64,000 nucleotides of DNA, from assembly GCA_021841005.1 (NCBI GenBank), contig JAKBVZ010000019.1:62001-126000 (forward strand), read 5' to 3'. The translations under genes were made by a program, and so were the position numbers. The notes beneath the pieces were generated by a model. It did no database searches and was not told the DNA's origin. It saw only the letters and a list, made by a program, of their open reading frames with translations. This document shows positions 1-64,000 of the stretch, one piece after another (position 1 is the stretch's first letter; every line of letters begins with the position of its first letter). Source of the stretch: Actinomycetes bacterium. Lineage in GTDB: Bacteria > Actinomycetota > Acidimicrobiia > Acidimicrobiales > JAMCPL01.

Positions 1-1228
1 TCCTGCAGCGGTCCGATATCACCATGAGGTATTGATCCCGTAGGAGTGAGCTCGGATGGTCCATCACTGCGACCAGGGAATCCCTTGCGGCTCTGGCACG
101 CCCTTCCGGGTTCCGGAGATCGTGGCTTTCGAATATTCTCTCGAGCCGGAAGCGCATGAAAGGGAGTGCATTGTCTATGGCTTCAGTGAGCCGTTCCGGG
201 TTGCTCTTAGCCAGGTCGGCCGGATCGAGTCCCTGGGGGAGTACCGCCACTGATACATCGAGGTCTCCCGTACGTTCCCATTCATAAAAACGAGCCTCTC
301 CGGATTGCCCAGCCTGGTCTGCATCGTATGCAAGTACCACGTTCGAGGTGAATCTTCGCAGCAGGTTGACGTGCCCCTCGCCGAGGGCGGTTCCGCAAGT
401 TGCAACGGCTCTTGGCAGGCCGGACTGAAAGAATGCGATGACGTCGGTATAGCCTTCGCAGATGATCGCCTGACCGGAGTTGACGATGCCTTCCTTGGCA
501 AGGTTGAGTCCATACAGGATATTTCGTTTTGAATAGAGGTGTGTTTCAGGAGTGTTCTTGTATTTTGCTTCTGTCGAACCGGGGAGCGCCCTTCCACCCA
601 TTGCTATAGGCCTGCCACCGCTATCGAATATGGGAAAGATAATCCTGTCGCGCATGAAATCCTGCTGCCTACCTGCTCGATTGACAAATCCCAGTCCTGA
701 TTCTCCCAACACTTGTCCAGGCAGGCGTAGGTGCTTGGCGAGTGCGTCCCAAGCGTCTGGAGCATATCCCAGTTTGAACAGGGCCATGACATCTTTGCCG
801 TAGCCTCGTGACTGCAAGTACGAGCGGGCCTTACCAGCTTGCGGAGAAACGAGTAGTTGTGAATGGTAGAAGTCGACTGCCCGGGTGAGCGCTTCCCGCA
901 CTAGGTCCAGATCGCTGGACCGTGCATTACCATGATTCTCCCTGATGGTGATCCCAGCCCGAATAGCCAGCCGCCTGACTGCTTCAGGAAAATCAAGATT
1001 CTCCGTTTCTCTTACGAAGGTGATGGCGTCTCCGGAGCGCTGGCACCCGAAGCAGTAGTAGAAGCCATCTTCTGCATTTACGCTGAACGACGGTGTCTTC
1101 TCCTGGTGAAAAGGACAGAGTCCCACATACCGCTTTCCCTGTTTCTTGAGTCCTATATGCTCGGATATGAGTGCGACGATGTCGGTCGATTCCCGTACCC
1201 GTGTAACATCGTCAGGTTCTATGGCCAC
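1..1228 (-). CDS. dnaG: DNA primase DnaG (C-terminal part beyond window)
   Basis: DnaG makes the RNA primers for DNA replication. The frame is open from a GTG at 1228 to the window edge; an in-frame TGA lies two codons upstream, which fixes the start. The N-terminus carries the CHC2 zinc finger (CPFH, then YYCFGCQ), with Cys and His ligands near residues 40-65. A catalytic core follows, then the TOPRIM domain with the motifs EGYTDVIAF and VVLAYDADQAG. The last visible part (LDPADL ... DLRNPEGRARAARDSLVAV) matches the region after TOPRIM. About 409 codons are present and the family is usually about 600, so the helicase-binding C-terminus lies outside. The gene is divergent from smc. Confidence 0.95.
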   Translation of the reverse strand, partial: MAIEPDDVTRVRESTDIVALISEHIGLKKQGKRYVGLCPFHQEKTPSFSVNAEDGFYYCFGCQRSGDAITFVRETENLDFPEAVRRLAIRAGITIRENHGNARSSDLDLVREALTRAVDFYHSQLLVSPQAGKARSYLQSRGYGKDVMALFKLGYAPDAWDALAKHLRLPGQVLGESGLGFVNRAGRQQDFMRDRIIFPIFDSGGRPIAMGGRALPGSTEAKYKNTPETHLYSKRNILYGLNLAKEGIVNSGQAIICEGYTDVIAFFQSGLPRAVATCGTALGEGHVNLLRRFTSNVVLAYDADQAGQSGEARFYEWERTGDLDVSVAVLPQGLDPADLAKSNPERLTEAIDNALPFMRFRLERIFESHDLRNPEGRARAARDSLVAVMDHPSSLLRDQYLMVISDRCR

Positions 1229-1445
1229 GGCTCAAGCTGCCTCAACTTCGTCTTCTTTGGTCCTGATATCGCTGATCTCACTCCTCTCGTCGCCGTCTGG
1301 AACGCCTGGATGCCAATGAGGCTGGCTATACGGCCCCGAATGGACAGGATCTCACGACCCTGCCAAGGAACCGTATACGAAACGTCCATCTCGAACGTGT
1401 GGCTTTGTAGTCTAATGTGTCTGTGCGTAATGACTCCAATAGCGC

Positions 1446-1451
1446 TATCGT
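1446..1451 (+). promoter_or_regulatory. Candidate -10 box for a leaderless smc transcript
   Basis: TATCGT ends 7 bp before the smc ATG and no Shine-Dalgarno sequence precedes that ATG. The same TAnnnT-N6/7-start layout recurs in the window. No good -35 is seen, so this rests on position only. Confidence 0.35.
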
Positions 1452-1458
1452 AGCAGCA

Positions 1459-4400
1459 ATGTACTTAAAATCGTTGACGATAAAGGGGTTCAAGTCTTTT
1501 GCTGACCCGGTGAATCTGGTCTTCGAACCCGGTGTGACGGTGGTGGTGGGCCCGAACGGCAGCGGTAAGTCCAATGTAGTGGACGCCCTCATGTGGGCAC
1601 TCGGAGTTCAAGGGGCAAAGACCGTGCGGTCGTCCAAGATGGAAGATGTCATCTTTGCGGGATCACCGGCCAGAGCTGCACTCGGAAGAGCGGAGGTATC
1701 GTTGACCGTAAGCGATGACTCGGGCCGGCTTCCCGCGAATCTTTCCGAGATCAAGATTGCCAGGACGCTGTTCCGGTCAGGCGAGAGTGAGTACTCCATC
1801 AATAATGCATCCTGCCGGTTGCTGGATGTCGAGGATGTGTTATCTGGGCTGGGAATCGGGCGTCGGCAGCATATGGTCATATCGCAAGGCAACCTAGAGT
1901 GGTTACTAAATGCTCGTCCTGAAGAGAGGCGGTCAGTCATAGAAGAGGCTGCGGGGATCCTCAAGCATCGTCGCAGGAGGGAGAGATCCATGCGCAGGCT
2001 GGTTGCAACTTCTGAGAATCTGTCTCGGTTGTCTGACCTGCTCAAAGAAGTCAAGCGCCAACTGCGTCCTCTCGAGCGTCAGGCCAGCGCAGCCAGGGCT
2101 CATGCCGCGTATCGTCAGGAGCTGTTGAACCTTAACCGCTATCTCATCGGTCACGAGATTGGACATCTGGAAGAGACGCAGGCTGCCAGGAGGATAGAGA
2201 TGGAGAGTAAACGCGCCGCTGCCAAAGAGCTGGGAGAGTATATAGCGGTGGCGGATCGCAGGATTGAGGAAGCGGCATCACGGATATCCAGAGGCGACCT
2301 GGAGAGCGTGTCCGCTGTGCGAGGTCAGGCTGAGCGCTTGGCCGAAAGAGCTAACGGTTTGATCGACATCACCAGAGAACGCGAAGAATACACACGCTCC
2401 AGGCTGTCTGCGCTGGCGGATATTGACACGGTTAGGTTGCTGGAAGCTGAGGCAAGCGGCATAATTGATCAGTTGCATGAGCTTGACCAGGAAGAGTCTG
2501 CGCTATCTCCAGGGTTTGCACGACTTTCAGAGGCAGAGCAGGAACTGGAGAGAGTGTCCACTTCTTACCAAGCTATGTTTGGCAATCTCGAAGTCTTAGC
2601 TGAGCGAGCAAGGCAACGGGTCCTGCTGGAGGAGGCTGTCCCGCGTCTTGAAGGCGATCTGCGTAAGGAACTCGAAGAGATCGATAGGCTGGATGCCTTG
2701 GTCGACAGCCTGGAAGGGAAACTATCGTCACTCAATGCGGATGTGGCAGAGCTGGAATTACAGGGGTCAGTGTTGCAGTCGCGTCGCCAAGAGATCGAAG
2801 AAGGCATACGGGTTGCTTCGATGCATTACGGCAAGCTGCAGGACGAATTCAAACACTCGGCTGAGGCGCATAGGAGCGTTGAGCGTGAGCATGCCAGGGT
2901 GGAAGCAAGGCTGGAGACCCTGGAGAAGGCTTTGTCCCGATCCAGCTTGCGCAATCCTGCGTGGGCGCAATCCGTTAGCGGATACGTAGGGCGGTTCTGG
3001 GAGCTCGTCCGGATCGATGCTGGCATGGAGAGGGCGGTAGAGGCGGCACTGCCACTTACGGTGCTTACAGAGGTACTTGTTGCAGGTACAGGCGGGCTGA
3101 CCGATGTGGTAAATCGGGCGCTTGCAGACGATGCGGGGATTGCAATACTGCCGGTATTTCCTCCCGTGCCGCTCACTCCCTCATTACCGGCTACATCTTT
3201 GTTGCCGGGATCTCCATCTGTCACCTTGCCTGCGTATGAGGATATTGCAGGCCTGATGCCACTCCGGCCGCATATCCATTCAGAGCATGTACTGGTATCC
3301 CAGTTGCTCGACAGGCTGCTTGGGAACGTATATGTTGCAGTAGAAGGGAGGGGAGTTGCGGCCACAATGCACATGAAGCACCCGAGCCTGGTTGTGGTTA
3401 CTCCTGAAGGTGATCGCTATGCCCATGATGGATGGCACGTACGACCGTCCGCCGGCCGTGCGCATGGTGGCTCGGTAAGTCCAGCGGACGTGGAGGTGGA
3501 ACGCAAGGGGTTGCAGGACATTAGAAGCGACCTGCGTGCGGCTTCGGACACGTTGGAAGCTGCACGTCTGAGACTGGAGACTGAGTCCGACCATTTGGCG
3601 AGGCTGAGGGAGGATTTGCATGCGGTGGAGGAGGAACAGCATGGCAATGAATCCATGCTGAAGCAGCTACGTTACGAGATATCGACAGAGTCTGCCAGAC
3701 TTGGAGAGATTCGAGCGGATCGTGCCGCAAGAGGGTCCAGAGTATCGACTGCCAGGAGCGATCTCGATGAGCTCATGGCGAAGCTGGCCTCCTTGGGCGC
3801 CGACGAGGATGACGCAGCGGAACGAGCGGAGCGAGCGGAGACCGCTTTTGGCGATCTCGAAGCCAAGAGGATGTCCGTTGAGACGTTAAGGCGTGGGTTG
3901 GAGATTGAGGCCGCCGGCATTGCGGAGAGAAGGTCGATCCTGACCAGCCGACTTGAAGATGTAGAGGAGAGAATCGCAGAGAGCCGGGATCAGGTGGAGG
4001 CATCCAATAAGACGCGTTCTGAACTCGAAGTGGCCCTGGTAGGAGTTCAGGCTCTGAGACGAATTGCAGCGGAGTGTTCCGAGCGCCTGGAGGAACTCTC
4101 GGCAGTGCTCCGCACCAGGCAGGAGGCACTGTCTACCGTTGCCAGGGAGAGCAAGGAGGAACTGGACGCATTGATGAAGGATCGCATTGCGAAAGAAGCT
4201 GACCTGGGATCTCTCCGTGATGCACTGGCAGATCTGTCTGTATGTTCCAGCCAGGATGAAACGCGTATCGATAGCCTGAAAGAGGTGCTTCAGAGAGAGG
4301 TCGGTTGCAGTGTCGAAGAGGCTATGGCAGCCGTACCTCCAGAGGTCGAGGAAGGTAAGTCATTATCGATGCGTGCAAGGGAAATCGAGAGTGCTATTGC

Positions 4401-5001
4401 GTCGCTCGGTCCTATCAACGCTCTTGCTCTGGACGAGCTTGCAGTGCTGGAAGAGCGTTACGCGGAGTTGCAAGCGCAAGTGGATGACGTGTCTCACGCT
4501 CGTGGAGAGGTGATGAAAGCCGTGGAAGAGTTGGACGAGGAGATGCTCAGGATGTTCATGGCTGCATTCGAGGATGTGAACGAGAACTTCCAGCAAGTTC
4601 TCACCACTATGTTTCCAGGAGGATCGGGTAGGTTGTTCCTGACTGATCCGCAGAACATCCTCGAGTGTGGCCTGGAGATCGAAGCGAGACCTTCTGGCAA
4701 GGGAGTGAAGAGGCTGTCGTTGCTGTCGGGAGGGGAGCGGTCGCTTGTGGCGCTGTCGTTTCTGTTTGCCCTGTTCCGTAGCCGACCATCACCATTTTAT
4801 GTCATGGATGAGGTGGAAGCAGCCTTAGACGATATCAACTTGAACAGATTTCTCGATACGGTGGGCAGTTTCCGGAACGAGGCGCAACTGATCATAGTGA
4901 GTCATCAGAAGAGGACCATGGAGATGGCTGATGTCCTCTATGGCGTATCCATGTCTCGTGATGGCACTTCCAAGGTGCTGAGTAAGAAATTGGAGGATTA
5001 G
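1459..5001 (+). CDS. smc: Chromosome segregation ATPase SMC
   Basis: SMC is the ATPase of the bacterial condensin complex and acts on the nucleoid with ScpA and ScpB. The 1180-residue product has the full architecture: Walker A GPNGSGKSN at residues 31-39, a long coiled coil, a hinge around 510-670, a second coiled coil, the LSGGERSL signature near 1088 and Walker B FYVMDEVEAALD near 1112. The ATG at 1459 is preferred because the family begins at MYLKSLTIKGFKSF; an in-frame start at 1417 would add 14 atypical residues. The stop codon shares one base with the ftsY GTG, so the two genes are translationally coupled. Confidence 0.97.
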   Translation: MYLKSLTIKGFKSFADPVNLVFEPGVTVVVGPNGSGKSNVVDALMWALGVQGAKTVRSSKMEDVIFAGSPARAALGRAEVSLTVSDDSGRLPANLSEIKIARTLFRSGESEYSINNASCRLLDVEDVLSGLGIGRRQHMVISQGNLEWLLNARPEERRSVIEEAAGILKHRRRRERSMRRLVATSENLSRLSDLLKEVKRQLRPLERQASAARAHAAYRQELLNLNRYLIGHEIGHLEETQAARRIEMESKRAAAKELGEYIAVADRRIEEAASRISRGDLESVSAVRGQAERLAERANGLIDITREREEYTRSRLSALADIDTVRLLEAEASGIIDQLHELDQEESALSPGFARLSEAEQELERVSTSYQAMFGNLEVLAERARQRVLLEEAVPRLEGDLRKELEEIDRLDALVDSLEGKLSSLNADVAELELQGSVLQSRRQEIEEGIRVASMHYGKLQDEFKHSAEAHRSVEREHARVEARLETLEKALSRSSLRNPAWAQSVSGYVGRFWELVRIDAGMERAVEAALPLTVLTEVLVAGTGGLTDVVNRALADDAGIAILPVFPPVPLTPSLPATSLLPGSPSVTLPAYEDIAGLMPLRPHIHSEHVLVSQLLDRLLGNVYVAVEGRGVAATMHMKHPSLVVVTPEGDRYAHDGWHVRPSAGRAHGGSVSPADVEVERKGLQDIRSDLRAASDTLEAARLRLETESDHLARLREDLHAVEEEQHGNESMLKQLRYEISTESARLGEIRADRAARGSRVSTARSDLDELMAKLASLGADEDDAAERAERAETAFGDLEAKRMSVETLRRGLEIEAAGIAERRSILTSRLEDVEERIAESRDQVEASNKTRSELEVALVGVQALRRIAAECSERLEELSAVLRTRQEALSTVARESKEELDALMKDRIAKEADLGSLRDALADLSVCSSQDETRIDSLKEVLQREVGCSVEEAMAAVPPEVEEGKSLSMRAREIESAIASLGPINALALDELAVLEERYAELQAQVDDVSHARGEVMKAVEELDEEMLRMFMAAFEDVNENFQQVLTTMFPGGSGRLFLTDPQNILECGLEIEARPSGKGVKRLSLLSGGERSLVALSFLFALFRSRPSPFYVMDEVEAALDDINLNRFLDTVGSFRNEAQLIIVSHQKRTMEMADVLYGVSMSRDGTSKVLSKKLED

Positions 5002-6221
5002 TGCTGGTAATCGTTCTTGTAGTCGTTGTGGTGTTGCTGGTTGCAAGCGTAGGGCTGCTTGCCAGCGTCAGATTGAGAAGGTCGAGACATGGGCTGGAGA
5101 CACAGCCCGCCAGGTCGGTATCCGCTGGCGAGCAGGATGGTGCAGGCTCATCGAAACATCTTGACTCATTGGAACATCCAGGAGTTGCTATGCCGCAGCC
5201 CGTGAAGGGTGATACCAGTTCTGGGGTCACAAGTGCGCACGACCTGTATGGCGGGATGGGAAAATCCAGGACACTGGTAGGGGGGTATCTCAAGTCGTTA
5301 CGGATGCGTCCGGCTGTGTCGGAGGATATGTGGGAGAGACTGGAGGAGGTCCTTCTTAGCGCTGACATAGGATTGGCCACCACTGAAATGGTACTTGGCT
5401 CATTGCGTGAGAGGGTGAAGGCGGAAAAGCTGAGAGATCCAGCTGGCATTGTTTCCGCACTCAAGGCTGAAATACTTTCTTGTTTCAGCTTGGCCGACGG
5501 TGTGGGCGGCGCTTCTCGAGGTGCAACTCACAGTGGCTTGGAGGGTGGCACAGACGATACTTCGGATAGTGGCTCCAGCCGGGCAGGCAGGGGTCTTACG
5601 CTGGAGGAGGGCGCTGTCAACGTGTGGCTTTTTGCCGGTGTAAATGGCGTGGGCAAGACGACGACGATAGGCAAGATCGCTATGGCGCAAGCCGCGGGTG
5701 GTCGTTCGGTGCTGCTCGCCGCAGGAGATACATTCCGGGCGGCAGCTGGCGAACAGCTTGTGCTGTGGGGAGAACGTGCCGGGGTGGAGGTGGTTAGAGG
5801 CAAGGAAGGCGGTGATCCGGGGGCGGTCGTCTTCGACTCCATCGAGAAGGCCAGAGCGAGGGGATGCGATCTGGTGCTCGCAGACACTGCCGGCAGGCTC
5901 CATACCAATATCAATCTTGTCGAGGAACTGAAGAAGATACACAGGGTGGCGACTCGTGCTGCAGGCAAGGTTGCGGAGGTGCTCCTAGTGCTGGATGCCA
6001 CTACCGGACAGAACGGGATGGCACAGGCACGTCAATTTACCGATGCTGTGGGCGTTACCGGGGTGGTGCTCACCAAGCTGGACGGTACCGCCAGGGGTGG
6101 TATTGTCGTGGCGATCGAGCGCGAGCTGGGGATCCCTGTCAAGCTGGTGGGCATAGGTGAGGGGCCGGACGATCTCATCGCGTTCGATCCGGCCGAGTTC
6201 GTGGAGGCTCTGTTTGGTTGA
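5001..6221 (+). CDS. ftsY: Signal recognition particle receptor FtsY
   Basis: FtsY is the GTPase receptor that docks SRP-bound ribosomes at the membrane. A GTG start overlaps the smc stop by one base. Residues 1-26 form a membrane segment (LVIVLVVVVVLLVASVGLL), followed by a linker and the NG domain. The G1 loop GVNGVGKTTT lies near 213, DTAGR near 295 and TKLDG near 358. A Gly/Ser/Thr-rich insert of about 35 residues separates the N-domain helices from the first G-domain strand and is not usual for the family. It lies with ffh, its partner in the same pathway. Confidence 0.96.
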   Translation: MLVIVLVVVVVLLVASVGLLASVRLRRSRHGLETQPARSVSAGEQDGAGSSKHLDSLEHPGVAMPQPVKGDTSSGVTSAHDLYGGMGKSRTLVGGYLKSLRMRPAVSEDMWERLEEVLLSADIGLATTEMVLGSLRERVKAEKLRDPAGIVSALKAEILSCFSLADGVGGASRGATHSGLEGGTDDTSDSGSSRAGRGLTLEEGAVNVWLFAGVNGVGKTTTIGKIAMAQAAGGRSVLLAAGDTFRAAAGEQLVLWGERAGVEVVRGKEGGDPGAVVFDSIEKARARGCDLVLADTAGRLHTNINLVEELKKIHRVATRAAGKVAEVLLVLDATTGQNGMAQARQFTDAVGVTGVVLTKLDGTARGGIVVAIERELGIPVKLVGIGEGPDDLIAFDPAEFVEALFG

Positions 6222-6265
6222 TCCGGATGCGCAAGTGCGATGAGTGAGCTAAGCTGTAACCACTG

Positions 6266-7882
6266 ATGTTCGAGACACTCTCTGCACGCCTGGAAGGAGC
6301 ATTTTCACGTCTACGTAATCGTGGCCGCCTGTCCGATGCTGACGTGGACGGAGCATTGGCTGAGGTGCGTGCAGCACTGCTCGAAGCTGACGTGAATGTC
6401 CGCGTAGCGCGTAGGTTCGTAGATGGGGTGCGTGACAGGCTGGTGGGTGAGGATCTGTCTCGTAGCCTGACTCCTGGCCAGCAGGTGATCAAGGCGGTAA
6501 ACGACCAGCTGGTGGAGAGTCTCGGTGGGGAAACCCTCAGGATCACCTACGCCTCGTCCCCACCGACGGTCGTGTTGCTTGCCGGTTTGCAAGGTTCTGG
6601 GAAGACCACTACATCGGCGAAACTTGGCTTGTGGTTTGCATCCCAGGGTCGCAATCCACTGCTGGTAGGAGCAGACCTCCAGCGGCCTGCCGCAGTACGG
6701 CAGTTGGAGGTGCTTGGGCTACAAGCGCATATTCCCGTTTTCAGCCGGCCCACGGATCCGGTAAGCGTGGCGGGAGCGGCACGGGAAGAAGCGCGGCGTC
6801 TCGGTAGAGATGTGGTCATTCTCGATACTGCGGGCCGTCTCGCTGTCGATGAAGTGCTGATGGAAGAGATAAGGCAGGTTTCCGGTGCAATCGTGCCAGA
6901 CTATACGTTCCTTGTCGTGGATGCCATGACCGGTCAGGATGCCGTGTCGGTGGCAAGCTCGTTCCATGAGTCTCTCGGGCTCGATGCAGTCATCTTGACG
7001 AAGCTGGACGGGGACGCCAGGGGCGGTGCTGCCCTATCCGTAAAGGAAGTTGTAGGCAGACCCATAGCCTTTGCCTCCACCGGTGAGCATTTGCGCGACT
7101 TCGACATGTTTTACCCGGATAGGATGGCGAGCAGGATACTTGGCATGGGTGACGTACTTACCCTTATCGACCAAGCGGAGCGTAATCTCGACAGGGAAGA
7201 GGCACAGAAGGCGGCAGCGGGGCTCTTGGAGGGTAGATTCACTCTGGAGGATTTTCTCTCGCAACTCCAGCAGGTCCGCAAGATGGGACCCATTTCAGGG
7301 CTACTTTCCATGCTGCCTGGAGTACCCAAAGAGATCCGTCAATCGAAAGAGCTGATCGATGATTCGCAGGTATCACGGGTGGAGGCGATTATCCGATCTA
7401 TGACACCGTTGGAGCGGGTGAGGCCGGAGATCATAGATGGTTCCAGGCGCGGGCGCATAGCCAACGGATCCGGGGTAACGGTACAAGAGGTCAATCAGTT
7501 GCTCAAGCAGTTCAAGGAGGCGCAGCAGCTGATCCGCTCGCCATCGTTGCTCGGCGGTCTCCTGGGAGGGGGGGCTGGATTGGGCGGGTTGCGCTCTGCG
7601 CTTGCGGGAGGAGGCATAGAAGATGCAGAAGGGCTTGGACTGGGAGGAGCATATCCAACCGCGTCAACTGGGGCTTTGGTGGATGGCATGGGAGCCTTGG
7701 CGGGAAATCCAGGGTTGGAGGGTGGCGGAGGGTACCTGCCTGCACGCCGAGGTTCTGGTCCATATGGCCAAGGGGAGGCGCGGGGGGCGAAGCCGGGGGG
7801 CCTGAAGCCGCGCCGGGGCAAAGGCGGTAAGCACAAGGGGAAAAGTAGTGGTAGGGTTACACCCAAAAAGACAAAAGGTTGA
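6266..7882 (+). CDS. ffh: Signal recognition particle protein Ffh
   Basis: Ffh (SRP54) binds signal peptides and 4.5S/6S RNA and delivers nascent membrane proteins to FtsY. The product has 538 residues. The NG domain carries GLQGSGKTTT near 107, DTAGR near 187 and TKLDGDARGG near 245. The M domain follows with FLSQLQQVRKMGPISGLL and its methionine-rich helices. After about residue 440 the chain continues as a Gly-rich, then Lys/Arg-rich tail of about 100 residues, longer than most homologues. No good ribosome-binding site precedes the ATG. The rpsP gene follows after 8 bp. Confidence 0.96.
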   Translation: MFETLSARLEGAFSRLRNRGRLSDADVDGALAEVRAALLEADVNVRVARRFVDGVRDRLVGEDLSRSLTPGQQVIKAVNDQLVESLGGETLRITYASSPPTVVLLAGLQGSGKTTTSAKLGLWFASQGRNPLLVGADLQRPAAVRQLEVLGLQAHIPVFSRPTDPVSVAGAAREEARRLGRDVVILDTAGRLAVDEVLMEEIRQVSGAIVPDYTFLVVDAMTGQDAVSVASSFHESLGLDAVILTKLDGDARGGAALSVKEVVGRPIAFASTGEHLRDFDMFYPDRMASRILGMGDVLTLIDQAERNLDREEAQKAAAGLLEGRFTLEDFLSQLQQVRKMGPISGLLSMLPGVPKEIRQSKELIDDSQVSRVEAIIRSMTPLERVRPEIIDGSRRGRIANGSGVTVQEVNQLLKQFKEAQQLIRSPSLLGGLLGGGAGLGGLRSALAGGGIEDAEGLGLGGAYPTASTGALVDGMGALAGNPGLEGGGGYLPARRGSGPYGQGEARGAKPGGLKPRRGKGGKHKGKSSGRVTPKKTKG

Positions 7883-7890
7883 ATTGAACT

Positions 7891-8178
7891 ATGGCAGTAA
7901 AGTTGCGCTTGAAGCGCATGGGTAAGAAGAAGCAGCCCACATACAGGGTCGTGGCAGCGGACAGCCGTTCTCCGAGAGATGGAAGGTTTATCGAGGCTAT
8001 CGGGGTATACGCACCGCGTGGCAAGTCGAGGACCGAGCAGGATGCCATTGTCGAGATCGACAACGAGAAAGCCGTACACTGGCTGAGCAAGGGAGCGCAG
8101 CCCACACCGCGCGTGGAGCGCCTGTTGCACGATACCGGTGCGTGGGAGATGTTTCAGGAGTCGAAGGTCGGCAGATGA
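7891..8178 (+). CDS. rpsP: 30S ribosomal protein S16
   Basis: This 95-residue protein is bS16, a small-subunit assembly protein. It starts [20 protein letters not shown] and carries the family sequence [16 protein letters not shown], then IGVYAPR. The length is normal. Its TGA overlaps the ATG of the KH-domain gene (ATGA), as usual for the rpsP-khpA-rimM-trmD operon. Confidence 0.97.
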
Positions 8179-8498
8179 GCGAGGAAACGGAGAACTCGTC
8201 CGGAGAAACCGACGGTGCCGGCCGACCGGATGAGCCTGTCGCCGGACATGGTGGCTTGGGTAGGTCGCAGGAGGTACTTGCTTACCTGGCGCGATCTATA
8301 GCCAGGGAGCCGGGAGCAGTCAGGGTATCGGGGTCGGTGGAGGGCAACAAGGCGCATTTGAAGATATCGGCGGCAAAGAGTGACATGGGTAGACTTATAG
8401 GACGAGGTGGTCGGGTGGCCAATGCGATCAGGATCCTGGTCAAAGCGGCTGGTTCCCTTGATGACCTCGATACCGATGTGGAGTTTGTGGACAGCTGA
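8175..8498 (+). CDS. khpA: KH-domain RNA-binding protein KhpA
   Basis: KhpA is a small single-KH RNA-binding protein linked to translation and cell-size control. The ATG at 8175 overlaps the rpsP stop by 4 bp and gives 107 residues. The KH core is in the C-terminal half: [20 protein letters not shown] contains the GxxG-type loop GRGG. The first 35 or so residues are acidic and probably disordered, an extension beyond the usual 75-80 residue family length. An in-frame ATG at 8142 inside rpsP is less likely. Confidence 0.9.
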
Positions 8499-8509
8499 TC
8501 AGCCGCAAG

Positions 8510-9121
8510 ATGGCCAGTCGTGCGTCTTCCAAGCTGCTGGAAGTCGGTCGGGTTGCAAAGGTCCATGGGATCCGCGGCGAGGTGATAGTGAGCCTGTTTA
8601 CCAGTAGGCTCGAAAGGGTTGCAGCGGGGAGCATTTTGTACCCTGTCGGTCACGGTTTGCGCACCAGTCGTGGTACGAGTGCCAGCCGTGGGCGTGCTGC
8701 GACTGCAAGCCGTAGTGGAGACGGCACCCTCCATGATGCGATGCATGTCGGCAACAGTGATAGTGACCTGCCCGATTCACTTGTCGTGAAACGTTCCAGG
8801 TTTACCGGCTACAATGGATGTGCCGGTATGTGGATCGTGGCGTTCGACGGCGTGGACAGCCGGAATTATGCGGAACACCTGGTAGGAGCGGGACTCACTG
8901 CGCCGTCCGTGGAGGATCCGGGAAGCCTCTGGGTGGACGATCTGGCAGGATGCACAGTGTACGATAAGGTCGGCAAGGTTGCTGGGAAGGTGGCCGCGAT
9001 GCTCGTATATCCTGGTGGTGACCTGCTCGAGTTGGAGGATGGGAAGATGGTGCCACTTGCCTTCGTGACATCGCATGAGCCTGGTAGGGTAGTGGTGGAT
9101 GTGCCTGAGGGTCTGCTGTGA
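8510..9121 (+). CDS. rimM: Ribosome maturation factor RimM
   Basis: RimM assists maturation of the 30S head domain and binds uS19. The product has 203 residues. The N-domain opens LLEVGRVAKVHGIRGEV, and the C-terminal PRC-barrel is recognisable in DDLAGCTVYDKVGKVAGKV and the end PLAFVTSHEPGRVVVDVPEGLL. Between the N-domain strands, at about residues 45-85, is a Ser/Arg/Gly/Thr-rich insert of about 35 residues with short internal repeats (SRGTSASRGRAATASRSG) that is absent from typical RimM. The stop overlaps the GTG start of trmD. Confidence 0.88.
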   Translation: MASRASSKLLEVGRVAKVHGIRGEVIVSLFTSRLERVAAGSILYPVGHGLRTSRGTSASRGRAATASRSGDGTLHDAMHVGNSDSDLPDSLVVKRSRFTGYNGCAGMWIVAFDGVDSRNYAEHLVGAGLTAPSVEDPGSLWVDDLAGCTVYDKVGKVAGKVAAMLVYPGGDLLELEDGKMVPLAFVTSHEPGRVVVDVPEGLL

Positions 9122-9867
9122 AGATAGACGTATTCACGATATTCCCGGAGATGCTGGCCGGTTATCTCTCGTGGTCGCTGATCGGGCGTGCTCGAGCGCA
9201 GGGCCTGATTGATATTTCGGTGCACGATATACGATCATTTTCCGGTGATGCCAGGCGGTCGGTGGACGGCAAGCCATTTGGAGGAGGGGCCGGTATGGTC
9301 ATGTTGCCTGAACCGGTTTTCGAGGCGGTGGAGGGCGGCCGGTGCACAAGGCCGCTCTTCCTGCTATCTCCATCGGGTAAGGTATTCGACCAAGCGATGG
9401 CAACTGAGATGGCGCATCTCGGATCGTCGGTCGATGGCGGTTTCTCCCTGCTGTGCGGACGCTACGAAGGAGTGGACCAGAGGGTGGCCGATCACCTTGT
9501 AGACGGTGAGATATCCGTTGGAGACTACGTGATTTCAGGGGGGGAGCTTGCCGCACTTATTGTGATAGAGGCAACGTGCCGGCTTGTACCGGGAGTAATG
9601 GGGAACGATGCATCCGTTACGGAAGAATCATTCAACGATGGATTGCTTGAATATCCCCAGTACTCCCATCCCCGGTCATTCAGAGGCTGGGAGGTACCGT
9701 CCGTGCTCCTGTCGGGCGACCACGGCCGGATTGCGTCCTGGCGCAAGGCATGGCAGTTGAAGCTGACGATCGAGCGTAGGCCGGATCTTATCGAAGCGAG
9801 GGGTGGAGTCACTCCAGAAGAGAGAGAATTGCTCGCGTCGTTGGATTCAGGGTTCTTCGGCCAGTAG
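9118..9867 (+). CDS. trmD: tRNA (guanine-37-N1) methyltransferase TrmD
   Basis: TrmD methylates G37 of tRNAs that read codons starting with C, using S-adenosylmethionine, and prevents frameshifting. The 249-residue product carries the trefoil-knot motifs LLCGRYEGVDQRV and GDYVISGGELAAL, and GAGMVMLPEP. The C-terminal HPRSFRGWEVPSVLLSGDHGRIASWR segment is typical. It starts at GTG 9118, overlapping the rimM stop (GTGA). Confidence 0.97.
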   Translation: MKIDVFTIFPEMLAGYLSWSLIGRARAQGLIDISVHDIRSFSGDARRSVDGKPFGGGAGMVMLPEPVFEAVEGGRCTRPLFLLSPSGKVFDQAMATEMAHLGSSVDGGFSLLCGRYEGVDQRVADHLVDGEISVGDYVISGGELAALIVIEATCRLVPGVMGNDASVTEESFNDGLLEYPQYSHPRSFRGWEVPSVLLSGDHGRIASWRKAWQLKLTIERRPDLIEARGGVTPEERELLASLDSGFFGQ

Positions 9868-10035
9868 CGTTGAGATATCTGCTATAGTGAGTTCCACGGT
9901 GAGTCCTACGGCGTTATGACGTGTCGGCATGCGTAGCACTGCTGGGCTTGGGAGTGATGCTGGTACAGCGTAGGCATACCGAGGATCTACTAGGCTCAAC
10001 AACAAGTTGAGCATGCTGGAAGAGATGGAGATGAT

Positions 10036-10377
10036 ATGAACGCTACAGATATAATTGATCGTCAGGCGCTAAGGGGTGATATTCCCGATTTCGGTCCGGG
10101 AGATACCCTGAAAGTCCACGTGAGGGTCGTGGAGGGTACACGGGAACGTGTCCAGGTATTCCAGGGAGTTGTACTGAAACGCCAGGGGGCCGGCGCCAGG
10201 GAGACCTTTACGGTGAGGAAGGTCAGTTTCCAGGTAGGCGTCGAGAGGATATTTCCTGTACATTCTCCGGTGATTTCCAAGATTGAGGTGGTGTCGCGAG
10301 GCGATGTGAGGCGTGCAAAACTTTACTACTTGCGTGACCGGATTGGCAAAGCTGCGAAAGTAAAGGAGAAGCGCTGA
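10036..10377 (+). CDS. rplS: 50S ribosomal protein L19
   Basis: The product is bL19, which sits at the 30S-50S interface. It has 113 residues and the family pattern [30 protein letters not shown] and [12 protein letters not shown] purine-rich Shine-Dalgarno tract (GAAGAGATGGAGATG) precedes the ATG. The 168 bp between trmD and this gene contain no ORF I could support; a TATAGT at 9883 could be part of a promoter, but no -35 is evident. Confidence 0.97.
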
Positions 10378-10404
10378 TCGGGACATAGTGTCGGGTACGT
10401 AACA

Positions 10405-10431
10405 CGCCCAGTTTGATGTACTTTCTGGGCG
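10405..10431. terminator. Hairpin between convergent rplS and PIG-L genes
   Basis: CGCCCAG and CTGGGCG form a perfect 7-bp stem around a 13-nt loop. It lies 27 bp after rplS and directly against the stop of the convergent deacetylase gene, so it may end transcription in both directions. The T-run on the plus side is short, so a simple intrinsic terminator is only moderately supported. Confidence 0.6.
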
Positions 10432-10432
10432 G

Positions 10433-11170
10433 TTAGGCTCCTGTGTGGACGCGCCTGAAGCTTTCGGCGAAGCTTGCTCCTACTTTCTGGCCTTCTCCTC
10501 GAGCTCTTTCCCTGATCAGGTCACCGATCCATTCGGCACTATCCACCTGGCTCTTCTGGCACTCTATCGATGCAACCTTTTTCGTGATGCTTGCCGTGAT
10601 ATCTATCCACACGGATGGCTCTAGGGTTCCCGAGAGGTAGGCATAATCCACCTGGTGTGGCTTGCCTGCTTCAGGGAAGTACAGAGGCATTGCTGCAGCT
10701 GGTGAGAGGGCATCCAGCGTGGCCATGCCAATTATGCGATGGTCTCGATGGTTGATGTATTCTTCGCCGAAAAGGACTGCAGTCGGATCGGGGCAGAACA
10801 CCACTTCGGGCTGCACTTCCCTGATGCACCGGACCAGTTTGCCGACCAGATCGAGATTGTTCTCCATCTCGCCATCCGGATAGCCTAGTAAGTGGGGCGT
10901 ATTGCAGCCTATGACCTCTGCCGATCGGGCCGCTTCTTTTTCTCGAACAGCAGCCAGCTCTCGAGGATCAGATGATGCGTTGCGGGACCCCTTTTCCCCT
11001 CTAGTGCAAATTACGACGTCCACGTTGCAACCGGCTTCGGCCCAAAGTGCGAGAGTACCTGCACACGATATGAATGGATCGTCAGGATGAGCATATATTG
11101 CAAGGGCTGTGCGTGGTATGTCCTGGATCGATGAGAACGTTCTCGATGGTTGAGCAGGCGGGGCCATCAC
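10433..11170 (-). CDS. PIG-L family N-acetylglucosaminyl deacetylase
   Basis: This 245-residue protein belongs to the zinc-dependent LmbE/PIG-L deacetylases, which remove acetyl groups from N-acetylglucosamine conjugates. The metal-binding motif AIYAHPDDPFISCAG lies near residues 25-40 and the later histidines are in YINHRDHRIIG. In actinobacteria the family includes MshB and Mca of mycothiol metabolism, but the sequence alone does not show which substrate is used. Its ATG overlaps the nrdR stop (ATGA), so it is probably translated from the nrdR transcript. Confidence 0.88.
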   Translation of the reverse strand: MMAPPAQPSRTFSSIQDIPRTALAIYAHPDDPFISCAGTLALWAEAGCNVDVVICTRGEKGSRNASSDPRELAAVREKEAARSAEVIGCNTPHLLGYPDGEMENNLDLVGKLVRCIREVQPEVVFCPDPTAVLFGEEYINHRDHRIIGMATLDALSPAAAMPLYFPEAGKPHQVDYAYLSGTLEPSVWIDITASITKKVASIECQKSQVDSAEWIGDLIRERARGEGQKVGASFAESFRRVHTGA

Positions 11171-11847
11171 GTATTGTTTCCAGCGTTTCCAGCTGGATTG
11201 CCATGCCTGATGGTCCTGGATTCTGGTGGTTCGCCCCGAGGGTCTCTCTTGCCGCCGGTCTGACCCTGCGCATCCCTGCTGCTCTGACGGTAACGTTGCG
11301 TGCCGTGTTGCGCGTCATTGCTTTCGGGTTCCTTGGGTTTCCTGGAATCCCTGGGCTCCCTGGCATGTTCACTACTGACGCCCGACCGCACGTGCCGGGT
11401 TTCTTTGATCAGCAGCCCGACTTCACGTTCGAAATCGCTGGGATTGGCGAAGTTCTTGTACACCGAGGCAAATCTCAGGTAAGCGACTTCGTCCAGTTCC
11501 CGTAGCCGATCCAGAACGGCGAGACCTATCTGACTGAAACTGACTTCCTTGCCTGAAGTCTTCAATGATTCTTCGACCAGCTGCACCAGCCTGCCAATCT
11601 GCTCGGCGCTGACCGGCCTGTTCTTGGTGGCCGCCCGTATCCCTCTGGCTACCTTGGCCGCTTCGAAGGGTTCTCTCGAGCCGGATCTCTTGATGACCCA
11701 CAACGGGGCATCCTCCAGGCGCTCGTAAGTGGTGAACCGCCGACGGCAGTTGAGGCATTCCCTCCGACGTCTGATGGATTCACCGTCGTCTGCCAGGCGG
11801 GAATCCACGACCTTGTCTTCCGAGTTCTGGCACCATGGACATCGCAT
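11167..11847 (-). CDS. nrdR: Transcriptional repressor NrdR with C-terminal extension
   Basis: NrdR represses ribonucleotide reductase genes in response to ATP/dATP. The start at 11847 gives MRCPWCQNSEDKVVDSR, with zinc-ribbon cysteines at residues 3, 6, 31 and 34, followed by an ATP-cone domain from about 46 to 136 (VIKRSGSREPFEAAKVARGI ... VAYLRFASVYKNF). The family is about 150-160 residues; this product has 226. The extra 70 residues are hydrophilic, rich in Arg, Glu, Gly and Pro, and probably disordered. The gene is divergent from the ROK kinase and couples to the PIG-L gene. Confidence 0.93.
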   Translation of the reverse strand: MRCPWCQNSEDKVVDSRLADDGESIRRRRECLNCRRRFTTYERLEDAPLWVIKRSGSREPFEAAKVARGIRAATKNRPVSAEQIGRLVQLVEESLKTSGKEVSFSQIGLAVLDRLRELDEVAYLRFASVYKNFANPSDFEREVGLLIKETRHVRSGVSSEHAREPRDSRKPKEPESNDAQHGTQRYRQSSRDAQGQTGGKRDPRGEPPESRTIRHGNPAGNAGNNT

Positions 11848-11983
11848 GTTAGCAGGATAGCTCGTTTTTCCGATACCGTCGAGCAATAGGCAGGCCAGCA
11901 GGGAGGTTGGATCAAGGAGCCGTACATGCAGGCGTTGTGCAAGGCAGGGAGGTTGGTCAATGTAAATATGTAAGAATGTAAAC

Positions 11984-12865
11984 ATGGAGTTGGTGCTGGC
12001 AATCGATATTGGCGCTTCCAAGATATCCTGCGGGCTTGTAGATGCTGCTGGGACGGTACTTGCCGTGAGGCGAGTGAAGACGCCAGTGGATCGTGGTGCC
12101 GATGGGGTTTTCGATGCATTGCGTAATGCGATACGCGGGACGCTACAAGATGGGATTGCCGGTGACTACCCTTCACCGGTGGCTTGCGGGATTGGAAGCG
12201 TAGGCCCCATGGAGAGTGGTGGCGCAAAGGTGTCTCCACTGAATATCCCGTCGTGGAAGGACTTTCCTCTGCTTGCCAGGGTCGAGGACCTGACCGGGCT
12301 GCCTACGGCAATTGACAACGATGCCAAGGCGCTTGCACTCGGTGAGGGGTGGGTAGGAGGTGCTAGGGGAGTGATGGATTATATCTCCATGGTCGTTTCG
12401 ACCGGAGTGGGTGGAGGTATTGTGCTCGGCGGGAAGCTCCTCGATGGTCACGGCGGCAATGCCGGGCACATAGGTCATGTGATCGTGGTACCGGATGGTC
12501 GCCGGTGTGCGTGCGGTGCCTACGGGTGCTTGGAGGCCGAGGCGTCCGGCACGGCCATTCAGGCCATTACGGGACGGCATCCGAGCGAGGCATCCGCCGG
12601 TACGATAGAGCGTACCGGCATGCTCGTCGGTTTGGCCGTGGCATCGGTAGCCAACTTGTTGGACTTGCAACTTTGCACGATTGCTGGTTCGGTGGCACTT
12701 GGTTACGGTAAGCGGTTCTTCGATGCAGCCAACAGGGAATTGGCTGTCCGGTCCCGTATCTCTTATGCTGCGAAGGCACGGATAGAGCCGTGCGGACTCG
12801 GTGCTGAGGGTCCGCTCGTGGGCGCCGGTGCTGTAGGGTGGCGAGGAATCGGAAGGTTGGGCTGA
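11984..12865 (+). CDS. ROK-family glucokinase
   Basis: This 293-residue protein is a ROK-family sugar kinase, most likely a glucokinase phosphorylating glucose at C6. The N-terminal phosphate loop DIGASKISCGLVDAAG is at residues 6-21. The zinc/ROK signature is NAGHIGHVIV followed by CACGAYGCLEAEASGTAI near residues 160-195, with the expected C-x-C-G-x2-G-C-x-E spacing. The region between its start and nrdR holds a TGTAA-rich run (TGTAAATATGTAAGAATG) just before the ATG that could include a promoter or operator. Substrate preference cannot be fixed from sequence. Confidence 0.88.
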   Translation: MELVLAIDIGASKISCGLVDAAGTVLAVRRVKTPVDRGADGVFDALRNAIRGTLQDGIAGDYPSPVACGIGSVGPMESGGAKVSPLNIPSWKDFPLLARVEDLTGLPTAIDNDAKALALGEGWVGGARGVMDYISMVVSTGVGGGIVLGGKLLDGHGGNAGHIGHVIVVPDGRRCACGAYGCLEAEASGTAIQAITGRHPSEASAGTIERTGMLVGLAVASVANLLDLQLCTIAGSVALGYGKRFFDAANRELAVRSRISYAAKARIEPCGLGAEGPLVGAGAVGWRGIGRLG

Positions 12866-12923
12866 ATGCAGCTAGGTTGCAAAGACGGGCGGTGCAAAGA
12901 TCAATGCCGGATACGGTGATGTG

Positions 12924-13178
12924 ATGATGCGTATCTCGACCGTTGCCATTGCTCTTGCGCTACGTCCCTGGTTATGGCCTATAGCGATACGTCAGGCATT
13001 GCGGATTTCGCCGGCTCGTTGGTGGCTGAAAGTGCCGCCACTCCCTGCACCGGACTCTGGGTATATGCGCATGAGGTCCATCATCGCTTATGGGGGTGAT
13101 GGCAGGAAGATCCCGGATGCTGGCGATATCGTGAGATATCTGGAGTGGTGTAGGGATGCCGGCCGTTATATCCGGTGA
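12924..13178 (+). CDS. Small conserved actinobacterial protein of unknown function
   Basis: This protein of about 84 residues has the pattern RPWLWPIAIRQALRI, then PARWWLKVPPLPAPDSGYMRMRSIIAYGG and a C-terminal DAGDIVRYLEWCRDAGRYIR. I recall the Trp-Trp, PPLP.PD.YxRxR and GDxVxYLxWC features from short uncharacterised actinobacterial proteins, but I do not know a function. Three start codons are adjacent (GTG 12921, ATG 12924, ATG 12927). A TACGGT six bases before ATG 12924 would suit a leaderless start. It lies between the ROK kinase and the lipoate-ligase-like gene. Confidence 0.7.
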   Translation: MMRISTVAIALALRPWLWPIAIRQALRISPARWWLKVPPLPAPDSGYMRMRSIIAYGGDGRKIPDAGDIVRYLEWCRDAGRYIR

Positions 13179-13207
13179 GCAGGCTGGTGGTCCGGCAGAT
13201 TTTCAGG

Positions 13208-13246
13208 GAGCCTCTTGAAAGAGCCTCTTGAAAGAGCCTCTTGAAA
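13208..13246 (+). repeat. Three tandem 13-bp repeats
   Basis: GAGCCTCTTGAAA occurs three times head to tail at 13208, 13221 and 13234. The array lies at the 5' end of the lipoate-ligase-like frame, contains several TTG codons and makes the start of that gene ambiguous. Confidence 0.9.
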
Positions 13247-13269
13247 GAAACGTTTGCGTGCCTTTGAAC

Positions 13270-14124
13270 ATGTGGCAAGTGGTGGAGAGGCGGGGTTCTG
13301 CCGGGGCGCTTCATGAGACGTGGCCCGACCGCTCCGAGCGCGCGTCGCGTACGGTGGCGTTCAGCGAGGTGACCAACGAAGCGCTTGTCATAGGTAGCAT
13401 GCAGCCTCTCGCCAGCAGACAGCCCGATCCTCCTGCGGCATTAAGACAATCTCGTCGATGCGGGTGCGCAAGAAGCACTCTCGCCAGCAGACAGCCCGAT
13501 CCTCCTGCGGCATCCAGCATGAGCAGGGAAGAGCGTTCTACTGATGGTACCCTGGCTGGTACCCATGCCATGCCTGCCGCCATACCTGCCGGGACGAAAT
13601 GCCCTCTGGAGGTGGTCAGGCGCCGTAGTGGCGGCGGGGCGGTCTACGTTGCCCCTGGACAACAGCTCTGGGTAGATATGTGGATTCCGAGGGATGATCC
13701 CCTTTTCGAAGAGGATGTCCTGCGAACATCGATAGTGGCTGGACGGGTGTGGGCTGGTGCCCTAGAGCAGTTGGGAGTGTCCAGGATAGACATTCACGAC
13801 GGGCGGGTGATGCTCGGGCAGTGGGGGGCTCTTGCATGTTTTGCATCACTCGGGCCAGGCGAAGTGCTTACCGACGGGCGCAAGTCGGTAGGTATATCTC
13901 AGCGGCGCGATAGGGATGGTGCGTGGCTCCAGACCATGCTTCCGCTTGTATGGGATCCTGCTTATTGGGTTCCCAACCTGACCTGTGTCGGCATGAGGCA
14001 GGATGATTCCAAGGCCCTAGAGCAATGGCTTATGGATAACGTCGCTGGTCACATCGATATCTCTCTTGGATCGATCGCACGCAATGTTCTGATGGATGTG
14101 ATCATCTCCCATCTCCCGCTGTAG
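13270..14124 (+). CDS. Lipoate-protein ligase A family protein with repeat-bearing insert
   Basis: The protein belongs to the biotin/lipoate A/B ligase family, whose members attach lipoate or a similar acyl group to a lysine of carrier domains. The motif VVRRRSGGGAVYVAPGQQLW is the family nucleotide/lipoyl loop, and GRKSVGISQRRDRDGAWLQT contains the expected active-site lysine segment. Between LVIGSMQ and EVVRRRSGGG, which are normally close, is an insert of about 60 residues containing LASRQPDPPAA twice. ATG 13270 opens at the conserved WQVVERRGSAGALHE; a TTG at 13228 inside the 13-bp repeats is an alternative. Whether it is a true lipoate ligase or a paralogue of unknown substrate is open. 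Confidence 0.78.
   Translation: MWQVVERRGSAGALHETWPDRSERASRTVAFSEVTNEALVIGSMQPLASRQPDPPAALRQSRRCGCARSTLASRQPDPPAASSMSREERSTDGTLAGTHAMPAAIPAGTKCPLEVVRRRSGGGAVYVAPGQQLWVDMWIPRDDPLFEEDVLRTSIVAGRVWAGALEQLGVSRIDIHDGRVMLGQWGALACFASLGPGEVLTDGRKSVGISQRRDRDGAWLQTMLPLVWDPAYWVPNLTCVGMRQDDSKALEQWLMDNVAGHIDISLGSIARNVLMDVIISHLPL
13406..13512 (+). repeat. Pair of 35-bp direct repeats, 72-bp period, inside the lipoate-ligase-like gene
   Basis: The copies at 13406-13440 and 13478-13512 are identical and begin CTCTCGCCAGCAGACAGC. The 37 bases between them are unrelated to the 37 bases that follow, so this is a spaced repeat and not a simple tandem duplication. The period is 24 codons, so both copies encode LASRQPDPPAA in frame. 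Confidence 0.92.
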
Positions 14125-14198
14125 CGCGTCATTATCAAGTTGGTCGCAACCTTACCATCGAGATGGATGTGATCATCTCCCATTTCCCGCTGTAGCGC
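14091..14198 (+). repeat. Pair of 37-bp direct repeats, 71-bp period, over the ligase stop codon
   Basis: The copies at 14091-14127 and 14162-14198 begin GATGGATGTGATCATCTCCC and differ at one base. The first copy contains the last codons and stop (TAG) of the lipoate-ligase-like gene. The second lies in the intergenic region. The 34 bases between them are unique. Confidence 0.9.
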
Positions 14199-14485
14199 AG
14201 GGCTGCGCAGGTGGTACGAGTTGGCGCAGGGTTACGCACGCGAAAAGATAAAAGACATACGTAATGCTTCCCGCGTATCCTGCAGGCTGCCGGCAGGTTG
14301 GTGGACTTCGGCGGTGGCAGGTTGGCCTGAAGGATATCCGGCTAAAAAAATGCTAGGTATCCACCTCTGGGGGACATAGTGGTGTAAAGTGGATCAAATT
14401 GGAGCACTAGGGAGGCATCTGCGAGGCAAATGCCCATTGTCGCCCTTGTTCCAGATGTGCATTACAGGATCGAGAGAAGGCTGAC
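14125..14485 (+). other. Intergenic region before mraZ
   Basis: These 361 bases hold the second 37-bp repeat copy (14162-14198), an A-run at 14344-14350 and the MraZ operator repeats at 14366-14402. I see no credible gene. The operator suggests that the division-cluster promoter lies at about 14300-14400. Confidence 0.7.
14366..14402 (+). promoter_or_regulatory. MraZ box: four direct repeats at 10-bp spacing
   Basis: TCTGGGG, ATAGTGG, AAAGTGG and AAATTGG start at 14366, 14376, 14386 and 14396, exactly one helical turn apart. MraZ proteins are known to bind TGGG- or AGTGG-type direct repeats of this periodicity upstream of their own gene. The array ends 83 bp before the mraZ start, where an autoregulatory operator is expected. 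Confidence 0.75.
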
Positions 14486-14908
14486 ATGGAAGGTTTTTTT
14501 GGTCGTTACGACCATAGACTTGATGCCAAGGGTAGGTTGACCCTGCCTGCGCGCTTCAGCTCATCTTTTGACGAAGGGGCTTTCCTATCCTCGTACTCGG
14601 GTGGCTGCCTTGCTCTATGGACTCCTGTGGAGTTCGGTATCCGGATGAGAGAGATGCAGGAGAAAGCATCCACTTCGGTGGAGTGGCGTAACCTGGTGCG
14701 CGTTTGGGCTGCCGGTACATATCAGGCCGAAAAGGATGCTCAGGCCAGGATCGTCATACCACCTCATCTCCGTGCTTTTGCAGGACTTGGGTCAGAGGTG
14801 GTCATTTCGGGAGTGATAGATCATGTGGAGATCTGGAATCCGGCTCGCTGGAGGGAGATGGAGGAGTCGCAAGAGAGGATGCTGGTTCTTGGCGAGGAGG
14901 CTATATGA
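14486..14908 (+). CDS. mraZ: Transcriptional regulator MraZ
   Basis: MraZ is a ring-shaped AbrB-like DNA-binding protein that controls the division and cell-wall cluster. The 140-residue product has both half-domains: MEGFFGRYDHRLDAKGRLTLPARF at the start and YQAEKDAQARIVIPPHLRAFAGLG in the second half, each with the D-x-K/Q-x-R-hydrophobic-P core. A GAGAGAAGG ribosome-binding site precedes the ATG. It opens the cluster and faces its predicted operator. Confidence 0.97.
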   Translation: MEGFFGRYDHRLDAKGRLTLPARFSSSFDEGAFLSSYSGGCLALWTPVEFGIRMREMQEKASTSVEWRNLVRVWAAGTYQAEKDAQARIVIPPHLRAFAGLGSEVVISGVIDHVEIWNPARWREMEESQERMLVLGEEAI

Positions 14909-14927
14909 GCATGGAGGGTCAGGCGTC

Positions 14928-15890
14928 ATGAGGTCTGTGACTGCGGGCACGTATCACGAGCCCGTGATGGTTGACATGGTCGTACAACTTTTCCAACCGG
15001 TTCCTCCAGGGATCATTATTGATGCGACCATCGGTACCGGCGGTCATTCCGAGGCGCTGCTGGCCGCTTGCGATCAGGTGTCGGTGGCCGGTATCGACAG
15101 GGATGCTGAGGCGCTGGCTATTGCTCGGCTACGCCTGGCTCCGTTTGGGAACAGGATCAAACTGATCCACGGCAGGTTCTCGGATATGGAGAAGTTGCTG
15201 GCCACGAGCGGCTTGGGTACGGATTCGATTTGCGGGGTGTTGCTGGATCTCGGTATCAGCTCGTTGCAGGTGGAGGAATCCTCCAGAGGATTTTCCTACA
15301 TGGTGGATGGCCCTCTTGATATGCGGATGGATGCCAGCCAAGGCATGACTGCAGCAGACATTGTGAACGGAGCATCCGAACAATATCTTACAAAAATATT
15401 TGTCGACAATGGCGAGTACCGTAACGCGCGTAGGGTGGCAAAGGCCATCGTGTCATCCCGGCCATTGAAGACTACCGGAGAGTTGGTACGGGTGATCACC
15501 GGCGCGTCCACCAGCAGTATGCAGCGGAGAAAGGGCCACCCGGCAAAGCGGTTTTTCCAGGCATTGCGGACAATCGTCAACGAGGAACAGGCGGAACTCG
15601 CCGGAGTGCTGGACAATGCTTTCAAACTGCTCATGGGAGGTGGCCGTCTCGTCGTGATTTCATACCATTCCGGGGAGGACCAGGTAGTGAAGGAGTCCAT
15701 GGCCCAAGCGGTCAGCGGTGGATGCAAGTGTCCACCCCAGCTGCCCTGCCAATGCGGGGCGGTTTCCCTGGGCAGGCTGGTATTCCGGGGAACTCGCAAG
15801 CCGTCGGAGGAAGAGGTGGTGTACAACTCACGTTCCAGGAGCGCCCGGCTCCGGGCGTTCGAGCGCGTGCAGGCGGATGGACAGTCATGA
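14928..15890 (+). CDS. rsmH: 16S rRNA (cytosine-1402-N4) methyltransferase RsmH
   Basis: RsmH methylates N4 of C1402 in 16S rRNA. The 320-residue product starts TYHEPVMVDMV after a short leader, binds SAM through DATIGTGGHSEALL, and carries GVLLDLGISSLQVEESSRGFSY, HPAKRFFQALRTIVN and VVISYHSGEDQVVKE, all typical of the family. The ATG at 14928 fits the family start; an in-frame start at 14823 inside mraZ would add an Arg-rich out-of-family leader. The TGA overlaps the next gene's ATG. Confidence 0.95.
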   Translation: MRSVTAGTYHEPVMVDMVVQLFQPVPPGIIIDATIGTGGHSEALLAACDQVSVAGIDRDAEALAIARLRLAPFGNRIKLIHGRFSDMEKLLATSGLGTDSICGVLLDLGISSLQVEESSRGFSYMVDGPLDMRMDASQGMTAADIVNGASEQYLTKIFVDNGEYRNARRVAKAIVSSRPLKTTGELVRVITGASTSSMQRRKGHPAKRFFQALRTIVNEEQAELAGVLDNAFKLLMGGGRLVVISYHSGEDQVVKESMAQAVSGGCKCPPQLPCQCGAVSLGRLVFRGTRKPSEEEVVYNSRSRSARLRAFERVQADGQS

Positions 15891-16594
15891 AGGCTCCTCC
15901 AGCTACTAGCCGTAAAGGGTGCGCCACTGGAGCACCCGCATCCACTCGCCACGGTGGTCCTGCGGCCGCAGGGAGGAAGTCCAGACCCAGCCCTTCGCCC
16001 CAGCGCCTTCCGAGGAAGGCACCAGTCATTGTCCCAGCGCCTTCCAAAGCTAGAAGGACATTCCTGCCTGGCTGGACCTTGATTGCTTGCGGGTGTCTGT
16101 TCCTGCTGCTCTGCGTAGTCGCGGTTCTGGCGGGGGAGGCACTGCTTACTTCTAGGCAGGTGGCGGTGGGAGAGCTGAGGAGCCGGCTGGCGTCGCAACA
16201 GGCACTCCGTAACGATCTGTCTACGGAATTGGGACTGCTCGGTCAGCCTGATCATCTACTTTCGAGGGTGCTTGCAGTAGCTGCACCTGCAAGCCCAGCA
16301 GCAAATTCCACCGCACACGGTGCCGTTCACGGTACTGCTGCAAATTCTCCTGCTCATGCCAGTGCTCATGTCGATCAAGGCGCAACGGCCGTATCTCAGG
16401 CATTTCCCCGTAGTGGTAGCGGAAGGATAGTGAAGAAGGGCAATCCGCAGCAGGATGTTCCAGCTGGGAGCATCACGCAAAACAATACCAGCTCGAGATC
16501 TGTACCGGTTTCAGGCTTGCCATCCAGACCGGCAGGTTACAGCGGCGCATCAGGTCATAGCAGCGCGGTTAAAGGGGGGTCAACGAGAGGATGA
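15887..16594 (+). CDS. FtsL-like septum-associated membrane protein
   Basis: This 235-residue protein occupies the ftsL position between rsmH and ftsI. It has a basic, Pro/Ala-rich cytoplasmic N-terminus of about 58 residues, one membrane segment (LIACGCLFLLLCVVAVLAG) and then a short heptad-like stretch (VGELRSRLASQQALRNDLSTELGLL) ending in PDHLL. This is the topology of FtsL, which forms the FtsQLB complex. The remaining 110 residues are a low-complexity Ala/Ser/Gly/His-rich tail longer than usual. Assignment rests on context and topology; sequence identity in this family is always weak. It overlaps both neighbours by ATGA. Confidence 0.75.
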   Translation: MKAPPATSRKGCATGAPASTRHGGPAAAGRKSRPSPSPQRLPRKAPVIVPAPSKARRTFLPGWTLIACGCLFLLLCVVAVLAGEALLTSRQVAVGELRSRLASQQALRNDLSTELGLLGQPDHLLSRVLAVAAPASPAANSTAHGAVHGTAANSPAHASAHVDQGATAVSQAFPRSGSGRIVKKGNPQQDVPAGSITQNNTSSRSVPVSGLPSRPAGYSGASGHSSAVKGGSTRG

Positions 16595-18657
16595 GTCGCT
16601 GGAAAGATGGAGATGACCGTCGCCGCCGGCAGGGAGAGCGCCATCCAGGCAATGGCTCCGAAAGGCGGCGACCAGGGGAGGGCAGTCCAGGGGCTCGCCG
16701 TCCTGGTCAGCGGTGGTTAAGCCATCGGCAGCAGAGTGTCCGGAGCTCTGGAGAGGTTTCTCGTCGCCGGGCTCGCAGGAATGGTATGTCTAAGCCACAT
16801 TATGCATCTGGAACTGGGCGTCCCGGTCATAATCCCGCCTACAGGAGTCCACTTCCGAAGAGGCGTATCGGAACTATTATTGCCGGTGTGTTGCTGGTAT
16901 TCGTGGTGATCCTGGTTCGCTTGACTTACGTTCAGGTTGTGGATGGTCCTACCTATGCTGCCTACGGTAGGCAGGAGGTGGCTCAGCGCGTATACGTCCC
17001 TGCGCTCAGGGGACCTATCTACGCTCGTGATGGCAGGCTGCTTGCCGAGTCCATCCAGCGCCAGCAGCTTATAGCCGATCCATTTCTCATCCATCATCCC
17101 CGGAGTGACGCCAGCAAACTCGCGCCAATTCTGGGCGTGCAGTCACATACACTTACCACCATGATGAGCAAAAGAACTGGTTATGTGATACTTGCACAGG
17201 ACATCGCCAATGCTACTGCAAACAAGGTCATGAACCTCGGGTTGGCAGGCATTACCACCCAGCCGGTGGAGGTCAGGATTTATCCCGCAGGAGCACTAGC
17301 CCAGCCAGTTATAGGGACGGTGAACTGGAAAGGCCAGGGTGCCTCGGGGTTGGAGTACCAGTACAATTCCCTACTATCAGGACATCCTGGATGGGAAAGC
17401 GTGTCGTACACACCAGACGGGGTTCCGCTTCCTGGCGGGAACCGTACACTCAGCCCAGCAGTGAACGGTACTGGGCTCGAACTTACCATTGACGCGCCGC
17501 TCCAGTATGCTACCGAGGAGGCATTAGCGTCGGAGATCCAGAAGCAGCGCGCAACCGGGGGGACGGCGATCATAATGGATGTGCACACTGGCGCAGTGCT
17601 GGCTATGGCAAGCCTCAGCGCAAACCCAAGGACTCGGACGGTAACGGAGTCACCGGTCAATCTGGCTACCGACTTGGTCTACGAGCCTGGATCGGTGTTC
17701 AAGATCGTTACCTTCTCGGCATCCCTGACGGACGGTATCATTACCCCCAATACGATGATCACCATCCCGCCCTCGCTGGACATGGGAGGCTGGACCTTCC
17801 ATGACGCGTGGTCGCATGGCGTGATCAGATACAGCGCAACCCAAGTCATAGCTTATTCGTCGAATCTTGGTACGATTCTCATTACCGGGAGGCTGGGCAG
17901 GTCAAGACTTGCCGCCCAGATATCGGCTATGGGTTTTGGACAACCCACCGGCCTTCATTTTCCAGGCGCTTCGCCAGGATTGGTGAATCCGCCTTCCCAA
18001 TGGTCGGCGTCGGCGATGGGGTCCACGCCTATTGGGGAGGATACTGGAGTTACCCCGATGCAGCTGCTCGATGCCATGAACACCGTAGCCAATGGAGGCG
18101 TGTTTGTGCCTCCCAGACTGGTCCGTGCCAGGATATCTCCTACGGGCAAGCTCATCAGTGTCCCGAGACCTGCTACCCGGAGGGTATTCCCGCAAGGTGT
18201 TGCGAACGAACTGTCTACGATGCTCGAAAGGGTGGTCATGTATGGTACTGGTGTAAAGGCCGGAGTTCCCGGATACAACGTATCTGGCAAGACCGGTACC
18301 AGCAAAGTGTCCAGCCAGAATGGTGGAGGGTATGTGCAAGGCGCCTACTGGGGAACATTCTGTGGGTTTGTTCCGTCGCAGGATCCAGCGCTCTCCGCCT
18401 GCGTAGTCATGGATAGGCCAGATCAGTATTTCGGCGGGTCAGCTGCGGCACCGGTATTCAGCCAGATCATGCAGTACGCGGTACGTAGGTTCGGGATACC
18501 TCCGACTCCGGGTGGGGGGATCACTGGCGGAAAGTACCGTCCTATCGACTTCCCTTCTACAGGCGGACCCAATACCTATGCTTACTTCAATCCTGTGGGC
18601 ACGCTGAGGTCCCAGGTGAGCGCGGCGGTGGCCGGAAACGGCGCGAGGATCGGGTAG
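16591..18657 (+). CDS. ftsI: Septal peptidoglycan transpeptidase FtsI (PBP3)
   Basis: FtsI is the class B penicillin-binding protein that crosslinks septal peptidoglycan with FtsW. The 688-residue product has a long basic N-terminus (about 95 residues), a membrane anchor (IGTIIAGVLLVFVVILVRLTYVQ), a dimerisation domain beginning RGPIYARDGRLLAES and a transpeptidase domain. The catalytic SxxK is S368-V-F-K371, the SxN motif is SSN in YSSNLG, and KTGTS follows. There is no C-terminal PASTA domain. Its ATG overlaps the FtsL-like stop. Confidence 0.95.
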   Translation: MSRWKDGDDRRRRQGERHPGNGSERRRPGEGSPGARRPGQRWLSHRQQSVRSSGEVSRRRARRNGMSKPHYASGTGRPGHNPAYRSPLPKRRIGTIIAGVLLVFVVILVRLTYVQVVDGPTYAAYGRQEVAQRVYVPALRGPIYARDGRLLAESIQRQQLIADPFLIHHPRSDASKLAPILGVQSHTLTTMMSKRTGYVILAQDIANATANKVMNLGLAGITTQPVEVRIYPAGALAQPVIGTVNWKGQGASGLEYQYNSLLSGHPGWESVSYTPDGVPLPGGNRTLSPAVNGTGLELTIDAPLQYATEEALASEIQKQRATGGTAIIMDVHTGAVLAMASLSANPRTRTVTESPVNLATDLVYEPGSVFKIVTFSASLTDGIITPNTMITIPPSLDMGGWTFHDAWSHGVIRYSATQVIAYSSNLGTILITGRLGRSRLAAQISAMGFGQPTGLHFPGASPGLVNPPSQWSASAMGSTPIGEDTGVTPMQLLDAMNTVANGGVFVPPRLVRARISPTGKLISVPRPATRRVFPQGVANELSTMLERVVMYGTGVKAGVPGYNVSGKTGTSKVSSQNGGGYVQGAYWGTFCGFVPSQDPALSACVVMDRPDQYFGGSAAAPVFSQIMQYAVRRFGIPPTPGGGITGGKYRPIDFPSTGGPNTYAYFNPVGTLRSQVSAAVAGNGARIG

Positions 18658-18787
18658 CGATGCCATCATTGCATCCGTATTCACTACGGTTATCATGCCG
18701 GCGTCATCGACGCGCGTGGGATATGTTCCGGTGGTGGCGGTGGCTGATCATGGTCGACGCGGGAAGCAATGGGCCGGAAAGGCTGCG

Positions 18788-20374
18788 ATGGCAATGCTGT
18801 TAAGCGCTTTTCTCGACGGGGTCAGGCCGGTCGACATGATAGGCGAAGTGTCAACGGTTCACATATCGTCTGTATCGTATGATTCGCGGGAAGTCCGTGA
18901 TGGAGCCCTGTTCTGCTGCCTAGATGGAACCCGTTACGATGGGCACGAGTTTGCGGGTCTGGCGGTGTCGAATGGGGCATCGGCCCTGCTGGTCGAGAGA
19001 CGTCTGGATATAGCAGTCCCTCAAGTAGTCGTGACGCAAGGCGCTGCAAGGGCGGCCATGGCGGTGATTGCCGCCAATTTTTATGGCAGGCCCTCCGGAT
19101 CCCTCGTCATGTTCGGTGTTACCGGCACCAACGGCAAGACGACGGTAGCTCATATGGTTGCGTCCATATTGCGTGCCGGTGGGTTACGCACATCGGTCAT
19201 CGGAACCCTGGGAGGAGGACGGACAACCCCTGAGTCTGCTGATCTGCAGCGAAGTCTCGCACAAGCGCGAGATTCCGGTTTCAAGGCCGTATCCATGGAG
19301 GTCTCATCCCATGGTATGGTACAGCACAGGGTGGATGCCATACGTTTCCAGGCGGCAGTGTTTACCAACCTCTCCCCCGAACACCTTGATTATCACAAGA
19401 CGATGGATATGTATTTCGCGGCCAAGGCTGCACTGTTTGTCCCGGAGAGAGTCGAGAACGCCATCATCAACGTTGACGATCCGTGGGGGAGGCTGCTCGT
19501 GGAGAGGGCGTCGGGCGTTCCAGTGCTCCGTTACAGTGCAGATGAGGCATCTGAGGTGAGCCAAGATGAGCATGGGAGTTCCTTTTGCTGGAGGGGGATG
19601 CAGGTGAGAATCCCCTTGGCAGGCAGGTACAATGTCCTCAATGCCATAGCCGCCGCCAATGCTGGCCTCGTGCTTGGAGTGGATGAGGACGAGATCGCAG
19701 AGGGACTTTACACGATGGAGCCCGTTCCAGGGCGGTTTGCCCTGTACCGGAGTCCTTCCGGCGGTATCGTGGTGATAGATTACGCGCATACTCCAGACGC
19801 TCTCGAAGCGGTCCTAATGTCGGCTCGGGAGATCATGCACGAGCCCAGTAGGCAGCTTACCTGTGTATTCGGCTGCGGGGGAGATAGAGATGCGAGCAAG
19901 AGGCCCCTGATGGGATCGGTGGCAGCGAGGCTGGCGGATAGGGTTGTGGTGACTTCCGACAACTCCAGGAATGAGAATCCGGTTGTAATTATGGACGAGA
20001 TAGTATCGGGTATCGGTGCAGATGATCGTAACCGCCTAGTGGTGGAGATCGATCGCCGTAAAGCGATCAAGTCTGCTGTTGCGCAACTCCGGGATGGTGA
20101 CGTAGTAGTGGTGGCAGGCAGGGGGCACGAAACCGTCATGGAAGCGGGCGGCAAGTGTATGCATTTCAGTGATGCCGAGGTAGTTACCGGATGCATGGCA
20201 GTGCCGGTCGGTCGCTACGTGAGTGTTCCCGGGGGGTCGTTGTCCGGCGGTGAAGGCCGTTCCTCGGGAGTAGGCACTGACCTGGAAGTGGGTACCGATC
20301 CGGGAGCAGGTGTCTCCGGTAGGTCAACAGAGGGTGGCGCGGGTACCGCCGGAGGAGTGACATGCTCGGATTGA
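18788..20374 (+). CDS. murE: UDP-MurNAc-tripeptide ligase MurE
   Basis: MurE adds the third amino acid to UDP-MurNAc-L-Ala-D-Glu. The ATP loop is VTGTNGKTTVAHM, followed by VSMEVSSHGMVQHR, FTNLSPEHLDYH and VVIDYAHTPDALEAVL. The specificity motif is D391-N-S-R394, followed by NENP. Enzymes using meso-diaminopimelate usually have DNPR; here Pro is Ser but the Arg is kept. GGAAAGG at 18776 is a good ribosome-binding site for ATG 18788; an upstream ATG at 18695 would add 31 residues. The last 50 residues are a Gly/Ser/Thr-rich tail. It overlaps mraY by 13 bp, so murF is not in its usual place. Confidence 0.93.
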   Translation: MAMLLSAFLDGVRPVDMIGEVSTVHISSVSYDSREVRDGALFCCLDGTRYDGHEFAGLAVSNGASALLVERRLDIAVPQVVVTQGAARAAMAVIAANFYGRPSGSLVMFGVTGTNGKTTVAHMVASILRAGGLRTSVIGTLGGGRTTPESADLQRSLAQARDSGFKAVSMEVSSHGMVQHRVDAIRFQAAVFTNLSPEHLDYHKTMDMYFAAKAALFVPERVENAIINVDDPWGRLLVERASGVPVLRYSADEASEVSQDEHGSSFCWRGMQVRIPLAGRYNVLNAIAAANAGLVLGVDEDEIAEGLYTMEPVPGRFALYRSPSGGIVVIDYAHTPDALEAVLMSAREIMHEPSRQLTCVFGCGGDRDASKRPLMGSVAARLADRVVVTSDNSRNENPVVIMDEIVSGIGADDRNRLVVEIDRRKAIKSAVAQLRDGDVVVVAGRGHETVMEAGGKCMHFSDAEVVTGCMAVPVGRYVSVPGGSLSGGEGRSSGVGTDLEVGTDPGAGVSGRSTEGGAGTAGGVTCSD

Positions 20375-21405
20375 TGGTTGCCGGCGGCATGGCACTGATC
20401 GTTGCAGTGTTCTGTACGCCCATCTTGAGGCGCTGGCTGGTGGCCAATTCAATAGGGCAGTACATAAGGGATGACGGTCCCAGCATGCACAGGGCAAAGG
20501 AAGGCACCCCGACCATGGGCGGCATAGTGCTATTCGCTGCGTTGTGCGTTGGATACTTTGTAGCGCATATGGTTACCTCTGTCCGGATGAGCGCCGATGG
20601 CGTGCTGGTTGTCGGGCTTGTAGTGGCATTCGGCCTGATAGGGCTTATCGACGACTGGCTCAAGGTGCATAACAAAAGGAACCTTGGGCTGAACAAGCGG
20701 GCCAAATTTGCAAGCCAGGTGGCTGTTGCACTGCTGTTCGCGGTAGGGTCCGAGAAGTTCGGTCACGCAAGTACTTTCCTGTCTTTTACCCGATGGAACT
20801 CTACGGGGGTAAATCTGGGATCCATAGGTTGGATCGTATGGGTGGCATTGATCGTGGTCGGCTCTTCCAACGCCGTCAATCTGACCGATGGTCTCGATGG
20901 TCTTGCTGCAGGTTCTCTGGCGCTCGTCTTTGCGGTTCTTGCAATTATCGGGTATTGGCAGTTCAGGCATTTCAGCATATACAGGGTGTCATCCTCCCTG
21001 GACTTGAGCTTGGTTGCCGTCGCCCTCGCAGGGGCCTGCGTGGGATTTCTATGGTGGAACGCGGCGCCAGCGCGGATTTTCATGGGCGATACCGGGTCAC
21101 TAGCCATGGGAAGCGGGTTGGCGGGCATTGCCATACTCATGAATTTACAGCTGTTGCTGCCGATCCTGGGAGGGCTGTTTGTCATAGTGACACTTTCAGT
21201 CGTTGTCCAGGTGATCAGCTTCCGGATCTTCAAACGCAGGTTGCTGAAAATGGCTCCCCTTCATCACCATTTCGAACTTTCCGGTTGGCCGGAGTCCACT
21301 GTAATTGTAAGATTCTGGATTATGGCGGGTCTCTTCGCCGCTTTCGGACTGGGGCTTTTCTATGCCGACTACCTGTCGGTTACGAGGCTGTTGTCGAAGG
21401 CATGA
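20362..21405 (+). CDS. mraY: Phospho-N-acetylmuramoyl-pentapeptide transferase MraY
   Basis: MraY transfers phospho-MurNAc-pentapeptide to undecaprenyl phosphate, making lipid I in the membrane. The 347-residue product has about ten membrane segments and the catalytic signatures KEGTPTMGGIV, GLIDDWLK, NAVNLTDGLDGLAAG and FMGDTGSLAMGS, then KMAPLHHHFELSGWPE. The ATG at 20362 lies inside murE; a second ATG at 20374 overlaps the murE stop by one base and could also serve. The mraY stop overlaps the first ATG of the 72-bp repeat array. Confidence 0.96.
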   Translation: MLGLMVAGGMALIVAVFCTPILRRWLVANSIGQYIRDDGPSMHRAKEGTPTMGGIVLFAALCVGYFVAHMVTSVRMSADGVLVVGLVVAFGLIGLIDDWLKVHNKRNLGLNKRAKFASQVAVALLFAVGSEKFGHASTFLSFTRWNSTGVNLGSIGWIVWVALIVVGSSNAVNLTDGLDGLAAGSLALVFAVLAIIGYWQFRHFSIYRVSSSLDLSLVAVALAGACVGFLWWNAAPARIFMGDTGSLAMGSGLAGIAILMNLQLLLPILGGLFVIVTLSVVVQVISFRIFKRRLLKMAPLHHHFELSGWPESTVIVRFWIMAGLFAAFGLGLFYADYLSVTRLLSKA

Positions 21406-21568
21406 AAAGGAATGAGCATGGCAAGTCGTCATACCTACAGATCCGCTGCGGCCACTATGCCGCAGCCCGTGGTATGAAAAGGAATGAGCATGGCAAGTCG
21501 TCATACCTACAGATCCGCTGCGGCCACTATGCCGCAGCCCGTGGTATGAAAAGGACCCAGCATGGCAG
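21402..21568 (+). repeat. 72-bp tandem repeat with hairpin and ribosome-binding site, 2.3 copies
   Basis: Identical copies lie at 21402-21473 and 21474-21545, with a partial third copy from 21546 running into the murD start. Each full unit contains a perfect hairpin, GCTGCGGC-CACTAT-GCCGCAGC (21445-21466 and 21517-21538). Each copy also carries AAAAGGA close before an ATG; in the partial third copy this AAAAGGA is the murD ribosome-binding site. Confidence 0.93.
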
Positions 21569-21572
21569 GTAA
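21402..21572 (+). CDS. Candidate bridging mini-ORF between mraY and murD
   Basis: An open frame of 56 codons starts at an ATG overlapping the mraY stop (ATGA) and ends in a TAA ten bases after the murD ATG begins. It would encode a 24-residue unit beginning MKRNEHGKSSYLQI twice, then MKRTQHGR. It has no hydrophobic segment and resembles no family I know. Its value may lie in carrying ribosomes across the gap, so that murD stays coupled to mraY. It may equally be open only because one open 72-bp unit was copied. Expression is not shown. Confidence 0.35.
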   Translation: MKRNEHGKSSYLQIRCGHYAAARGMKRNEHGKSSYLQIRCGHYAAARGMKRTQHGR

Positions 21573-22950
21573 TCATACAGATGGCCATGTATTGGTATTT
21601 GGAGCCGGTGTCACCGGGCGTGCGGTGGTGGAGGCGATGCTGTCGGAGGGGAAGGACGTCGTACTGGTCGACGATTTCGATGGTATTGCGCCAGAAGTTA
21701 CAGGTAGCGCCAGATTGCAAATAGTGAGAGCACCAGGGCAAGATACCCTTTCCACTCTCATAGACGGAGCCGGTGAGGTGGTGGTGAGCCCAGGGATACC
21801 TCGAAGCCATCCTATCCACCGGATGGCCGCAGGCAAGCTGACCAGCGAGGTCGGCCTTGCCAGGGCGCGCCTGCAGGTTCCTTTCGTGGCCATCACCGGC
21901 ACCAATGGAAAGACCACCGTGGTAACCCTAGTAACATCTATGCTCGAAAAGTCGCACTTCAGGGTGGCGGCGGCAGGCAACATCGGGTTACCACTGATTA
22001 GTGTCATCCACCGCTCGATTGATGTGGTAGTGGCCGAACTCTCGTCATTCCAACTCGCAACGACCAGCGATCTTGCACCCACTGTGGGTGCTTGGCTGAA
22101 CTTCCAGCCTGATCACCTGGATTGGCACACGGATATGGAGGATTACCGTCTATCCAAAGCAAAGATATGGGAAGGCGTTGGGCCAGGTTGCAAGGTGGTG
22201 GTGAACTGGAATGACGAGGTGGTGATGGATGCGGCAAGGCAGGTGGCTGGTACGGGCGCCGAACTGGTCGCATGGGGGAATGGTGACGGGAGCTGGCATC
22301 GTGAGGGCGACCTCATCATCTCTCCCGATGGTGACACACTGGCATCCATCAGAACCTTATATCGTAGCATGCCACATGATGTAGATAACGCTCTTGCTGC
22401 ACTTGCTGTAGCCACTAGTGCAGGAGCAACCTTGGATGGCTGCGCCGAAGCGCTGGCCGGCTTCAACGGGTTACCGCATCGGGTGGAATTGGTTGCTGAT
22501 ATCCGAGGAGTTCGCTATCTGGATGACTCCAAATCCACGACACCTAGTTCGACTGCGGCCGCTCTCGCTGGCTTGGAGGTTGGCAGTGCTGTGCTGATTG
22601 CAGGAGGGCGCAACAAAGGCCTGGATCTTGGAACACTGCGTTCCTGCGCGGATACGCTGAAGGCCGTAGTTGCCATTGGTGAGGCCGCTCATGAAGTGAT
22701 GGTCGCACTGGAAACACTGTGCCCCGTCAAAGTTGCGGGATCCATGGATGAGGCGGTGGCCCTGGCCACAGGTTTTGCCGATCGGGGAGATACTGTCATT
22801 CTATCGCCGGCCTGTGCGTCGTACGATTGGTACAGCTCTTATGCATTACGGGGTGATGACTTCCGGCGATGTGTGCTCGAGTTACAGAGTATCCACGTGT
22901 TGGGCGAGGATCGCAACCGTGGCGTGCCGAATGTATCAGGAGGTAGGTGA
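21562..22950 (+). CDS. murD: UDP-MurNAc-L-alanine:D-glutamate ligase MurD
   Basis: MurD adds D-glutamate to UDP-MurNAc-L-Ala in the cytoplasm. The 462-residue product starts with a Rossmann-like VLVFGAGVTGRAV, has the ATP loop ITGTNGKTTVVTLV, the AELSSFQL and NFQPDHLDWH motifs, and LDDSKSTTPSSTAAAL with IAGGRNKGLDL near the C-terminus. The ATG at 21562 sits 7 bp after AAAAGGA supplied by the repeat unit. The stop overlaps the ftsW GTG. Confidence 0.96.
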   Translation: MAGNHTDGHVLVFGAGVTGRAVVEAMLSEGKDVVLVDDFDGIAPEVTGSARLQIVRAPGQDTLSTLIDGAGEVVVSPGIPRSHPIHRMAAGKLTSEVGLARARLQVPFVAITGTNGKTTVVTLVTSMLEKSHFRVAAAGNIGLPLISVIHRSIDVVVAELSSFQLATTSDLAPTVGAWLNFQPDHLDWHTDMEDYRLSKAKIWEGVGPGCKVVVNWNDEVVMDAARQVAGTGAELVAWGNGDGSWHREGDLIISPDGDTLASIRTLYRSMPHDVDNALAALAVATSAGATLDGCAEALAGFNGLPHRVELVADIRGVRYLDDSKSTTPSSTAAALAGLEVGSAVLIAGGRNKGLDLGTLRSCADTLKAVVAIGEAAHEVMVALETLCPVKVAGSMDEAVALATGFADRGDTVILSPACASYDWYSSYALRGDDFRRCVLELQSIHVLGEDRNRGVPNVSGGR

Positions 22951-24143
22951 ACAATATGTCAAGGCTTATGTCAAAAGTAAGACCAAGCGCTGGGATCGTA
23001 GCATGCGTTGCACTCCTGCTTGGTGTAGGCATTGTGATGGTGCTTGCTTCGTCGCCTTACAGCTCGCTCGTCACCTATGGGTCGGTATGGTCGGTTTTCG
23101 AACATCAGATAGCGTGGATCCTGCTGGGGACTGTGGCATTCGTAGTTGCAGCCATGATACCCACTTCGTTCATCAGAAAGCTGCGCTACCCCATGCTTGC
23201 TGTCGCTCTTGTCCTTCTGGTAGCGGTGCTTGCACCGGGAATCGGTCATAGCGTATCCGGGTCCAGCCGCTGGTTGGCATTCGGACCAGTCACTATCCAG
23301 CCATCCGAAATAATGAAGTTTGCTTGGTGTGTATTTGCTGCGGACCTCCTGGCACGCCGCGTAGGGGAGGATTGGCGTCCCAAGGACGCGCTGATCCCGT
23401 TGCTTTCCCTCCTTGCAGTCAGCTGCGCCCTTATCGTCAAGCAGCCTGATCTTGGCACGACAATCGTGATTGTATGCATAACGATTGCAATGATGGTGAC
23501 TTCAGGATTACCTGTATCAGTGGTGCTGAAAGTGACACTAGGGTTGTTTGGCATCGGCGCCGGCTTGGCATTTGCAGCGCCCTACAGGCGAGCGCGGCTG
23601 CTTTCTTTTGTCCATCCCTTTGCGCACGAGTACGGTTCCGGTTACCAGGTGGTGCAGTCGCTGATCAGCCTTGGTACGGGTGGTGTAAGTGGGGTCGGCC
23701 TGGGGCGTGGCTCTGCGCAGTGGGGTTTCCTGCCACATGCCCATACCGATTTCATTTTTTCGATCATAGGCGAGCAGGCTGGGCTTGTGGGCACAGTGTT
23801 GGTGGTGGTGCTCATCTTCGTATTGCTGGGCATGGGTATACGGGTTGCTACTGCAGCGTCCGGTAAGTTCGAATCATTGCTGGCCGTTGCCATTACCTGC
23901 TGGCTGGCGGCAGAATCTATTATCAATATAGGCGCCACCCTTGGATTGCTCCCAGTGACCGGGATACCCTTGCCGCTCGTGTCCTATGGTGGTTCCTCCA
24001 TGCTGATTACCATGGCGGCGATCGGAGTATTGCTCCGCGTCGCAATAGATTCCGAGAAGGGTCTTACAGTGATCGAAGGAGGTCTGGCACGGAGCAGCAG
24101 GCATCCGGTGTACGGGAGACCGATGGGTCATGCCAACGGCTGA
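22947..24143 (+). CDS. ftsW: Septal glycosyltransferase FtsW
   Basis: FtsW is the SEDS-family polymerase that makes septal glycan strands with FtsI. The 398-residue product has ten predicted membrane segments and the family signatures GHSVSGSSRWLAFGPVTIQPSE, VKQPDLGTTIVI and GLLPVTGIPLPLVSYGGSSML. The GTG at 22947 overlaps the murD stop by 4 bp; ATG 22956 is an alternative. It lies near its partner ftsI. Confidence 0.95.
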   Translation: MNNMSRLMSKVRPSAGIVACVALLLGVGIVMVLASSPYSSLVTYGSVWSVFEHQIAWILLGTVAFVVAAMIPTSFIRKLRYPMLAVALVLLVAVLAPGIGHSVSGSSRWLAFGPVTIQPSEIMKFAWCVFAADLLARRVGEDWRPKDALIPLLSLLAVSCALIVKQPDLGTTIVIVCITIAMMVTSGLPVSVVLKVTLGLFGIGAGLAFAAPYRRARLLSFVHPFAHEYGSGYQVVQSLISLGTGGVSGVGLGRGSAQWGFLPHAHTDFIFSIIGEQAGLVGTVLVVVLIFVLLGMGIRVATAASGKFESLLAVAITCWLAAESIINIGATLGLLPVTGIPLPLVSYGGSSMLITMAAIGVLLRVAIDSEKGLTVIEGGLARSSRHPVYGRPMGHANG

Positions 24144-24145
24144 GC

Positions 24146-24253
24146 ATGGACATGCATATGATAGGTGTTAGCAACGGTATGCCGGAGGGTACCGGCCATA
24201 TCAGGGGAGTTTCTGCATTCTCTCGTGCTGTCAGGGAACGGAACGAGGTATGA
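24146..24253 (+). CDS. Candidate bridging mini-ORF between ftsW and murG
   Basis: An ATG three bases after the ftsW stop opens a 35-residue frame (MDMHMIGVSNGMPEGTGH at its start) that ends by overlapping the murG start codon as ATGA. It also contains a small hairpin (GCCGG/CCGGC at 24183-24197). The peptide matches nothing I know. It fills the only sizeable gap in this part of the cluster. A chance ORF is quite possible. Confidence 0.3.
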   Translation: MDMHMIGVSNGMPEGTGHIRGVSAFSRAVRERNEV

Positions 24254-25485
24254 GTAACCGTGCTGGTGGTCGGCATGCTGGCTCTTGCAGAAAGTGTTTT
24301 GCCCTGATTGCCGGAGGCGGAACGGCGGGCCATGCCAAGCCTGCCCTGGAACTGGCTCGGGAACTGGCCAGGCGCCATACGCCCGATTGCGTAGCGCTAG
24401 TTGGCGGAAGGCGGGGGCTCGAGAAAAAAGTATGGGAGCCATCGGGAATGGAGGCGTTTTACCTGCCAGGTCGTGGGATGCCACGTATATCGCGTACGGC
24501 TTCATGGACTGGTATTTGGGGTTACATATCGGGGATGGTGGCATTCTCCGCGGATCTCGCAATGGCTATGGCCGGATCTGCCGTGCTCGTGGCGAGGAAA
24601 AGGCCTGCTGTACTCGTGGTATTTGGCGGTTATAGTGCCGTAGCGCCCGCCCTTGCGGCGGTTGCGATGAGGATTCCCCTGGTGGTTGCCAATGTGGATG
24701 CCGTGGCTGGTCGTTCCAACCGGATGCTTGCCAGATTGGCCAAAGCGTCGGGAGTGGCATGGCCGGGAACGGGACTCCCGCGGGAGGTTGTTACGGGTGC
24801 GCCGGTAAGCCGATCCGTCATCGAGGCAGGGCGTTCCAGGCGCTCTGCTGGCGCCAGTGTCGAGAGCGACGCTGCCAGGAGAGAGTTGGGCATTCCCGCA
24901 GGAAGGTTTGTGGTGCTGGCGGTGGGGGGCTCGCTCGGAGCGCGCAGGCTCAACGAGCTGGTGCTGGATCTTGCTTCCGCCTGGTCGTCTAGGACAGATG
25001 TTGCGATATACCACGTCGTAGGTGACAGGTACCTCGCCTGGGCTCAGGATCGCGCGATGGAGTTGGGGTTGCTCGGCAGTGGTGATCACCATACGGACGA
25101 GGGAACTGGGATAGTGTACGTACAGGTGGGCTACGAGTCGCGGATGGACAGAGCCTACCTGGCTGCCGATCTTGCCATCTGCAGATCAGGCGCCATCACG
25201 GTTTCTGAATTGGCTGCAGCCGCCTTGCCGGCAGTTTTGGTGCCCCTTCCTGGCGCTCCGTCAGCCCATCAGGAGGCGAATGCCCGCGTGCTCGCATCCC
25301 GGGATGCAGCTGTCATGGTAAGTGAAGATGGACTGTCTGCGGAGAAACTGAGAGATGCAGTGGAGAGCCTGATCGGTGACGGAACCAGGATGGTCGGAAT
25401 GGCCGCAAAGCTGTCCAACCTATTTCCTGAGAATGCTACGCTCAGTTTGGCGGATCTGGTGGAGAGGCATGCCAAGGCGAGTTGA
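24250..25485 (+). CDS. murG: UDP-GlcNAc transferase MurG
   Basis: MurG adds GlcNAc to lipid I, giving lipid II, at the inner membrane face. The 411-residue product has the glycine-rich loop LIAGGGTAGHAKPALELA (usually GGGTGGH), VVFGGYSAVAP, the second-domain start VLAVGGSLGARRLNELV, and the donor-binding region ICRSGAITVSELAAAALPAVLVPLPGAPSAHQEANA. It is about 40 residues longer than E. coli MurG, mostly at the N-terminus and in a loop. It overlaps murC by 17 bp. Confidence 0.94.
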   Translation: MSNRAGGRHAGSCRKCFALIAGGGTAGHAKPALELARELARRHTPDCVALVGGRRGLEKKVWEPSGMEAFYLPGRGMPRISRTASWTGIWGYISGMVAFSADLAMAMAGSAVLVARKRPAVLVVFGGYSAVAPALAAVAMRIPLVVANVDAVAGRSNRMLARLAKASGVAWPGTGLPREVVTGAPVSRSVIEAGRSRRSAGASVESDAARRELGIPAGRFVVLAVGGSLGARRLNELVLDLASAWSSRTDVAIYHVVGDRYLAWAQDRAMELGLLGSGDHHTDEGTGIVYVQVGYESRMDRAYLAADLAICRSGAITVSELAAAALPAVLVPLPGAPSAHQEANARVLASRDAAVMVSEDGLSAEKLRDAVESLIGDGTRMVGMAAKLSNLFPENATLSLADLVERHAKAS

Positions 25486-26854
25486 TCTTTCGCACGCGCG
25501 TAAAGTCCACGTGATAGGCGCCGGCGGCGCAGGCATGAGCGCCATATCGACGGTACTGGCGGCTCGTGGTCATACTGTACATGGGAGTGACTTGAAGAGA
25601 TCTGCCGTATCAGAGCGCTTGGAGGCCCTGGGAATACCGGTATCCATCGGCCACCGGGCAGAGAATGTCGGAGACGCCGATATGGTGGTAATTTCCACCG
25701 CTATTCCACGAAGCAACCCGGAACTGCAGTTTGCCATATCTACAGGCATGGAAGTATACACGCGTGCCGATATGCTTGCTTCACTGGTGAGCGATCGGCG
25801 AGTCATCGCGGTGTCTGGTACTCACGGAAAGACCACTACCACCTCTATGCTATCGCTTTGCCTGGTGGAAGCCGGTATGCACCCATCGTTCTTGGTCGGA
25901 GGCGATATCAACGAGACGGGCACCAATGCGGTATGGGACGAGGGTGACTGGGTCGTGGTGGAGGCGGACGAAAGCGACGGGACCTTTCTGTCGCTTGACA
26001 CAGAGGTGGCGGTAATCACCAACATCGAACCAGACCACCTGGATTATTATGGCGATTTCGAGTCTTATGTGGCCGCCTTTGCCGATTTTGCATCCATGGC
26101 CAAGCGAGGCTTCGTTACGAGTGCTGATAATGCGCGTTCGGCAGAGATTGCTCGTGATCTTGATGGAGAATCGGTCGGCTTCGACAAGGGAGCATCATGG
26201 CGCATAGTCGAAGTGACAATAGGCGCCGATGGGTCTTCGTTCAGGCTGTCCCATAAGGGAGGACTGCCCACCGAGATGCAATATGTACCCGTAACGGGTG
26301 AGCACAACCTGCGTAACGGTGCGCTCGCGGCTGTGGCGGCCAATCGTGCAGGAGTATCATTTGCCGCGACGAGTCGAGCGTTGGCACGATTCAGCGGTGT
26401 TGCCAGGCGTTTCGAGCACCGCGGGAGTGCGCGAGGGATTGCATTCGTGGATGACTATGCCCATTTGCCTGGAGAGGTGGATGCTACCCTAAGGGCGGCA
26501 AGGCTCTTGGCCCCCAAGCGAATCGTGGCCGTTTTCCAGCCGCACAGGTACAGCCGTACCGCCGTGCTCGCTACTGATTTTGGTGATGCACTGACCCTGG
26601 CCGATGTGGTGGTGGTTTTGGATGTCTACCCAGCGGGTGAGCCAGTTCGCCCCGGAGTCACGGGGAAGCTGGTTGCTGATTCGGTCAATCTCTCGAATCC
26701 GGGACTTCCCGTGCACTATGTCCCGCGCCGCAGCGATCTTCCTTCGCTGCTGAATGAGATATTATTGGATGGCGATATGTGTCTTACTATGGGCGCAGGC
26801 GACATAACCACCCTGGCGGACGAGATGTTGTTGCGCTGGGGAGAGGCCCGGTAG
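25469..26854 (+). CDS. murC: UDP-MurNAc:L-alanine ligase MurC
   Basis: MurC starts the stem peptide by adding L-alanine to UDP-MurNAc. The 461-residue product begins RKVHVIGAGGAGMSAISTVLAARGH and has the ATP loop VSGTHGKTTTTSML, EADESDGTFL, TNIEPDHLDYYG and VDDYAHLPGEVDATL. The ATG at 25469, preceded by GGAGAGG, fits the family start and lies inside murG. An in-frame start at 25376 is implausible. Confidence 0.96.
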   Translation: MPRRVDLSHARKVHVIGAGGAGMSAISTVLAARGHTVHGSDLKRSAVSERLEALGIPVSIGHRAENVGDADMVVISTAIPRSNPELQFAISTGMEVYTRADMLASLVSDRRVIAVSGTHGKTTTTSMLSLCLVEAGMHPSFLVGGDINETGTNAVWDEGDWVVVEADESDGTFLSLDTEVAVITNIEPDHLDYYGDFESYVAAFADFASMAKRGFVTSADNARSAEIARDLDGESVGFDKGASWRIVEVTIGADGSSFRLSHKGGLPTEMQYVPVTGEHNLRNGALAAVAANRAGVSFAATSRALARFSGVARRFEHRGSARGIAFVDDYAHLPGEVDATLRAARLLAPKRIVAVFQPHRYSRTAVLATDFGDALTLADVVVVLDVYPAGEPVRPGVTGKLVADSVNLSNPGLPVHYVPRRSDLPSLLNEILLDGDMCLTMGAGDITTLADEMLLRWGEAR

Positions 26855-26882
26855 CCACCGCCTGAAGGTGGAGTGGTTTATA

Positions 26883-27965
26883 GTGAGTACGATGGATCTT
26901 CACCAGAAAGACTTGCAGAAAGACTTGGCAGAGGAGGAGCTCCAGGAGCAGCTGGCGTCTGCATTCACGGAGCTGTCGCGGGAGCTGGGCTCTCATGTAT
27001 GGCAGAACTATGATATCGGCCATCTGACTACATATCGCGTAGGGGGAGCAGCCGCTGTGTACGTGGTTGCGCAGTCGCTCGAGGATCTGGAGGTCATCTA
27101 CCGTATACTCAATGGTATTGCCTACAGCGGCCCGCTTCTGGTGCTCGGCAAGGGCTCCAATCTTCTGGTTGCAGATGGCGGATTCCCTGGTATAGCCGTG
27201 TCGTTGGGGGCAAGTTTCGGGCGTCTTGGAGTGCCCGGAGATTCGATATCTGAGATACTGCCTATGGCTGGATATGCTGGACTCAAGAGCGGAACCGGGG
27301 TAACGGTGAGGGCAGGCGGCATCCTCCCATTGCCCGTTCTGGCCAGGAAGTGCGTCTCCGCAGGCTTGCTGGGGGTGGAGTGGTGCGTGGGGATACCTGG
27401 TTCTGTGGGAGGAGCGGTGAAGATGAACGCTGGTGGGCATGGTTCTGACATGGCCGGCATCTTGGCGGGTTGCACTGTCTTCAATCTTTCCAGCGGTTAC
27501 TCAGAGTGGCGAAAGGTCGACGATCTTCACCCCGCATACCGGTCGAGTGATATTTCTGCGGATGACGTCGTACTCTTCGCTGACATGGCACTGGTTGCAG
27601 GCGATAGCCGGTTGGGACGGATGCGTATTGCAGAGATAGTGCGATGGAGGAGGGAGAATCAGCCGGGAGGATCCAACGCAGGATCGGTCTTTGTGAATCC
27701 ACCGGAGGCGCCTGCTGGAATGCTCGTAGAGGAGGCTGGGCTGAAAGGTGCACGCATAGGGACAGCACAGGTGTCGGAGAAACATGGCAACTTCATACAA
27801 GTGGATGACGGTGGCTCGGCTAACGACGTATATGAGCTGATTTGCCAGGTACGCGAGATGGTAAAAGATTCCTGCGGCGTGGAGTTGAAAACAGAGTTGC
27901 GCCTCGTGGGGTGGCCAGTCGTTGACGACTTTCCGGTTGCGCATCGTGTGAGCGACTCGCACTGA
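26883..27965 (+). CDS. murB: UDP-N-acetylenolpyruvoylglucosamine reductase MurB
   Basis: MurB reduces UDP-GlcNAc-enolpyruvate to UDP-MurNAc with FAD and NADPH. Recognisable parts are the FAD-domain start TTYRVGGAAAVYVV, LGKGSNLLVADGGFPGIAVS, GVEWCVGIPGSVGGAVKMNAGGHGSDMA, and AGSVFVNPPEAPAGMLVEEAGLKG with the catalytic Ser, then VSEKHGNFIQVDD. The start is uncertain: GTG 26868, GTG 26883 or ATG 26892 are in frame, and 26883 lies 11 bp after a GGTGGAG tract. The gene after it would normally be ftsQ; here 261 non-coding bases follow before ftsZ. Confidence 0.94.
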   Translation: MSTMDLHQKDLQKDLAEEELQEQLASAFTELSRELGSHVWQNYDIGHLTTYRVGGAAAVYVVAQSLEDLEVIYRILNGIAYSGPLLVLGKGSNLLVADGGFPGIAVSLGASFGRLGVPGDSISEILPMAGYAGLKSGTGVTVRAGGILPLPVLARKCVSAGLLGVEWCVGIPGSVGGAVKMNAGGHGSDMAGILAGCTVFNLSSGYSEWRKVDDLHPAYRSSDISADDVVLFADMALVAGDSRLGRMRIAEIVRWRRENQPGGSNAGSVFVNPPEAPAGMLVEEAGLKGARIGTAQVSEKHGNFIQVDDGGSANDVYELICQVREMVKDSCGVELKTELRLVGWPVVDDFPVAHRVSDSH

Positions 27966-28226
27966 CCGAGCTGCACCCCGCAAGCCGCCTCAAGAAAGCC
28001 ATGGGGAGGATGTCAGGTTTTCCACCTTGACAGATGTCGTCGCTGGCTGCCGGATGTGCCCCATGCGGATTGCTGCGATGCGTGTGTCTGGAGCCGTACA
28101 TATTGTGGCAGGTAATTCCTATTTTTTGCCGTTTATGAATGGAAGCGGAAAAGAGGCTATAGTTGGTTTCAGGTATGATGCGCTCGAGCGTAGATTCGCT
28201 TCGGGCATGAGGTTCAAGGAGAGGAT

Positions 28227-29354
28227 ATGGTGGCGTTGGAGTCTAACAATTACTACGCGCTGATCAAGGTTGCTGGTGTTGGAGGTGGTGGGGTCAACGC
28301 CGTCAATAGGATGATCGAAGCGGGACTCAAAGGTGTCGAGTTCATCGCCATGAATACTGATGCCCAGGCGTTGCTCATGAGTGATGCCGATGTGAAGCTG
28401 ACTATTGGGGGTGACCTCACCAGGGGCTTGGGGGCAGGCAGCAACCCAGAGATTGGGAGACAGGCTGCAGAGGATCACCGGGCGAATATCGAAGATGTGC
28501 TCAAGGGCGCTGATATGGTGTTCATCACGGCAGGCAAGGGTGGCGGGACCGGTACTGGAGCGGCACCGGTGGTAGCAGAGATAGCGCGTTCGCTCGGAGC
28601 ACTGACGATAGCAGTCGTGACGCGTCCATTCGGTTTCGAGGGAAGGAAACGGTCCACCCAGGCGGAACAGGGCATAGAGAAGTTGAGAGAGAAGGTCGAT
28701 GCCATTATTGTCATACCCAACGACAGGCTGCTCACGGTGTCGAACGACAAGACAACCATGGTGGCTGCGTTCAGGGCGGCCGATGAGGTATTACTCCAGG
28801 GAGTGCAAGGTATTACGGACCTGATTACGGTGCCTGGCCAGATCAACACCGACTTTGCAGACGTGCGTGCGGTGTTGGAGGGAGCGGGAACTGCGATCAT
28901 GGGGATTGGCAGGTCTTCGGGCGAGGGCCGGGCCGTGAGCGCGGCTAGGGCGGCGATCACCAGCCCACTGCTGGAAGCTTCCATCGAGGGAGCACGAGGC
29001 ATACTTGTCAATGTTGCTGGTGGTGCCGATATCGGCCTTTTCGAGGTCCATGAAGCAATGGAGATCATACACGCAGAAGCACATCCGGAGGCCAATATCA
29101 TCTTTGGCACGGTATTGGACGAGTCCATGGGTGATGAGGTGAGGATTACAGTTATAGCAGCTGGTTTCGAGAGATGGGAAGACGGACGTCACCGGAGTGC
29201 GCAGGCGCCAGCACGTGCAGGTGAGCGGGTAGCGGCCAACGGATCGGATCCGAGTAATAATGGATCCGCTGGCATCTTCGATGATATTGGTGATGATGAC
29301 TTGGTTCTGAGTCTGAGCGACGACGAATTCGATGTTCCCAGGTTCATGCGCTGA
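28227..29354 (+). CDS. ftsZ: Cell division GTPase FtsZ
   Basis: FtsZ is the tubulin-like GTPase that forms the Z ring. The 375-residue product has the GTP-binding loops [12 protein letters not shown] near 18-29, the tubulin signature GGGTGTG at 105-111 and the synergy-loop region [24 protein letters not shown] variable linker of about 55 residues leads to the conserved C-terminal peptide ending DVPRFMR, which binds SepF in actinobacteria. AAGGAGAGG precedes the ATG. The 261-bp upstream gap has TTGACA at 28027 and TATGAT at 28174 but no well-spaced pair. Confidence 0.97.
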
Positions 29355-29444
29355 GACGACCGCAACTGAGACCTGTGAGCGCATGGACAGCGCCAGTGCG
29401 GGCATTTTGGCAAAGGCGCCAGTAGCCAGGTGCTCTGAACTTTC

Positions 29445-30125
29445 GTGATATACTTTGATTTCCAGGATACTCCAGTCAAAGCATGCTGGACCGGCATCGG
29501 CGAAGGGGACCTGTCAGGGTTACCGGTTGGATCGCAGCGCAGTGAGATGTTGCGGTGGTTGATCGGAGACAGGCTCTTGCTGAGGGTACTGCAGGTGCAT
29601 GGTTCGGTCGTGGTTACAGAGGATGCGGCAGGTGGTCAGTCGTCACAGGCGCCAAGTGGGGATGCGATTGTTGCCACTGGCACTGGTAGGTGCCTCGTGA
29701 TCCTCACCGCTGATTGCATGCCGGTTGCTCTGGCATCATCCGAGGGTATATATGGCGCGGTGCATGCCGGTTGGAGGGGCCTGATGGCGGGGGTGCTCGA
29801 AAATGCAGTCAGTGTGATGAGGAGATACGGGGCAACCAAGGTGTATGCCGCTGTAGGCCCAAGCATAGGCCCGTGCTGTTACGAGTTCTCGCAGGAGGGT
29901 GCAATGGCTGTTGCGGGGCGGTTCGGGATGGACGTCATGACCACCAGCCATCGTGGTGCGGTATCGCTCGATCTTGCCAGGGGAGCGGCAACGGCGCTTG
30001 GTCGGGTCGGCGCGACCGTAACGTGGCAGGCCGATGAGTGTACGGCATGCAGCGGTAAGTACTTTTCGTACAGATCGGGAGATCTGTCAGCTCGTCAGGC
30101 AATGTGTGTCTGGCGTGAGGACTGA
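29445..30125 (+). CDS. pgeF: Purine nucleoside phosphorylase / laccase-domain protein PgeF (YfiH)
   Basis: The YfiH/PgeF family edits mis-made UDP-MurNAc precursors or acts on purine nucleosides, and it commonly sits after ftsZ. The 226-residue product has the metal-site motifs LQVHGSVVV, LTADCMPVAL, GAVHAGWRGLMAG and GPSIGPCCYE. It starts at a GTG after a weak ribosome-binding context. Confidence 0.9.
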   Translation: MIYFDFQDTPVKACWTGIGEGDLSGLPVGSQRSEMLRWLIGDRLLLRVLQVHGSVVVTEDAAGGQSSQAPSGDAIVATGTGRCLVILTADCMPVALASSEGIYGAVHAGWRGLMAGVLENAVSVMRRYGATKVYAAVGPSIGPCCYEFSQEGAMAVAGRFGMDVMTTSHRGAVSLDLARGAATALGRVGATVTWQADECTACSGKYFSYRSGDLSARQAMCVWRED

Positions 30126-30129
30126 ACGG

Positions 30130-30879
30130 ATGGGAGCGCAACTACCGTTGCCGGCGGAGGGGGGATCCGTCCCTGAGCGTATTGCCTTGGAGGATTTGGA
30201 TGTTCTGGCCGATGAGGTAATATCGCGGCTCGCCGTAATCCGTAATAGAATATTCGATGCCGGCGGGGACGTAAGTCGTATCACGATTGTTGCGGTTACT
30301 AAAGGGTTTGGCCTCGTTGCAGTACGGGCGGCGCTCGGAGCGGGGCTGGTCGATATAGGGGAGAACTATGCTGCAGAGTTCATTCACAAGGCGGGGGAAT
30401 TTAACGGGCCAGATGGCAGCGCCTGTCCACGATGGCATTTCATCGGTGCTGTGCAGCGAAGGCGCGTAGCAGCGCTGAGTAAGTATGTGGATTGCTGGCA
30501 GTCTGTGGCGAGGGTGAGCGAGGGAGCGGAGATCGCGCGTTACCGACCGGGAGCTAGGGTATTCGTGCAGGTGAACGCCGCGAGGATGGAGGGGCGTAAT
30601 GGCTGCTTGCCGGAGGATGCATGTGATCTGGTCAAAGAGCTGAGGGGATTGGGACTGCGAGTGGATGGGCTCATGGCTATGGGTATCCAAGGCGATACTA
30701 TCGCAACACACAATATATTCTCTGAGGTAAGGAACTTAGCCGATCGCGTAGAAGTGGCCGAAGTGTCCATAGGGATGACTGAAGATCTGGAGACGGCGGT
30801 ACGTGTCGGTTCCACCATGGTAAGGATCGGACGGGGGCTTTTCGGTAATCGTGAAACAATCCACCACTCCGTCACGTGA
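30130..30879 (+). CDS. Pyridoxal-phosphate homeostasis protein YggS
   Basis: YggS/PLPBP binds pyridoxal phosphate and buffers its level. The product has 249 residues from ATG 30130, which follows GAGGA with 8-bp spacing; longer in-frame starts overlap pgeF. The PLP lysine lies in IVAVTKGFG. GENYAAEF, WHFIGAVQRRRV and SIGMTEDLETAVRVGSTMVRIGRGLFG follow the family pattern, though GAVQRRR replaces the usual GxLQxNK. It is in its usual place before sepF. Confidence 0.92.
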   Translation: MGAQLPLPAEGGSVPERIALEDLDVLADEVISRLAVIRNRIFDAGGDVSRITIVAVTKGFGLVAVRAALGAGLVDIGENYAAEFIHKAGEFNGPDGSACPRWHFIGAVQRRRVAALSKYVDCWQSVARVSEGAEIARYRPGARVFVQVNAARMEGRNGCLPEDACDLVKELRGLGLRVDGLMAMGIQGDTIATHNIFSEVRNLADRVEVAEVSIGMTEDLETAVRVGSTMVRIGRGLFGNRETIHHSVT

Positions 30880-30912
30880 CTCGTGTATAGTTGCTGTGAA
30901 AAGGAGGTATAG

Positions 30913-31482
30913 ATGGCAGGTTCAGTCATGAAGAAGATGGCGTTCTATCTTGGGCTGACGGATGACGACTACGATGACCAAGAGAGTCTCTATGATAGCG
31001 AACAGGAGTTCGACGATGGTGCCACAGCGGAGTTTTCCGGCAATACCGTCATCAGGCCCATCGGTAATGCGAGCAGGCAAGATGTACCGGAATACACGGA
31101 TAGCGAGGATGATGGCCCTAAGCGTGGCGGGCATAAGAGGGATCAGCACGTTACAGGTATCAGGCCGCCGACGCCGCTACGTCCGATTGCGATGGAACCG
31201 GCGACTATAGAGTTTCTGGTTGTCCGTCCGGTGGAATATGCAGATTCCAGGGTGGTGGCGGATCATGTGATGTCTCGCCAGCCTGTCATAATCAATTTGC
31301 AGACGGCGGAGCGGGATCTCATGCGGAGAATTATCGACACCTGCAACGGGGTGGCTTATGCTATAGGTGGTCGCTTGGACAAGGTGGCGGACCGGGTATT
31401 CCTGCTCACCCCTTCGAATATCAAGGTATCCGCTGCAGATCGTGAAAGGATCAAGGAAGACCAGCACCAGCAGGACGTGTGA
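30913..31482 (+). CDS. sepF: Cell division protein SepF
   Basis: SepF anchors FtsZ filaments to the membrane, replacing FtsA in actinobacteria. The 189-residue product has a short amphipathic N-terminus (MAGSVMKKMAFYLGL), an acidic linker rich in Asp/Glu and a C-terminal SepF fold: VVRPVEYADSRVVADHVMSRQPVIINLQTAERDLMRRIIDTCNGVAYAIGGRLDKVADRVFLLTPSNIKVS. AAAAGGAGG precedes the ATG. A TATAGT at 30886 could be its own -10 box. Confidence 0.95.
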   Translation: MAGSVMKKMAFYLGLTDDDYDDQESLYDSEQEFDDGATAEFSGNTVIRPIGNASRQDVPEYTDSEDDGPKRGGHKRDQHVTGIRPPTPLRPIAMEPATIEFLVVRPVEYADSRVVADHVMSRQPVIINLQTAERDLMRRIIDTCNGVAYAIGGRLDKVADRVFLLTPSNIKVSAADRERIKEDQHQQDV

Positions 31483-31672
31483 CCTACGTCCAGTTACCGG
31501 TCTACCTGATTTGCCATGTGCATGGCCATTACAGATGGGCCGAGGTTCTCAGCGAAGTGCAAGCGCAATGGTGCAATGGAGGCGGATGTTACTCCGCTAT
31601 CGCATAATATTCCGGGTGTCTATTCTTGGCGGTGAATGACGCTTGGCGGAAACTGGTACTAAGCTGATTTCC

Positions 31673-31942
31673 ATGGGAATTAAAGAAATACTTGTATTCC
31701 TGGTGGAAGCCTACATCGTGGTGTTGATCCTTAGGGCCGTATTGTCGTGGTTCCCCGTGCACCCAGGGTCACCTGTAGGAGGGTTTTCGCGGGCGCTGGA
31801 GTCCATTACAGAGCCGGTGCTGGCGCCAGTCAGGAGGGTCATACCGCCAATGTCTGCCGGAGGTATGGGAATCGATCTGTCCTTCATTATTGTCCTGTTG
31901 CTCTTGCAGGTGGTTGCCATCCCGATCATACAGGCGCTTTAG
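31673..31942 (+). CDS. YggT family membrane protein
   Basis: This short membrane protein of the YggT (CcmB/YlmG-like) family has two hydrophobic segments (ILVFLVEAYIVVLILRAVLSWF and LSFIIVLLLLQVVAIPIIQAL) flanking a conserved loop, ITEPVLAPVRRVIPP. Its place between sepF and divIVA is standard in actinobacteria. ATG 31673 gives 89 residues; an in-frame TTG at 31643 would add ten. No strong ribosome-binding site supports either start. Confidence 0.88.
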   Translation: MGIKEILVFLVEAYIVVLILRAVLSWFPVHPGSPVGGFSRALESITEPVLAPVRRVIPPMSAGGMGIDLSFIIVLLLLQVVAIPIIQAL

Positions 31943-32026
31943 AGATAGCTGGTTGACAGGACAATACAGGTCCGGACAGGCGATCCAGGTCCAACGGTCC
32001 CATCAGCGGCACTTTAGGGCAGTTGG

Positions 32027-32060
32027 GTGGTGGAAAAGTACAAGCATCCACCACTTGTAC
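32027..32060 (+). promoter_or_regulatory. Two overlapping, mutually exclusive hairpins before divIVA
   Basis: GTGGTGG (32027) can pair with CCACCAC (32048), and GTACAAG (32038) can pair with CTTGTAC (32054). Both stems are 7 bp and perfect, and they interlock, so only one can form at a time. As DNA, the GTACAAG inverted repeat could instead be a dimeric repressor site. It ends 24 bp before the divIVA start. Confidence 0.5.
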
Positions 32061-32072
32061 CCTTGGAGTGGA

Positions 32073-32078
32073 TAGTCT
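32073..32078 (+). promoter_or_regulatory. Candidate -10 box of divIVA
   Basis: TAGTCT ends six bases before the divIVA ATG, which lacks a Shine-Dalgarno sequence. The same hexamer at the same distance precedes the methyltransferase GTG at 45181. Confidence 0.4.
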
Positions 32079-32084
32079 GTTTGC

Positions 32085-32939
32085 ATGACTATGGAAGACG
32101 TATCAAACGAGCCAGTGGCCGAGCAGGTCAGCAAGATCACGAGCATACGTACCGTGGAATTTCGCCAGGCTTTGCGCGGCTACAACATCGACGATGTAGA
32201 TGAATATCTTGAGCAGCTGGCAGTGGAGGCGGATGCCGTTTTCGAGCAGATAAGGCAGCTTACCGAGCAGCTTAGTCATGCCAATGCCAGGGTGAGCCAG
32301 TTGGAGAGTGGGGCCGCTGTCCAGATGCAGGAAGCATCTGGACAGGTTGCGGCTGCTGCCGGCGCGCTCAATGACAGTACGGTCGAGTCGCTCCAAAATA
32401 CACTTATCCTGGCTCAGAAATTTGTGGACCAGACTCATGCTGAAGCCCAGGAACAAGCACGCAGCGTAATTGCTGCTGCTGAGAGCCAGGCCAAGAAATT
32501 GCTTGAAAAGGCCGATGTCGAGGCGAAGAGGATGCTGGCTGAGACCGAGGGGCGCGCGAAGCAGGAAGTCGCTCGCTTGGAACAGGTACGCTCGAAGTTG
32601 GCAGGAGAGGTCGAGGCAGTTGCACGTTATCTTGATGGTGAGCGAACCAGGTTGCGTGGGGCGTTGACTGAAATGGTGGCGTGGGTGGACGAGCAGTTCA
32701 ATCCCGCTGCAGCGGTGCTGAGCCAGCCCGCTGACCAATCCGGAAGTCCCGGAAGGGATGATGGGCTACGTGATGACACCGGGAATGATGGCACCCGGAG
32801 CAACGGAGTCGGGAGCAACGGGACACACGGCGATGGTGATGATGTAGGTGGTATCGGGACAAGTGCCGCTGATCTAGCAGGCCGGTCTACGGCTACGGCT
32901 GTGTCGGACTTCGATGATCCGTTGAACCTATTTTCCTGA
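32085..32939 (+). CDS. divIVA: DivIVA / Wag31-type polar growth protein
   Basis: DivIVA is a coiled-coil scaffold that marks curved membrane and directs polar or septal growth. The 284-residue product has the membrane-binding N-domain (ITSIRTVEFRQALRGYNIDDVDEYLEQLAVEADAV) and a long coiled coil to about residue 200, followed by an Asp/Gly/Asn-rich low-complexity tail ending DPLNLFS. It closes the sepF-yggT-divIVA block. Confidence 0.93.
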   Translation: MTMEDVSNEPVAEQVSKITSIRTVEFRQALRGYNIDDVDEYLEQLAVEADAVFEQIRQLTEQLSHANARVSQLESGAAVQMQEASGQVAAAAGALNDSTVESLQNTLILAQKFVDQTHAEAQEQARSVIAAAESQAKKLLEKADVEAKRMLAETEGRAKQEVARLEQVRSKLAGEVEAVARYLDGERTRLRGALTEMVAWVDEQFNPAAAVLSQPADQSGSPGRDDGLRDDTGNDGTRSNGVGSNGTHGDGDDVGGIGTSAADLAGRSTATAVSDFDDPLNLFS

Positions 32940-32991
32940 TAGAAGCAGTGGCTAGTACATAGCTGCCTGGTGAGCGGAATGCTCAGGAATA

Positions 32992-35900
32992 TCAGAGTGG
33001 CTGCCGTCGTATCGCAATGGTAACAGTGGCGCCATCGGGAAGATCAATGGTTTCCACATAAGCAGCGGGTCGTAGTGCGATCTGGTTATCGGCATCGCTG
33101 TTACTAGAGTCTTGGAGGTGCATTTCGAGCGATTGTGTCTGCTCCCTTATGTAGCTGCTGTTATCGTTGACGGCTTGAATAATGGTTTCGGGCAGGGTCA
33201 GGCCGAGTATGATCCTGTCGGATATGTCCAGACCGGCATTTCTTCTGGCTTGCTGTACTAGGCGTACGATATCTCGGGCGGTTCCTTCGCGAGCCAGATC
33301 ATCATTGATTGCAAGATCGAGGACAACCACACCGGCATTTCCCGGTAGAGCGCGTCCGCTCTGCTCATCGAGCGGCACAAGATCGAGCGAGTACTCTCCT
33401 TGCTCCAGTGTGGTACCGTCCACTTCTACGGAACTGCCGTCCCCGATATGCCATTTACCCTCTTTGGCAGCGCGGATGACATGCTGGGTTTTCGGGCCGA
33501 GCCGAGGACCCAGGGAGGCTGGGATGGTGGTCAGTTTCAACCGTGCCCAGGGCGTGTAATCATTGCTAAAGACCACTTTCTTGACGTTCAGCTCTTCTGC
33601 GATGATGTCCTTGTACTGTTCGAGTGCCGAGGTGTCTGCAGTTGCTACGGTCAGTGTCGATAGTGGCAGTCTTGCCCTAATTCCATTTGCCTTACGGATG
33701 CCATGGGCTGCCGAGCAGATATCACGGACCCTGTCCATGGCGGCATTAAGCACTGGGTCGAATGGCAGATCGCCTGGGTGAGGCCAGGCTGCAAGATGCA
33801 CGCTTTGCTCACCAGTAAGACCCATATAGATGTGTTCCGAAACCAGGGGCAGGAGTGGTGCAGATAATCTCACCAGTACCGTGAGCACGGTATGCAGGGT
33901 GTTGTAGGCATCCGCTTTGTCCTGCTCCACCACCTCGGATCCGTCACGGGCCATCCAGAAGCGATCACGGCTTCTGCGGATGTACCAGTTGTCCAGTATT
34001 TCGACAAATGACGTTATGGCATGACATGCGGCTGCAAGATCGTATTGCTCCATATACGCAGTAAGTTGCATGGTCAGGCCGGCTGTCTTGGACAAGATAT
34101 AACGATCGAGCACTTTTGTCGAGCTTGCGGAGAATTCGCCACGCATCTTATCCGCGTTTGCATATAGCGACAGGAAGTACCAGGCGTTCCATATTGGATT
34201 GATGGCAAGCCTGACCGTGTCGGCGATTGCCTCTTCCTGGACGACGAGGTCCTGCCCTCTGAGTACGGGTGAAGACAGCAGGAACCACCGCATTGCATCT
34301 GCACCGAACTTGCTGAAGATTTCCTCAGGTTCGGGATAGTTGGACAGCCGCTTGGACATCTTTCGCCCGTCATCTCCCAGAATCACCCCGTGGGCTATGC
34401 ATGTTTTGAAAGCCGGCTTGTCGAATAGAGCAACAGCAAGCACATGCAAGGTATAGAACCATCCCCTTGTCTGAGCGACGTATTCGACGACGAAGTCAGA
34501 TGGGAAATGATTCTCGAACCATGACGCTCTCTCGAAGGGATAGTGGACCTGTGCAAAGGGCATGGAGCCGGACTCGAACCAACAGTCGAGCACATCCGGT
34601 ACCCTGCGCATGATGGACTTCCCTGAAGGGTCATCCGGGTTGGGACGCGTCAGGCTATCTATCTCTGGTAGGTGCAAGTCGCCCGGACGGCGTCCAAAGT
34701 CAGCTTCCAGCTCGTCCAGGCTGCCATATACGTCCACTCTAGGATAGCGCGGGTCGTCGCTTTTCCAGACAGGTATGGGAGACCCCCAGAAACGGTTGCG
34801 ACTGATGGACCAGTCCCTGGCTCCCTCCAACCACTTGCCGAATGCTCCATGCTGTATATGTGACGGAACCCAGTGGATCTCCTCATTTTTCGCGAGCAGC
34901 CTATCCTTGATAGCCGTAACATTGACAAACCATGAGCTTACAGCTTTGTATACGAGTGGAGTGTCTGTCCTCCAGCAGTGGGGGTAGCTGTGCTCGTAGC
35001 GTTCACTACGAGCCAGGACGCCTTTGGTGGCCAGATCGTGAACAATTTTCTCGTTTGCTTCGAATACCTGCAGTCCCTCATAGGGCGGTACTTCTGGAGT
35101 GAACCTGCCTCTTTCGTCCATGGGACAGACGGTTACAATACCTTCTTTGGAGCATGCTTCGTAATCGTCCTCTCCAAAGCCGGGAGCCAGATGGACAACG
35201 CCGGTACCGTCATCGGTTGTTACGAAATCTGCCGTTATTATCCGGAAGGCATTGGGGGTTTCAGAGAAAAAGTCGAACAGCGGGTGGTAGCTACGCCCGG
35301 CAAGCTGCTCGCCGGTCACGTAAGCCACCGGTGCCTGCTCACCTATTATATCGCTGTATGCTTCGGTTCTGGCAACTGCGATTAGGGTAGGTGTGCCGGC
35401 GGATCCATCCAGCATGTATGCTCCGTAGACAGTGCTGGGACCTACCGCAAGAGCTAGGTTGGATGGCAGGGTCCATGGAGTGGTCGTCCATACCAGCACC
35501 TTTAGTTCGCCTGCCAGGAGGTCGGCTTCATTAGCGGTGGCCTCTTCGCTGGCTTGGCGGTTTCCATCTTCGATGCTAGGGGTTGCTGCAGGATGGTCGC
35601 TCAGGTTGTGGTGATGCGAATCCCTGGCTTGCGCCAGTTCCTTGCTCGGGTAATCGGACGCAGGATGGACAGTGAAGGCTACCGTGACAGCGGGGTCAAT
35701 TCTGGGGCGGTAAGAGTCGTCCTGGCGTGTTTCAAAATTCGAGAGAGGTGTCTCGCACTCCCAGCAGTAAGGCAACACCCTTTCGCTTTCATACAGCAAC
35801 CCCATGTCATGTAGTCGCTTGAATGCCCACATTACGCTTTCCATGTATGTGACGTCCATGGTTCTGTAGGCATTCTCGAAATCGACCCATCTGGCCTGCC

Positions 35901-36336
35901 TGTGTACGTAACGTTCCCAGGCATCAGTGGTGTCCTGGACCAGGGAGCGGCAGTGAGCGTTGAAGCGATCCACCCCGAAGTCGTGTATCGCAACCTTGCC
36001 CGATACGCCGAGGTCCTTTTCTGTAGCCATTTCTGCCGGAAGACCATGGCAGTCCCATCCGAAACGGCGGTCGACTCTCTTGCCTCGCATGGTCCAGAAG
36101 CGTGGTATGGCGTCTTTTACAAACCCGGTTAGCAGATGTCCGTAATGGGGAAGACCGTTGGCAAATGGGGGTCCGTCGTAGAAGATGAACTCTCCATCCT
36201 CGGGAGGGTGCGCATTCAATGTTTTCTCGAAAATATGGTTGGTATCCCAGTACGTGAGTACCTCCTCCTCTATGAGGGGATAACTCGGCTGCTGGCTTAC
36301 CTGGGGATAGGGATTATATTGTGTATTTTCTGACAT
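32992..36336 (-). CDS. ileS: Isoleucyl-tRNA synthetase, eukaryote-like type 2
   Basis: IleRS charges tRNA-Ile. The 1114-residue product has the class I motifs PFANGLPHYGH (HYGH at 64-67) and KMSKR near 657, plus FGWDCHGLPAE, DVLDCWFESGSMPFAQ and a C-terminal anticodon-binding region. The HYGH signature and RFGWDCHGLPAEM wording mark the type 2 enzyme found in eukaryotes and many actinobacteria, a class known for low mupirocin sensitivity. A hydrophilic insert of about 50 residues (His/Ala/Glu-rich) sits at the start of the editing domain before WTTTPWTLPSNLALA. It is divergent from the DksA/TraR gene; 133 bp lie between them and no T-box leader is evident on the ileS side. Confidence 0.97.
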   Translation of the reverse strand: MSENTQYNPYPQVSQQPSYPLIEEEVLTYWDTNHIFEKTLNAHPPEDGEFIFYDGPPFANGLPHYGHLLTGFVKDAIPRFWTMRGKRVDRRFGWDCHGLPAEMATEKDLGVSGKVAIHDFGVDRFNAHCRSLVQDTTDAWERYVHRQARWVDFENAYRTMDVTYMESVMWAFKRLHDMGLLYESERVLPYCWECETPLSNFETRQDDSYRPRIDPAVTVAFTVHPASDYPSKELAQARDSHHHNLSDHPAATPSIEDGNRQASEEATANEADLLAGELKVLVWTTTPWTLPSNLALAVGPSTVYGAYMLDGSAGTPTLIAVARTEAYSDIIGEQAPVAYVTGEQLAGRSYHPLFDFFSETPNAFRIITADFVTTDDGTGVVHLAPGFGEDDYEACSKEGIVTVCPMDERGRFTPEVPPYEGLQVFEANEKIVHDLATKGVLARSERYEHSYPHCWRTDTPLVYKAVSSWFVNVTAIKDRLLAKNEEIHWVPSHIQHGAFGKWLEGARDWSISRNRFWGSPIPVWKSDDPRYPRVDVYGSLDELEADFGRRPGDLHLPEIDSLTRPNPDDPSGKSIMRRVPDVLDCWFESGSMPFAQVHYPFERASWFENHFPSDFVVEYVAQTRGWFYTLHVLAVALFDKPAFKTCIAHGVILGDDGRKMSKRLSNYPEPEEIFSKFGADAMRWFLLSSPVLRGQDLVVQEEAIADTVRLAINPIWNAWYFLSLYANADKMRGEFSASSTKVLDRYILSKTAGLTMQLTAYMEQYDLAAACHAITSFVEILDNWYIRRSRDRFWMARDGSEVVEQDKADAYNTLHTVLTVLVRLSAPLLPLVSEHIYMGLTGEQSVHLAAWPHPGDLPFDPVLNAAMDRVRDICSAAHGIRKANGIRARLPLSTLTVATADTSALEQYKDIIAEELNVKKVVFSNDYTPWARLKLTTIPASLGPRLGPKTQHVIRAAKEGKWHIGDGSSVEVDGTTLEQGEYSLDLVPLDEQSGRALPGNAGVVVLDLAINDDLAREGTARDIVRLVQQARRNAGLDISDRIILGLTLPETIIQAVNDNSSYIREQTQSLEMHLQDSSNSDADNQIALRPAAYVETIDLPDGATVTIAIRRQPL

Positions 36337-36469
36337 AATGATTATTAAATAAGGCGTCCTTCCACTACGGGTATTGTATGCTGTTTTGCAGCCTTCGTGC
36401 TACATGGTATCGTGACTGAACGTATTGGTATACACTTTGGCACCGCGGCAGCATAAAAAGGAGGAAAAT

Positions 36470-37456
36470 ATGACGAAGAGTGCAGGGAAGAGCGTAAAGC
36501 CGGAGGCGCTACCCGCCAACTCAAAGCCGAAAGCAATTGCAAAAAAGGCGCTGGGCACGATTGCTCGGCAAGTGCCACGAGCTGGCGCTACAAGTGCCTC
36601 CAAGGCGCCAGCGAAAGGCAGGGCGCAGCCGGTGTCCAAGTCTGCAGCTAAGCCTGCAAGCAGGGTATCTGACAGACCGGAGACGAAGGGTGCGGTGGCA
36701 ATCTCGGCTGCAAGAAAGCCTGCAGCCAACAAGTTGACCGCCAGGTCAGTGAAAGATGTATCGAAGGTGGGGTCTAAGGTGGCAGGCAAACTTCGTTCTG
36801 GACAGACCTCCACCAGCACTGCATCGAAGGAGGCCGGTAAATCCAGATCCACCACGCCCGGCAAACGTGCTTCTGGCCCTGCTCCTGCTTCCGGCAAGGC
36901 CCTCGCCACCGCGGCCGTGATGCCGGCCGCAAAATCTTCCACAAGGTCGGGACGCAGGGCAACCACGTCCTCCACTTCCACCACCAAGGCCGCCTCCACC
37001 ACCAAGGCAACGTCGCGGGCTCGGATGCCCGGAGAGAGCAGGGCACTGCCGGCGCGGCGCTCTTCGGAAACGTTTTCCTATGCATCGGATGTGAAATTCG
37101 TGGAGGAAATGCGCGAGGCACTGATCAAAGAGCGTACGATATATGAGGAACAGGTCGAGGCACTGAAAGACGAGGCCGAGTCGCTTGCCTTGGAGCGCGA
37201 ACCTGGAGATGTGCAATTTGACGAGGAGTCGGGTGAGGGTGGCACGGCGTCGCTGGAGCGAGAACTCGATCTGTCGCTGTCCGCACAGGCGCTTGAAGCT
37301 ATACAATTGATAGATGATGCGCTGGATGGCATTGACAAAGGCACTTACGGTCTGTGTGACTCGTGCCACAGGCCCATATCCAAGGCCAGGCTCAGGGCGC
37401 TTCCGTATGCGCGGCTGTGCATAGAATGCAAGAGTGGTGGCCTGCACAGGCATTGA
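36470..37456 (+). CDS. DksA/TraR-type zinc-finger protein with long Ala/Lys-rich N-terminus
   Basis: The last 120 residues form a DksA/TraR-like domain: a coiled-coil stretch (VKFVEEMREALIKERTIYEEQVEALKDEAESL) and a C4 zinc finger, CDSCHRPISKARLRALPYARLCIEC. Such proteins bind the RNA polymerase secondary channel or have unknown roles in actinobacteria. The first 200 residues are Ala/Lys/Ser/Thr-rich and disordered, histone-tail-like. ATG 36470 has an excellent AAGGAGG site. The stop overlaps the TTG start of lspA. Confidence 0.87.
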   Translation: MTKSAGKSVKPEALPANSKPKAIAKKALGTIARQVPRAGATSASKAPAKGRAQPVSKSAAKPASRVSDRPETKGAVAISAARKPAANKLTARSVKDVSKVGSKVAGKLRSGQTSTSTASKEAGKSRSTTPGKRASGPAPASGKALATAAVMPAAKSSTRSGRRATTSSTSTTKAASTTKATSRARMPGESRALPARRSSETFSYASDVKFVEEMREALIKERTIYEEQVEALKDEAESLALEREPGDVQFDEESGEGGTASLERELDLSLSAQALEAIQLIDDALDGIDKGTYGLCDSCHRPISKARLRALPYARLCIECKSGGLHRH

Positions 37457-38055
37457 ACCCAAGGCGTGCATCCTCGACATCCGAACGGACGCACTCCGGT
37501 CAAGTACGTCACGGGGGGCGCTTATGCGCAACTGCAAGAGCCAGGTGTCTTGCAGTTGCGGCGCTGACGGCGTCAATAGTGATTGTCGCGGACCAAGTGG
37601 CAACATCGTGGGCGCTCACGCGGTTGGCGAGAGGGCCGATTCACGTCATGGGGCCGTTGAATCTACAACTTGTGATGAATACGGGCTTTTCATTCGGGAT
37701 TGCAAGAGGGAACTCTTCCGCGATAGCTGTGGTGGCAGGCGTGCTGGTCGTCATCCTGATATGGGCTGTGACCAGGGCGCGTACAGTTCCGCTTTCTTTG
37801 GCATACGGGATGATCATAGGCGGGGCGGTGGGCAATCTGGCCGATCGCCTGTTCCGGGGAACTCACGGTGCCGTAGCAGACTTCATCAGCTTTAAGTACG
37901 GGCCTACATTCAATGTTGCAGATGCCTGTATCGACATCGGTGGATTACTGGTGGTAATCATCTGGACGAGGCGATCGATGAAGGAATTCTCTCATGTAAG
38001 TGCTGGGGATGCAACGGCCGATCAGGACAGGGATGCCAGCAATTGGACGGATTGA
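37453..38055 (+). CDS. lspA: Lipoprotein signal peptidase LspA
   Basis: LspA removes signal peptides from prolipoproteins in the membrane. The membrane segments and catalytic Asp motifs are clear: VADQVATSWAL, MNTGFSFGIARG, GGAVGNLADRLFRGTHGAVADFI and FNVADACIDIG. There is no in-frame ATG or GTG near the family start; TTG 37453 overlaps the previous stop (TTGA) and gives 200 residues, about 30 longer than usual at the N-terminus. An in-frame start at 37363 inside the previous gene is unlikely. Confidence 0.9.
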   Translation: MNPRRASSTSERTHSGQVRHGGRLCATARARCLAVAALTASIVIVADQVATSWALTRLARGPIHVMGPLNLQLVMNTGFSFGIARGNSSAIAVVAGVLVVILIWAVTRARTVPLSLAYGMIIGGAVGNLADRLFRGTHGAVADFISFKYGPTFNVADACIDIGGLLVVIIWTRRSMKEFSHVSAGDATADQDRDASNWTD

Positions 38056-39161
38056 TCGAGCAACGACCTGTGGCATCTCCTACCAAGTCCTTCTCCGTTC
38101 CGGCTACTCTGGCCGGCGAGCGGGTGGACAGGGCTATATCGCTTGTACTGGATATGCCGCGGGCCAAAGTCAGTTCGCTTGTAGCTGCGGGGAAAGTCAT
38201 GGTGGATGGCATACCTCCGTCGCAGCGCAGCAAGCTGCTGGTCGAGGGACAGGTTGTAGAAGTGACGGTAGGGGAGTACGTTCCGGATGTTGCCATAGCG
38301 GACAGCACGGTAGCTTTCAAGGTAGTGTATGCCGACGAGTGGATCGCAGTCATTGACAAGCCTGCAGGACTTGTCGTGCATCACGGTGCTGCTCACGCGA
38401 GCGGTACGCTGGTGGATGGCCTTCTTGCGAAGTTTCCGGGGCTCGGGCAATTGGCAGCTATGGGTGCGATGGATGCTGCACGACCAGGCATAGTTCATCG
38501 GTTGGATAGGGAAACGTCCGGGCTGATGGTGGTAGGGCTAACCCCCCAGGCATTCAGCACCTTGAGCGCAGCGATGGCTGCGAGGCAGGTTGAACGGCAC
38601 TATACGGCACTGGTGTCTGGTACCGTGCCTGAAGCTCGGGGAAGTGTAGATGCTCCCGTAGGAAGGATGCCGGGTAATCCTACCAGCATGGGGGTAACTG
38701 TCACTGGTAGGCATGCCGTTACGCATTATACCGTGCAAGCTCGCTTTGCCAGGCCGGTAGAGACCAGCCTGCTCGACGTACGCCTGGAAACCGGTAGGAC
38801 TCATCAGATACGTGTGCATATGTCCTCGATCAGTCATCCTGTCATAGGCGACACCCGTTACAAAGGACCTTCATGGAAGTCGCTTGGATTGGGCGGTGGT
38901 CTTATTGCTGAAGCCCGGGAAGGCGTGACCGTGATTGGGGAAGGCGTGGATGGGGCTGGTCCGGGAGATGGGGCCGTGGATGGCGACCCACCTGCGCCTC
39001 TTGGCGAGGGGCGCATCTTCCTCCATGCATGCAGGCTGTCACTGGAGCATCCCGTTACCGGCAGGCATATGGAGTGGCAGTCGCCCCTTCCCTCCGAGTT
39101 GGTGTCCGTCTTGCAGCGACTGGAATCAGCCTGCAATCCTGCCGGCAATTGCCACGCGTGA
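38043..39161 (+). CDS. rluD: RluA/RluD-family pseudouridine synthase
   Basis: The enzyme isomerises uridines in 23S rRNA. An S4 RNA-binding domain comes first (ERVDRAISLVLDMPRAKVSSLVAAGKVMVDG). The catalytic motif PGIVHRLDRETSGLMVV holds the active-site Asp, and LETGRTHQIRVHMSSISHPVIGDTRY follows. A Gly/Asp-rich insert of about 45 residues (GLGGGLIAEAREG ... PPAPLGEGR) interrupts the family sequence just before the conserved HACRLSLEHPVTG. Start codons TTG 38043 and TTG 38052 both overlap the lspA end. The gene after lspA is commonly rluD. Confidence 0.92.
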   Translation: MDGLIEQRPVASPTKSFSVPATLAGERVDRAISLVLDMPRAKVSSLVAAGKVMVDGIPPSQRSKLLVEGQVVEVTVGEYVPDVAIADSTVAFKVVYADEWIAVIDKPAGLVVHHGAAHASGTLVDGLLAKFPGLGQLAAMGAMDAARPGIVHRLDRETSGLMVVGLTPQAFSTLSAAMAARQVERHYTALVSGTVPEARGSVDAPVGRMPGNPTSMGVTVTGRHAVTHYTVQARFARPVETSLLDVRLETGRTHQIRVHMSSISHPVIGDTRYKGPSWKSLGLGGGLIAEAREGVTVIGEGVDGAGPGDGAVDGDPPAPLGEGRIFLHACRLSLEHPVTGRHMEWQSPLPSELVSVLQRLESACNPAGNCHA

Positions 39162-39251
39162 AGAGATAAAGTGGCGGGGCCGGGATATGATCGTGAATGC
39201 GAAACGAGAGCATGATCGCTTCGGCGCACGATGATCGGTTGCGTGCGCAAG

Positions 39252-39271
39252 CCCGGTCCTTAAGGGCCGGG
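39252..39271 (+). terminator. Strong hairpin after rluD
   Basis: CCCGGTCC-TTAA-GGGCCGGG forms an 8-bp stem with one G-U pair and a four-base loop. It lies 90 bp after rluD and 33 bp before the next start. No U-run follows, so it could be a terminator of the I-shaped kind or a 5' structure of the next gene. Confidence 0.45.
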
Positions 39272-39303
39272 AGGATGTCAAACGACGATAAGGAGCTGAA
39301 AAC

Positions 39304-40437
39304 ATGGCAGGACCTCTTGAAGGGGTGAAGGTGCTGGAACTGGCAGGCATAGGCCCTGCACCATTCTGTTGCATGATGCTTGCCGATGCTGGCGCCGATG
39401 TGCTTCGCGTGGAACGTATAAAGGGCGGATTGACGGGCGGATTGACCAGCAAGGATGGAGACGTGAAGTCAGGCAGCCCGCACTGGGATCTGCTCAACCG
39501 GGGCAGGCGATCTCTGTCGCTTGACCTGAAGGATCCGGCCAATGTGGAACTGGTGCTGAAAGCCGCATCCAAGGCCGACATCTTGGTGGAAGGTTGGCGT
39601 CCAGGTGTGGCGGAACGGCTTGGCGTGGGTCCCGAGGTGTGCATGAAGCGTAATCCCAGGCTCGTGTATGGCAGGATGACCGGTTGGGGGCAGGACGGCC
39701 CCCTGGCGATGCGTGCAGGGCATGACATTGACTACATTGCGATATCCGGCGCCCTTTGGGCTATAGGGAGAAATGGCGAACGGCCGGTTCCTCCCATCAA
39801 TCTTGTGGGTGACTTCGGCGGAGGTGGGATGCTGGCGGCTTTCGGGCTGCTGGCCGCCCTCGTGGAGGCGGGTCGGTCCGGTCAGGGACAGGTGGTGGAT
39901 ATCGCGATGGTCGATGGTGCATCTGTGCTGATGACCATGGTATACGCATTGCGCGAATTCGGCGTATGGCAGGATGACCGGGGTGCGAACCTGCTCGATA
40001 CCGGTGCGCCGTTCTACGAGGTATACGAGACGGCGGATGGCCAGTACATGGCCGTAGGTGCCATCGAGCCGCAGTTCTACGCAGAGCTCCTAAAGGGCCT
40101 TGGGATAGAATCAGATAGCGACTTACCCGGGCAGATGGACAGGAGTCGATGGCCGGAGATGAAGGAGCGCTTTGTCGGGATTTTCAAGACCAGGACTCGC
40201 GCGGAATGGGAGAGTATTTTCGATGGTGTAGATGCGTGCGTGGCGCCGGTGCTCTCGCCGGCTGAGGCGCCCCAGTACCCGCACAACCGGGCAAGGTCCA
40301 CCTATGTGGAACGAGATGGCCAGATCCAACCGGCTCCTGCTCCCAGATTCTCCAGGACGCCGAGCGCAATTGTGCGCCCCGCTCCGCACCCAGGCGCTGG
40401 TGGGGAGGATGCTCTCAGGGAGTGGGGCGTAGCCTGA
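39304..40437 (+). CDS. Alpha-methylacyl-CoA racemase (CaiB/BaiF family)
   Basis: The enzyme inverts the 2-methyl centre of branched acyl-CoAs. The 377-residue product begins MAGPLEGVKVLELAGIGPAPFCCMMLADAGADVLRVER. The catalytic pair known from mycobacterial MCR (His126 and Asp156) corresponds here to H140 in GHDIDYIAISGA and D170 in VGDFGGGGML. The shift of 14 is explained by an insert containing the duplicated GGLTGGLT. AAGGAG lies before the ATG. It sits with two acyl-CoA ligases and a MaoC hydratase, suggesting branched-chain fatty acid or sterol side-chain use. Confidence 0.9.
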   Translation: MAGPLEGVKVLELAGIGPAPFCCMMLADAGADVLRVERIKGGLTGGLTSKDGDVKSGSPHWDLLNRGRRSLSLDLKDPANVELVLKAASKADILVEGWRPGVAERLGVGPEVCMKRNPRLVYGRMTGWGQDGPLAMRAGHDIDYIAISGALWAIGRNGERPVPPINLVGDFGGGGMLAAFGLLAALVEAGRSGQGQVVDIAMVDGASVLMTMVYALREFGVWQDDRGANLLDTGAPFYEVYETADGQYMAVGAIEPQFYAELLKGLGIESDSDLPGQMDRSRWPEMKERFVGIFKTRTRAEWESIFDGVDACVAPVLSPAEAPQYPHNRARSTYVERDGQIQPAPAPRFSRTPSAIVRPAPHPGAGGEDALREWGVA

Positions 40438-40494
40438 GACAGATGATGGGGCGTAGCCTGAGACAGATGATGGAAGCGGCCTGAGACAGATGAT
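40424..40494 (+). repeat. 24-bp repeat, three copies, over the racemase stop codon
   Basis: GGGGCGTAGCCTGAGACAGA opens identical 24-bp units at 40424 and 40448; a diverged 23-bp third copy is at 40472. The first copy carries the last codons and the TGA of the racemase gene, so the later copies contain relics of its end. Confidence 0.9.
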
Positions 40495-40808
40495 GGAAGA
40501 GACAGTGGAACGGTACCCGTGGCAGGTGGTAGCCATGGTTTTCATGGCAGGACGCGTCAGAATATACACAGAGCTTGCAAGCTCGTGCTGATGAACGTGC
40601 TGGTGCACCACGGTATGATGCCACGATACCAGCACGCGGTGAGCATGCCTGAGATGAACGTGCTGGTGCACCACGGTATGATGCCACGGTACCAAACCAG
40701 CATTCCCTACGTGGCGATGAACGTGCTGGTGCACCACGGTATGATGCCACGGTATGCTGTAGGTAACGGATTTGGTTACCATGTCAGATATTGAAAGGGG
40801 CATATGCG
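40438..40808 (+). other. Repeat-rich intergenic region before the acyl-CoA ligase
   Basis: These 371 bases contain the ends of the 24-bp repeats, a unique stretch (40495-40590), and the three-copy 63-bp-period repeat (40591-40750). An open frame, 40519-40794, runs through all three copies and its TGA overlaps the in-frame TTG at 40791 of the ligase frame. No recognised gene is present. Confidence 0.6.
40591..40750 (+). repeat. Three 34-bp repeats at exact 63-bp period
   Basis: ATGAACGTGCTGGTGCACCA begins identical 34-bp copies at 40591, 40654 and 40717; about 8 more bases are partly conserved after each. The spacers of about 21 bp differ. The core includes the palindrome TGGTGCACCA, and in copy 1 CGTGCTGGT pairs with ACCAGCACG. 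The period is 21 codons, so the frame encoding MNVLVHHGMMPRY repeats without interruption. Confidence 0.92.
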
Positions 40809-42437
40809 ATGGAAAGCACAATGCAGGATTTTCCACTTACGATTACCCATGTCTTGAGGCATGGGATGAGAATATACAGGGACAGTGAGGTTGTTACTTA
40901 CGAGGGAGGGGAGTACCGGCGAGCCAGTTTCTCCGAGGTGGGTATCCGGACAAGTAGGCTGGCTTCTGCCCTGAAAGGCCTAGGGATACAGGCTGATGAC
41001 AGGGTGGCCACGTTCTGCTTCAATCATCAAGAGCATCTGGAAGCGTACCTGGCTGTGCCGTGTATGGGATCGATTTTGCATACCTTGAACGTGAGGCTTT
41101 TTCCGGCACAGCTTGGGTACATCATCAGCGACGCGGAGGATAAAGCCATACTGTTTGATGCGATGCTGGCTCCGCTCCTGGCCAGAGCGAGAGAGCAAAT
41201 GCGCAGTGTTCGGTTCTTGATACCGATAGGAGAAGGAGACACTTCTTCTCTTCAGGGGATTGCTGAGATAATACCGTATGATGAGTTGCTGTCATCGGGA
41301 ACCGGCGATTTTGAATGGCCAGAACTGGACGAGAGAAGCGCAGCAGGCATGTGCTATACCAGTGGAACCACGGGTGACCCAAAGGGGGTTGTATACAGCC
41401 ACAGGTCCACTTTCCTGCATTCCATGGGAGTCTGCATGGCGCCGGAGATTAGCCTGCACGAGAAGGACAAGTCTCTTGTCATCGTACCCATGTTCCACGC
41501 AAATGCCTGGGGGATTCCTTACGCAGCTTTCATGTCTGGTGCGGATCTGCTGATGCCCAAGCAGTATCTACAGGCTGAGCATCTGGTACACATGATCGAA
41601 GCGGAACGTCCAACCACGTCCGCTGGCGTGCCGACGATCTGGAATGACGTACTCAAGTACTTACAGGAGCATCCTGGTATCGACACTTCTTCCCTGAAAG
41701 TGGCCACCGCGGGTGGCTCATCGGTGCCTCGACACTTGATGGAGGCGTTCGACGAGGAACTCGGGATCAAACTCATACAAGGATGGGGTATGACCGAGAC
41801 GAGCCCGCTGGCGGCGCTTGCAATACCACCGGGGAGCGCTTCGCCTGCAGAAGTGATGGACTACCGGTCCTTGACCGGAAGGGTCATAGCTGGGGTGGAA
41901 GTCAGGGTGGCGGGGGATGACGGTACGATCCTGCCCGACGATGGTGTGTCCGTTGGCGAGTTCGAGATACGTGGCCCGTGGATTGCCGGCTCGTACTACC
42001 ACGATCAGAGTGGAGAGCGTTTCCATGATGGCTGGCTGAGGACCGGCGACGTAGGCACATTGGACAGCCGAGGTTTCATGCACATTACCGACAGGTCCAA
42101 AGACCTGATCAAGTCCGGCGGCGAATGGATATCCTCCGTAGATCTTGAGAATGCAATTATGTCATATCCAGATATATTTGAGGCTGCAGTGATTGGAGTG
42201 CCTGACCAGCGCTGGGACGAGCGTCCCCTTGCATGTTACGTGCCGGCTGAGGGCAAGGACGTGAAACCGGAGGCGGTATTGGAGTACCTGTCAGGCACGG
42301 TGGCACGCTGGTGGCTGCCCGAACGCTGGGCAGCCATGGAGGAGGTCCCGAAGACAAGCGTCGGCAAGTTCAACAAGCTGGCGTTGCGATCCAAGTATAT
42401 CAACGGTGAACTCCAGGTGGTGGAGATCCCACGCTGA
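40809..42437 (+). CDS. Fatty-acid (medium/long-chain) acyl-CoA ligase
   Basis: This AMP-forming ligase activates carboxylic acids as CoA thioesters. The 542-residue product has the ATP motif MCYTSGTTGDPKGVVYSHRST, the GWGMTETSP motif, WLRTGDVG, DRSKDLIKSGGEW and the C-terminal catalytic lysine region KTSVGKFNK. The overall pattern is closest to the AlkK/FadD medium-chain group. ATG 40809 follows GAAAGGGG at 8-bp spacing; an upstream TTG at 40791 is in frame but less likely. It is preceded by the 63-bp repeats. Confidence 0.92.
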   Translation: MESTMQDFPLTITHVLRHGMRIYRDSEVVTYEGGEYRRASFSEVGIRTSRLASALKGLGIQADDRVATFCFNHQEHLEAYLAVPCMGSILHTLNVRLFPAQLGYIISDAEDKAILFDAMLAPLLARAREQMRSVRFLIPIGEGDTSSLQGIAEIIPYDELLSSGTGDFEWPELDERSAAGMCYTSGTTGDPKGVVYSHRSTFLHSMGVCMAPEISLHEKDKSLVIVPMFHANAWGIPYAAFMSGADLLMPKQYLQAEHLVHMIEAERPTTSAGVPTIWNDVLKYLQEHPGIDTSSLKVATAGGSSVPRHLMEAFDEELGIKLIQGWGMTETSPLAALAIPPGSASPAEVMDYRSLTGRVIAGVEVRVAGDDGTILPDDGVSVGEFEIRGPWIAGSYYHDQSGERFHDGWLRTGDVGTLDSRGFMHITDRSKDLIKSGGEWISSVDLENAIMSYPDIFEAAVIGVPDQRWDERPLACYVPAEGKDVKPEAVLEYLSGTVARWWLPERWAAMEEVPKTSVGKFNKLALRSKYINGELQVVEIPR

Positions 42438-42452
42438 ACCGATCGCTATGCA

Positions 42453-43676
42453 TTGCCGGATTTCCTGGCGCATGTCCCCAATAGTGCGAGTCCGGGTTGC
42501 CCCATGCAGAGACTGATTGCGCTGGACATGTCGGCTGGTGAACAGTACGTGTCAGCCGTTTTACGGGCATGGGAAGGTGGTGATGCCGTCATGCCCCTGG
42601 ATCGTAGGCTTCCGTCAGGCACCATGCAGCGGCTCATTGATGTATGCCGGCCCACGCATGTGCTTAGCGATGATGGAGTACTTATGAAGCAGGCTTCAGG
42701 TATTCCTGTGGATGAAGATGACGCACTCGTGATGCCTACCAGCGGTACTTCCACCCGTCCCAAAGGCGTGGTGTTGACAATGGATGCGCTCGAGACGTCT
42801 GCACGCATGGCTTCTGCACGGCTGTCGGTCGATCGGGATACGGATACCTGGCTTGCCTGCCTTCCGCTTGCACACATTGGGGGTTTCTCGGTAATTACCA
42901 AGGCATTGTTCAACGGCGTACGGTTGCGGTTGCTCGATGGCTTTGATGCTGGACTGGTCGAGAACGAAGCCCGCAGGGGAGCCACCCTTGTGTCGCTGGT
43001 GCCAACCGTGCTCGGACGCGTGGACGCTCGGCTGTTTAGAAGGATTGTGTTGGGTGGTTCGATGGTGCCTGATGGTCTACCGGACAACGTGGTTACCACT
43101 TATGGCATGACCGAGACTGGAAGCGGTTGTATATATGACGGCATCCCGCTGGACGGTGTAGAGATGGCCATAAGAAGCAGCAATGGGAACGTTTCTTCCT
43201 GTGGTGGTGGAGAGGTGATGATAAGAGGGTCGGTACTATTGCGTTGCTATCGTGACGGTAATGTACCCCTGCTGCCAGATGGCTGGTTTCCTACGGGGGA
43301 TAATGGCTGGATAGAGGGTGGCGATGAAGTGGATACACAAGGTCCCCTGCATGTATTGGGTAGGATGTCGGAGATCATCAACACCGGTGGAGAAAAAGTG
43401 GCTCCCGAACAAGTGGAGCGCGTGCTTGCGGCTCACAAGTCAGTACAGGAAGTGGCCGTCGTTGGCAAGCCCGATCCACAGTGGGGTGAACGTGTTGTAG
43501 CATGCGTGGTGCCAAAAGACTGGTCAGATCCCCCTACATTGGAGTCCTTGGCGGAGATGGCCAAATCACACCTGGCGCCATGGGCCGCTCCGAAGGAACT
43601 CGTGCTGCTGGAATCCATGCCTAAAACGCCACTCTTGAAGACCGCACGTCACATACTCAAGCGTGGAATGCCATAG
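42453..43676 (+). CDS. AMP-forming ligase, MenE-like
   Basis: This 407-residue acyl-CoA ligase-type protein is compact: MPTSGTSTRPKGVVLT is the ATP loop, LPLAHIGGFSVITKAL the substrate region, TYGMTETGSG the adenine motif, WFPTGDNGWI and GRMSEIINTGGEKVAPEQVE the hinge, and TPLLKTARHILKR the C-terminal lysine. The short N-domain resembles O-succinylbenzoyl-CoA ligase MenE, but no other menaquinone genes are nearby and neighbours favour fatty-acid metabolism. The start is a TTG 15 bp after the preceding ligase. Confidence 0.8.
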   Translation: MPDFLAHVPNSASPGCPMQRLIALDMSAGEQYVSAVLRAWEGGDAVMPLDRRLPSGTMQRLIDVCRPTHVLSDDGVLMKQASGIPVDEDDALVMPTSGTSTRPKGVVLTMDALETSARMASARLSVDRDTDTWLACLPLAHIGGFSVITKALFNGVRLRLLDGFDAGLVENEARRGATLVSLVPTVLGRVDARLFRRIVLGGSMVPDGLPDNVVTTYGMTETGSGCIYDGIPLDGVEMAIRSSNGNVSSCGGGEVMIRGSVLLRCYRDGNVPLLPDGWFPTGDNGWIEGGDEVDTQGPLHVLGRMSEIINTGGEKVAPEQVERVLAAHKSVQEVAVVGKPDPQWGERVVACVVPKDWSDPPTLESLAEMAKSHLAPWAAPKELVLLESMPKTPLLKTARHILKRGMP

Positions 43677-43802
43677 GACGGAAGGGGCATGCTGCGCAAC
43701 CATTCCGGGAAGCCGCGATCGGGCATAACTGAGAGCTGAGTTGCCGCATGCACGGCAAGTACACCCAGGCACCGCGATTTCGTACTGCTTACCTGAGTCT
43801 GC

Positions 43803-43808
43803 TATTGT
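43803..43808 (+). promoter_or_regulatory. Candidate -10 box of the DUF6941-like gene
   Basis: TATTGT lies seven bases before GTG 43816, which lacks a ribosome-binding site. This is consistent with leaderless transcription of the DUF6941-like/MaoC pair. Confidence 0.4.
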
Positions 43809-43815
43809 CTTAGGC

Positions 43816-44274
43816 GTGAAAGCCACGATGCTGTTGTGTGATTCCGCTCAAGTGGCGGATGGCAAATTGTACATATTAGGAGGAGGGTGGTCGCTGGTTG
43901 GCCCAGAGCCATCGCCAAGTGCTGTTGCGCTGAAAGTGGATGTCGACTGGCATGAGGTGGACATGATCCATCACTGGGAACTTGCCCTTGAGGATGCTGA
44001 TGGGCAGCCCGTGCAGGTTGAGACTCCGGAGGGAGTTCAGGCTATAGAGGTAAGGGGTGACTTTACCGTGATGAGACCACCGGCGATTCCTGAAGGCAGT
44101 CCTATTGATGTGGCGCTGGCTGTCAATTTTGGCCCCCTGCCGCTCGTTCCTGGGCAGCGGTATGCGTGGCGGCTGGCTGTTGACGGTCAGTCCGATGAGA
44201 ATTGGGTGCTGGGTTTCACCACGAGACCCTTGTCACCGGATGGGTCGGGGGATGAGATGGGGTCTCTGCAATGA
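43816..44274 (+). CDS. DUF6941-like conserved protein
   Basis: This 152-residue protein begins MKATMLLCDSAQVADGKLYILGGGWSLVGPE. I associate that opening with an uncharacterised bacterial family (DUF6941) of predicted beta-sandwich proteins. The rest alternates short hydrophobic strands with no membrane segment. GTG 43816 is chosen from the conserved start and the TATTGT box in front; a TTG at 43741 would add 25 unlikely residues. The stop overlaps the next ATG (ATGA), so it is coupled to the MaoC hydratase. Function is unknown. Confidence 0.75.
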   Translation: MKATMLLCDSAQVADGKLYILGGGWSLVGPEPSPSAVALKVDVDWHEVDMIHHWELALEDADGQPVQVETPEGVQAIEVRGDFTVMRPPAIPEGSPIDVALAVNFGPLPLVPGQRYAWRLAVDGQSDENWVLGFTTRPLSPDGSGDEMGSLQ

Positions 44275-44783
44275 CCGTGTATGACCGACCGTTTGGACGC
44301 TGCTTCGAGGACTTTGAGATTGGAGATGTGTACAGGCATTGGCCAGGCAAGACGGTCACCGAGTATGACGACCATCTGTTTTGCATGATCACGATGAATC
44401 ACCATCCGCTCCATACCAACGAGTGGTTTGCCGAGGGTGAGACCGTGCACAAGCGTAACGTAGTCGTTGGGAACTTGGTCTACTCCCTAGCCCTTGGTAT
44501 GAGTGTGCCTGACGTGTCTGGATCGGCCATAGCGAATCTAGAGGTCGAGTCGCTCATACATCGGTACCCGACATTTCATGGTGACACCATATATGCGGAA
44601 ACGAAAGTGCTCGACAAGGTGGAATCCAAGTCAAAGGACGACCGGGGTATAGTCACTGTCGAAACAAAGGCATTCAACCAGCGTGGAGAGGAGGTATGCT
44701 ACTTCCGGCGCAAGGTGATGGTCTGGAAGCGAACAGCGTTGCCGGCCCGCAAAAGGCCTTACGGAGATGAGGTCTGGGACTGA
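44271..44783 (+). CDS. MaoC-family (hot-dog) dehydratase
   Basis: This 170-residue single hot-dog protein matches MaoC-like enoyl-CoA hydratases: RCFEDFEIGDVYRHWPGKTVTEYDDHLFCMITMNHHPLHTN contains the catalytic Asp and His positions, and NLVYSLALGMSVPDVSG follows. Members hydrate enoyl-CoA or mesaconyl-CoA-type substrates. Context with the ligases and racemase suggests fatty-acid breakdown. Its ATG overlaps the preceding stop. Confidence 0.87.
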   Translation: MTVYDRPFGRCFEDFEIGDVYRHWPGKTVTEYDDHLFCMITMNHHPLHTNEWFAEGETVHKRNVVVGNLVYSLALGMSVPDVSGSAIANLEVESLIHRYPTFHGDTIYAETKVLDKVESKSKDDRGIVTVETKAFNQRGEEVCYFRRKVMVWKRTALPARKRPYGDEVWD

Positions 44784-44841
44784 CGCGGGTCAGACTAAGT
44801 TACGGGAGGACTGATGTCAGGTATGACCTGGCGGTTTCCAG

Positions 44842-44914
44842 TGGAGACGAGCGGACTCGAACCGCCGACCCCCTGCTTGCAAAGCAGGTGCTCTACCAAC
44901 TGAGCTACGTCCCC
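44842..44914 (-). tRNA. tRNA-Ala (anticodon TGC)
   Basis: The minus strand folds into a full cloverleaf of 73 nt. The acceptor is GGGGACG/CGTCTCC with one G-T pair. The D arm is GCTC-AGTTGGTA-GAGC, the anticodon stem-loop CCTGC-TTTGCAA-GCAGG reads TGC, and the T arm contains TTCGAGT. CCA is not encoded. Confidence 0.97.
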
Positions 44915-44975
44915 GGAAAGTGCGGATATGTAGGCGCACGGACAATCCAACACTACCCACATATATCATCTTATC

Positions 44976-45082
44976 ATTGTTGGTTGTTGCCATGATGCAC
45001 CTGGCGCTGGTCAGTACCCACGCATGTCCTATTGGTATCGGTCCCGATTGTTGGCCGTCGCCATGATGCACTTGGTGCTGAT
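44976..45082 (+). repeat. Pair of imperfect direct repeats, 71-bp period
   Basis: ATTGTTGG...GCCATGATGCAC...TGG.GCTG occurs at 44976 and again at 45047, about 35 bp each with about six differences. The 36 bases between the copies are unique. The pair lies between tRNA-Ala and the methyltransferase gene, in a stretch with no credible ORF. Confidence 0.8.
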
Positions 45083-45168
45083 GGTCCTGGCCGCAGTGGT
45101 CTGGTTTCCGAAGCGGCATCAGTTATTACGGATCAATACAGTGCCTGATAATTGCAGTGCCTACTTGA

Positions 45169-45174
45169 TAGTCT
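45169..45174 (+). promoter_or_regulatory. Candidate -10 box of the methyltransferase gene
   Basis: TAGTCT lies six bases before GTG 45181 with no ribosome-binding site between, as at divIVA. Confidence 0.4.
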
Positions 45175-45180
45175 GAACGG

Positions 45181-45840
45181 GTGGGCAAGGCAGCAAGAGT
45201 ATCTCACCCGGTGTTTGCATACATGTATTCCCGTTTTGCACCTGCAGCGGAAAAGCTTGGTGTCAGCGAGCATCGAGCTGAGCTATTGCGTGGAGTGAAC
45301 GGTAAGGTGTTGGAAGTCGGCGCAGGCAGCGGACTCAATTTTGCATACTACCCGCCGACTGTATCCGAGGTGGTTGCGATCGAGCCTGAACCGCACTTGC
45401 GAGCCCGGGCTGCCCAGGCGGCAGTTCGCGCTCCAGTGAAGGTGACTGTCATGGACGGTATGGATTCCGAGCTTCCCTTCAATGACGCCGCTTTTGATGT
45501 GGTGGTCGCCTCACTCATGTTGTGCTCCGTGCCTGACCAGAGGGCATCATTGGCCGAGATGCACCGGGTATTACGTGCAGGAGGTGAGCTCAGATTCTAC
45601 GAACACGTAGTAGCGCAACAGCCGGGCATTGTGATCATCCAGAAGGTTGCTGACATCTTCTGGCCTCATGTCGGTGCAGGATGTCACACGTCAAGAGATA
45701 CGCTTGGCGCGATAGAAGATGCTGGGTTTTCAGTGTCCTCGGTAAGGAGATTCCAGTTCCAACCATGTCTGATGTGCATCCCTGCGTCGCCTCATATCAT
45801 AGGGATGGCGACGAAGGACCCTCCGGAATTGTTGCATTGA
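45181..45840 (+). CDS. Class I SAM-dependent methyltransferase
   Basis: This 219-residue protein has the SAM-binding motif GKVLEVGAGSGLNFAYYP, the acidic ribose-binding segment VVAIEPEPHLRARA, FDVVVASLMLCSVPDQRASLAEMHRVLRAGGELRFYEHV and a Cys-containing C-terminus. It resembles the UbiE/METTL7 type, which act on small molecules or thiols, but the substrate cannot be deduced. Start is GTG 45181. Confidence 0.88.
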   Translation: MGKAARVSHPVFAYMYSRFAPAAEKLGVSEHRAELLRGVNGKVLEVGAGSGLNFAYYPPTVSEVVAIEPEPHLRARAAQAAVRAPVKVTVMDGMDSELPFNDAAFDVVVASLMLCSVPDQRASLAEMHRVLRAGGELRFYEHVVAQQPGIVIIQKVADIFWPHVGAGCHTSRDTLGAIEDAGFSVSSVRRFQFQPCLMCIPASPHIIGMATKDPPELLH

Positions 45841-45902
45841 AATTGTTGGGAGAGTTTCAACGTGCTGCAGAGGATTGCGCGATGAGTCCCTTGCGCGAGA
45901 TG

Positions 45903-47078
45903 TCAAACGTTTGCCAGCTTGAGGAGGAGCGCCTGCAGCAGGAGTGCCTCATTAGGATTGCGTATAAGCTGCGCGGCCGTAGAGTCGATTGCATCAATGG
46001 CGGATGTGAGTGCCTTTACGCGGTAGCTGCGTGATGGGGGAAAAGAGTCTGGCGATTTCCCGTCGTAGTGGTGGGCGATCTCGATCAGCTGTTCTTCATA
46101 TGTCTGTCGCAATACGAGCAATCCTTTTCGGAATGCTAACGTTCGCTCGCGCCGCAATTCCCGGTGCTGGCGTTCGAGAGTGCGATTGCGCAGCGTACGA
46201 TTGGTAGCTCCGGTGCTTGCCTCATGGTCATCATATTCCTTTATTTCTTCTGCCTGGCGTGCTGCCAGCAAGGTGACCGATTTTTCCACAGTGGCTAGGA
46301 GCTCGTCAGCCATCGTGGCTATTGATGATCCTACGGGCTCGATCCGTGATGGCAAAGATATCCATGGATCCCATAGATGGTCTTCGGCAGGAGAAGCCAC
46401 GGGCACGCGTGATTGCGCTTGCGGCGTATGAGGGGTTGTAGGGTCTTCCGTGTCGTGCTGATGCCGGTGCAGCCGGGGTAGGGCGAGTTCGATAGTAAGG
46501 CACCGTGAGCGTATCGTGGCAAGGCTGGGCGGAACTGAGTCGGCCGTGAGCACGAATATTGTACGGAGTGGCGGTTCTTCCAGCGTCTTCAGGAGTACGG
46601 GAGCAGCTAAATATGCCCTGGCTATGTCCTGGACCACCAGAACCTGCCATGATGCCAGTAGGGGAGTGCGCTGTGCCATCCTTACCAAGTCGTGGGCTTC
46701 ATCCACCGACAGTGCCAGCCCGGTGTTTTCCATCTCAGTGAGATCAGGATGCGTCCCCTGCAGGCATTTCATGCACCATTCGCATTTACCGCATCCACCT
46801 TGTGGACAGAGCATTGACGCGGCGAAACCTCGCCACAATTCTCGCTGGCCAAGGCCCGACGGACCCAGCAACAGGTAGGCGTGGACAGGACGGCGTGATG
46901 ATGCCCTTAGAAGGTCAACAGCTTTTTGCTGTCCGGTGATTTTGTCAAAGAGGGCAGGCGATGGAAGTGGCGATTTCTCGAGGCTGGAAGGTGCCGCCAT
47001 GTGTCCTGTGCGATCATGATGGCCTGCATCGTCTGGTGGTTGCATATTTGGCATGATAGGAGAGCCTATACCGGTCAT
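45903..47078 (-). CDS. holB: DNA polymerase III delta-prime subunit HolB
   Basis: HolB is part of the clamp loader. The core is recognisable: HAYLLLGPSGLGQRELWRGFAASMLC, the zinc cluster CPQGGCGKCEWCMKCLQGTHPD and VQDIARAYLAAPVLLKTLEEPP, then SVPPSLATIRSRC. The P-loop reads GPSGLGQRE, without the usual Lys-Thr, so it probably does not hydrolyse ATP, as is true of some delta-prime subunits. An insert of about 60 residues (His/Thr/Pro-rich) follows the AAA core. The first 40 residues may not be translated, as later starts are possible. It lies 13 bp after tmk. Confidence 0.9.
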   Translation of the reverse strand: MTGIGSPIMPNMQPPDDAGHHDRTGHMAAPSSLEKSPLPSPALFDKITGQQKAVDLLRASSRRPVHAYLLLGPSGLGQRELWRGFAASMLCPQGGCGKCEWCMKCLQGTHPDLTEMENTGLALSVDEAHDLVRMAQRTPLLASWQVLVVQDIARAYLAAPVLLKTLEEPPLRTIFVLTADSVPPSLATIRSRCLTIELALPRLHRHQHDTEDPTTPHTPQAQSRVPVASPAEDHLWDPWISLPSRIEPVGSSIATMADELLATVEKSVTLLAARQAEEIKEYDDHEASTGATNRTLRNRTLERQHRELRRERTLAFRKGLLVLRQTYEEQLIEIAHHYDGKSPDSFPPSRSYRVKALTSAIDAIDSTAAQLIRNPNEALLLQALLLKLANV

Positions 47079-47091
47079 GGGCGCACCGCAT

Positions 47092-47715
47092 TTACAGGTG
47101 TGCTGCCAGCCGTGATCTCACTTGTTCCAGTATGCTCGCTGCAAGCTGATCAGTTGGAGCATTGCTGTCGATGACCATCCAGTGCGAAGGATCGGCGGCT
47201 GCCATGGAAAGGTAGCCGGTGCGTACCTTTTCCAAGAACTTCACCCCGGCCCCCTCGAACCTATCAACCTTCTTTCCAGATCCTGCCAATCTTTCGAGCG
47301 CCAAAGATACCGGCAGGTCGAGCAGGATGTTCAGAGCGGGGCTCAGCCCACCGGTTGCCAGATCGATAGCCGCTTGCAAGTGGTCGACGTCGATTCCCCT
47401 TCCGTACCCTTGATATGCAATAGTCGATGCGGAGTATCTATCTGTTACCACATTGTTGCCCGCGTTCAGAGCTGGGAGGATGTTTTCCGCCATATCCTGG
47501 GCCCTGTCAGCAATCATCAGTAAAGCTTCTGCTCTTGTCGAGATTGCCGCGTCACGTGTGGCGCTATCCAGCAGTAGCGAGCGGAGCGCAACGCCCAAGC
47601 TGGTGGCCCCAGGCTCGAATGTGAGGCGGGCATTGATGGAATGTGCGAGCAGACCGGCCTGGGTACTCTTGCCTGACCCATCTATACCTTCCAGTGCAAT
47701 GAGCACGCCACTCAT
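47092..47715 (-). CDS. tmk: Thymidylate kinase
   Basis: Tmk phosphorylates dTMP to dTDP. The 207-residue product starts MSGVLIALEGIDGSGKSTQ, with the P-loop at 10-18; VTDRYSASTIAYQG is the DR(Y/H) motif and ERLAGSGKKVDRFEG the lid region. The ATG at 47715 gives the family length; a longer in-frame ORF overlaps topA and is out of family. tmk next to holB is a common actinobacterial pair. Confidence 0.95.
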   Translation of the reverse strand: MSGVLIALEGIDGSGKSTQAGLLAHSINARLTFEPGATSLGVALRSLLLDSATRDAAISTRAEALLMIADRAQDMAENILPALNAGNNVVTDRYSASTIAYQGYGRGIDVDHLQAAIDLATGGLSPALNILLDLPVSLALERLAGSGKKVDRFEGAGVKFLEKVRTGYLSMAAADPSHWMVIDSNAPTDQLAASILEQVRSRLAAHL

Positions 47716-47854
47716 TAAGTGCTCATCTGCGCAGTGATGGGTGGGTTGCCTGAGGCTACCATCGGTATCCTTACAATGGCTGGAAACATGGATTCTGAGA
47801 GGGCGCCTTGCCATGCACACTCCAGGCAACCAACGTCTCGATGGGCGTGGCGCG

Positions 47855-50692
47855 TCAGCCTGCGGCCTTCCTGGATTTGGTCGTACCCGAAGATTTCTTG
47901 GTCTTGGTGGCGCCGGTACGTTTCTTGGGCTTGGCCGCAGCTCCATCTTCCAGGGCAGCCCGGCGTGCCGCCAGCAATTCCATGGCGCGATCAGCAGTGA
48001 TAGTCTCGGGGTCATCGCCGGTACGGAGGGACGCGTTTACGGCGCCGTCCGTGACGTAAGGACCGTAACGGCCAGTGCGAAGCGTGATTTGCTGGTTGGA
48101 GTTGGTGTCAATCCCGATTTCACGTAGTGGGGCTGCCGGTTGCGCACCTCTCCTGGTCTTCGGCATCGACAAGCGCGCCAGCGCTTCGGCTAGGTCTATT
48201 GACAGAAGAAGTTCTTCATTCTCCAGACTGCGGGTGTCCTTTCCCTTCTCGAGGTATGGGCCGAAACGACCGTTCTTGGCTACTATCTGTTCACCTGATT
48301 CCGGATCGATACCGACAACCCGCGGTAAGGAGAGTAGTTTAGAGGCCGTTTCGAGAGAGATGTCGCTTGCCGACATTGAGGAGAAGAGTGATGCTCGCTT
48401 CGGCTTGGAGTCGTTTGCGTCGTCATCACCTAGTTGCACGTAGGGACCGTACCTCCCTGTGCGAACAGATATTTCCAGTCCAGTCTCAGGATCGGTGCCG
48501 AGCACTCTAGTTGCCGTGGCTGGTGTATCCAGTATTTCCAGGGCTTTGTCCAAGGTGAGCTCATCGGGACAGGTGTTGTCGGGCACGGATGCCCTGTCCT
48601 CTCCACGCTGGATATATGGTCCGTAGCGACCTACCCGTACAACGACCTCATTGCCGGAAGTATCTGTACCGAGCGGGATCTCGTTGATTTTTCTGGCATC
48701 GATCGCGACGAGTCGGGAAAGAACCTCGTACTTGAGGCCCTGGCCTGGTGTGGGTGTGCCGTTTGCCGTTACACCAGCGCTCGGCACCGTGGTGGATGCC
48801 GTGGCAGTTGGCATGCCGTTTCCAAAGTAAAACCTGGTCAACCAAGGAATGGCCTCTTCGGTACCGGCCGCTACGTTGTCAAGCTCGTCTTCCATGGCGG
48901 CGGTAAAACCGTAGTCGACAAGGTTGGGAAAATGCGCCTCCAGGAGACCTACCACAGCAAATGCCACAAACGATGGGACAAGTGCGCTGCCTTTCTTCCA
49001 GGCGTAGCCGCGGTCCTGGATTGTCGATATGATGCTGGCATAGGTCGATGGCCTTCCAATCCCTTTCTCTTCGAGAGCTTTCACGAGTGATGCCTCGGTG
49101 AATCGTGGCGGAGGTTGGGTGGTATGAGATTTGCTCTCCAGGGATATGGCCATCACTTGATCGCCCTCTTCCAGGGGAGGCAACCAGCCGCCTGCACCGG
49201 TATCAGTACCACCACCGCCTGCACCGGTATCAGTACCACCACCTTCCAGGTTCCCTGAGCCGGCTTGGTCACGATCCTCGTCCTGCTCGTCAGAGCTCTC
49301 CTGGTAAGCCTTCAGGAATCCCATCTGAGTAATTGCCGTTCCGGCGGCCGCCATCACTACGGGCGTTCCCGTACCGGGATCGACAGCGCTCAGCTTGGCT
49401 TGAGTTGTCGTGCCTGTGGCATCGATCATCTGAGAAGCAATGGTCCTCTTCCAGACCAGTTCGTAAAGGTGCAACTCATCTCCAGTGAGAGATCGTCTGG
49501 CTTCGTCGATTGTCCTGAAGTTCTCGCCGGCAGGCCGGATGGCCTCGTGAGCTTCTTGTGCATTTTTTACCTTGTTCTTGTAGAGGCGGGGAGACGGTGA
49601 TACAAGGGTGGCACCGTAAAGTGTTTCAGCCTGGCGCCGGGCCGCCTGGATTGCTTCATCGGATAGGGTAGTGGAGTCGGTCCTCATGTAGGTGATCCAT
49701 CCCTGCTCGTAAAGGCGCTGTGCCACCTGCATAGTACGCTTTGAACTGAACCTGAGCTTCCGGCCTGCTTCTTGCTGTAGCGTGGACGTGGTGAATGGTG
49801 CGGCCGGCGATCTCTTGTAAGGTTTCTTGGTAACGGAAGACACCTCGAATAGTGCTCCTGAAAGGCGTTCTGCAATCCCTGCTGCTGCCTGCTGATCCAC
49901 CAGCTTGACCCGATTCCCCGCTATGTTGGATCCTGTGGCGTCGAAATCTTTGCCCGTAGCCACCGGTATCGAATCGATGGACCACAGTGTAGCCTTGAAC
50001 GCATCACGTTCACCCGGTGGTTGTGCGTTGGCAGCATCTTTACTGGTATCCGCAGAGAACAGTCCTTCTATGTCCCACCATGCAGCGGGCCTGAAGGCCA
50101 TCCGCTCCCTCTCACGTTCCACCACCATCCGGCAGGCTACGCTCTGTACCCTGCCCGCCGAGAGGCGCGGCATCACTTTTTTCCACAGGACGGGGGAGAG
50201 CTCGTAACCGTAAAGCCGATCCAGTATGCGTCTCGCCTCCTGTGCATCCACCAGTTTTCTGTCCAGTTCCCTCCATTCCCGCACGGCCCGCTGTATCGCA
50301 GCCGGTGTAATCTCATGGAACACCATTCTCTTGACCGGTACCTGAGGCGATAGAACTTCGAGGAGATGCCACGCTATAGATTCCCCTTCCCGGTCTTCAT
50401 CAGTTGCCAGATACACCTCATCGGCTTGGCGTACGGCATCCTTCAGCTTGGATACGACTTGTCTCTTTTCTTTTGGAACTACGTATAGTGGTTTGAAGCC
50501 ATTGTCCACGTCCACTCCTAAGCGGGCCCATGGCAGGCTCTTCAGAGATTTAGGTACCTCGTCGGCGTTACGAGGCAGATCCCTGATATGTCCGACAGAT
50601 GACTCGACCACATAGCCAGGCCCAAGCACCTTGGAGATGGTGCGTGCCTTGGTTGGCGATTCGACGATTACGAGCGGTCGTTTACTCCCCAA
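47855..50692 (-). CDS. topA: DNA topoisomerase I
   Basis: TopA relaxes negative supercoils. The 945-residue product opens with the TOPRIM domain (PLVIVESPTKARTISKVLG, then ATDEDREGESIAWHL) and has the active-site tyrosine at about 335 in WITYMRTDSTTLS. The C-terminus has several repeats (GRYGPYVQLGDD, NGRFGPYLEKG, TGRYGPYVTDG) and a Lys-rich end. An insert between domains contains GGGTDTGAG twice, from a 27-bp duplication near 49193-49246. Start is TTG 50692, two bases after the hppA stop, so translation is probably coupled. Confidence 0.95.
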   Translation of the reverse strand: MGSKRPLVIVESPTKARTISKVLGPGYVVESSVGHIRDLPRNADEVPKSLKSLPWARLGVDVDNGFKPLYVVPKEKRQVVSKLKDAVRQADEVYLATDEDREGESIAWHLLEVLSPQVPVKRMVFHEITPAAIQRAVREWRELDRKLVDAQEARRILDRLYGYELSPVLWKKVMPRLSAGRVQSVACRMVVERERERMAFRPAAWWDIEGLFSADTSKDAANAQPPGERDAFKATLWSIDSIPVATGKDFDATGSNIAGNRVKLVDQQAAAGIAERLSGALFEVSSVTKKPYKRSPAAPFTTSTLQQEAGRKLRFSSKRTMQVAQRLYEQGWITYMRTDSTTLSDEAIQAARRQAETLYGATLVSPSPRLYKNKVKNAQEAHEAIRPAGENFRTIDEARRSLTGDELHLYELVWKRTIASQMIDATGTTTQAKLSAVDPGTGTPVVMAAAGTAITQMGFLKAYQESSDEQDEDRDQAGSGNLEGGGTDTGAGGGGTDTGAGGWLPPLEEGDQVMAISLESKSHTTQPPPRFTEASLVKALEEKGIGRPSTYASIISTIQDRGYAWKKGSALVPSFVAFAVVGLLEAHFPNLVDYGFTAAMEDELDNVAAGTEEAIPWLTRFYFGNGMPTATASTTVPSAGVTANGTPTPGQGLKYEVLSRLVAIDARKINEIPLGTDTSGNEVVVRVGRYGPYIQRGEDRASVPDNTCPDELTLDKALEILDTPATATRVLGTDPETGLEISVRTGRYGPYVQLGDDDANDSKPKRASLFSSMSASDISLETASKLLSLPRVVGIDPESGEQIVAKNGRFGPYLEKGKDTRSLENEELLLSIDLAEALARLSMPKTRRGAQPAAPLREIGIDTNSNQQITLRTGRYGPYVTDGAVNASLRTGDDPETITADRAMELLAARRAALEDGAAAKPKKRTGATKTKKSSGTTKSRKAAG

Positions 50693-50694
50693 CT

Positions 50695-53136
50695 TTAGCG
50701 GCCCTTGGTGGATCCAGTATGCGACCTGGTTTCGGTTGGCGCGGCCGAGGCACTACCTGCGGATCGGTCACCTACCAGGATATCGCCTGCTGACGCAGGC
50801 GCAGCTGTCCCGCTGCCTTCCATCGCACCATCTCTGTAACTTGTCGCCGCCAGTGCTCCTGAATTACCGGAAATGCCTGCATCTCCGGGTTGTGCACCCA
50901 TCCCTTCAACCTTGCGCTTTGATATGGTTATAGCGACGAGAAGGATGACGAGAGCTATGCCTGCAATCGAGTACCGAGCCGCATCGTTGTGGGTCGTAGT
51001 GATGACGGCGGGAAGTATCAGAAGCGATACGAGATTGATGACCTTGACCATAGGGTTCATTGCAGGGCCCGCGGTGTCCTTGAATGGGTCTCCTACCGTG
51101 TCGCCTATAACTGCGGCCTTATGGGCATCCGAGCCCTTACCGCCAAGATGTCCGTCTTCCACGTATTTTTTGGCATTGTCCCATGCACCGCCCGAATTGG
51201 AGAGGAAGTTGGCCATGAGCTGGCCGGTGAGGATCACTGCAGCTACAAATGCACCTAAAGCCAGGTATCCGATGCCGAAGCCGATGACGACTGGGGCAAG
51301 TACCGCCAGCAGGGCGGGTGCCGCGAGTTCCCGCTGGGCCGCTGTGGTGCATATGCCGATGACACGCCCGTATTCAGGCTTCTCACTGCCATCCATGATG
51401 CCGGGATGTTCCTTGAACTGGCGGCGTACTTCCCGTACCACGGTACCAGCCGATCTGCCCACCGCTCTTATGGTGAGTGATGAGAACATGAAGGCGATGG
51501 AGCCGCCCACCAGCAACCCGATGAATATGGTTGGGTTGGCTATGTTGACAACAGTGGACAGGTGGGCTCCTTCAGACCGGATTGTTTCGACAAACGCAGC
51601 GAAAAGGGCTACAGCGGCTATGACAGCTGATCCTATTGCGACCCCTTTGGTGATCGCTTTAGTGGTATTGCCGACGGCATCCAGGTTTACCATGATCGTT
51701 TCGGCCTCGCCGCCAAACTCTCCGGCCATCTCAGCAATGCCCGCGGCGTTGTCCGCCACTGGCCCGAAACTGTCCTCGGATACCACCATGCCAGTGGTGG
51801 AGAGCATTCCGATGCCGACCAGCGAGACAAGGTAGAGGATCAGGCTCACGTTTCCGTGGCCAAGAAGCACTGCTACGGCAAGGGCTACGGCAATGGCGAT
51901 GATGGCCCAGACAGATGATTCGAGTCCTGAGCTGATACCCGACAATATAGTGGTGGCCGGGCCGGTCAGGGTGGAGTCGGCGATTTCCCGTACGGGAGAG
52001 CGCTCCGTGGAAGTGAAGTGTTCTGTGATGAGGCTGGCCACCTGGACGAGGATTACACCTGTGAACACGGCCCAGAAGACAAGCCAGTTATGGACGTAGA
52101 AGTGCGCAACCAGTAGTGCTCCGATAACGGTGAGCAGGCCAGCCAACCGGAAGCCCCGGTTGATAGGGGCCATGGCGGTCCTATCACGGGAACTCGCCTT
52201 GACAGAGAATATGCCGATCGCGGATGCCAGGATGCCTATGGCGGGAACTATTAGTGGAAAGATCAGTGCCGGAGCGGCGTTCTTCACTCCTATGGAGTGA
52301 AATGCCGTGATACTCAGTATCAGCGATGCTATGATCATGATTTCGAATGACTCGAACAGGTCTGCAGCCATGCCTGCACAGTCGCCGACGTTGTCGCCGA
52401 CGTTGTCTGCTATAGTTGCCGCATTGCGAGGGTCGTCCTCCGGTATGCCTGCTTCCACTTTTCCTACAAGATCTGCACCCACATCTGCGGCCTTGGTGAA
52501 TATCCCACCGCCTACCCTCATGAACAGAGCCAGCAATGATGCACCGAACCCGAACCCTATCAGTACCGCAGTAGCTGTGTTCTGGAAGATGAGTACTATG
52601 GTCGCTGCACCGAGCAGTCCCAATCCGACGCAGAACATTCCTGTGATGCCGCCGGTGCGAAAGGCCACCTTCAACGCACCGGGCAGGGTTCTAGACCTTG
52701 CTGCCGCAGCGGTCCTTACGTTGCCCCGGACTGCCAGTGACATTCCCACGAAACCGGTAAATCCGGAGCAGGCGGCACCAGCCAGGAACGCGAGCACCCT
52801 GTACCCGCCTACCTGGTCAAAACTCAGGGCTACTACATGGTCTGGTCGTATCACCTTGGTCGCAGTGAAGAATATGAGTACCGCCAGCGGTATGACTATG
52901 AGCGAGATGGTCCTGAACTGCTTTTTCAAGAATGCCACAGCCCCCTCCTGTATGGATTGGGCTATATCCTGCATTTTTTGCGTGCCCTGGTCGTTGGCGA
53001 GAACGCCCTTCATGAGCGTCAGCCCCACGCCCAGAGCAGCTACAGCCGCGACCAGTGCGAAGATAAGCCACGCCCTGTCGGCGCCGCTCATGGTGAAACT
53101 CTGGTAATTGCCCTGAGTTGCCAGGATTGTAGTCAT
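50695..53136 (-). CDS. hppA: Membrane-bound proton-pumping pyrophosphatase (K+-independent type)
   Basis: HppA couples pyrophosphate hydrolysis to proton export. The 813-residue product has about 16 membrane segments and the substrate motifs GGGIFTKAADVGADLVGKVEAGIPEDDPRNAATIADNVGDNVGDCAGMAADLFES. The K+-dependence position reads GNTTKA, with Lys where K+-dependent enzymes have Ala, so this should be the K+-independent form. The C-terminal 70 residues are a soluble Gly/Ala/Ser-rich tail. It leads a minus-strand run into topA. Confidence 0.96.
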   Translation of the reverse strand: MTTILATQGNYQSFTMSGADRAWLIFALVAAVAALGVGLTLMKGVLANDQGTQKMQDIAQSIQEGAVAFLKKQFRTISLIVIPLAVLIFFTATKVIRPDHVVALSFDQVGGYRVLAFLAGAACSGFTGFVGMSLAVRGNVRTAAAARSRTLPGALKVAFRTGGITGMFCVGLGLLGAATIVLIFQNTATAVLIGFGFGASLLALFMRVGGGIFTKAADVGADLVGKVEAGIPEDDPRNAATIADNVGDNVGDCAGMAADLFESFEIMIIASLILSITAFHSIGVKNAAPALIFPLIVPAIGILASAIGIFSVKASSRDRTAMAPINRGFRLAGLLTVIGALLVAHFYVHNWLVFWAVFTGVILVQVASLITEHFTSTERSPVREIADSTLTGPATTILSGISSGLESSVWAIIAIAVALAVAVLLGHGNVSLILYLVSLVGIGMLSTTGMVVSEDSFGPVADNAAGIAEMAGEFGGEAETIMVNLDAVGNTTKAITKGVAIGSAVIAAVALFAAFVETIRSEGAHLSTVVNIANPTIFIGLLVGGSIAFMFSSLTIRAVGRSAGTVVREVRRQFKEHPGIMDGSEKPEYGRVIGICTTAAQRELAAPALLAVLAPVVIGFGIGYLALGAFVAAVILTGQLMANFLSNSGGAWDNAKKYVEDGHLGGKGSDAHKAAVIGDTVGDPFKDTAGPAMNPMVKVINLVSLLILPAVITTTHNDAARYSIAGIALVILLVAITISKRKVEGMGAQPGDAGISGNSGALAATSYRDGAMEGSGTAAPASAGDILVGDRSAGSASAAPTETRSHTGSTKGR

Positions 53137-53375
53137 TTATCTCGTTGCTCCTTTGTAATCTTCCCGTGGCTCCGACCGTGGTGCAGCTTGACTCTGCATG
53201 AAGCCGGTCTCCAACGACCGGCTTCAATGCCTGCATTCAGGTCCGTAGTTGCCGACGAACCCGTAGATTAAACCGCGGAATGTAAACATACTCGTAATCG
53301 GTACCGTAAAGCAAGAATCATAGTACATTCGAGTTGAAATCCCACGGTATCACCCTTCTAATGCTGGTTTCCGGC

Positions 53376-53381
53376 TAGTAT
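53376..53381 (+). promoter_or_regulatory. Candidate -10 box of the HAD phosphatase gene
   Basis: TAGTAT lies seven bases before ATG 53389 and there is no Shine-Dalgarno sequence. No -35 is clear. Confidence 0.4.
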
Positions 53382-53388
53382 AGCCAAT

Positions 53389-54186
53389 ATGAAGGCCGCA
53401 TTCTTCGATCTCGACAAGACAATAATTGCACGAGCTTCGATGGTGGCATACGGGCGTCCGCTATTGCGAGAAGGGTTGCTGTCAGCAACCGCTCTGGCCA
53501 GGGCAATGATCATGCAGGTGGCCTACCTGCATTTTGGCGCTGGCGAAGAGCGTATGGCAAAAATCAGGGAGAAGGTGCTCGAGGTCGCAAAGGGCGCTGA
53601 TAAGAGAGAAGTGGCCAGACTGGTCAGGGAGACATTGGGCGACGTCATCGAGCCGATAATATTTGCGGAGGCACTTGACCTGATAGAGAGTCATAGAGCA
53701 GCGGGGCACCTAGTCTTCATAGTCTCGGCATCACCGGAAGAGATAGTGCTGCCTTTGGTCGAGTACCTCGGGGCGACCGGCGCCATCGCCAGCCGTGCTG
53801 TTGTGGACGAGGAAGGCCGTTATACCGGTGAGCTGGAATTATATGTGTTTGGCCCTGCCAAGGCCAGAGCGATCAGAGACGTAGCTGAGCACAGTGGCGT
53901 GGACCTGAGCGAATCGTATGCCTACAGCGACTCCATCACCGATATTCCGATGCTGGAGGAGGTAGGCCATCCATATGCCGTCAATCCGGATCGTGCCTTG
54001 GCGAAAGTGGCCGCAGACAGAGGATGGGAGGTGCTGCATTTCACCAATCCTGTCAGGCTGCGCGACCACATGCCTGCTCCTCCCGGCCTACAGGCTGCTG
54101 CTGTTACTGGTGTTGCGTTGGCTGCTGCAACTGGTGCAGCCCTATATGCCTGGCGTCATGGCCTGAGGTTGCGTCCTGCCGGCTGA
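53389..54186 (+). CDS. HAD-IB family phosphatase, SerB-like, with C-terminal hydrophobic segment
   Basis: This 265-residue protein starts AAFFDLDKTIIARASM, which holds the catalytic Asp pair. VFIVSASPEEIVLPLVEYLG supplies motif II, the Lys lies near FGPAKARAI, and YAYSDSITDIPMLEEVG is motif III. The type covers phosphoserine-like and lipid-phosphate phosphatases. A C-terminal hydrophobic stretch (AAAVTGVALAAATGAALYAW) may anchor it to the membrane. The substrate is not evident. Confidence 0.88.
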   Translation: MKAAFFDLDKTIIARASMVAYGRPLLREGLLSATALARAMIMQVAYLHFGAGEERMAKIREKVLEVAKGADKREVARLVRETLGDVIEPIIFAEALDLIESHRAAGHLVFIVSASPEEIVLPLVEYLGATGAIASRAVVDEEGRYTGELELYVFGPAKARAIRDVAEHSGVDLSESYAYSDSITDIPMLEEVGHPYAVNPDRALAKVAADRGWEVLHFTNPVRLRDHMPAPPGLQAAAVTGVALAAATGAALYAWRHGLRLRPAG

Positions 54187-54263
54187 TAGTTGCAAGCTCA
54201 CTCCTGTTCCCAGACTATGGCACCTCAGCCATGCGGCACGTCAGTTATGGAGCTTCAGGAGGA

Positions 54264-54338
54264 TCAGGCGTCCAAGAACCGCTTCGCAATCACTGCACCC
54301 AAGCCAACTACGATCAATAAAAATAGGAGTTTCTTCAT
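54264..54338 (-). CDS. Candidate 24-residue membrane peptide
   Basis: The frame encodes MKKLLFLLIVVGLGAVIAKR plus FLDA: a Lys-Lys start, a hydrophobic helix and a basic end. A promoter-like TTGCCA-N16-TATTAT (54346-54373, minus strand) ends 7 bp before the ATG, so transcript and ORF could start at the same base. Short MKKLL-type membrane peptides are known in actinobacteria, but I cannot name a family with certainty. It lies 38 bp after the sigma factor stop. Confidence 0.5.
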   Translation of the reverse strand: MKKLLFLLIVVGLGAVIAKRFLDA

Positions 54339-54345
54339 AGAGCTG

Positions 54346-54373
54346 ATAATAGCATTTATTAAGCAGTTGGCAA
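54346..54373 (-). promoter_or_regulatory. Promoter for the 24-residue peptide
   Basis: On the minus strand TTGCCA (54373-54368), a 16-bp spacer and TATTAT (54351-54346) lie just downstream of the sigma factor gene. The predicted start point coincides with the ATG at 54338. Confidence 0.5.
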
Positions 54374-54376
54374 GTC

Positions 54377-55315
54377 CTATACTGTGAGCAGGTCCCTGGC
54401 ACCGGTATCCGATGATGGGTGACGCAGCTTCGACATAGCCCTGGCTTCTATCTGGCGTATCCTTTCCCTTGTCAGGTTGAAGTATTCGCCCACTTCTTCC
54501 AAGGTACGTGACTCACCGCGATCCAGTCCGAATCGGAGTTTCAATATTTCTCGTTCCCGTTCGTCCAGCGGGGAGAGCAACTTGTCGATCTCTTCGGGGA
54601 GTAGCGCAACTGCGGCAACCTCGAATGGTGATTCCGCCGATCGATCTTCGACTACATCGCCGAGCTCAGCATCTCCGTCCTCCCTCAAGGGCTCCGACAG
54701 GGAGAGAGGTTCGGAGCGAAATCTGAGTGCCTCAACCAGCTTGTCCCCGGCCAGTTCAACCTCGTTGCCAAGCTCGTCCAGGGTGGCCGGCCTGCCAAGC
54801 TTCAATTCCAGCCTGGCTTGTGCCTTTTGCACGCGAGTCAACGTATCTCCTGCATGTACGGGCAGCCTGATGGTTCTACCGGTGTTTGCAATGCCTCTGG
54901 TGATTGCCTGACGTATCCACCAGGTGGCGTAGGTGGAGAACTTGAATCCCTTTCTCCAATCGAACTTCTCGACCGCATGCATCAGGCCCAGGTTGCCTTC
55001 CTGGATCAGATCGAGCAATGGCAACCCCGAAGCTTGATACTTTTTAGCTATCGACACCACCAGACGGAGATTCGACTTGACGAATGCCTGCTGGGCCTCT
55101 TCGCCCTGGCGGATCTTTCGCCTGAGCTCTCTCTTGCGAGCAGGGGTGAGAGACTTTGACCCAGCCTCCAATTCCTCGAGTGCGTTCCTTCCAGATTCTA
55201 TTATCTGAGCAAGGCGTACTTCATCATCCTTGCTCAAGAGCATGTATTGACCGATGTCAGTCAGGTACAGCCTGACGAGGTCTTCATCATCTCTATCGAC
55301 GCGTTCTTTGACCAA
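54377..55315 (-). CDS. Primary-type RNA polymerase sigma factor (RpoD/SigB-like)
   Basis: The 312-residue product has sigma regions 1.2 to 4.2: DLVRLYLTDIGQYMLLSKDDEVRLAQ, the region 2 core SNLRLVVSIAKKYQASGLPLLDLIQEGNLGLMHAVEKFDWRKGFKFSTYATWWIRQAI, and region 4.2 RTLEEVGEYFNLTRERIRQIEARAMSKLRHP. Region 1.1 is absent, so the length resembles mycobacterial SigB more than SigA. TTG 55315 follows AAAAGGATCAGG, and an upstream in-frame TAG with no other start between supports it. A strong promoter lies 334 bp upstream. Whether it is the housekeeping or a group 2 factor cannot be decided here. Confidence 0.93.
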   Translation of the reverse strand: MVKERVDRDDEDLVRLYLTDIGQYMLLSKDDEVRLAQIIESGRNALEELEAGSKSLTPARKRELRRKIRQGEEAQQAFVKSNLRLVVSIAKKYQASGLPLLDLIQEGNLGLMHAVEKFDWRKGFKFSTYATWWIRQAITRGIANTGRTIRLPVHAGDTLTRVQKAQARLELKLGRPATLDELGNEVELAGDKLVEALRFRSEPLSLSEPLREDGDAELGDVVEDRSAESPFEVAAVALLPEEIDKLLSPLDEREREILKLRFGLDRGESRTLEEVGEYFNLTRERIRQIEARAMSKLRHPSSDTGARDLLTV

Positions 55316-55648
55316 TTCACCTGATCCTTTTCTATCTTGGCTTTGAACTTGCTATTTTCACACGACTATTCGCGGACAGTCATCTTGTCTGTACGTTCAC
55401 GCGACACCGTAGCGTACAGCGCCGTATCTCATGCGACACCATAGCGCGTCTACCTGCAAGCTGAGCTTCAACGCCACAGCACGCTTCACAAGTACTTACA
55501 ACATATACTCCATGCCACTTAACGCTACTCCAACAATAGTTGTAACCACCTGCGTCATAACTCCATATCGTAACGATGGCATGCCGACAGCTGCCGATTA
55601 TTATCGATAGCGCAAGTCATCACTTTACGTATTTTCTTGGAAAGCATT

Positions 55649-55677
55649 TCTATACACCAGTGTAAACCCTCTGTCAA
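55649..55677 (-). promoter_or_regulatory. Sigma-70-type promoter upstream of the sigma factor
   Basis: On the minus strand TTGACA (55677-55672), 17 bp and TATAGA (55654-55649) make a near-consensus promoter. Transcription would start near 55642 and reach the sigma factor TTG at 55315. Confidence 0.65.
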
Positions 55678-55743
55678 GTGGTCACGAAGTGGCATTATCC
55701 TCATAGGCAAGATGTGTCCCTCCTGTTACCAGTATATCAAAGT

Positions 55744-55760
55744 GCTCAGGCACCCTGAGC
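55744..55760 (-). terminator. Terminator after tRNA-Ser
   Basis: GCTCAGG-GTG-CCTGAGC on the minus strand is a perfect 7-bp stem with a 3-nt loop. It begins 8 bases after the tRNA-Ser 3' end and is followed by ACTTTG, a weak U-run. Confidence 0.6.
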
Positions 55761-55768
55761 GTTCTTGG

Positions 55769-55852
55769 CGGAGGGGGTGGGATTCGAACCCACGAGCCTT
55801 TTGGGCCAAGGCTTTTCAAGAGCCTCGCATTCGTCCGCTCTGCCACCCCTCC
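55769..55852 (-). tRNA. tRNA-Ser (anticodon TGA)
   Basis: This 84-nt class II tRNA is on the minus strand. The acceptor is GGAGGGG/CCCCTCC, the anticodon stem encloses CTTGAAA with TGA, there is a long variable arm (TTGGCCCAAAA region) and the T loop is TTCGAAT. CCA is not encoded. Confidence 0.96.
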
Positions 55853-55895
55853 GGGTCTCTGATCACATGTCCGTGTACCATGCTACAGTGAATCG

Positions 55896-57077
55896 GTGAT
55901 GTCTAGTGACAATGGTAAGACCGCCGTATGGTTTCACTGTTTCGCTGGGATATCCGGTGACATGACGCTGGGAAGTCTTGTGGATCTCGGAGCTGATCTC
56001 GACAAGATCGTATCCATGTTGGACACGTTGCCATTTTCCGGCTGGGAGATCCAATCCGCCAGGGTAATGCGTGGAGGGATTTCCTCTACAGGCCTGACCG
56101 TGGAGGTGCATGACGATGCAACGGCTCGTAGCTATGCTGATATCGTCGAGTTGGTGACCAATTCGGACCTTCCGGCCAGCGTGATTGGCAGATCACTGGC
56201 CTGTTTTGAATTGCTGGCCGGGGTGGAGGCCGCGTTGCATGGCGTGGAGCCGGGGCGGGTACACTTTCATGAGGTGGGCGGGCACGATGCAATTATCGAT
56301 ATTGTGGGCACCATGGCGGCAGTGGAACTGCTGGGGGTGGATGTGGTTTACGCGTCACCTGTGGCGGTCGGTACGGGTGACGTGCAGGCCGCCCACGGGA
56401 TACTGCCCAATCCGGCACCGGCCGCGGTGAGGCTGCTGGAAGGGATACCGTCATACGGGAGACCGCTTCCCTACGAATTGGCTACGCCGACCGGGGTTGC
56501 ACTGCTGCGTACGCTTGCGACGTCCTACGGCCCTATGCCCGCCATGAGGGTGACTGCATCCGGCTATGGGGCTGGAAGCAATGATTTTGCCGAGATGCCC
56601 AATTTGGTACAGGCGGTGCTGGGCGAACTTACCGCTACATGCGGGACCGGTAGCGGCCAGGAAGCCATGCTTATCGAGACCAACGTGGACGATGTCACAG
56701 GAGAAACGCTGGCATGGACAGTTGCATCGTTGCTGGATGCAGGGGCCTATGATGCCTGGATCGGTCCGGTGATCGCCAAGAAGGGCAGGCCCGGTTTTGT
56801 ACTCAGCGTGCTGTGCGATCCCGCCAGGGCGGAAAGTATTCGAGAGCTGGTAAGGAGGGAGACCGGTACCCTTGGTACCAGAGGAATGATTGTCGAAAGG
56901 TGGCCATCAGCCAGGACGGAAAAGGTTGTCATGGTGGAAGGGCTGCCGGTCAGGGTGAAGATGGCGGGTTTCCGGGTGAAGGCCGAGCAGTCCGATGCGG
57001 CCCGAGTTGCGTCGGAATTGGGGATGGCGTTGCGAGAGGTCATCTCCAGGGCGGAGCGGCTTGCTTCAGGGGATTGA
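55896..57077 (+). CDS. larC: Nickel insertion protein LarC
   Basis: LarC inserts nickel into the pincer cofactor (pyridinium-3,5-bisthiocarboxylic acid mononucleotide) of lactate racemase-type enzymes, using CTP. The product starts VWFHCFAGISGDMTLGSLVDLGAD, then has GRVHFHEVGGHDAIIDIVGT, ELATPTGVALLR and a C-terminal domain with ETNVDDVTGE, all typical. A TACAGT (55884) six bases before GTG 55896 supports that start; ATG 55899 is next. larA, larB and larE are not in this window. Its end overlaps the convergent GNAT gene by 12 bp. Confidence 0.93.
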   Translation: MMSSDNGKTAVWFHCFAGISGDMTLGSLVDLGADLDKIVSMLDTLPFSGWEIQSARVMRGGISSTGLTVEVHDDATARSYADIVELVTNSDLPASVIGRSLACFELLAGVEAALHGVEPGRVHFHEVGGHDAIIDIVGTMAAVELLGVDVVYASPVAVGTGDVQAAHGILPNPAPAAVRLLEGIPSYGRPLPYELATPTGVALLRTLATSYGPMPAMRVTASGYGAGSNDFAEMPNLVQAVLGELTATCGTGSGQEAMLIETNVDDVTGETLAWTVASLLDAGAYDAWIGPVIAKKGRPGFVLSVLCDPARAESIRELVRRETGTLGTRGMIVERWPSARTEKVVMVEGLPVRVKMAGFRVKAEQSDAARVASELGMALREVISRAERLASGD

Positions 57078-57527
57078 GCTGCGAATCGTGTACCTATAGA
57101 CGTTGGTGGTACGTTGCTCGAAACCAAGTTTACGGTACAATCTGTTTGCCTCTTTGCGTGCCGGTCGTGAAGTGAGGTCCACTGTCCTAGCCCCTTCAGC
57201 TCGGGCGACATCTATTGCGGCGGTGACAAGTGCCGAGCCGGTTCCCTGGCCTCTCGATTCAGTGGCGACTACGACATCTTCTATCCATGCCCTGATACCC
57301 GACGGTAGCCTGAAGATTGCGAGGGTTAAGGCGCCCACTATTTCCTTCTCGGCAGTATCACTTATCGCTAGGAGCAGCCTGGTGGTGGGTGTGGTCGTTA
57401 TCTCCTCCAGCGCTTCCAGGGTCAGCTCCGGCGCTTGCGGGGACAGCTGGGCCAAGAGGGATTGCATTGCCCGCAATAGGCGGTCGTCGGCGTGGCTTGC
57501 TTCTATGATAAGTGCGTCTGGAACCAT
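57066..57527 (-). CDS. GNAT-family N-acetyltransferase
   Basis: This 153-residue acetyl-CoA-dependent acetyltransferase has motif A as IEDVVVATESRGQGTGSALVTAAIDVARAEG, including the R-G-x-G-x-G/A pyrophosphate loop, and the C-terminal NRLYRKLGFEQR. The substrate is unknown. It converges on larC. Confidence 0.87.
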   Translation of the reverse strand: MVPDALIIEASHADDRLLRAMQSLLAQLSPQAPELTLEALEEITTTPTTRLLLAISDTAEKEIVGALTLAIFRLPSGIRAWIEDVVVATESRGQGTGSALVTAAIDVARAEGARTVDLTSRPARKEANRLYRKLGFEQRTTNVYRYTIRSSIP

Positions 57528-57561
57528 CTTGACTAGTTTAGATGCAAGCTGGTCAAGCCGG

Positions 57562-57649
57562 GTAATGCCGGGTAATGTCTGAAATTGCCCCCGCCAAGCC
57601 GACGACCAAGCCGACGGAGACGTAATGCCGGGTAATGTCTGGAATTGCC
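57562..57649 (+). repeat. Pair of 28-bp direct repeats, 60-bp period
   Basis: GTAATGCCGGGTAATGTCTG followed by (A/G)AATTGCC occurs at 57562 and 57622 with one difference. The 32-bp spacer itself holds a small CCAAGCCGACG repeat. It lies in the 208-bp gap between the GNAT gene and the small Cys protein gene. Confidence 0.88.
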
Positions 57650-57735
57650 TACCGGCATCCTTCCTGGGGCTGTTCCACTCTGGATGGTGTCCCCGAGAGT
57701 TTGCTGGACAAGTTGGTCAAGTGCAGCCTGCTGGT

Positions 57736-57930
57736 TCAGTTGTGTTTTTTGGGCTTCTTGACGGGAACATGCCAACCTGCTTGCGAGACTTTGCTTCGTT
57801 CGTAGAATACGCAGCCATCCGGGCAGGCAAAGGGAAGATGCTGGTTTGCTTCCAGCCGGCAACGCTCCAGGCGATCCCCGCTGGAAGTGGTCTGCATGAG
57901 GTAGTGCCTGCAATTACTGTTTACTGCCAT
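57736..57930 (-). CDS. Small cysteine-containing actinobacterial protein
   Basis: This 64-residue protein reads NCRHYLMQTTSSGDRLERC, then ANQHLPFACPDGCVFYERSK and AGWHVP. The spacing CRHY, RC, FACPDGC and GW recalls a widespread short actinobacterial protein of unknown function; four Cys and a His could bind a metal. It starts 10 bp after the corC stop on the same strand. The longer in-frame start at 57960 overlaps corC and is less likely. Confidence 0.6.
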   Translation of the reverse strand: MAVNSNCRHYLMQTTSSGDRLERCRLEANQHLPFACPDGCVFYERSKVSQAGWHVPVKKPKKHN

Positions 57931-57940
57931 GTTGATATTC

Positions 57941-58801
57941 TTACTCAAGTAGGCCGTCATGTGGGCGCGACCGGCTTGAATCAGGATCCGCGGGCTCGAC
58001 TGAAGGGCGTATCACAACAACTCTGGCAATCCGTCGCTTGTCCATCTCTTGCACCTTGAACACCCAGGTGCCGTATGTTACCTGCTCTCCTTCTTCCGGT
58101 ATGTGTCCCAGCAGATCCAGGAGAAAGCCGGCGAGTGTGACGTATTCTCCTTCTGGCAACTCTATTCCTAGCCGGTCACGGGCATCGTCGATATTGAGAC
58201 CACCATTTACCAGCCAACGACCTTGATCCACACGGACCACTTCCGGTTCTCCTGCAGGGTCGAGTTCGTCTTTCAGATCTCCTACCAGTGCTGCAAGCAG
58301 GTCTTTCAGGGTTACAACGCCAGCAACACCCCCATATTCGTCGACCGCCACTCCGAATGCTCGCCTGTAGCGCCGCATGTCAGCGAGGACATCGAGAACA
58401 TGGCGCGATTCAGGTACTATGTGAGGCTGGCGGATACGCCTCGAAATGTCGATGGAAGAAAGCCTGTGCGTGCTACTGGCTTCTTCGCTACTATCATCAA
58501 TCTCCCATCCAGCCCTGAAGAGATCATTCACGAAGAGCACCCCGATCATGTTGTCGAGGTCGCCGTCGTAGACCGGGAAACGACTATGTCCGGTCTCTTT
58601 TACCGCTCGGGCGACATCAGAGGAGCTGACGGGTATGGCCAGCGCTATGACGTTCATCCGAGGTGTCATCACCTCGCGAATTTCCATATCACGAAGATCG
58701 TTCAGTGTAGACAGTATATATTGTTCCTGCTGGACGGCCTGGCTTGATTCAACAGAACCGGTGGGGGATGTAGCCTGTTTCCTGCGGGCTGTAAACATCA
58801 T
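57941..58801 (-). CDS. CorC/TlyC-type CBS-domain protein
   Basis: The 286-residue product has paired CBS domains (MEIREVMTPRMNVIALAIP ... HSRFPVYDGDLDNMIGVLFVNDL, and RAFGVAVDEYGGVAGVVTLKDLLAALVGDL) followed by the CorC_HlyC domain (LVNGGLNIDDARDRLGIELPEGEYVTLAGFLLDLLGHIPEEGEQV). It lacks the membrane CNNM domain, so it is the soluble form linked to magnesium or cobalt efflux. In many genomes this gene follows ybeY; here it does not. Confidence 0.9.
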   Translation of the reverse strand: MMFTARRKQATSPTGSVESSQAVQQEQYILSTLNDLRDMEIREVMTPRMNVIALAIPVSSSDVARAVKETGHSRFPVYDGDLDNMIGVLFVNDLFRAGWEIDDSSEEASSTHRLSSIDISRRIRQPHIVPESRHVLDVLADMRRYRRAFGVAVDEYGGVAGVVTLKDLLAALVGDLKDELDPAGEPEVVRVDQGRWLVNGGLNIDDARDRLGIELPEGEYVTLAGFLLDLLGHIPEEGEQVTYGTWVFKVQEMDKRRIARVVVIRPSVEPADPDSSRSRPHDGLLE

Positions 58802-58895
58802 TTACTTGTGAAATTTACCCGAATTTGGATCCACAGATTGGTGGTGGCATGGAGTAAGAATCTCTATACGAGGTGTCGCAGCAGGTGACAGGCCA

Positions 58896-59315
58896 CTAGA
58901 CAGGTGTGACCAGGGGAACCGGTTCCAGGTGCCTGTCATGAAACTCTTTACCATCAAGCAGCTCATGCACCGCCCGGCGGGTGCGCAATGGATCCAGAGG
59001 CTTCACCAGCCAGCCTTCAGCGTGGCTGCGCCTTGCAAGAAAGACATCCGCCCTGCGGTCCACTACCAGCAATACCGGAATATGCGGTAGATTGCCGTAG
59101 GATTCCTCCAATCTGATTTCCAGGCAAATTGCCATACCGCCCATATTCCCAACCTGCATGTCTGACACCACCAGATCAGGAGGCGTTCCGGCCACTGCCG
59201 TCAGAAGTTCGGGGCCGGAGGTTACCTCTTGTATGGCTATGTCACGATCTTCGACGGACGCCCTTATGGCTTTCCCAAAGGTGGGAATATCGCTTACTAC
59301 AATTATGTTCTGCAC
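58896..59315 (-). CDS. Single-domain response regulator (receiver only)
   Basis: This 139-residue receiver has the phosphoacceptor D52 in LVVSDMQVGNMGG and the conserved lysine K105 in GWLVKPLDP. Only one acidic residue (D9) is present where most receivers have two, which may weaken Mg binding. There is no output domain and no kinase nearby, so its partner is unknown. It starts at GTG 59315 after AAGG. Confidence 0.87.
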   Translation of the reverse strand: MQNIIVVSDIPTFGKAIRASVEDRDIAIQEVTSGPELLTAVAGTPPDLVVSDMQVGNMGGMAICLEIRLEESYGNLPHIPVLLVVDRRADVFLARRSHAEGWLVKPLDPLRTRRAVHELLDGKEFHDRHLEPVPLVTPV

Positions 59316-59459
59316 GTATTTACCTTAGTGCATCGGAGCGGCGCGTGCTCAATCGAACGGCAGGATACCGTACATCGCGGCTTGGCATGAAGGTTTGGCC
59401 TTACTCTACCCAGGTGAACTCATGTGCGGGCGTCCTCGACTTGGCATGGATACTTGGCC

Positions 59460-59957
59460 TTAGAGCTTGGGCAGGGCCACCCGGCCCGTTCTCTGTATGT
59501 CGACTATCTCGTAAGGCCTGATCAGCTCCTCGAAGTCGTCCAGTTTGCTTGGTTCGCCGGCAAGCATCACGGTCAGGCTCGCTGCCCCTACGTCAACGAT
59601 CCTGCCCTCGAACACTCCGACCAACTGGATGATCTGACCTCTTTTGTCCGGATCGGATTTGACGGTTGCCAGCAGCAGTTCCGCCTCTATGGCATCTGCC
59701 GGTGCAAGCTCATTGATGGCTACCACGTTTACCAGCTTGTCAAGTTGCATCACTACCTGTTCCAATGGGGCCGACTCTAGGTCGACGACTATCGTCAGCC
59801 TGCTGAAACGCTTGTTGTCCGTGGGGGCAACCGCCAGCGAGTAGATGTTGAACCCTCGTCTGGAGAAGAGTCCCGCTACCCTGGCCAGCACGCCTGATTT
59901 GTTCTCGACCAGTACTGACAGGATATGCAGGTGTTCTGTAGTGGTTTCGGGCTTCAT
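59460..59957 (-). CDS. ilvN: Acetolactate synthase small (regulatory) subunit
   Basis: IlvN confers valine feedback inhibition on acetolactate synthase. The 165-residue product has an N-terminal ACT domain (HILSVLVENKSGVLARVAGLFSRRGFNIYSLAV) and the ALS_SS C-terminal domain ending VDIQRTGRVALPKL. Its ATG overlaps the ilvB stop, so the subunits are made from one transcript. Confidence 0.96.
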   Translation of the reverse strand: MKPETTTEHLHILSVLVENKSGVLARVAGLFSRRGFNIYSLAVAPTDNKRFSRLTIVVDLESAPLEQVVMQLDKLVNVVAINELAPADAIEAELLLATVKSDPDKRGQIIQLVGVFEGRIVDVGAASLTVMLAGEPSKLDDFEELIRPYEIVDIQRTGRVALPKL

Positions 59958-61735
59958 CGGTCCTCCCCAGCCTGTCCAGGAAAGAGCAGGATATCGTCAT
60001 TCGATGCACCAGCAGGCACCATAGGATACACCTTTTCAAATGCATCCGTCCTGAAGTCAATGACCACCGGCCTGTCATTGATGGCGTTGGCCTTCTCGAT
60101 TGCGGGCACCACTTCTTCGGGGGAGTCGACTCGCAGGCCGACACATCCCATTGCTTCGGCCCACTTGACGTAGTCAGGCAAGTCGGGAGAGAGATATACC
60201 TCCGAATAGCGTTCCTCGTAGAACATCTCCTGCCATTGACGGACCATGCCGAGATATGCGTTGTTCAGTATGGCGATCTTGACGGGAATGCCCTCTGCGG
60301 ATGCGGTGACCAGTTCCTGCGCGGTCATCTGGAAGCATCCGTCACCATCAATGGCCCAGACCATCCGGTCAGGCCGTCCTACCTTCGCTCCTATGGCCGC
60401 CGGAACCGCAAAGCCCATAGTACCAAGCCCGCCGGAAGTGACAAACGTATTCGGAAGCCTGAACTGCCAGAACAGTGACGCCCACATCTGATGCTGGCCA
60501 ACTCCGGTGACGAGAATGGTGTCATCCGGTGTCAACTCCCTCAAGGTCTCTATAACCATCTGCGGCTTGAGCATCTCAGCTTCCCGGGCCTCGTTGTAGA
60601 CCAAGGGATATTTGGACTGCCATTCACGGATGGTATCCATCCACTCTGACAGCTGGTCAGGGAATCGCGGCGCGTACTGCGAACCACCACCTGCATCGGG
60701 TCGTGCACCGGCCGGCCCCGTTCCCAGATCCTCCAGCGCTTCGATCAGCTGTTCGGTAACCAGCCGGCAGTCACCGCATATGGCCACATCCGGCTTGCGT
60801 ATCTTGCCGAACTCGGCAGGGTCTATGTCGACATGGATGACTTTGGCTTCTGTGGCAAAACTATCCAACCTGCCGGTGACCCGATCATCGAATCGAGCAC
60901 CTAGCGCTATCAGCAAGTCAGACTTCTGCATGGCGGTTACTGCCGTGTAGTTGCCGTGCATCCCGGGCATCCCGAGACTGAGTGGATGGGCACTCGGGAA
61001 AGCACTTCGCGCCATCAAGGTTGTGACCACCGGTATGCCTGTCTTGTTCGCCAGATCAAGCAATGCATCGGAACCGCGCGACTTGATTACCCCACCTCCC
61101 ACGTACAGCACGGGACGTTTCGCAGAGCCGATCATTTCTGCCGCTTTGGCAACCAGGGAAGGATCTCCACGTGTCACCGGATGGTATCCGGGAAGATCTA
61201 GCTCTTCCGGGGATGCGGGCCAGTGCCATTCCATCAGTGCGTTCGTGACGTCCTTGGGAAGATCCACCAGCACCGGGCCTGGCCGGCCTGTGGTGGCAAT
61301 ATGGAACGCAGCCGCAATGGTCTCAGGTATTTCGTTTGGATCCGTGACAAGCCAGTTGTGCTTGGTCACCGCCATGGTGATTCCCGTCGTATCGGATTCC
61401 TGGAAAGCGTCTGTTCCGATAAGCGGGCGTGCGACCTGTCCGGTTATGACCACTATCGGGATGGAGTCCATGTAGGCATCAGCCAGGGCCGTAACGATAT
61501 TTGTTGCTGCCGGCCCGCTGGTGACAATGGCCACACCAGGGCGTCCTGTGGCATGAGCGTATCCTTCCGCCGCATGACCTGCTCCCTGCTCGTGGCGCAC
61601 GAGGATGTGTCGTATTGGAGTATCGAGCAATGGATCGTATACGGGCAGTATTGCTCCACCGGGCATGCCGAATACGACCTCGACGCCTTCCATCTCCAGG
61701 CTCTTGACAAGTGCCTGCGCTCCCGTGATCTCCAT
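59954..61735 (-). CDS. ilvB: Acetolactate synthase large subunit
   Basis: IlvB is the TPP-dependent enzyme that starts branched-chain amino acid synthesis. ATG 61735 follows AAAGGAG at good spacing and gives 593 residues; an in-frame start 25 codons earlier is less likely. Motifs include GVEVVFGMPGGAILPVYD, LVRHEQGAGHAAEGYA with the catalytic Glu, VLVDLPKDV, and the TPP motif AIDGDGCFQMTAQELVTA ending ILNN. A Gly/Ala/Pro-rich loop near GTGPAGARPDAGGGS is mildly unusual. The gene is preceded by a transcription attenuator. Confidence 0.97.
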   Translation of the reverse strand: MEITGAQALVKSLEMEGVEVVFGMPGGAILPVYDPLLDTPIRHILVRHEQGAGHAAEGYAHATGRPGVAIVTSGPAATNIVTALADAYMDSIPIVVITGQVARPLIGTDAFQESDTTGITMAVTKHNWLVTDPNEIPETIAAAFHIATTGRPGPVLVDLPKDVTNALMEWHWPASPEELDLPGYHPVTRGDPSLVAKAAEMIGSAKRPVLYVGGGVIKSRGSDALLDLANKTGIPVVTTLMARSAFPSAHPLSLGMPGMHGNYTAVTAMQKSDLLIALGARFDDRVTGRLDSFATEAKVIHVDIDPAEFGKIRKPDVAICGDCRLVTEQLIEALEDLGTGPAGARPDAGGGSQYAPRFPDQLSEWMDTIREWQSKYPLVYNEAREAEMLKPQMVIETLRELTPDDTILVTGVGQHQMWASLFWQFRLPNTFVTSGGLGTMGFAVPAAIGAKVGRPDRMVWAIDGDGCFQMTAQELVTASAEGIPVKIAILNNAYLGMVRQWQEMFYEERYSEVYLSPDLPDYVKWAEAMGCVGLRVDSPEEVVPAIEKANAINDRPVVIDFRTDAFEKVYPMVPAGASNDDILLFPGQAGEDR

Positions 61736-61824
61736 TCCTGTTCTCCTTTCACTTTGGCTGCTCATCAGGTGGTATCCTTTCGAGTAAACCGGGTTCGGGT
61801 GGTACTCCATGTAATTTTCCCACT

Positions 61825-61848
61825 AAAAAACCTCCCTTTCGGGAGGTT
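61825..61848 (-). terminator. Attenuator terminator in the ilvB leader
   Basis: On the minus strand AACCTCCC-GAAA-GGGAGGTT is a perfect 8-bp stem with a GAAA loop, followed by a U-run (TTTTTT including stem bases). It lies 89 bp before the ilvB start and after the leader peptide, so it must be read through for ilvBN expression. Confidence 0.9.
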
Positions 61849-61849
61849 G

Positions 61850-61881
61850 AGCGTACGTGTCTTGATACGGCGACGTACGCT
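61850..61881 (-). promoter_or_regulatory. Leader hairpin next to the ilvB attenuator
   Basis: AGCGTACGT and ACGTACGCT pair perfectly over 9 bp around a 14-nt loop. The 5' arm starts in the leader peptide stop codon and the 3' arm ends one base before the terminator stem. It could be the pause or control hairpin of an attenuator. I could not identify the competing antiterminator pairing by eye. Confidence 0.65.
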
Positions 61882-61927
61882 ATGTGGCCAGTACTACTAC
61901 AAGTTTACGTGCCGAGCTATTTTCCAT
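61880..61927 (-). CDS. Branched-chain leader peptide of ilvBN (attenuator)
   Basis: The 15-residue frame encodes MENSSARKLVVVLAT. The run CTT GTA GTA GTA CTG (Leu-Val-Val-Val-Leu) is the control-codon cluster expected for sensing valine and leucine charging. Its ATG lies nine bases after the TATAAT box, so the message is essentially leaderless, and its stop overlaps the control hairpin. Comparable ilvB leader peptides are known in corynebacteria and mycobacteria. Confidence 0.85.
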   Translation of the reverse strand: MENSSARKLVVVLAT

Positions 61928-61936
61928 TTCGATTCC

Positions 61937-61964
61937 ATTATACACTGGCATCAGGCGAATGCAA
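61937..61964 (-). promoter_or_regulatory. Promoter of the ilvBN operon
   Basis: On the minus strand TTGCAT (61964-61959), 16 bp and TATAAT (61942-61937) form a strong promoter. Transcription should begin at about 61930, only two or three bases before the leader peptide ATG. Confidence 0.8.
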
Positions 61965-62008
61965 GCGCGTTCCGGAAAAAAGTTACGACGGAATGGCTAT
62001 GATTGGGC

Positions 62009-63022
62009 ATGGCTTCCGAGATACTTGCCGTGGCAGGAGCGCTGCTTCTGGCCATACTGCTAGGAGTAAGCGACGCACCCAATGCAACAGCCTCACTTGT
62101 TGCCGGTCGAGCGGGTCCTTACAGAGGCATCCTGGCTTGGTCGGTGCTGTGGCATTTCGTCGGTGCACTTGTAGCGGGCCTTGCGGTGGCAAGGACGATA
62201 GTGGGTCTCGTCAGGTTACCTCCATCACTGCTTGTGGCGTCTCTTGGGGTGGGCTGCATCGCGTCAGCTGTATTTACCTTGATGGCCGCACGCCGTGGGT
62301 TGCCCGTCAGTGCCAGTGTCGGCCTGGTTGGGGGTCTTGCCGGTGCAGGTGTGGCAGCCCGGGGATTTGGCTCCATCAGCTGGTTCCACGTGAGCGGATT
62401 CCATGTCACTGGCATCCTGGGAGTGTTGGGTGGGATCTTCCTTGCCCCGTTCGCGGGCGGTCTGCTTGCCGCTCTGATTTCTCTGGGTGTGTATTATCCG
62501 GATTGGCATTTCCGGCGTAGTGCGATCAAGCCAGTGCGCCTCGGTACCTGGGCGATGGCGGCCTGGGTGGGCATCGCTGACGGCACCAACGATGGCCAGA
62601 AGGCCATGGGCATCATGGTGGTTGCTGTTGCGGGTACAAGTGGACTTCATGGCGTAGCCGTTGCCTGGTGGATCAAGGTGGTATGCGGTCTTGCACTTGC
62701 AGTGGCAACGGCCATAGGAGGCAGGAGGATCATAAGAACGGTATCTCGCGGTTTGTACCGTGGCGGGCCTATAGAAGGGGTTACCACCCAGGCCACGGCT
62801 GCAGCGGTCATATTCGGCACGGCACTGATGGGCATACCCGTCTCCACCTCTGCGGTTGTCACATCTGGGATGGTAGGAGCAGGCATGGTCAGGCGCCGTC
62901 ATCACGTACGCTGGCGGGAGGTGGAGATCGTACTGTGGGCTTGGGTTATCACGGTTCCAGCCTGCGCGTTGGGGGGATTCCTGCTGTTCTGGGGGTGGAG
63001 GTTGGCAGGTGGAGTAAGGTGA
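62009..63022 (+). CDS. PiT-family inorganic phosphate transporter
   Basis: This 337-residue protein has about ten membrane segments in two halves, each with a signature: GVSDAPNATASLVAGRA near the N-terminus and GIADGTNDGQKAMGI in the second half. These match the PiT pattern; the first half usually reads GxNDxAN and here has SDAPN. It is a proton- or sodium-coupled phosphate (or metal-phosphate) carrier. ATG 62009 is preferred; a TTG at 62003 is also in frame. A TATGAT overlaps the start region. Confidence 0.88.
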   Translation: MASEILAVAGALLLAILLGVSDAPNATASLVAGRAGPYRGILAWSVLWHFVGALVAGLAVARTIVGLVRLPPSLLVASLGVGCIASAVFTLMAARRGLPVSASVGLVGGLAGAGVAARGFGSISWFHVSGFHVTGILGVLGGIFLAPFAGGLLAALISLGVYYPDWHFRRSAIKPVRLGTWAMAAWVGIADGTNDGQKAMGIMVVAVAGTSGLHGVAVAWWIKVVCGLALAVATAIGGRRIIRTVSRGLYRGGPIEGVTTQATAAAVIFGTALMGIPVSTSAVVTSGMVGAGMVRRRHHVRWREVEIVLWAWVITVPACALGGFLLFWGWRLAGGVR

Positions 63023-63336
63023 TCGAGCTGATCGTGACCTCGTCGTCGGCGATGCCCAAAGTCGAGGATGGGACTCCGAGAACGCCCGCCACCAACGCGT
63101 CATTGACAACCTCAATGGACACTTCCGTCGCCTCCAAAATCACCAACAATCGATGGTATCTCCTTGACACCGACCCCGAGGGCTGGTAAACCGATAATTT
63201 TCATATCAGGCCTTTCGCCAGCCGTCAACTCATTGAGAGGCGAAGCACTGAGACACTTGGATGCACGTTGACATCAAGCATGGATAAAGCTAGCATAATG
63301 CTTGAGAAGTAGTCCATATTTTAGGGAGGCTGATTC
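63023..63336 (+). other. Gap with a coding-like remnant and a promoter
   Basis: From 63018 to 63167 one plus-strand frame is open after a TAA and reads GDRADRDLVVGDAQSRGWDS and ENARHQRVIDNLNGHFRRLQ before a TGA, with G/C-ending codons but no start codon. The opposite strand also has an open frame (63170 down into the PiT gene). Either could be the relic of a gene. From 63268 a good promoter faces right. Nothing else is recognised. Confidence 0.4.
63268..63296 (+). promoter_or_regulatory. Promoter before the small membrane protein gene
   Basis: TTGACA (63268), a 17-bp spacer and TAGCAT (63291) lie about 40 bp before the GTG of the next gene. Confidence 0.55.
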
Positions 63337-63591
63337 GTGCACCTGTATTATCTGGCTTTTATGCAGTTCAGGTTGGGTCGTGTGCGCTTGAACCAAGCTA
63401 AGCGTAGAGTCGCAGCCTTGGCTTTGATTGCTTTTGGACTCGTGGGGATCTGGTCCGGTATCGCTTTGGGCGGTAAGGCTGTGTTGTTGTCGACCGCTTT
63501 GCCCTATCGGGTACCGGGCACCTCCCTCGCAGGCACTCCATACCGGGCACCTTCTATGCCACTGCTGGGCTTCAGCTTGCAGAATGGCTGA
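63337..63591 (+). CDS. Small membrane protein of unknown function
   Basis: This 84-residue protein has a basic N-terminal region (FRLGRVRLNQAKRRV), one hydrophobic helix (ALALIAFGLVGIWSGIALGG) and a Pro/Gly/Ser-rich tail containing the near-repeats PYRVPGTSLAGT and PYRAPSMPLLG. GTG 63337 has a clear AGGGAGG site and an upstream promoter. The stop overlaps the aquaporin-family start, so the two are probably co-translated. I do not recognise the family. Confidence 0.6.
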   Translation: MHLYYLAFMQFRLGRVRLNQAKRRVAALALIAFGLVGIWSGIALGGKAVLLSTALPYRVPGTSLAGTPYRAPSMPLLGFSLQNG

Positions 63592-64000
63592 TGTGATGAG
63601 CTTTTCCCGAGAGGAACTGGCGCTCGAGCACGCGACCGTATTGGCCCGCGGCCCACACCAGTCCGAGCCCCAATGGGTGCGCGACCCCCACGATGTCACT
63701 TATGAGTGGCGCCGCCTGTTCTCCGAGTTCTTCGGAACCTTCCTCCTCGTCGTCGTGGCGGCTGGGGCCCCTGTGGTTGATGCCGTCTCCCACGGCCAGG
63801 TACCTCTCGACGCGCAGGTCGTGGCACCGGGTCTCATGGTGATGGGGATCATCTACTTCATGGGTATGGTGAGCGGGGCGCACCTGAACCCTGCGGTAAC
63901 CTTGTCGTTCGCAACACGGGGGAACTTTCCCTGGAACCGGGTACCCGGGTACATCGTGGCCCAGATTGCCGGTGCCATAGCGGCGTCCCTTTTCCTGCGT
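63584..64000 (+). CDS. Aquaporin/glycerol facilitator (MIP) family, cut by right edge
   Basis: The visible 139 codons start MADVMSFSREELAL at ATG 63584 (or ATG 63596) and have a hydrophilic N-terminus, then RRLFSEFFGTFLLVVVAAGAPVV as helix 1 and GMVSGAHLNPAVTLSFATRG, which contains the first NPA box of MIP channels. The second half lies beyond the window. G/C-ending codons and CGC for arginine dominate, unlike the AGG/CGT mix to the left, suggesting recent acquisition. It overlaps the small membrane protein gene. Confidence 0.9.
   Translation, partial: MADVMSFSREELALEHATVLARGPHQSEPQWVRDPHDVTYEWRRLFSEFFGTFLLVVVAAGAPVVDAVSHGQVPLDAQVVAPGLMVMGIIYFMGMVSGAHLNPAVTLSFATRGNFPWNRVPGYIVAQIAGAIAASLFLR

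Follow-up and report, generated by a model that had tools for sequence, protein, structure and literature searches.

The repeat that separates mraY from murD in the window, the 64,000-nucleotide stretch of DNA analysed here, is almost certainly the scar left when a copied fragment was inserted and its target duplicated, and one of many such scars. We consider it likely that the scar arose by off-target spacer integration by Cas1-Cas2, probably by the type I-G Cas4/1-Cas2 complex. The repeat is real, yet it is no murD element.

The repeat lies within the gene order murE-mraY-murD-ftsW, and the names mraY and murD, assigned originally from the sequence, were confirmed by matches to TIGR00445 and TIGR01087 (Table 1). 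The original prediction described identical 72-bp units plus a partial third. That arrangement was found, but the two full units differ at one position, and the third copy comprises 36 nt with 81% identity to copy 1. In each unit, 36 bp copied from the mraY/murD junction at that site (termed T) are followed by a 36-bp insert (termed E). As originally noted, each full unit carries a hairpin with a perfect 8-bp stem, GCTGCGGC-CACTAT-GCCGCAGC, and AAAAGGA is present in all three T copies.

Table 1. Coordinates of the features of the mraY-murD repeat and of two further scars in the window
Feature	Position	Strand	Basis or remark
mraY	20362..21405	+	ORF; TIGR00445, 310 bits
murD	21562..22950	+	ORF; TIGR01087, 346 bits
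Full unit 1 (T + E), 72 bp	21399..21470
Full unit 2 (T + E), 72 bp	21471..21542
T copy 1, 36 nt: mraY stop/ATG overlap, AAAAGGA, copy of murD start	21399..21434	+	direct repeat; single copy at the equivalent site of G004
E copy 1, 36-nt insert with dispersed hairpin	21435..21470	+	member of the hairpin family (77 copies in the genome)
T copy 2, tandem duplicate of T copy 1	21471..21506	+	direct-repeat family
E copy 2	21507..21542	+	direct repeat and hairpin pattern
T copy 3: working murD ribosome-binding site and start	21543..21578	+	81% to copy 1; best match to the G004 murD start
Hairpin 1, 8-bp stem, 6-nt loop	21445..21466	+	sequence; present in RNA minimum-energy structure
Hairpin 2	21517..21538	+	sequence; present in RNA minimum-energy structure
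Open frame of 56 aa running from the mraY stop to a point inside murD; probably a by-product	21402..21572	+	sequence
Mini-ORF of 21 aa that opens in T copy 1 and closes on the following ATGA overlap	21412..21477	+	ORF
Mini-ORF of unit 2, identical to that of unit 1	21484..21549	+	ORF
Second scar: T (36) + unrelated insert TAAGACAATC...AAGCA (36) + T (36), no hairpin	13406..13513	.	exact empty site in G004
Third scar: T (37) + insert (34) + T (37), no hairpin	14091..14198	.	empty in G004

The hairpin is dispersed throughout the genome to which the window belongs (G000; 2.45 Mb in 36 contigs, 94% complete), where the hairpin pattern gave 82 matches representing 77 distinct copies and the reversed control gave none; the repeat is thus well beyond what chance would produce. 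Some sites are tandem, with up to four hairpins spaced at 68-73 bp. The left flank of every copy was aligned with its right flank, and flanks taken from mismatched sites served as the control. Most copies proved to be flanked by a direct repeat of approximately 36-37 nt of purely local sequence, with alignment scores mostly between 44 and 94, whereas 95% of the mismatched-site trials scored 20 or less. The flanking repeat recurred at an offset of 70-74 in 67 of the 77 copies (72 in 39, 71 in 13 and 73 in 11) at targets unrelated to one another; at some sites the length of T deviates, ranging from 28 to 44. The insert itself is a window of approximately 35 nt whose ends float relative to the hairpin core. 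In 8 of 21 testable inserts, at least 9 nt of the outer bases were shared with the flank of another copy, compared with 1.3 expected; in the case of insert L045 and donor L086, what the two share is local target sequence at the donor. These data indicate that new hairpin copies bring with them some of the donor flank.

Hairpins are found, for instance, at tRNA ends, in open intergenic DNA and within genes. By approximate gene calls, 25 of 34 copies were intergenic compared with 9.6% of random positions, a concentration that is expected if most insertions are harmful. At six sites (L082, L050, L051, L067, L101 and L103) the hairpin lies within a longer repeated sequence (GACTACGCCTCCCTGATCCAAGC...), suggesting that the target was itself a repeat family or a gene end, and at two others (L056 and L095) the target resembles the 3' end of a tRNA gene (GTTCGAATCC...), a second copy of which has been left behind. 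A search of Rfam returned one below-threshold match and nothing credible, and the hairpin was not found in a viral contig collection. In a genome contig collection it was found in the record of the closest relative, G004 (JAMCPL01, a sediment actinobacterial MAG), and in a single Roseomonas mucosa sequence that has no flanking repeat and is probably a chance match. Among 59 relatives, true copies were present in G004 only; three near-matches in G046 were without flanking repeats.

The same scars are formed by inserts that have no hairpin. A direct-repeat scan at offsets of 40-150, which covered 864 kb of the 2.45-Mb genome, detected, at offsets of 70-75, 18 scars with the hairpin and 13 without it, and three more at 67-68, with T usually 36-37 and the insert 33-39 in length; the genome holds at least 13 non-hairpin scars of the T-E-T form (offset 71-75). 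Two of these scars are in the window; one lies inside the ORF at 13228-14124 and the other at its 3' end. Elsewhere in the window, a 63-bp tandem repeat of 2.6 copies at 40590-40754, with a T of 39 and an insert of 24, breaks the 72-bp rule and adjoins a 24-bp repeat at 40423-40499.

Donors could be recognized for some of the inserts. The insert at L281 is identical at 37 of 37 positions to C3:70286-70322, and the homology ends exactly at both ends of the insert. The L176 insert has 34/36 identity to C4:29504-29539, and that at L287 matches C34:37572 over approximately 33 nt. A scar in G004 (L236) has a 35-nt insert, whose source sequence occurs in several copies, between T copies that are identical at 36 of 36 positions. 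Arbitrary fragments of fixed length have been copied into the scars. The inserts had no match among phage records, the few known donors shared no consistent PAM, and the targets yielded no strong motif logo.

Comparison with G004 identified the sites as they were before insertion. Its mraY-murD intergenic region is the plain junction ATGAAAAGGGATGGAAATGGCAGGTAATC, with no insert. When the insert and one target copy were removed computationally and the remainder was compared with G004, approximately 10 of 20 other hairpin sites were empty there without a gap, three sites were filled there too, and approximately 9 of 12 tested non-hairpin sites were empty. In a comparison of the two genomes that was not guided by the hairpin, every one of the seven G000 insertions whose overlap with the target reached 20 bp or more represented a net gain of 71-73 bp. 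G004 has scars of its own (five in 400 kb, two with hairpin variants), and two were found in 160 kb of G002, both within 1.7 kb of one 8-kb contig (L262, in C1) of a genome without detectable cas1. The distant controls G005 and G007 contained no scars in 200 kb and at most one weak scar in 400 kb, respectively.

The dimensions of the scars correspond to those of a resident CRISPR system. G000 encodes two adaptation modules, a type I-G Cas4/1 fusion with Cas2 and a type III-B Cas1 with Cas2, and both of its CRISPR arrays have 36-nt repeats. The type I-G system, with its Cas4/1 fusion, is accompanied by a 19-repeat array (L143, C19:1-12000), and the type III-B system, with its own Cas1-Cas2, by a 59-repeat array (L142, C33:1-16000). 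For the I-G array the mean repeat-to-repeat distance is 71.4 bp, and for the III-B array 74.8; the mean scar length is 71.4 for non-hairpin and 71.9 for hairpin scars. By the Mann-Whitney test, P values against the I-G array were 0.51 (non-hairpin) and 0.05 (hairpin), and against the III-B array they were 5e-7 and 8e-14; the scars thus fit the I-G array in length and do not fit the III-B array. Target duplications, mostly 36-37 in non-hairpin scars and 36 at mraY-murD, equal the resident repeat length of 36. The inserts, at approximately 35-36, are of spacer length and were captured from other DNA, as shown by the donors of three inserts in G000 and one in G004.

Cas1-Cas2 inserts a fragment of ruler length and duplicates a target of repeat length, and an off-array scar is therefore expected to look exactly like the T-E-T scars. 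We propose that a Cas1-Cas2-type integrase, most likely the resident I-G Cas4/1-Cas2, would join a fragment of approximately 36 bp to both ends of a target of approximately 36 bp, and that gap repair would then duplicate the target, as it does the repeat in a CRISPR array, to yield T-E-T with a net gain of approximately 72 bp. At mraY-murD the target would have been the gene junction, and the fragment the hairpin, captured and re-inserted dozens of times in the genome. Since T copy 1 is almost the same as T copy 2 and both differ from copy 3, a single old insertion was likely followed by tandem duplication of the T-E unit.

Published work is consistent with such events. Non-canonical integration has been observed upon Cas1-Cas2 overexpression (Nivala 2018, as cited in PMC11788318), Cas1 binds stem-loop single-stranded DNA (PMC9456107), and type I-G Cas4/1 produced a smear in vitro that suggests nonspecific integration (PMC10504553). 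Accessory factors have been proposed to repress off-array integration (PMC9456107), which is a recognized threat to genome integrity (PMC8390005). Structure may be the reason why the hairpin is a favoured insert. We suggest, more tentatively, that the hairpin is a parasite of CRISPR adaptation, which has no transposase, is taken up as a prespacer on account of its structure and spreads as mis-integrated spacers. The hairpin was present in none of the 76 array spacers. Under interference, a spacer that targeted approximately 70 chromosomal sites would kill the cell, so the absence fits the proposal and proves nothing.

A different integrase, or a copy-paste repair activity of the genus that copies fragments of approximately 36 nt and duplicates approximately 36 bp, would make the 36-nt CRISPR repeats coincidental. 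Such an enzyme could explain the scars in two relatives: cas1, cas2 and matching CRISPR repeats were not detected in the G004 and G002 drafts (91-92% completeness), so that in these genomes the systems were lost or unbinned, or else another enzyme acts. It would also agree with the weak resemblance of the targets to CRISPR repeats (z 1.5 and 2.2). Also weighing against Cas1-Cas2 are the missing PAM consensus at the few known donors, the lack of phage matches to the inserts, the lack of the hairpin among the array spacers and the deviating T lengths at some hairpin sites. However, two length rulers (target of approximately 36, insert of approximately 35-36) combined with arbitrary capture are the signature of Cas1-Cas2, the scar lengths are close to those of the I-G array, and most scars are in the genome that has two adaptation modules. 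We regard a different integrase as unlikely, although it is the leading alternative to Cas1-Cas2.

The repeat had originally been interpreted as an in-frame bridge from mraY to murD, and as copy-number-variable coupling or an RNA-processing element that could tune MurD levels. The sequence features on which that interpretation drew were confirmed. The ATG at 21402 overlaps the mraY stop (21403-21405), its frame is open until the TAA at 21570-21572 just inside murD, and the last AAAAGGA, in the partial unit, is 6 nt upstream of the murD ATG. Unit number does vary, with two units here and none in G004, and at another locus four here and one in the relative, although the genomes are drafts and the exact unit number per locus may be wrong. 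The TAA-to-TCG changes in the two upstream T copies, which open the bridging frame, and a modest RNA folding z-score of -2.25 for the repeat would suit a murD element. In contrast, the same insert is found at approximately 70 other, unrelated sites, mostly intergenic and nearly always with a copy of local sequence, and the closest relative does not have it between mraY and murD; the keeping of frame is no property of the element either, as units elsewhere are often 71 or 73 bp. We conclude that a dedicated regulatory or RNA-processing element of murD, selected to tune MurD, is very improbable.

The murD signals are readily accounted for by the position of the target. AAAAGGA and ATG are repeated because T reaches from the mraY stop/ATG overlap across the ribosome-binding site into the first codons of murD, so that every unit brings an ATGA overlap, AAAAGGA and an ATG with it. 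The signals were thus carried along, and the insertion was presumably tolerated. In G004 the overlapping ATG yields an 8-codon ORF, MKRDGNGR*, that ends at the TAA inside murD; here, with TAA changed to TCG in T copies 1 and 2, the frame continues to the original TAA at 21570. From the sequence, the in-frame bridge and the repeated ribosome-binding sites are probably by-products of the scar. Ribosomes may be handed to murD via the bridging frame or the 21-aa mini-ORFs, which may explain why the insertion was tolerated.

A conventional miniature transposon of the MITE or REP-like kind, moved by a transposase and making an unusually long target duplication, would be expected to have a compact palindromic core, many copies (77 here), a target duplication and an intergenic bias, as the hairpin has. 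However, the ends of the insert are not fixed but float around the core and carry donor flank, the same scars arise from inserts without the hairpin, and no autonomous copy was seen; we give this explanation little credence. A MIRU-like translational-coupling element that inserts at operon stop/start overlaps, which the unit on the ATGA overlap at mraY-murD and the small ORFs overlapping stop and start might suggest, is the least plausible reading, as other sites are at tRNA ends, in open intergenic DNA and in gene interiors, units may be 71 or 73 bp, and the ORF start is supplied by the local target rather than by the insert. Membership of the MIRU family was our first hypothesis and was dropped because nearly every copy duplicates local DNA. 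We also rejected a reading in which the hairpin is an orphan CRISPR repeat and T a self-spacer, as the ends of the insert float and such repeats were not seen in any array, and a canonical CRISPR array, as the duplicated part is different at every site rather than constant.

Off-target CRISPR adaptation, which is viewed as a hazard against which cells protect themselves, has been a subject of work in laboratory systems. A natural record of it seems to be preserved in this genome, with dozens of scars, donors and empty sites, and with a scar length that agrees with one of two resident CRISPR systems. If the proposal is true, CRISPR adaptation would be a source of chromosomal insertion mutations, repeat families and two-repeat mini-arrays, the last of which are usually dismissed as doubtful by CRISPR finders. 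If the hairpin is indeed a parasite, it would represent a class of mobile element that relies for its movement on the machinery that writes CRISPR memory.

Among known systems, the 'neo-CRISPR' loci of off-target integration (Nivala et al. 2018, as described in PMC11788318 and PMC9456107) likewise have a spacer-sized insert outside the array and a duplicated target of repeat size. According to those accounts they arose upon Cas1-Cas2 overexpression, whereas here there are dozens of natural, fixed scars, one insert has been amplified to 77 copies, and the donors are partly self DNA. The genome's own type I-G array shares with the scars a duplicated unit of 36 nt, an insert of approximately 35 nt and a spacing of approximately 71-72 bp; the scars, in contrast, duplicate different local DNA at each site, nearly always have one insert and have no crRNA repeat. 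Mycobacterial interspersed repetitive units (MIRU; PMC12548453) are similar as short intergenic repeats of tandem copy number and, at mraY-murD, in having small ORFs that overlap the flanking stop and start, but half of the scar repeat is local, its sites extend beyond start codons and stop/start overlaps, and its unit length is not kept in frame. Finally, REP and MITE palindromic elements resemble the family as dispersed short palindromes with an intergenic bias, and the scars differ from them in the target duplication of approximately 36 bp, the floating ends of the insert and the presence of other inserts in the same scars.
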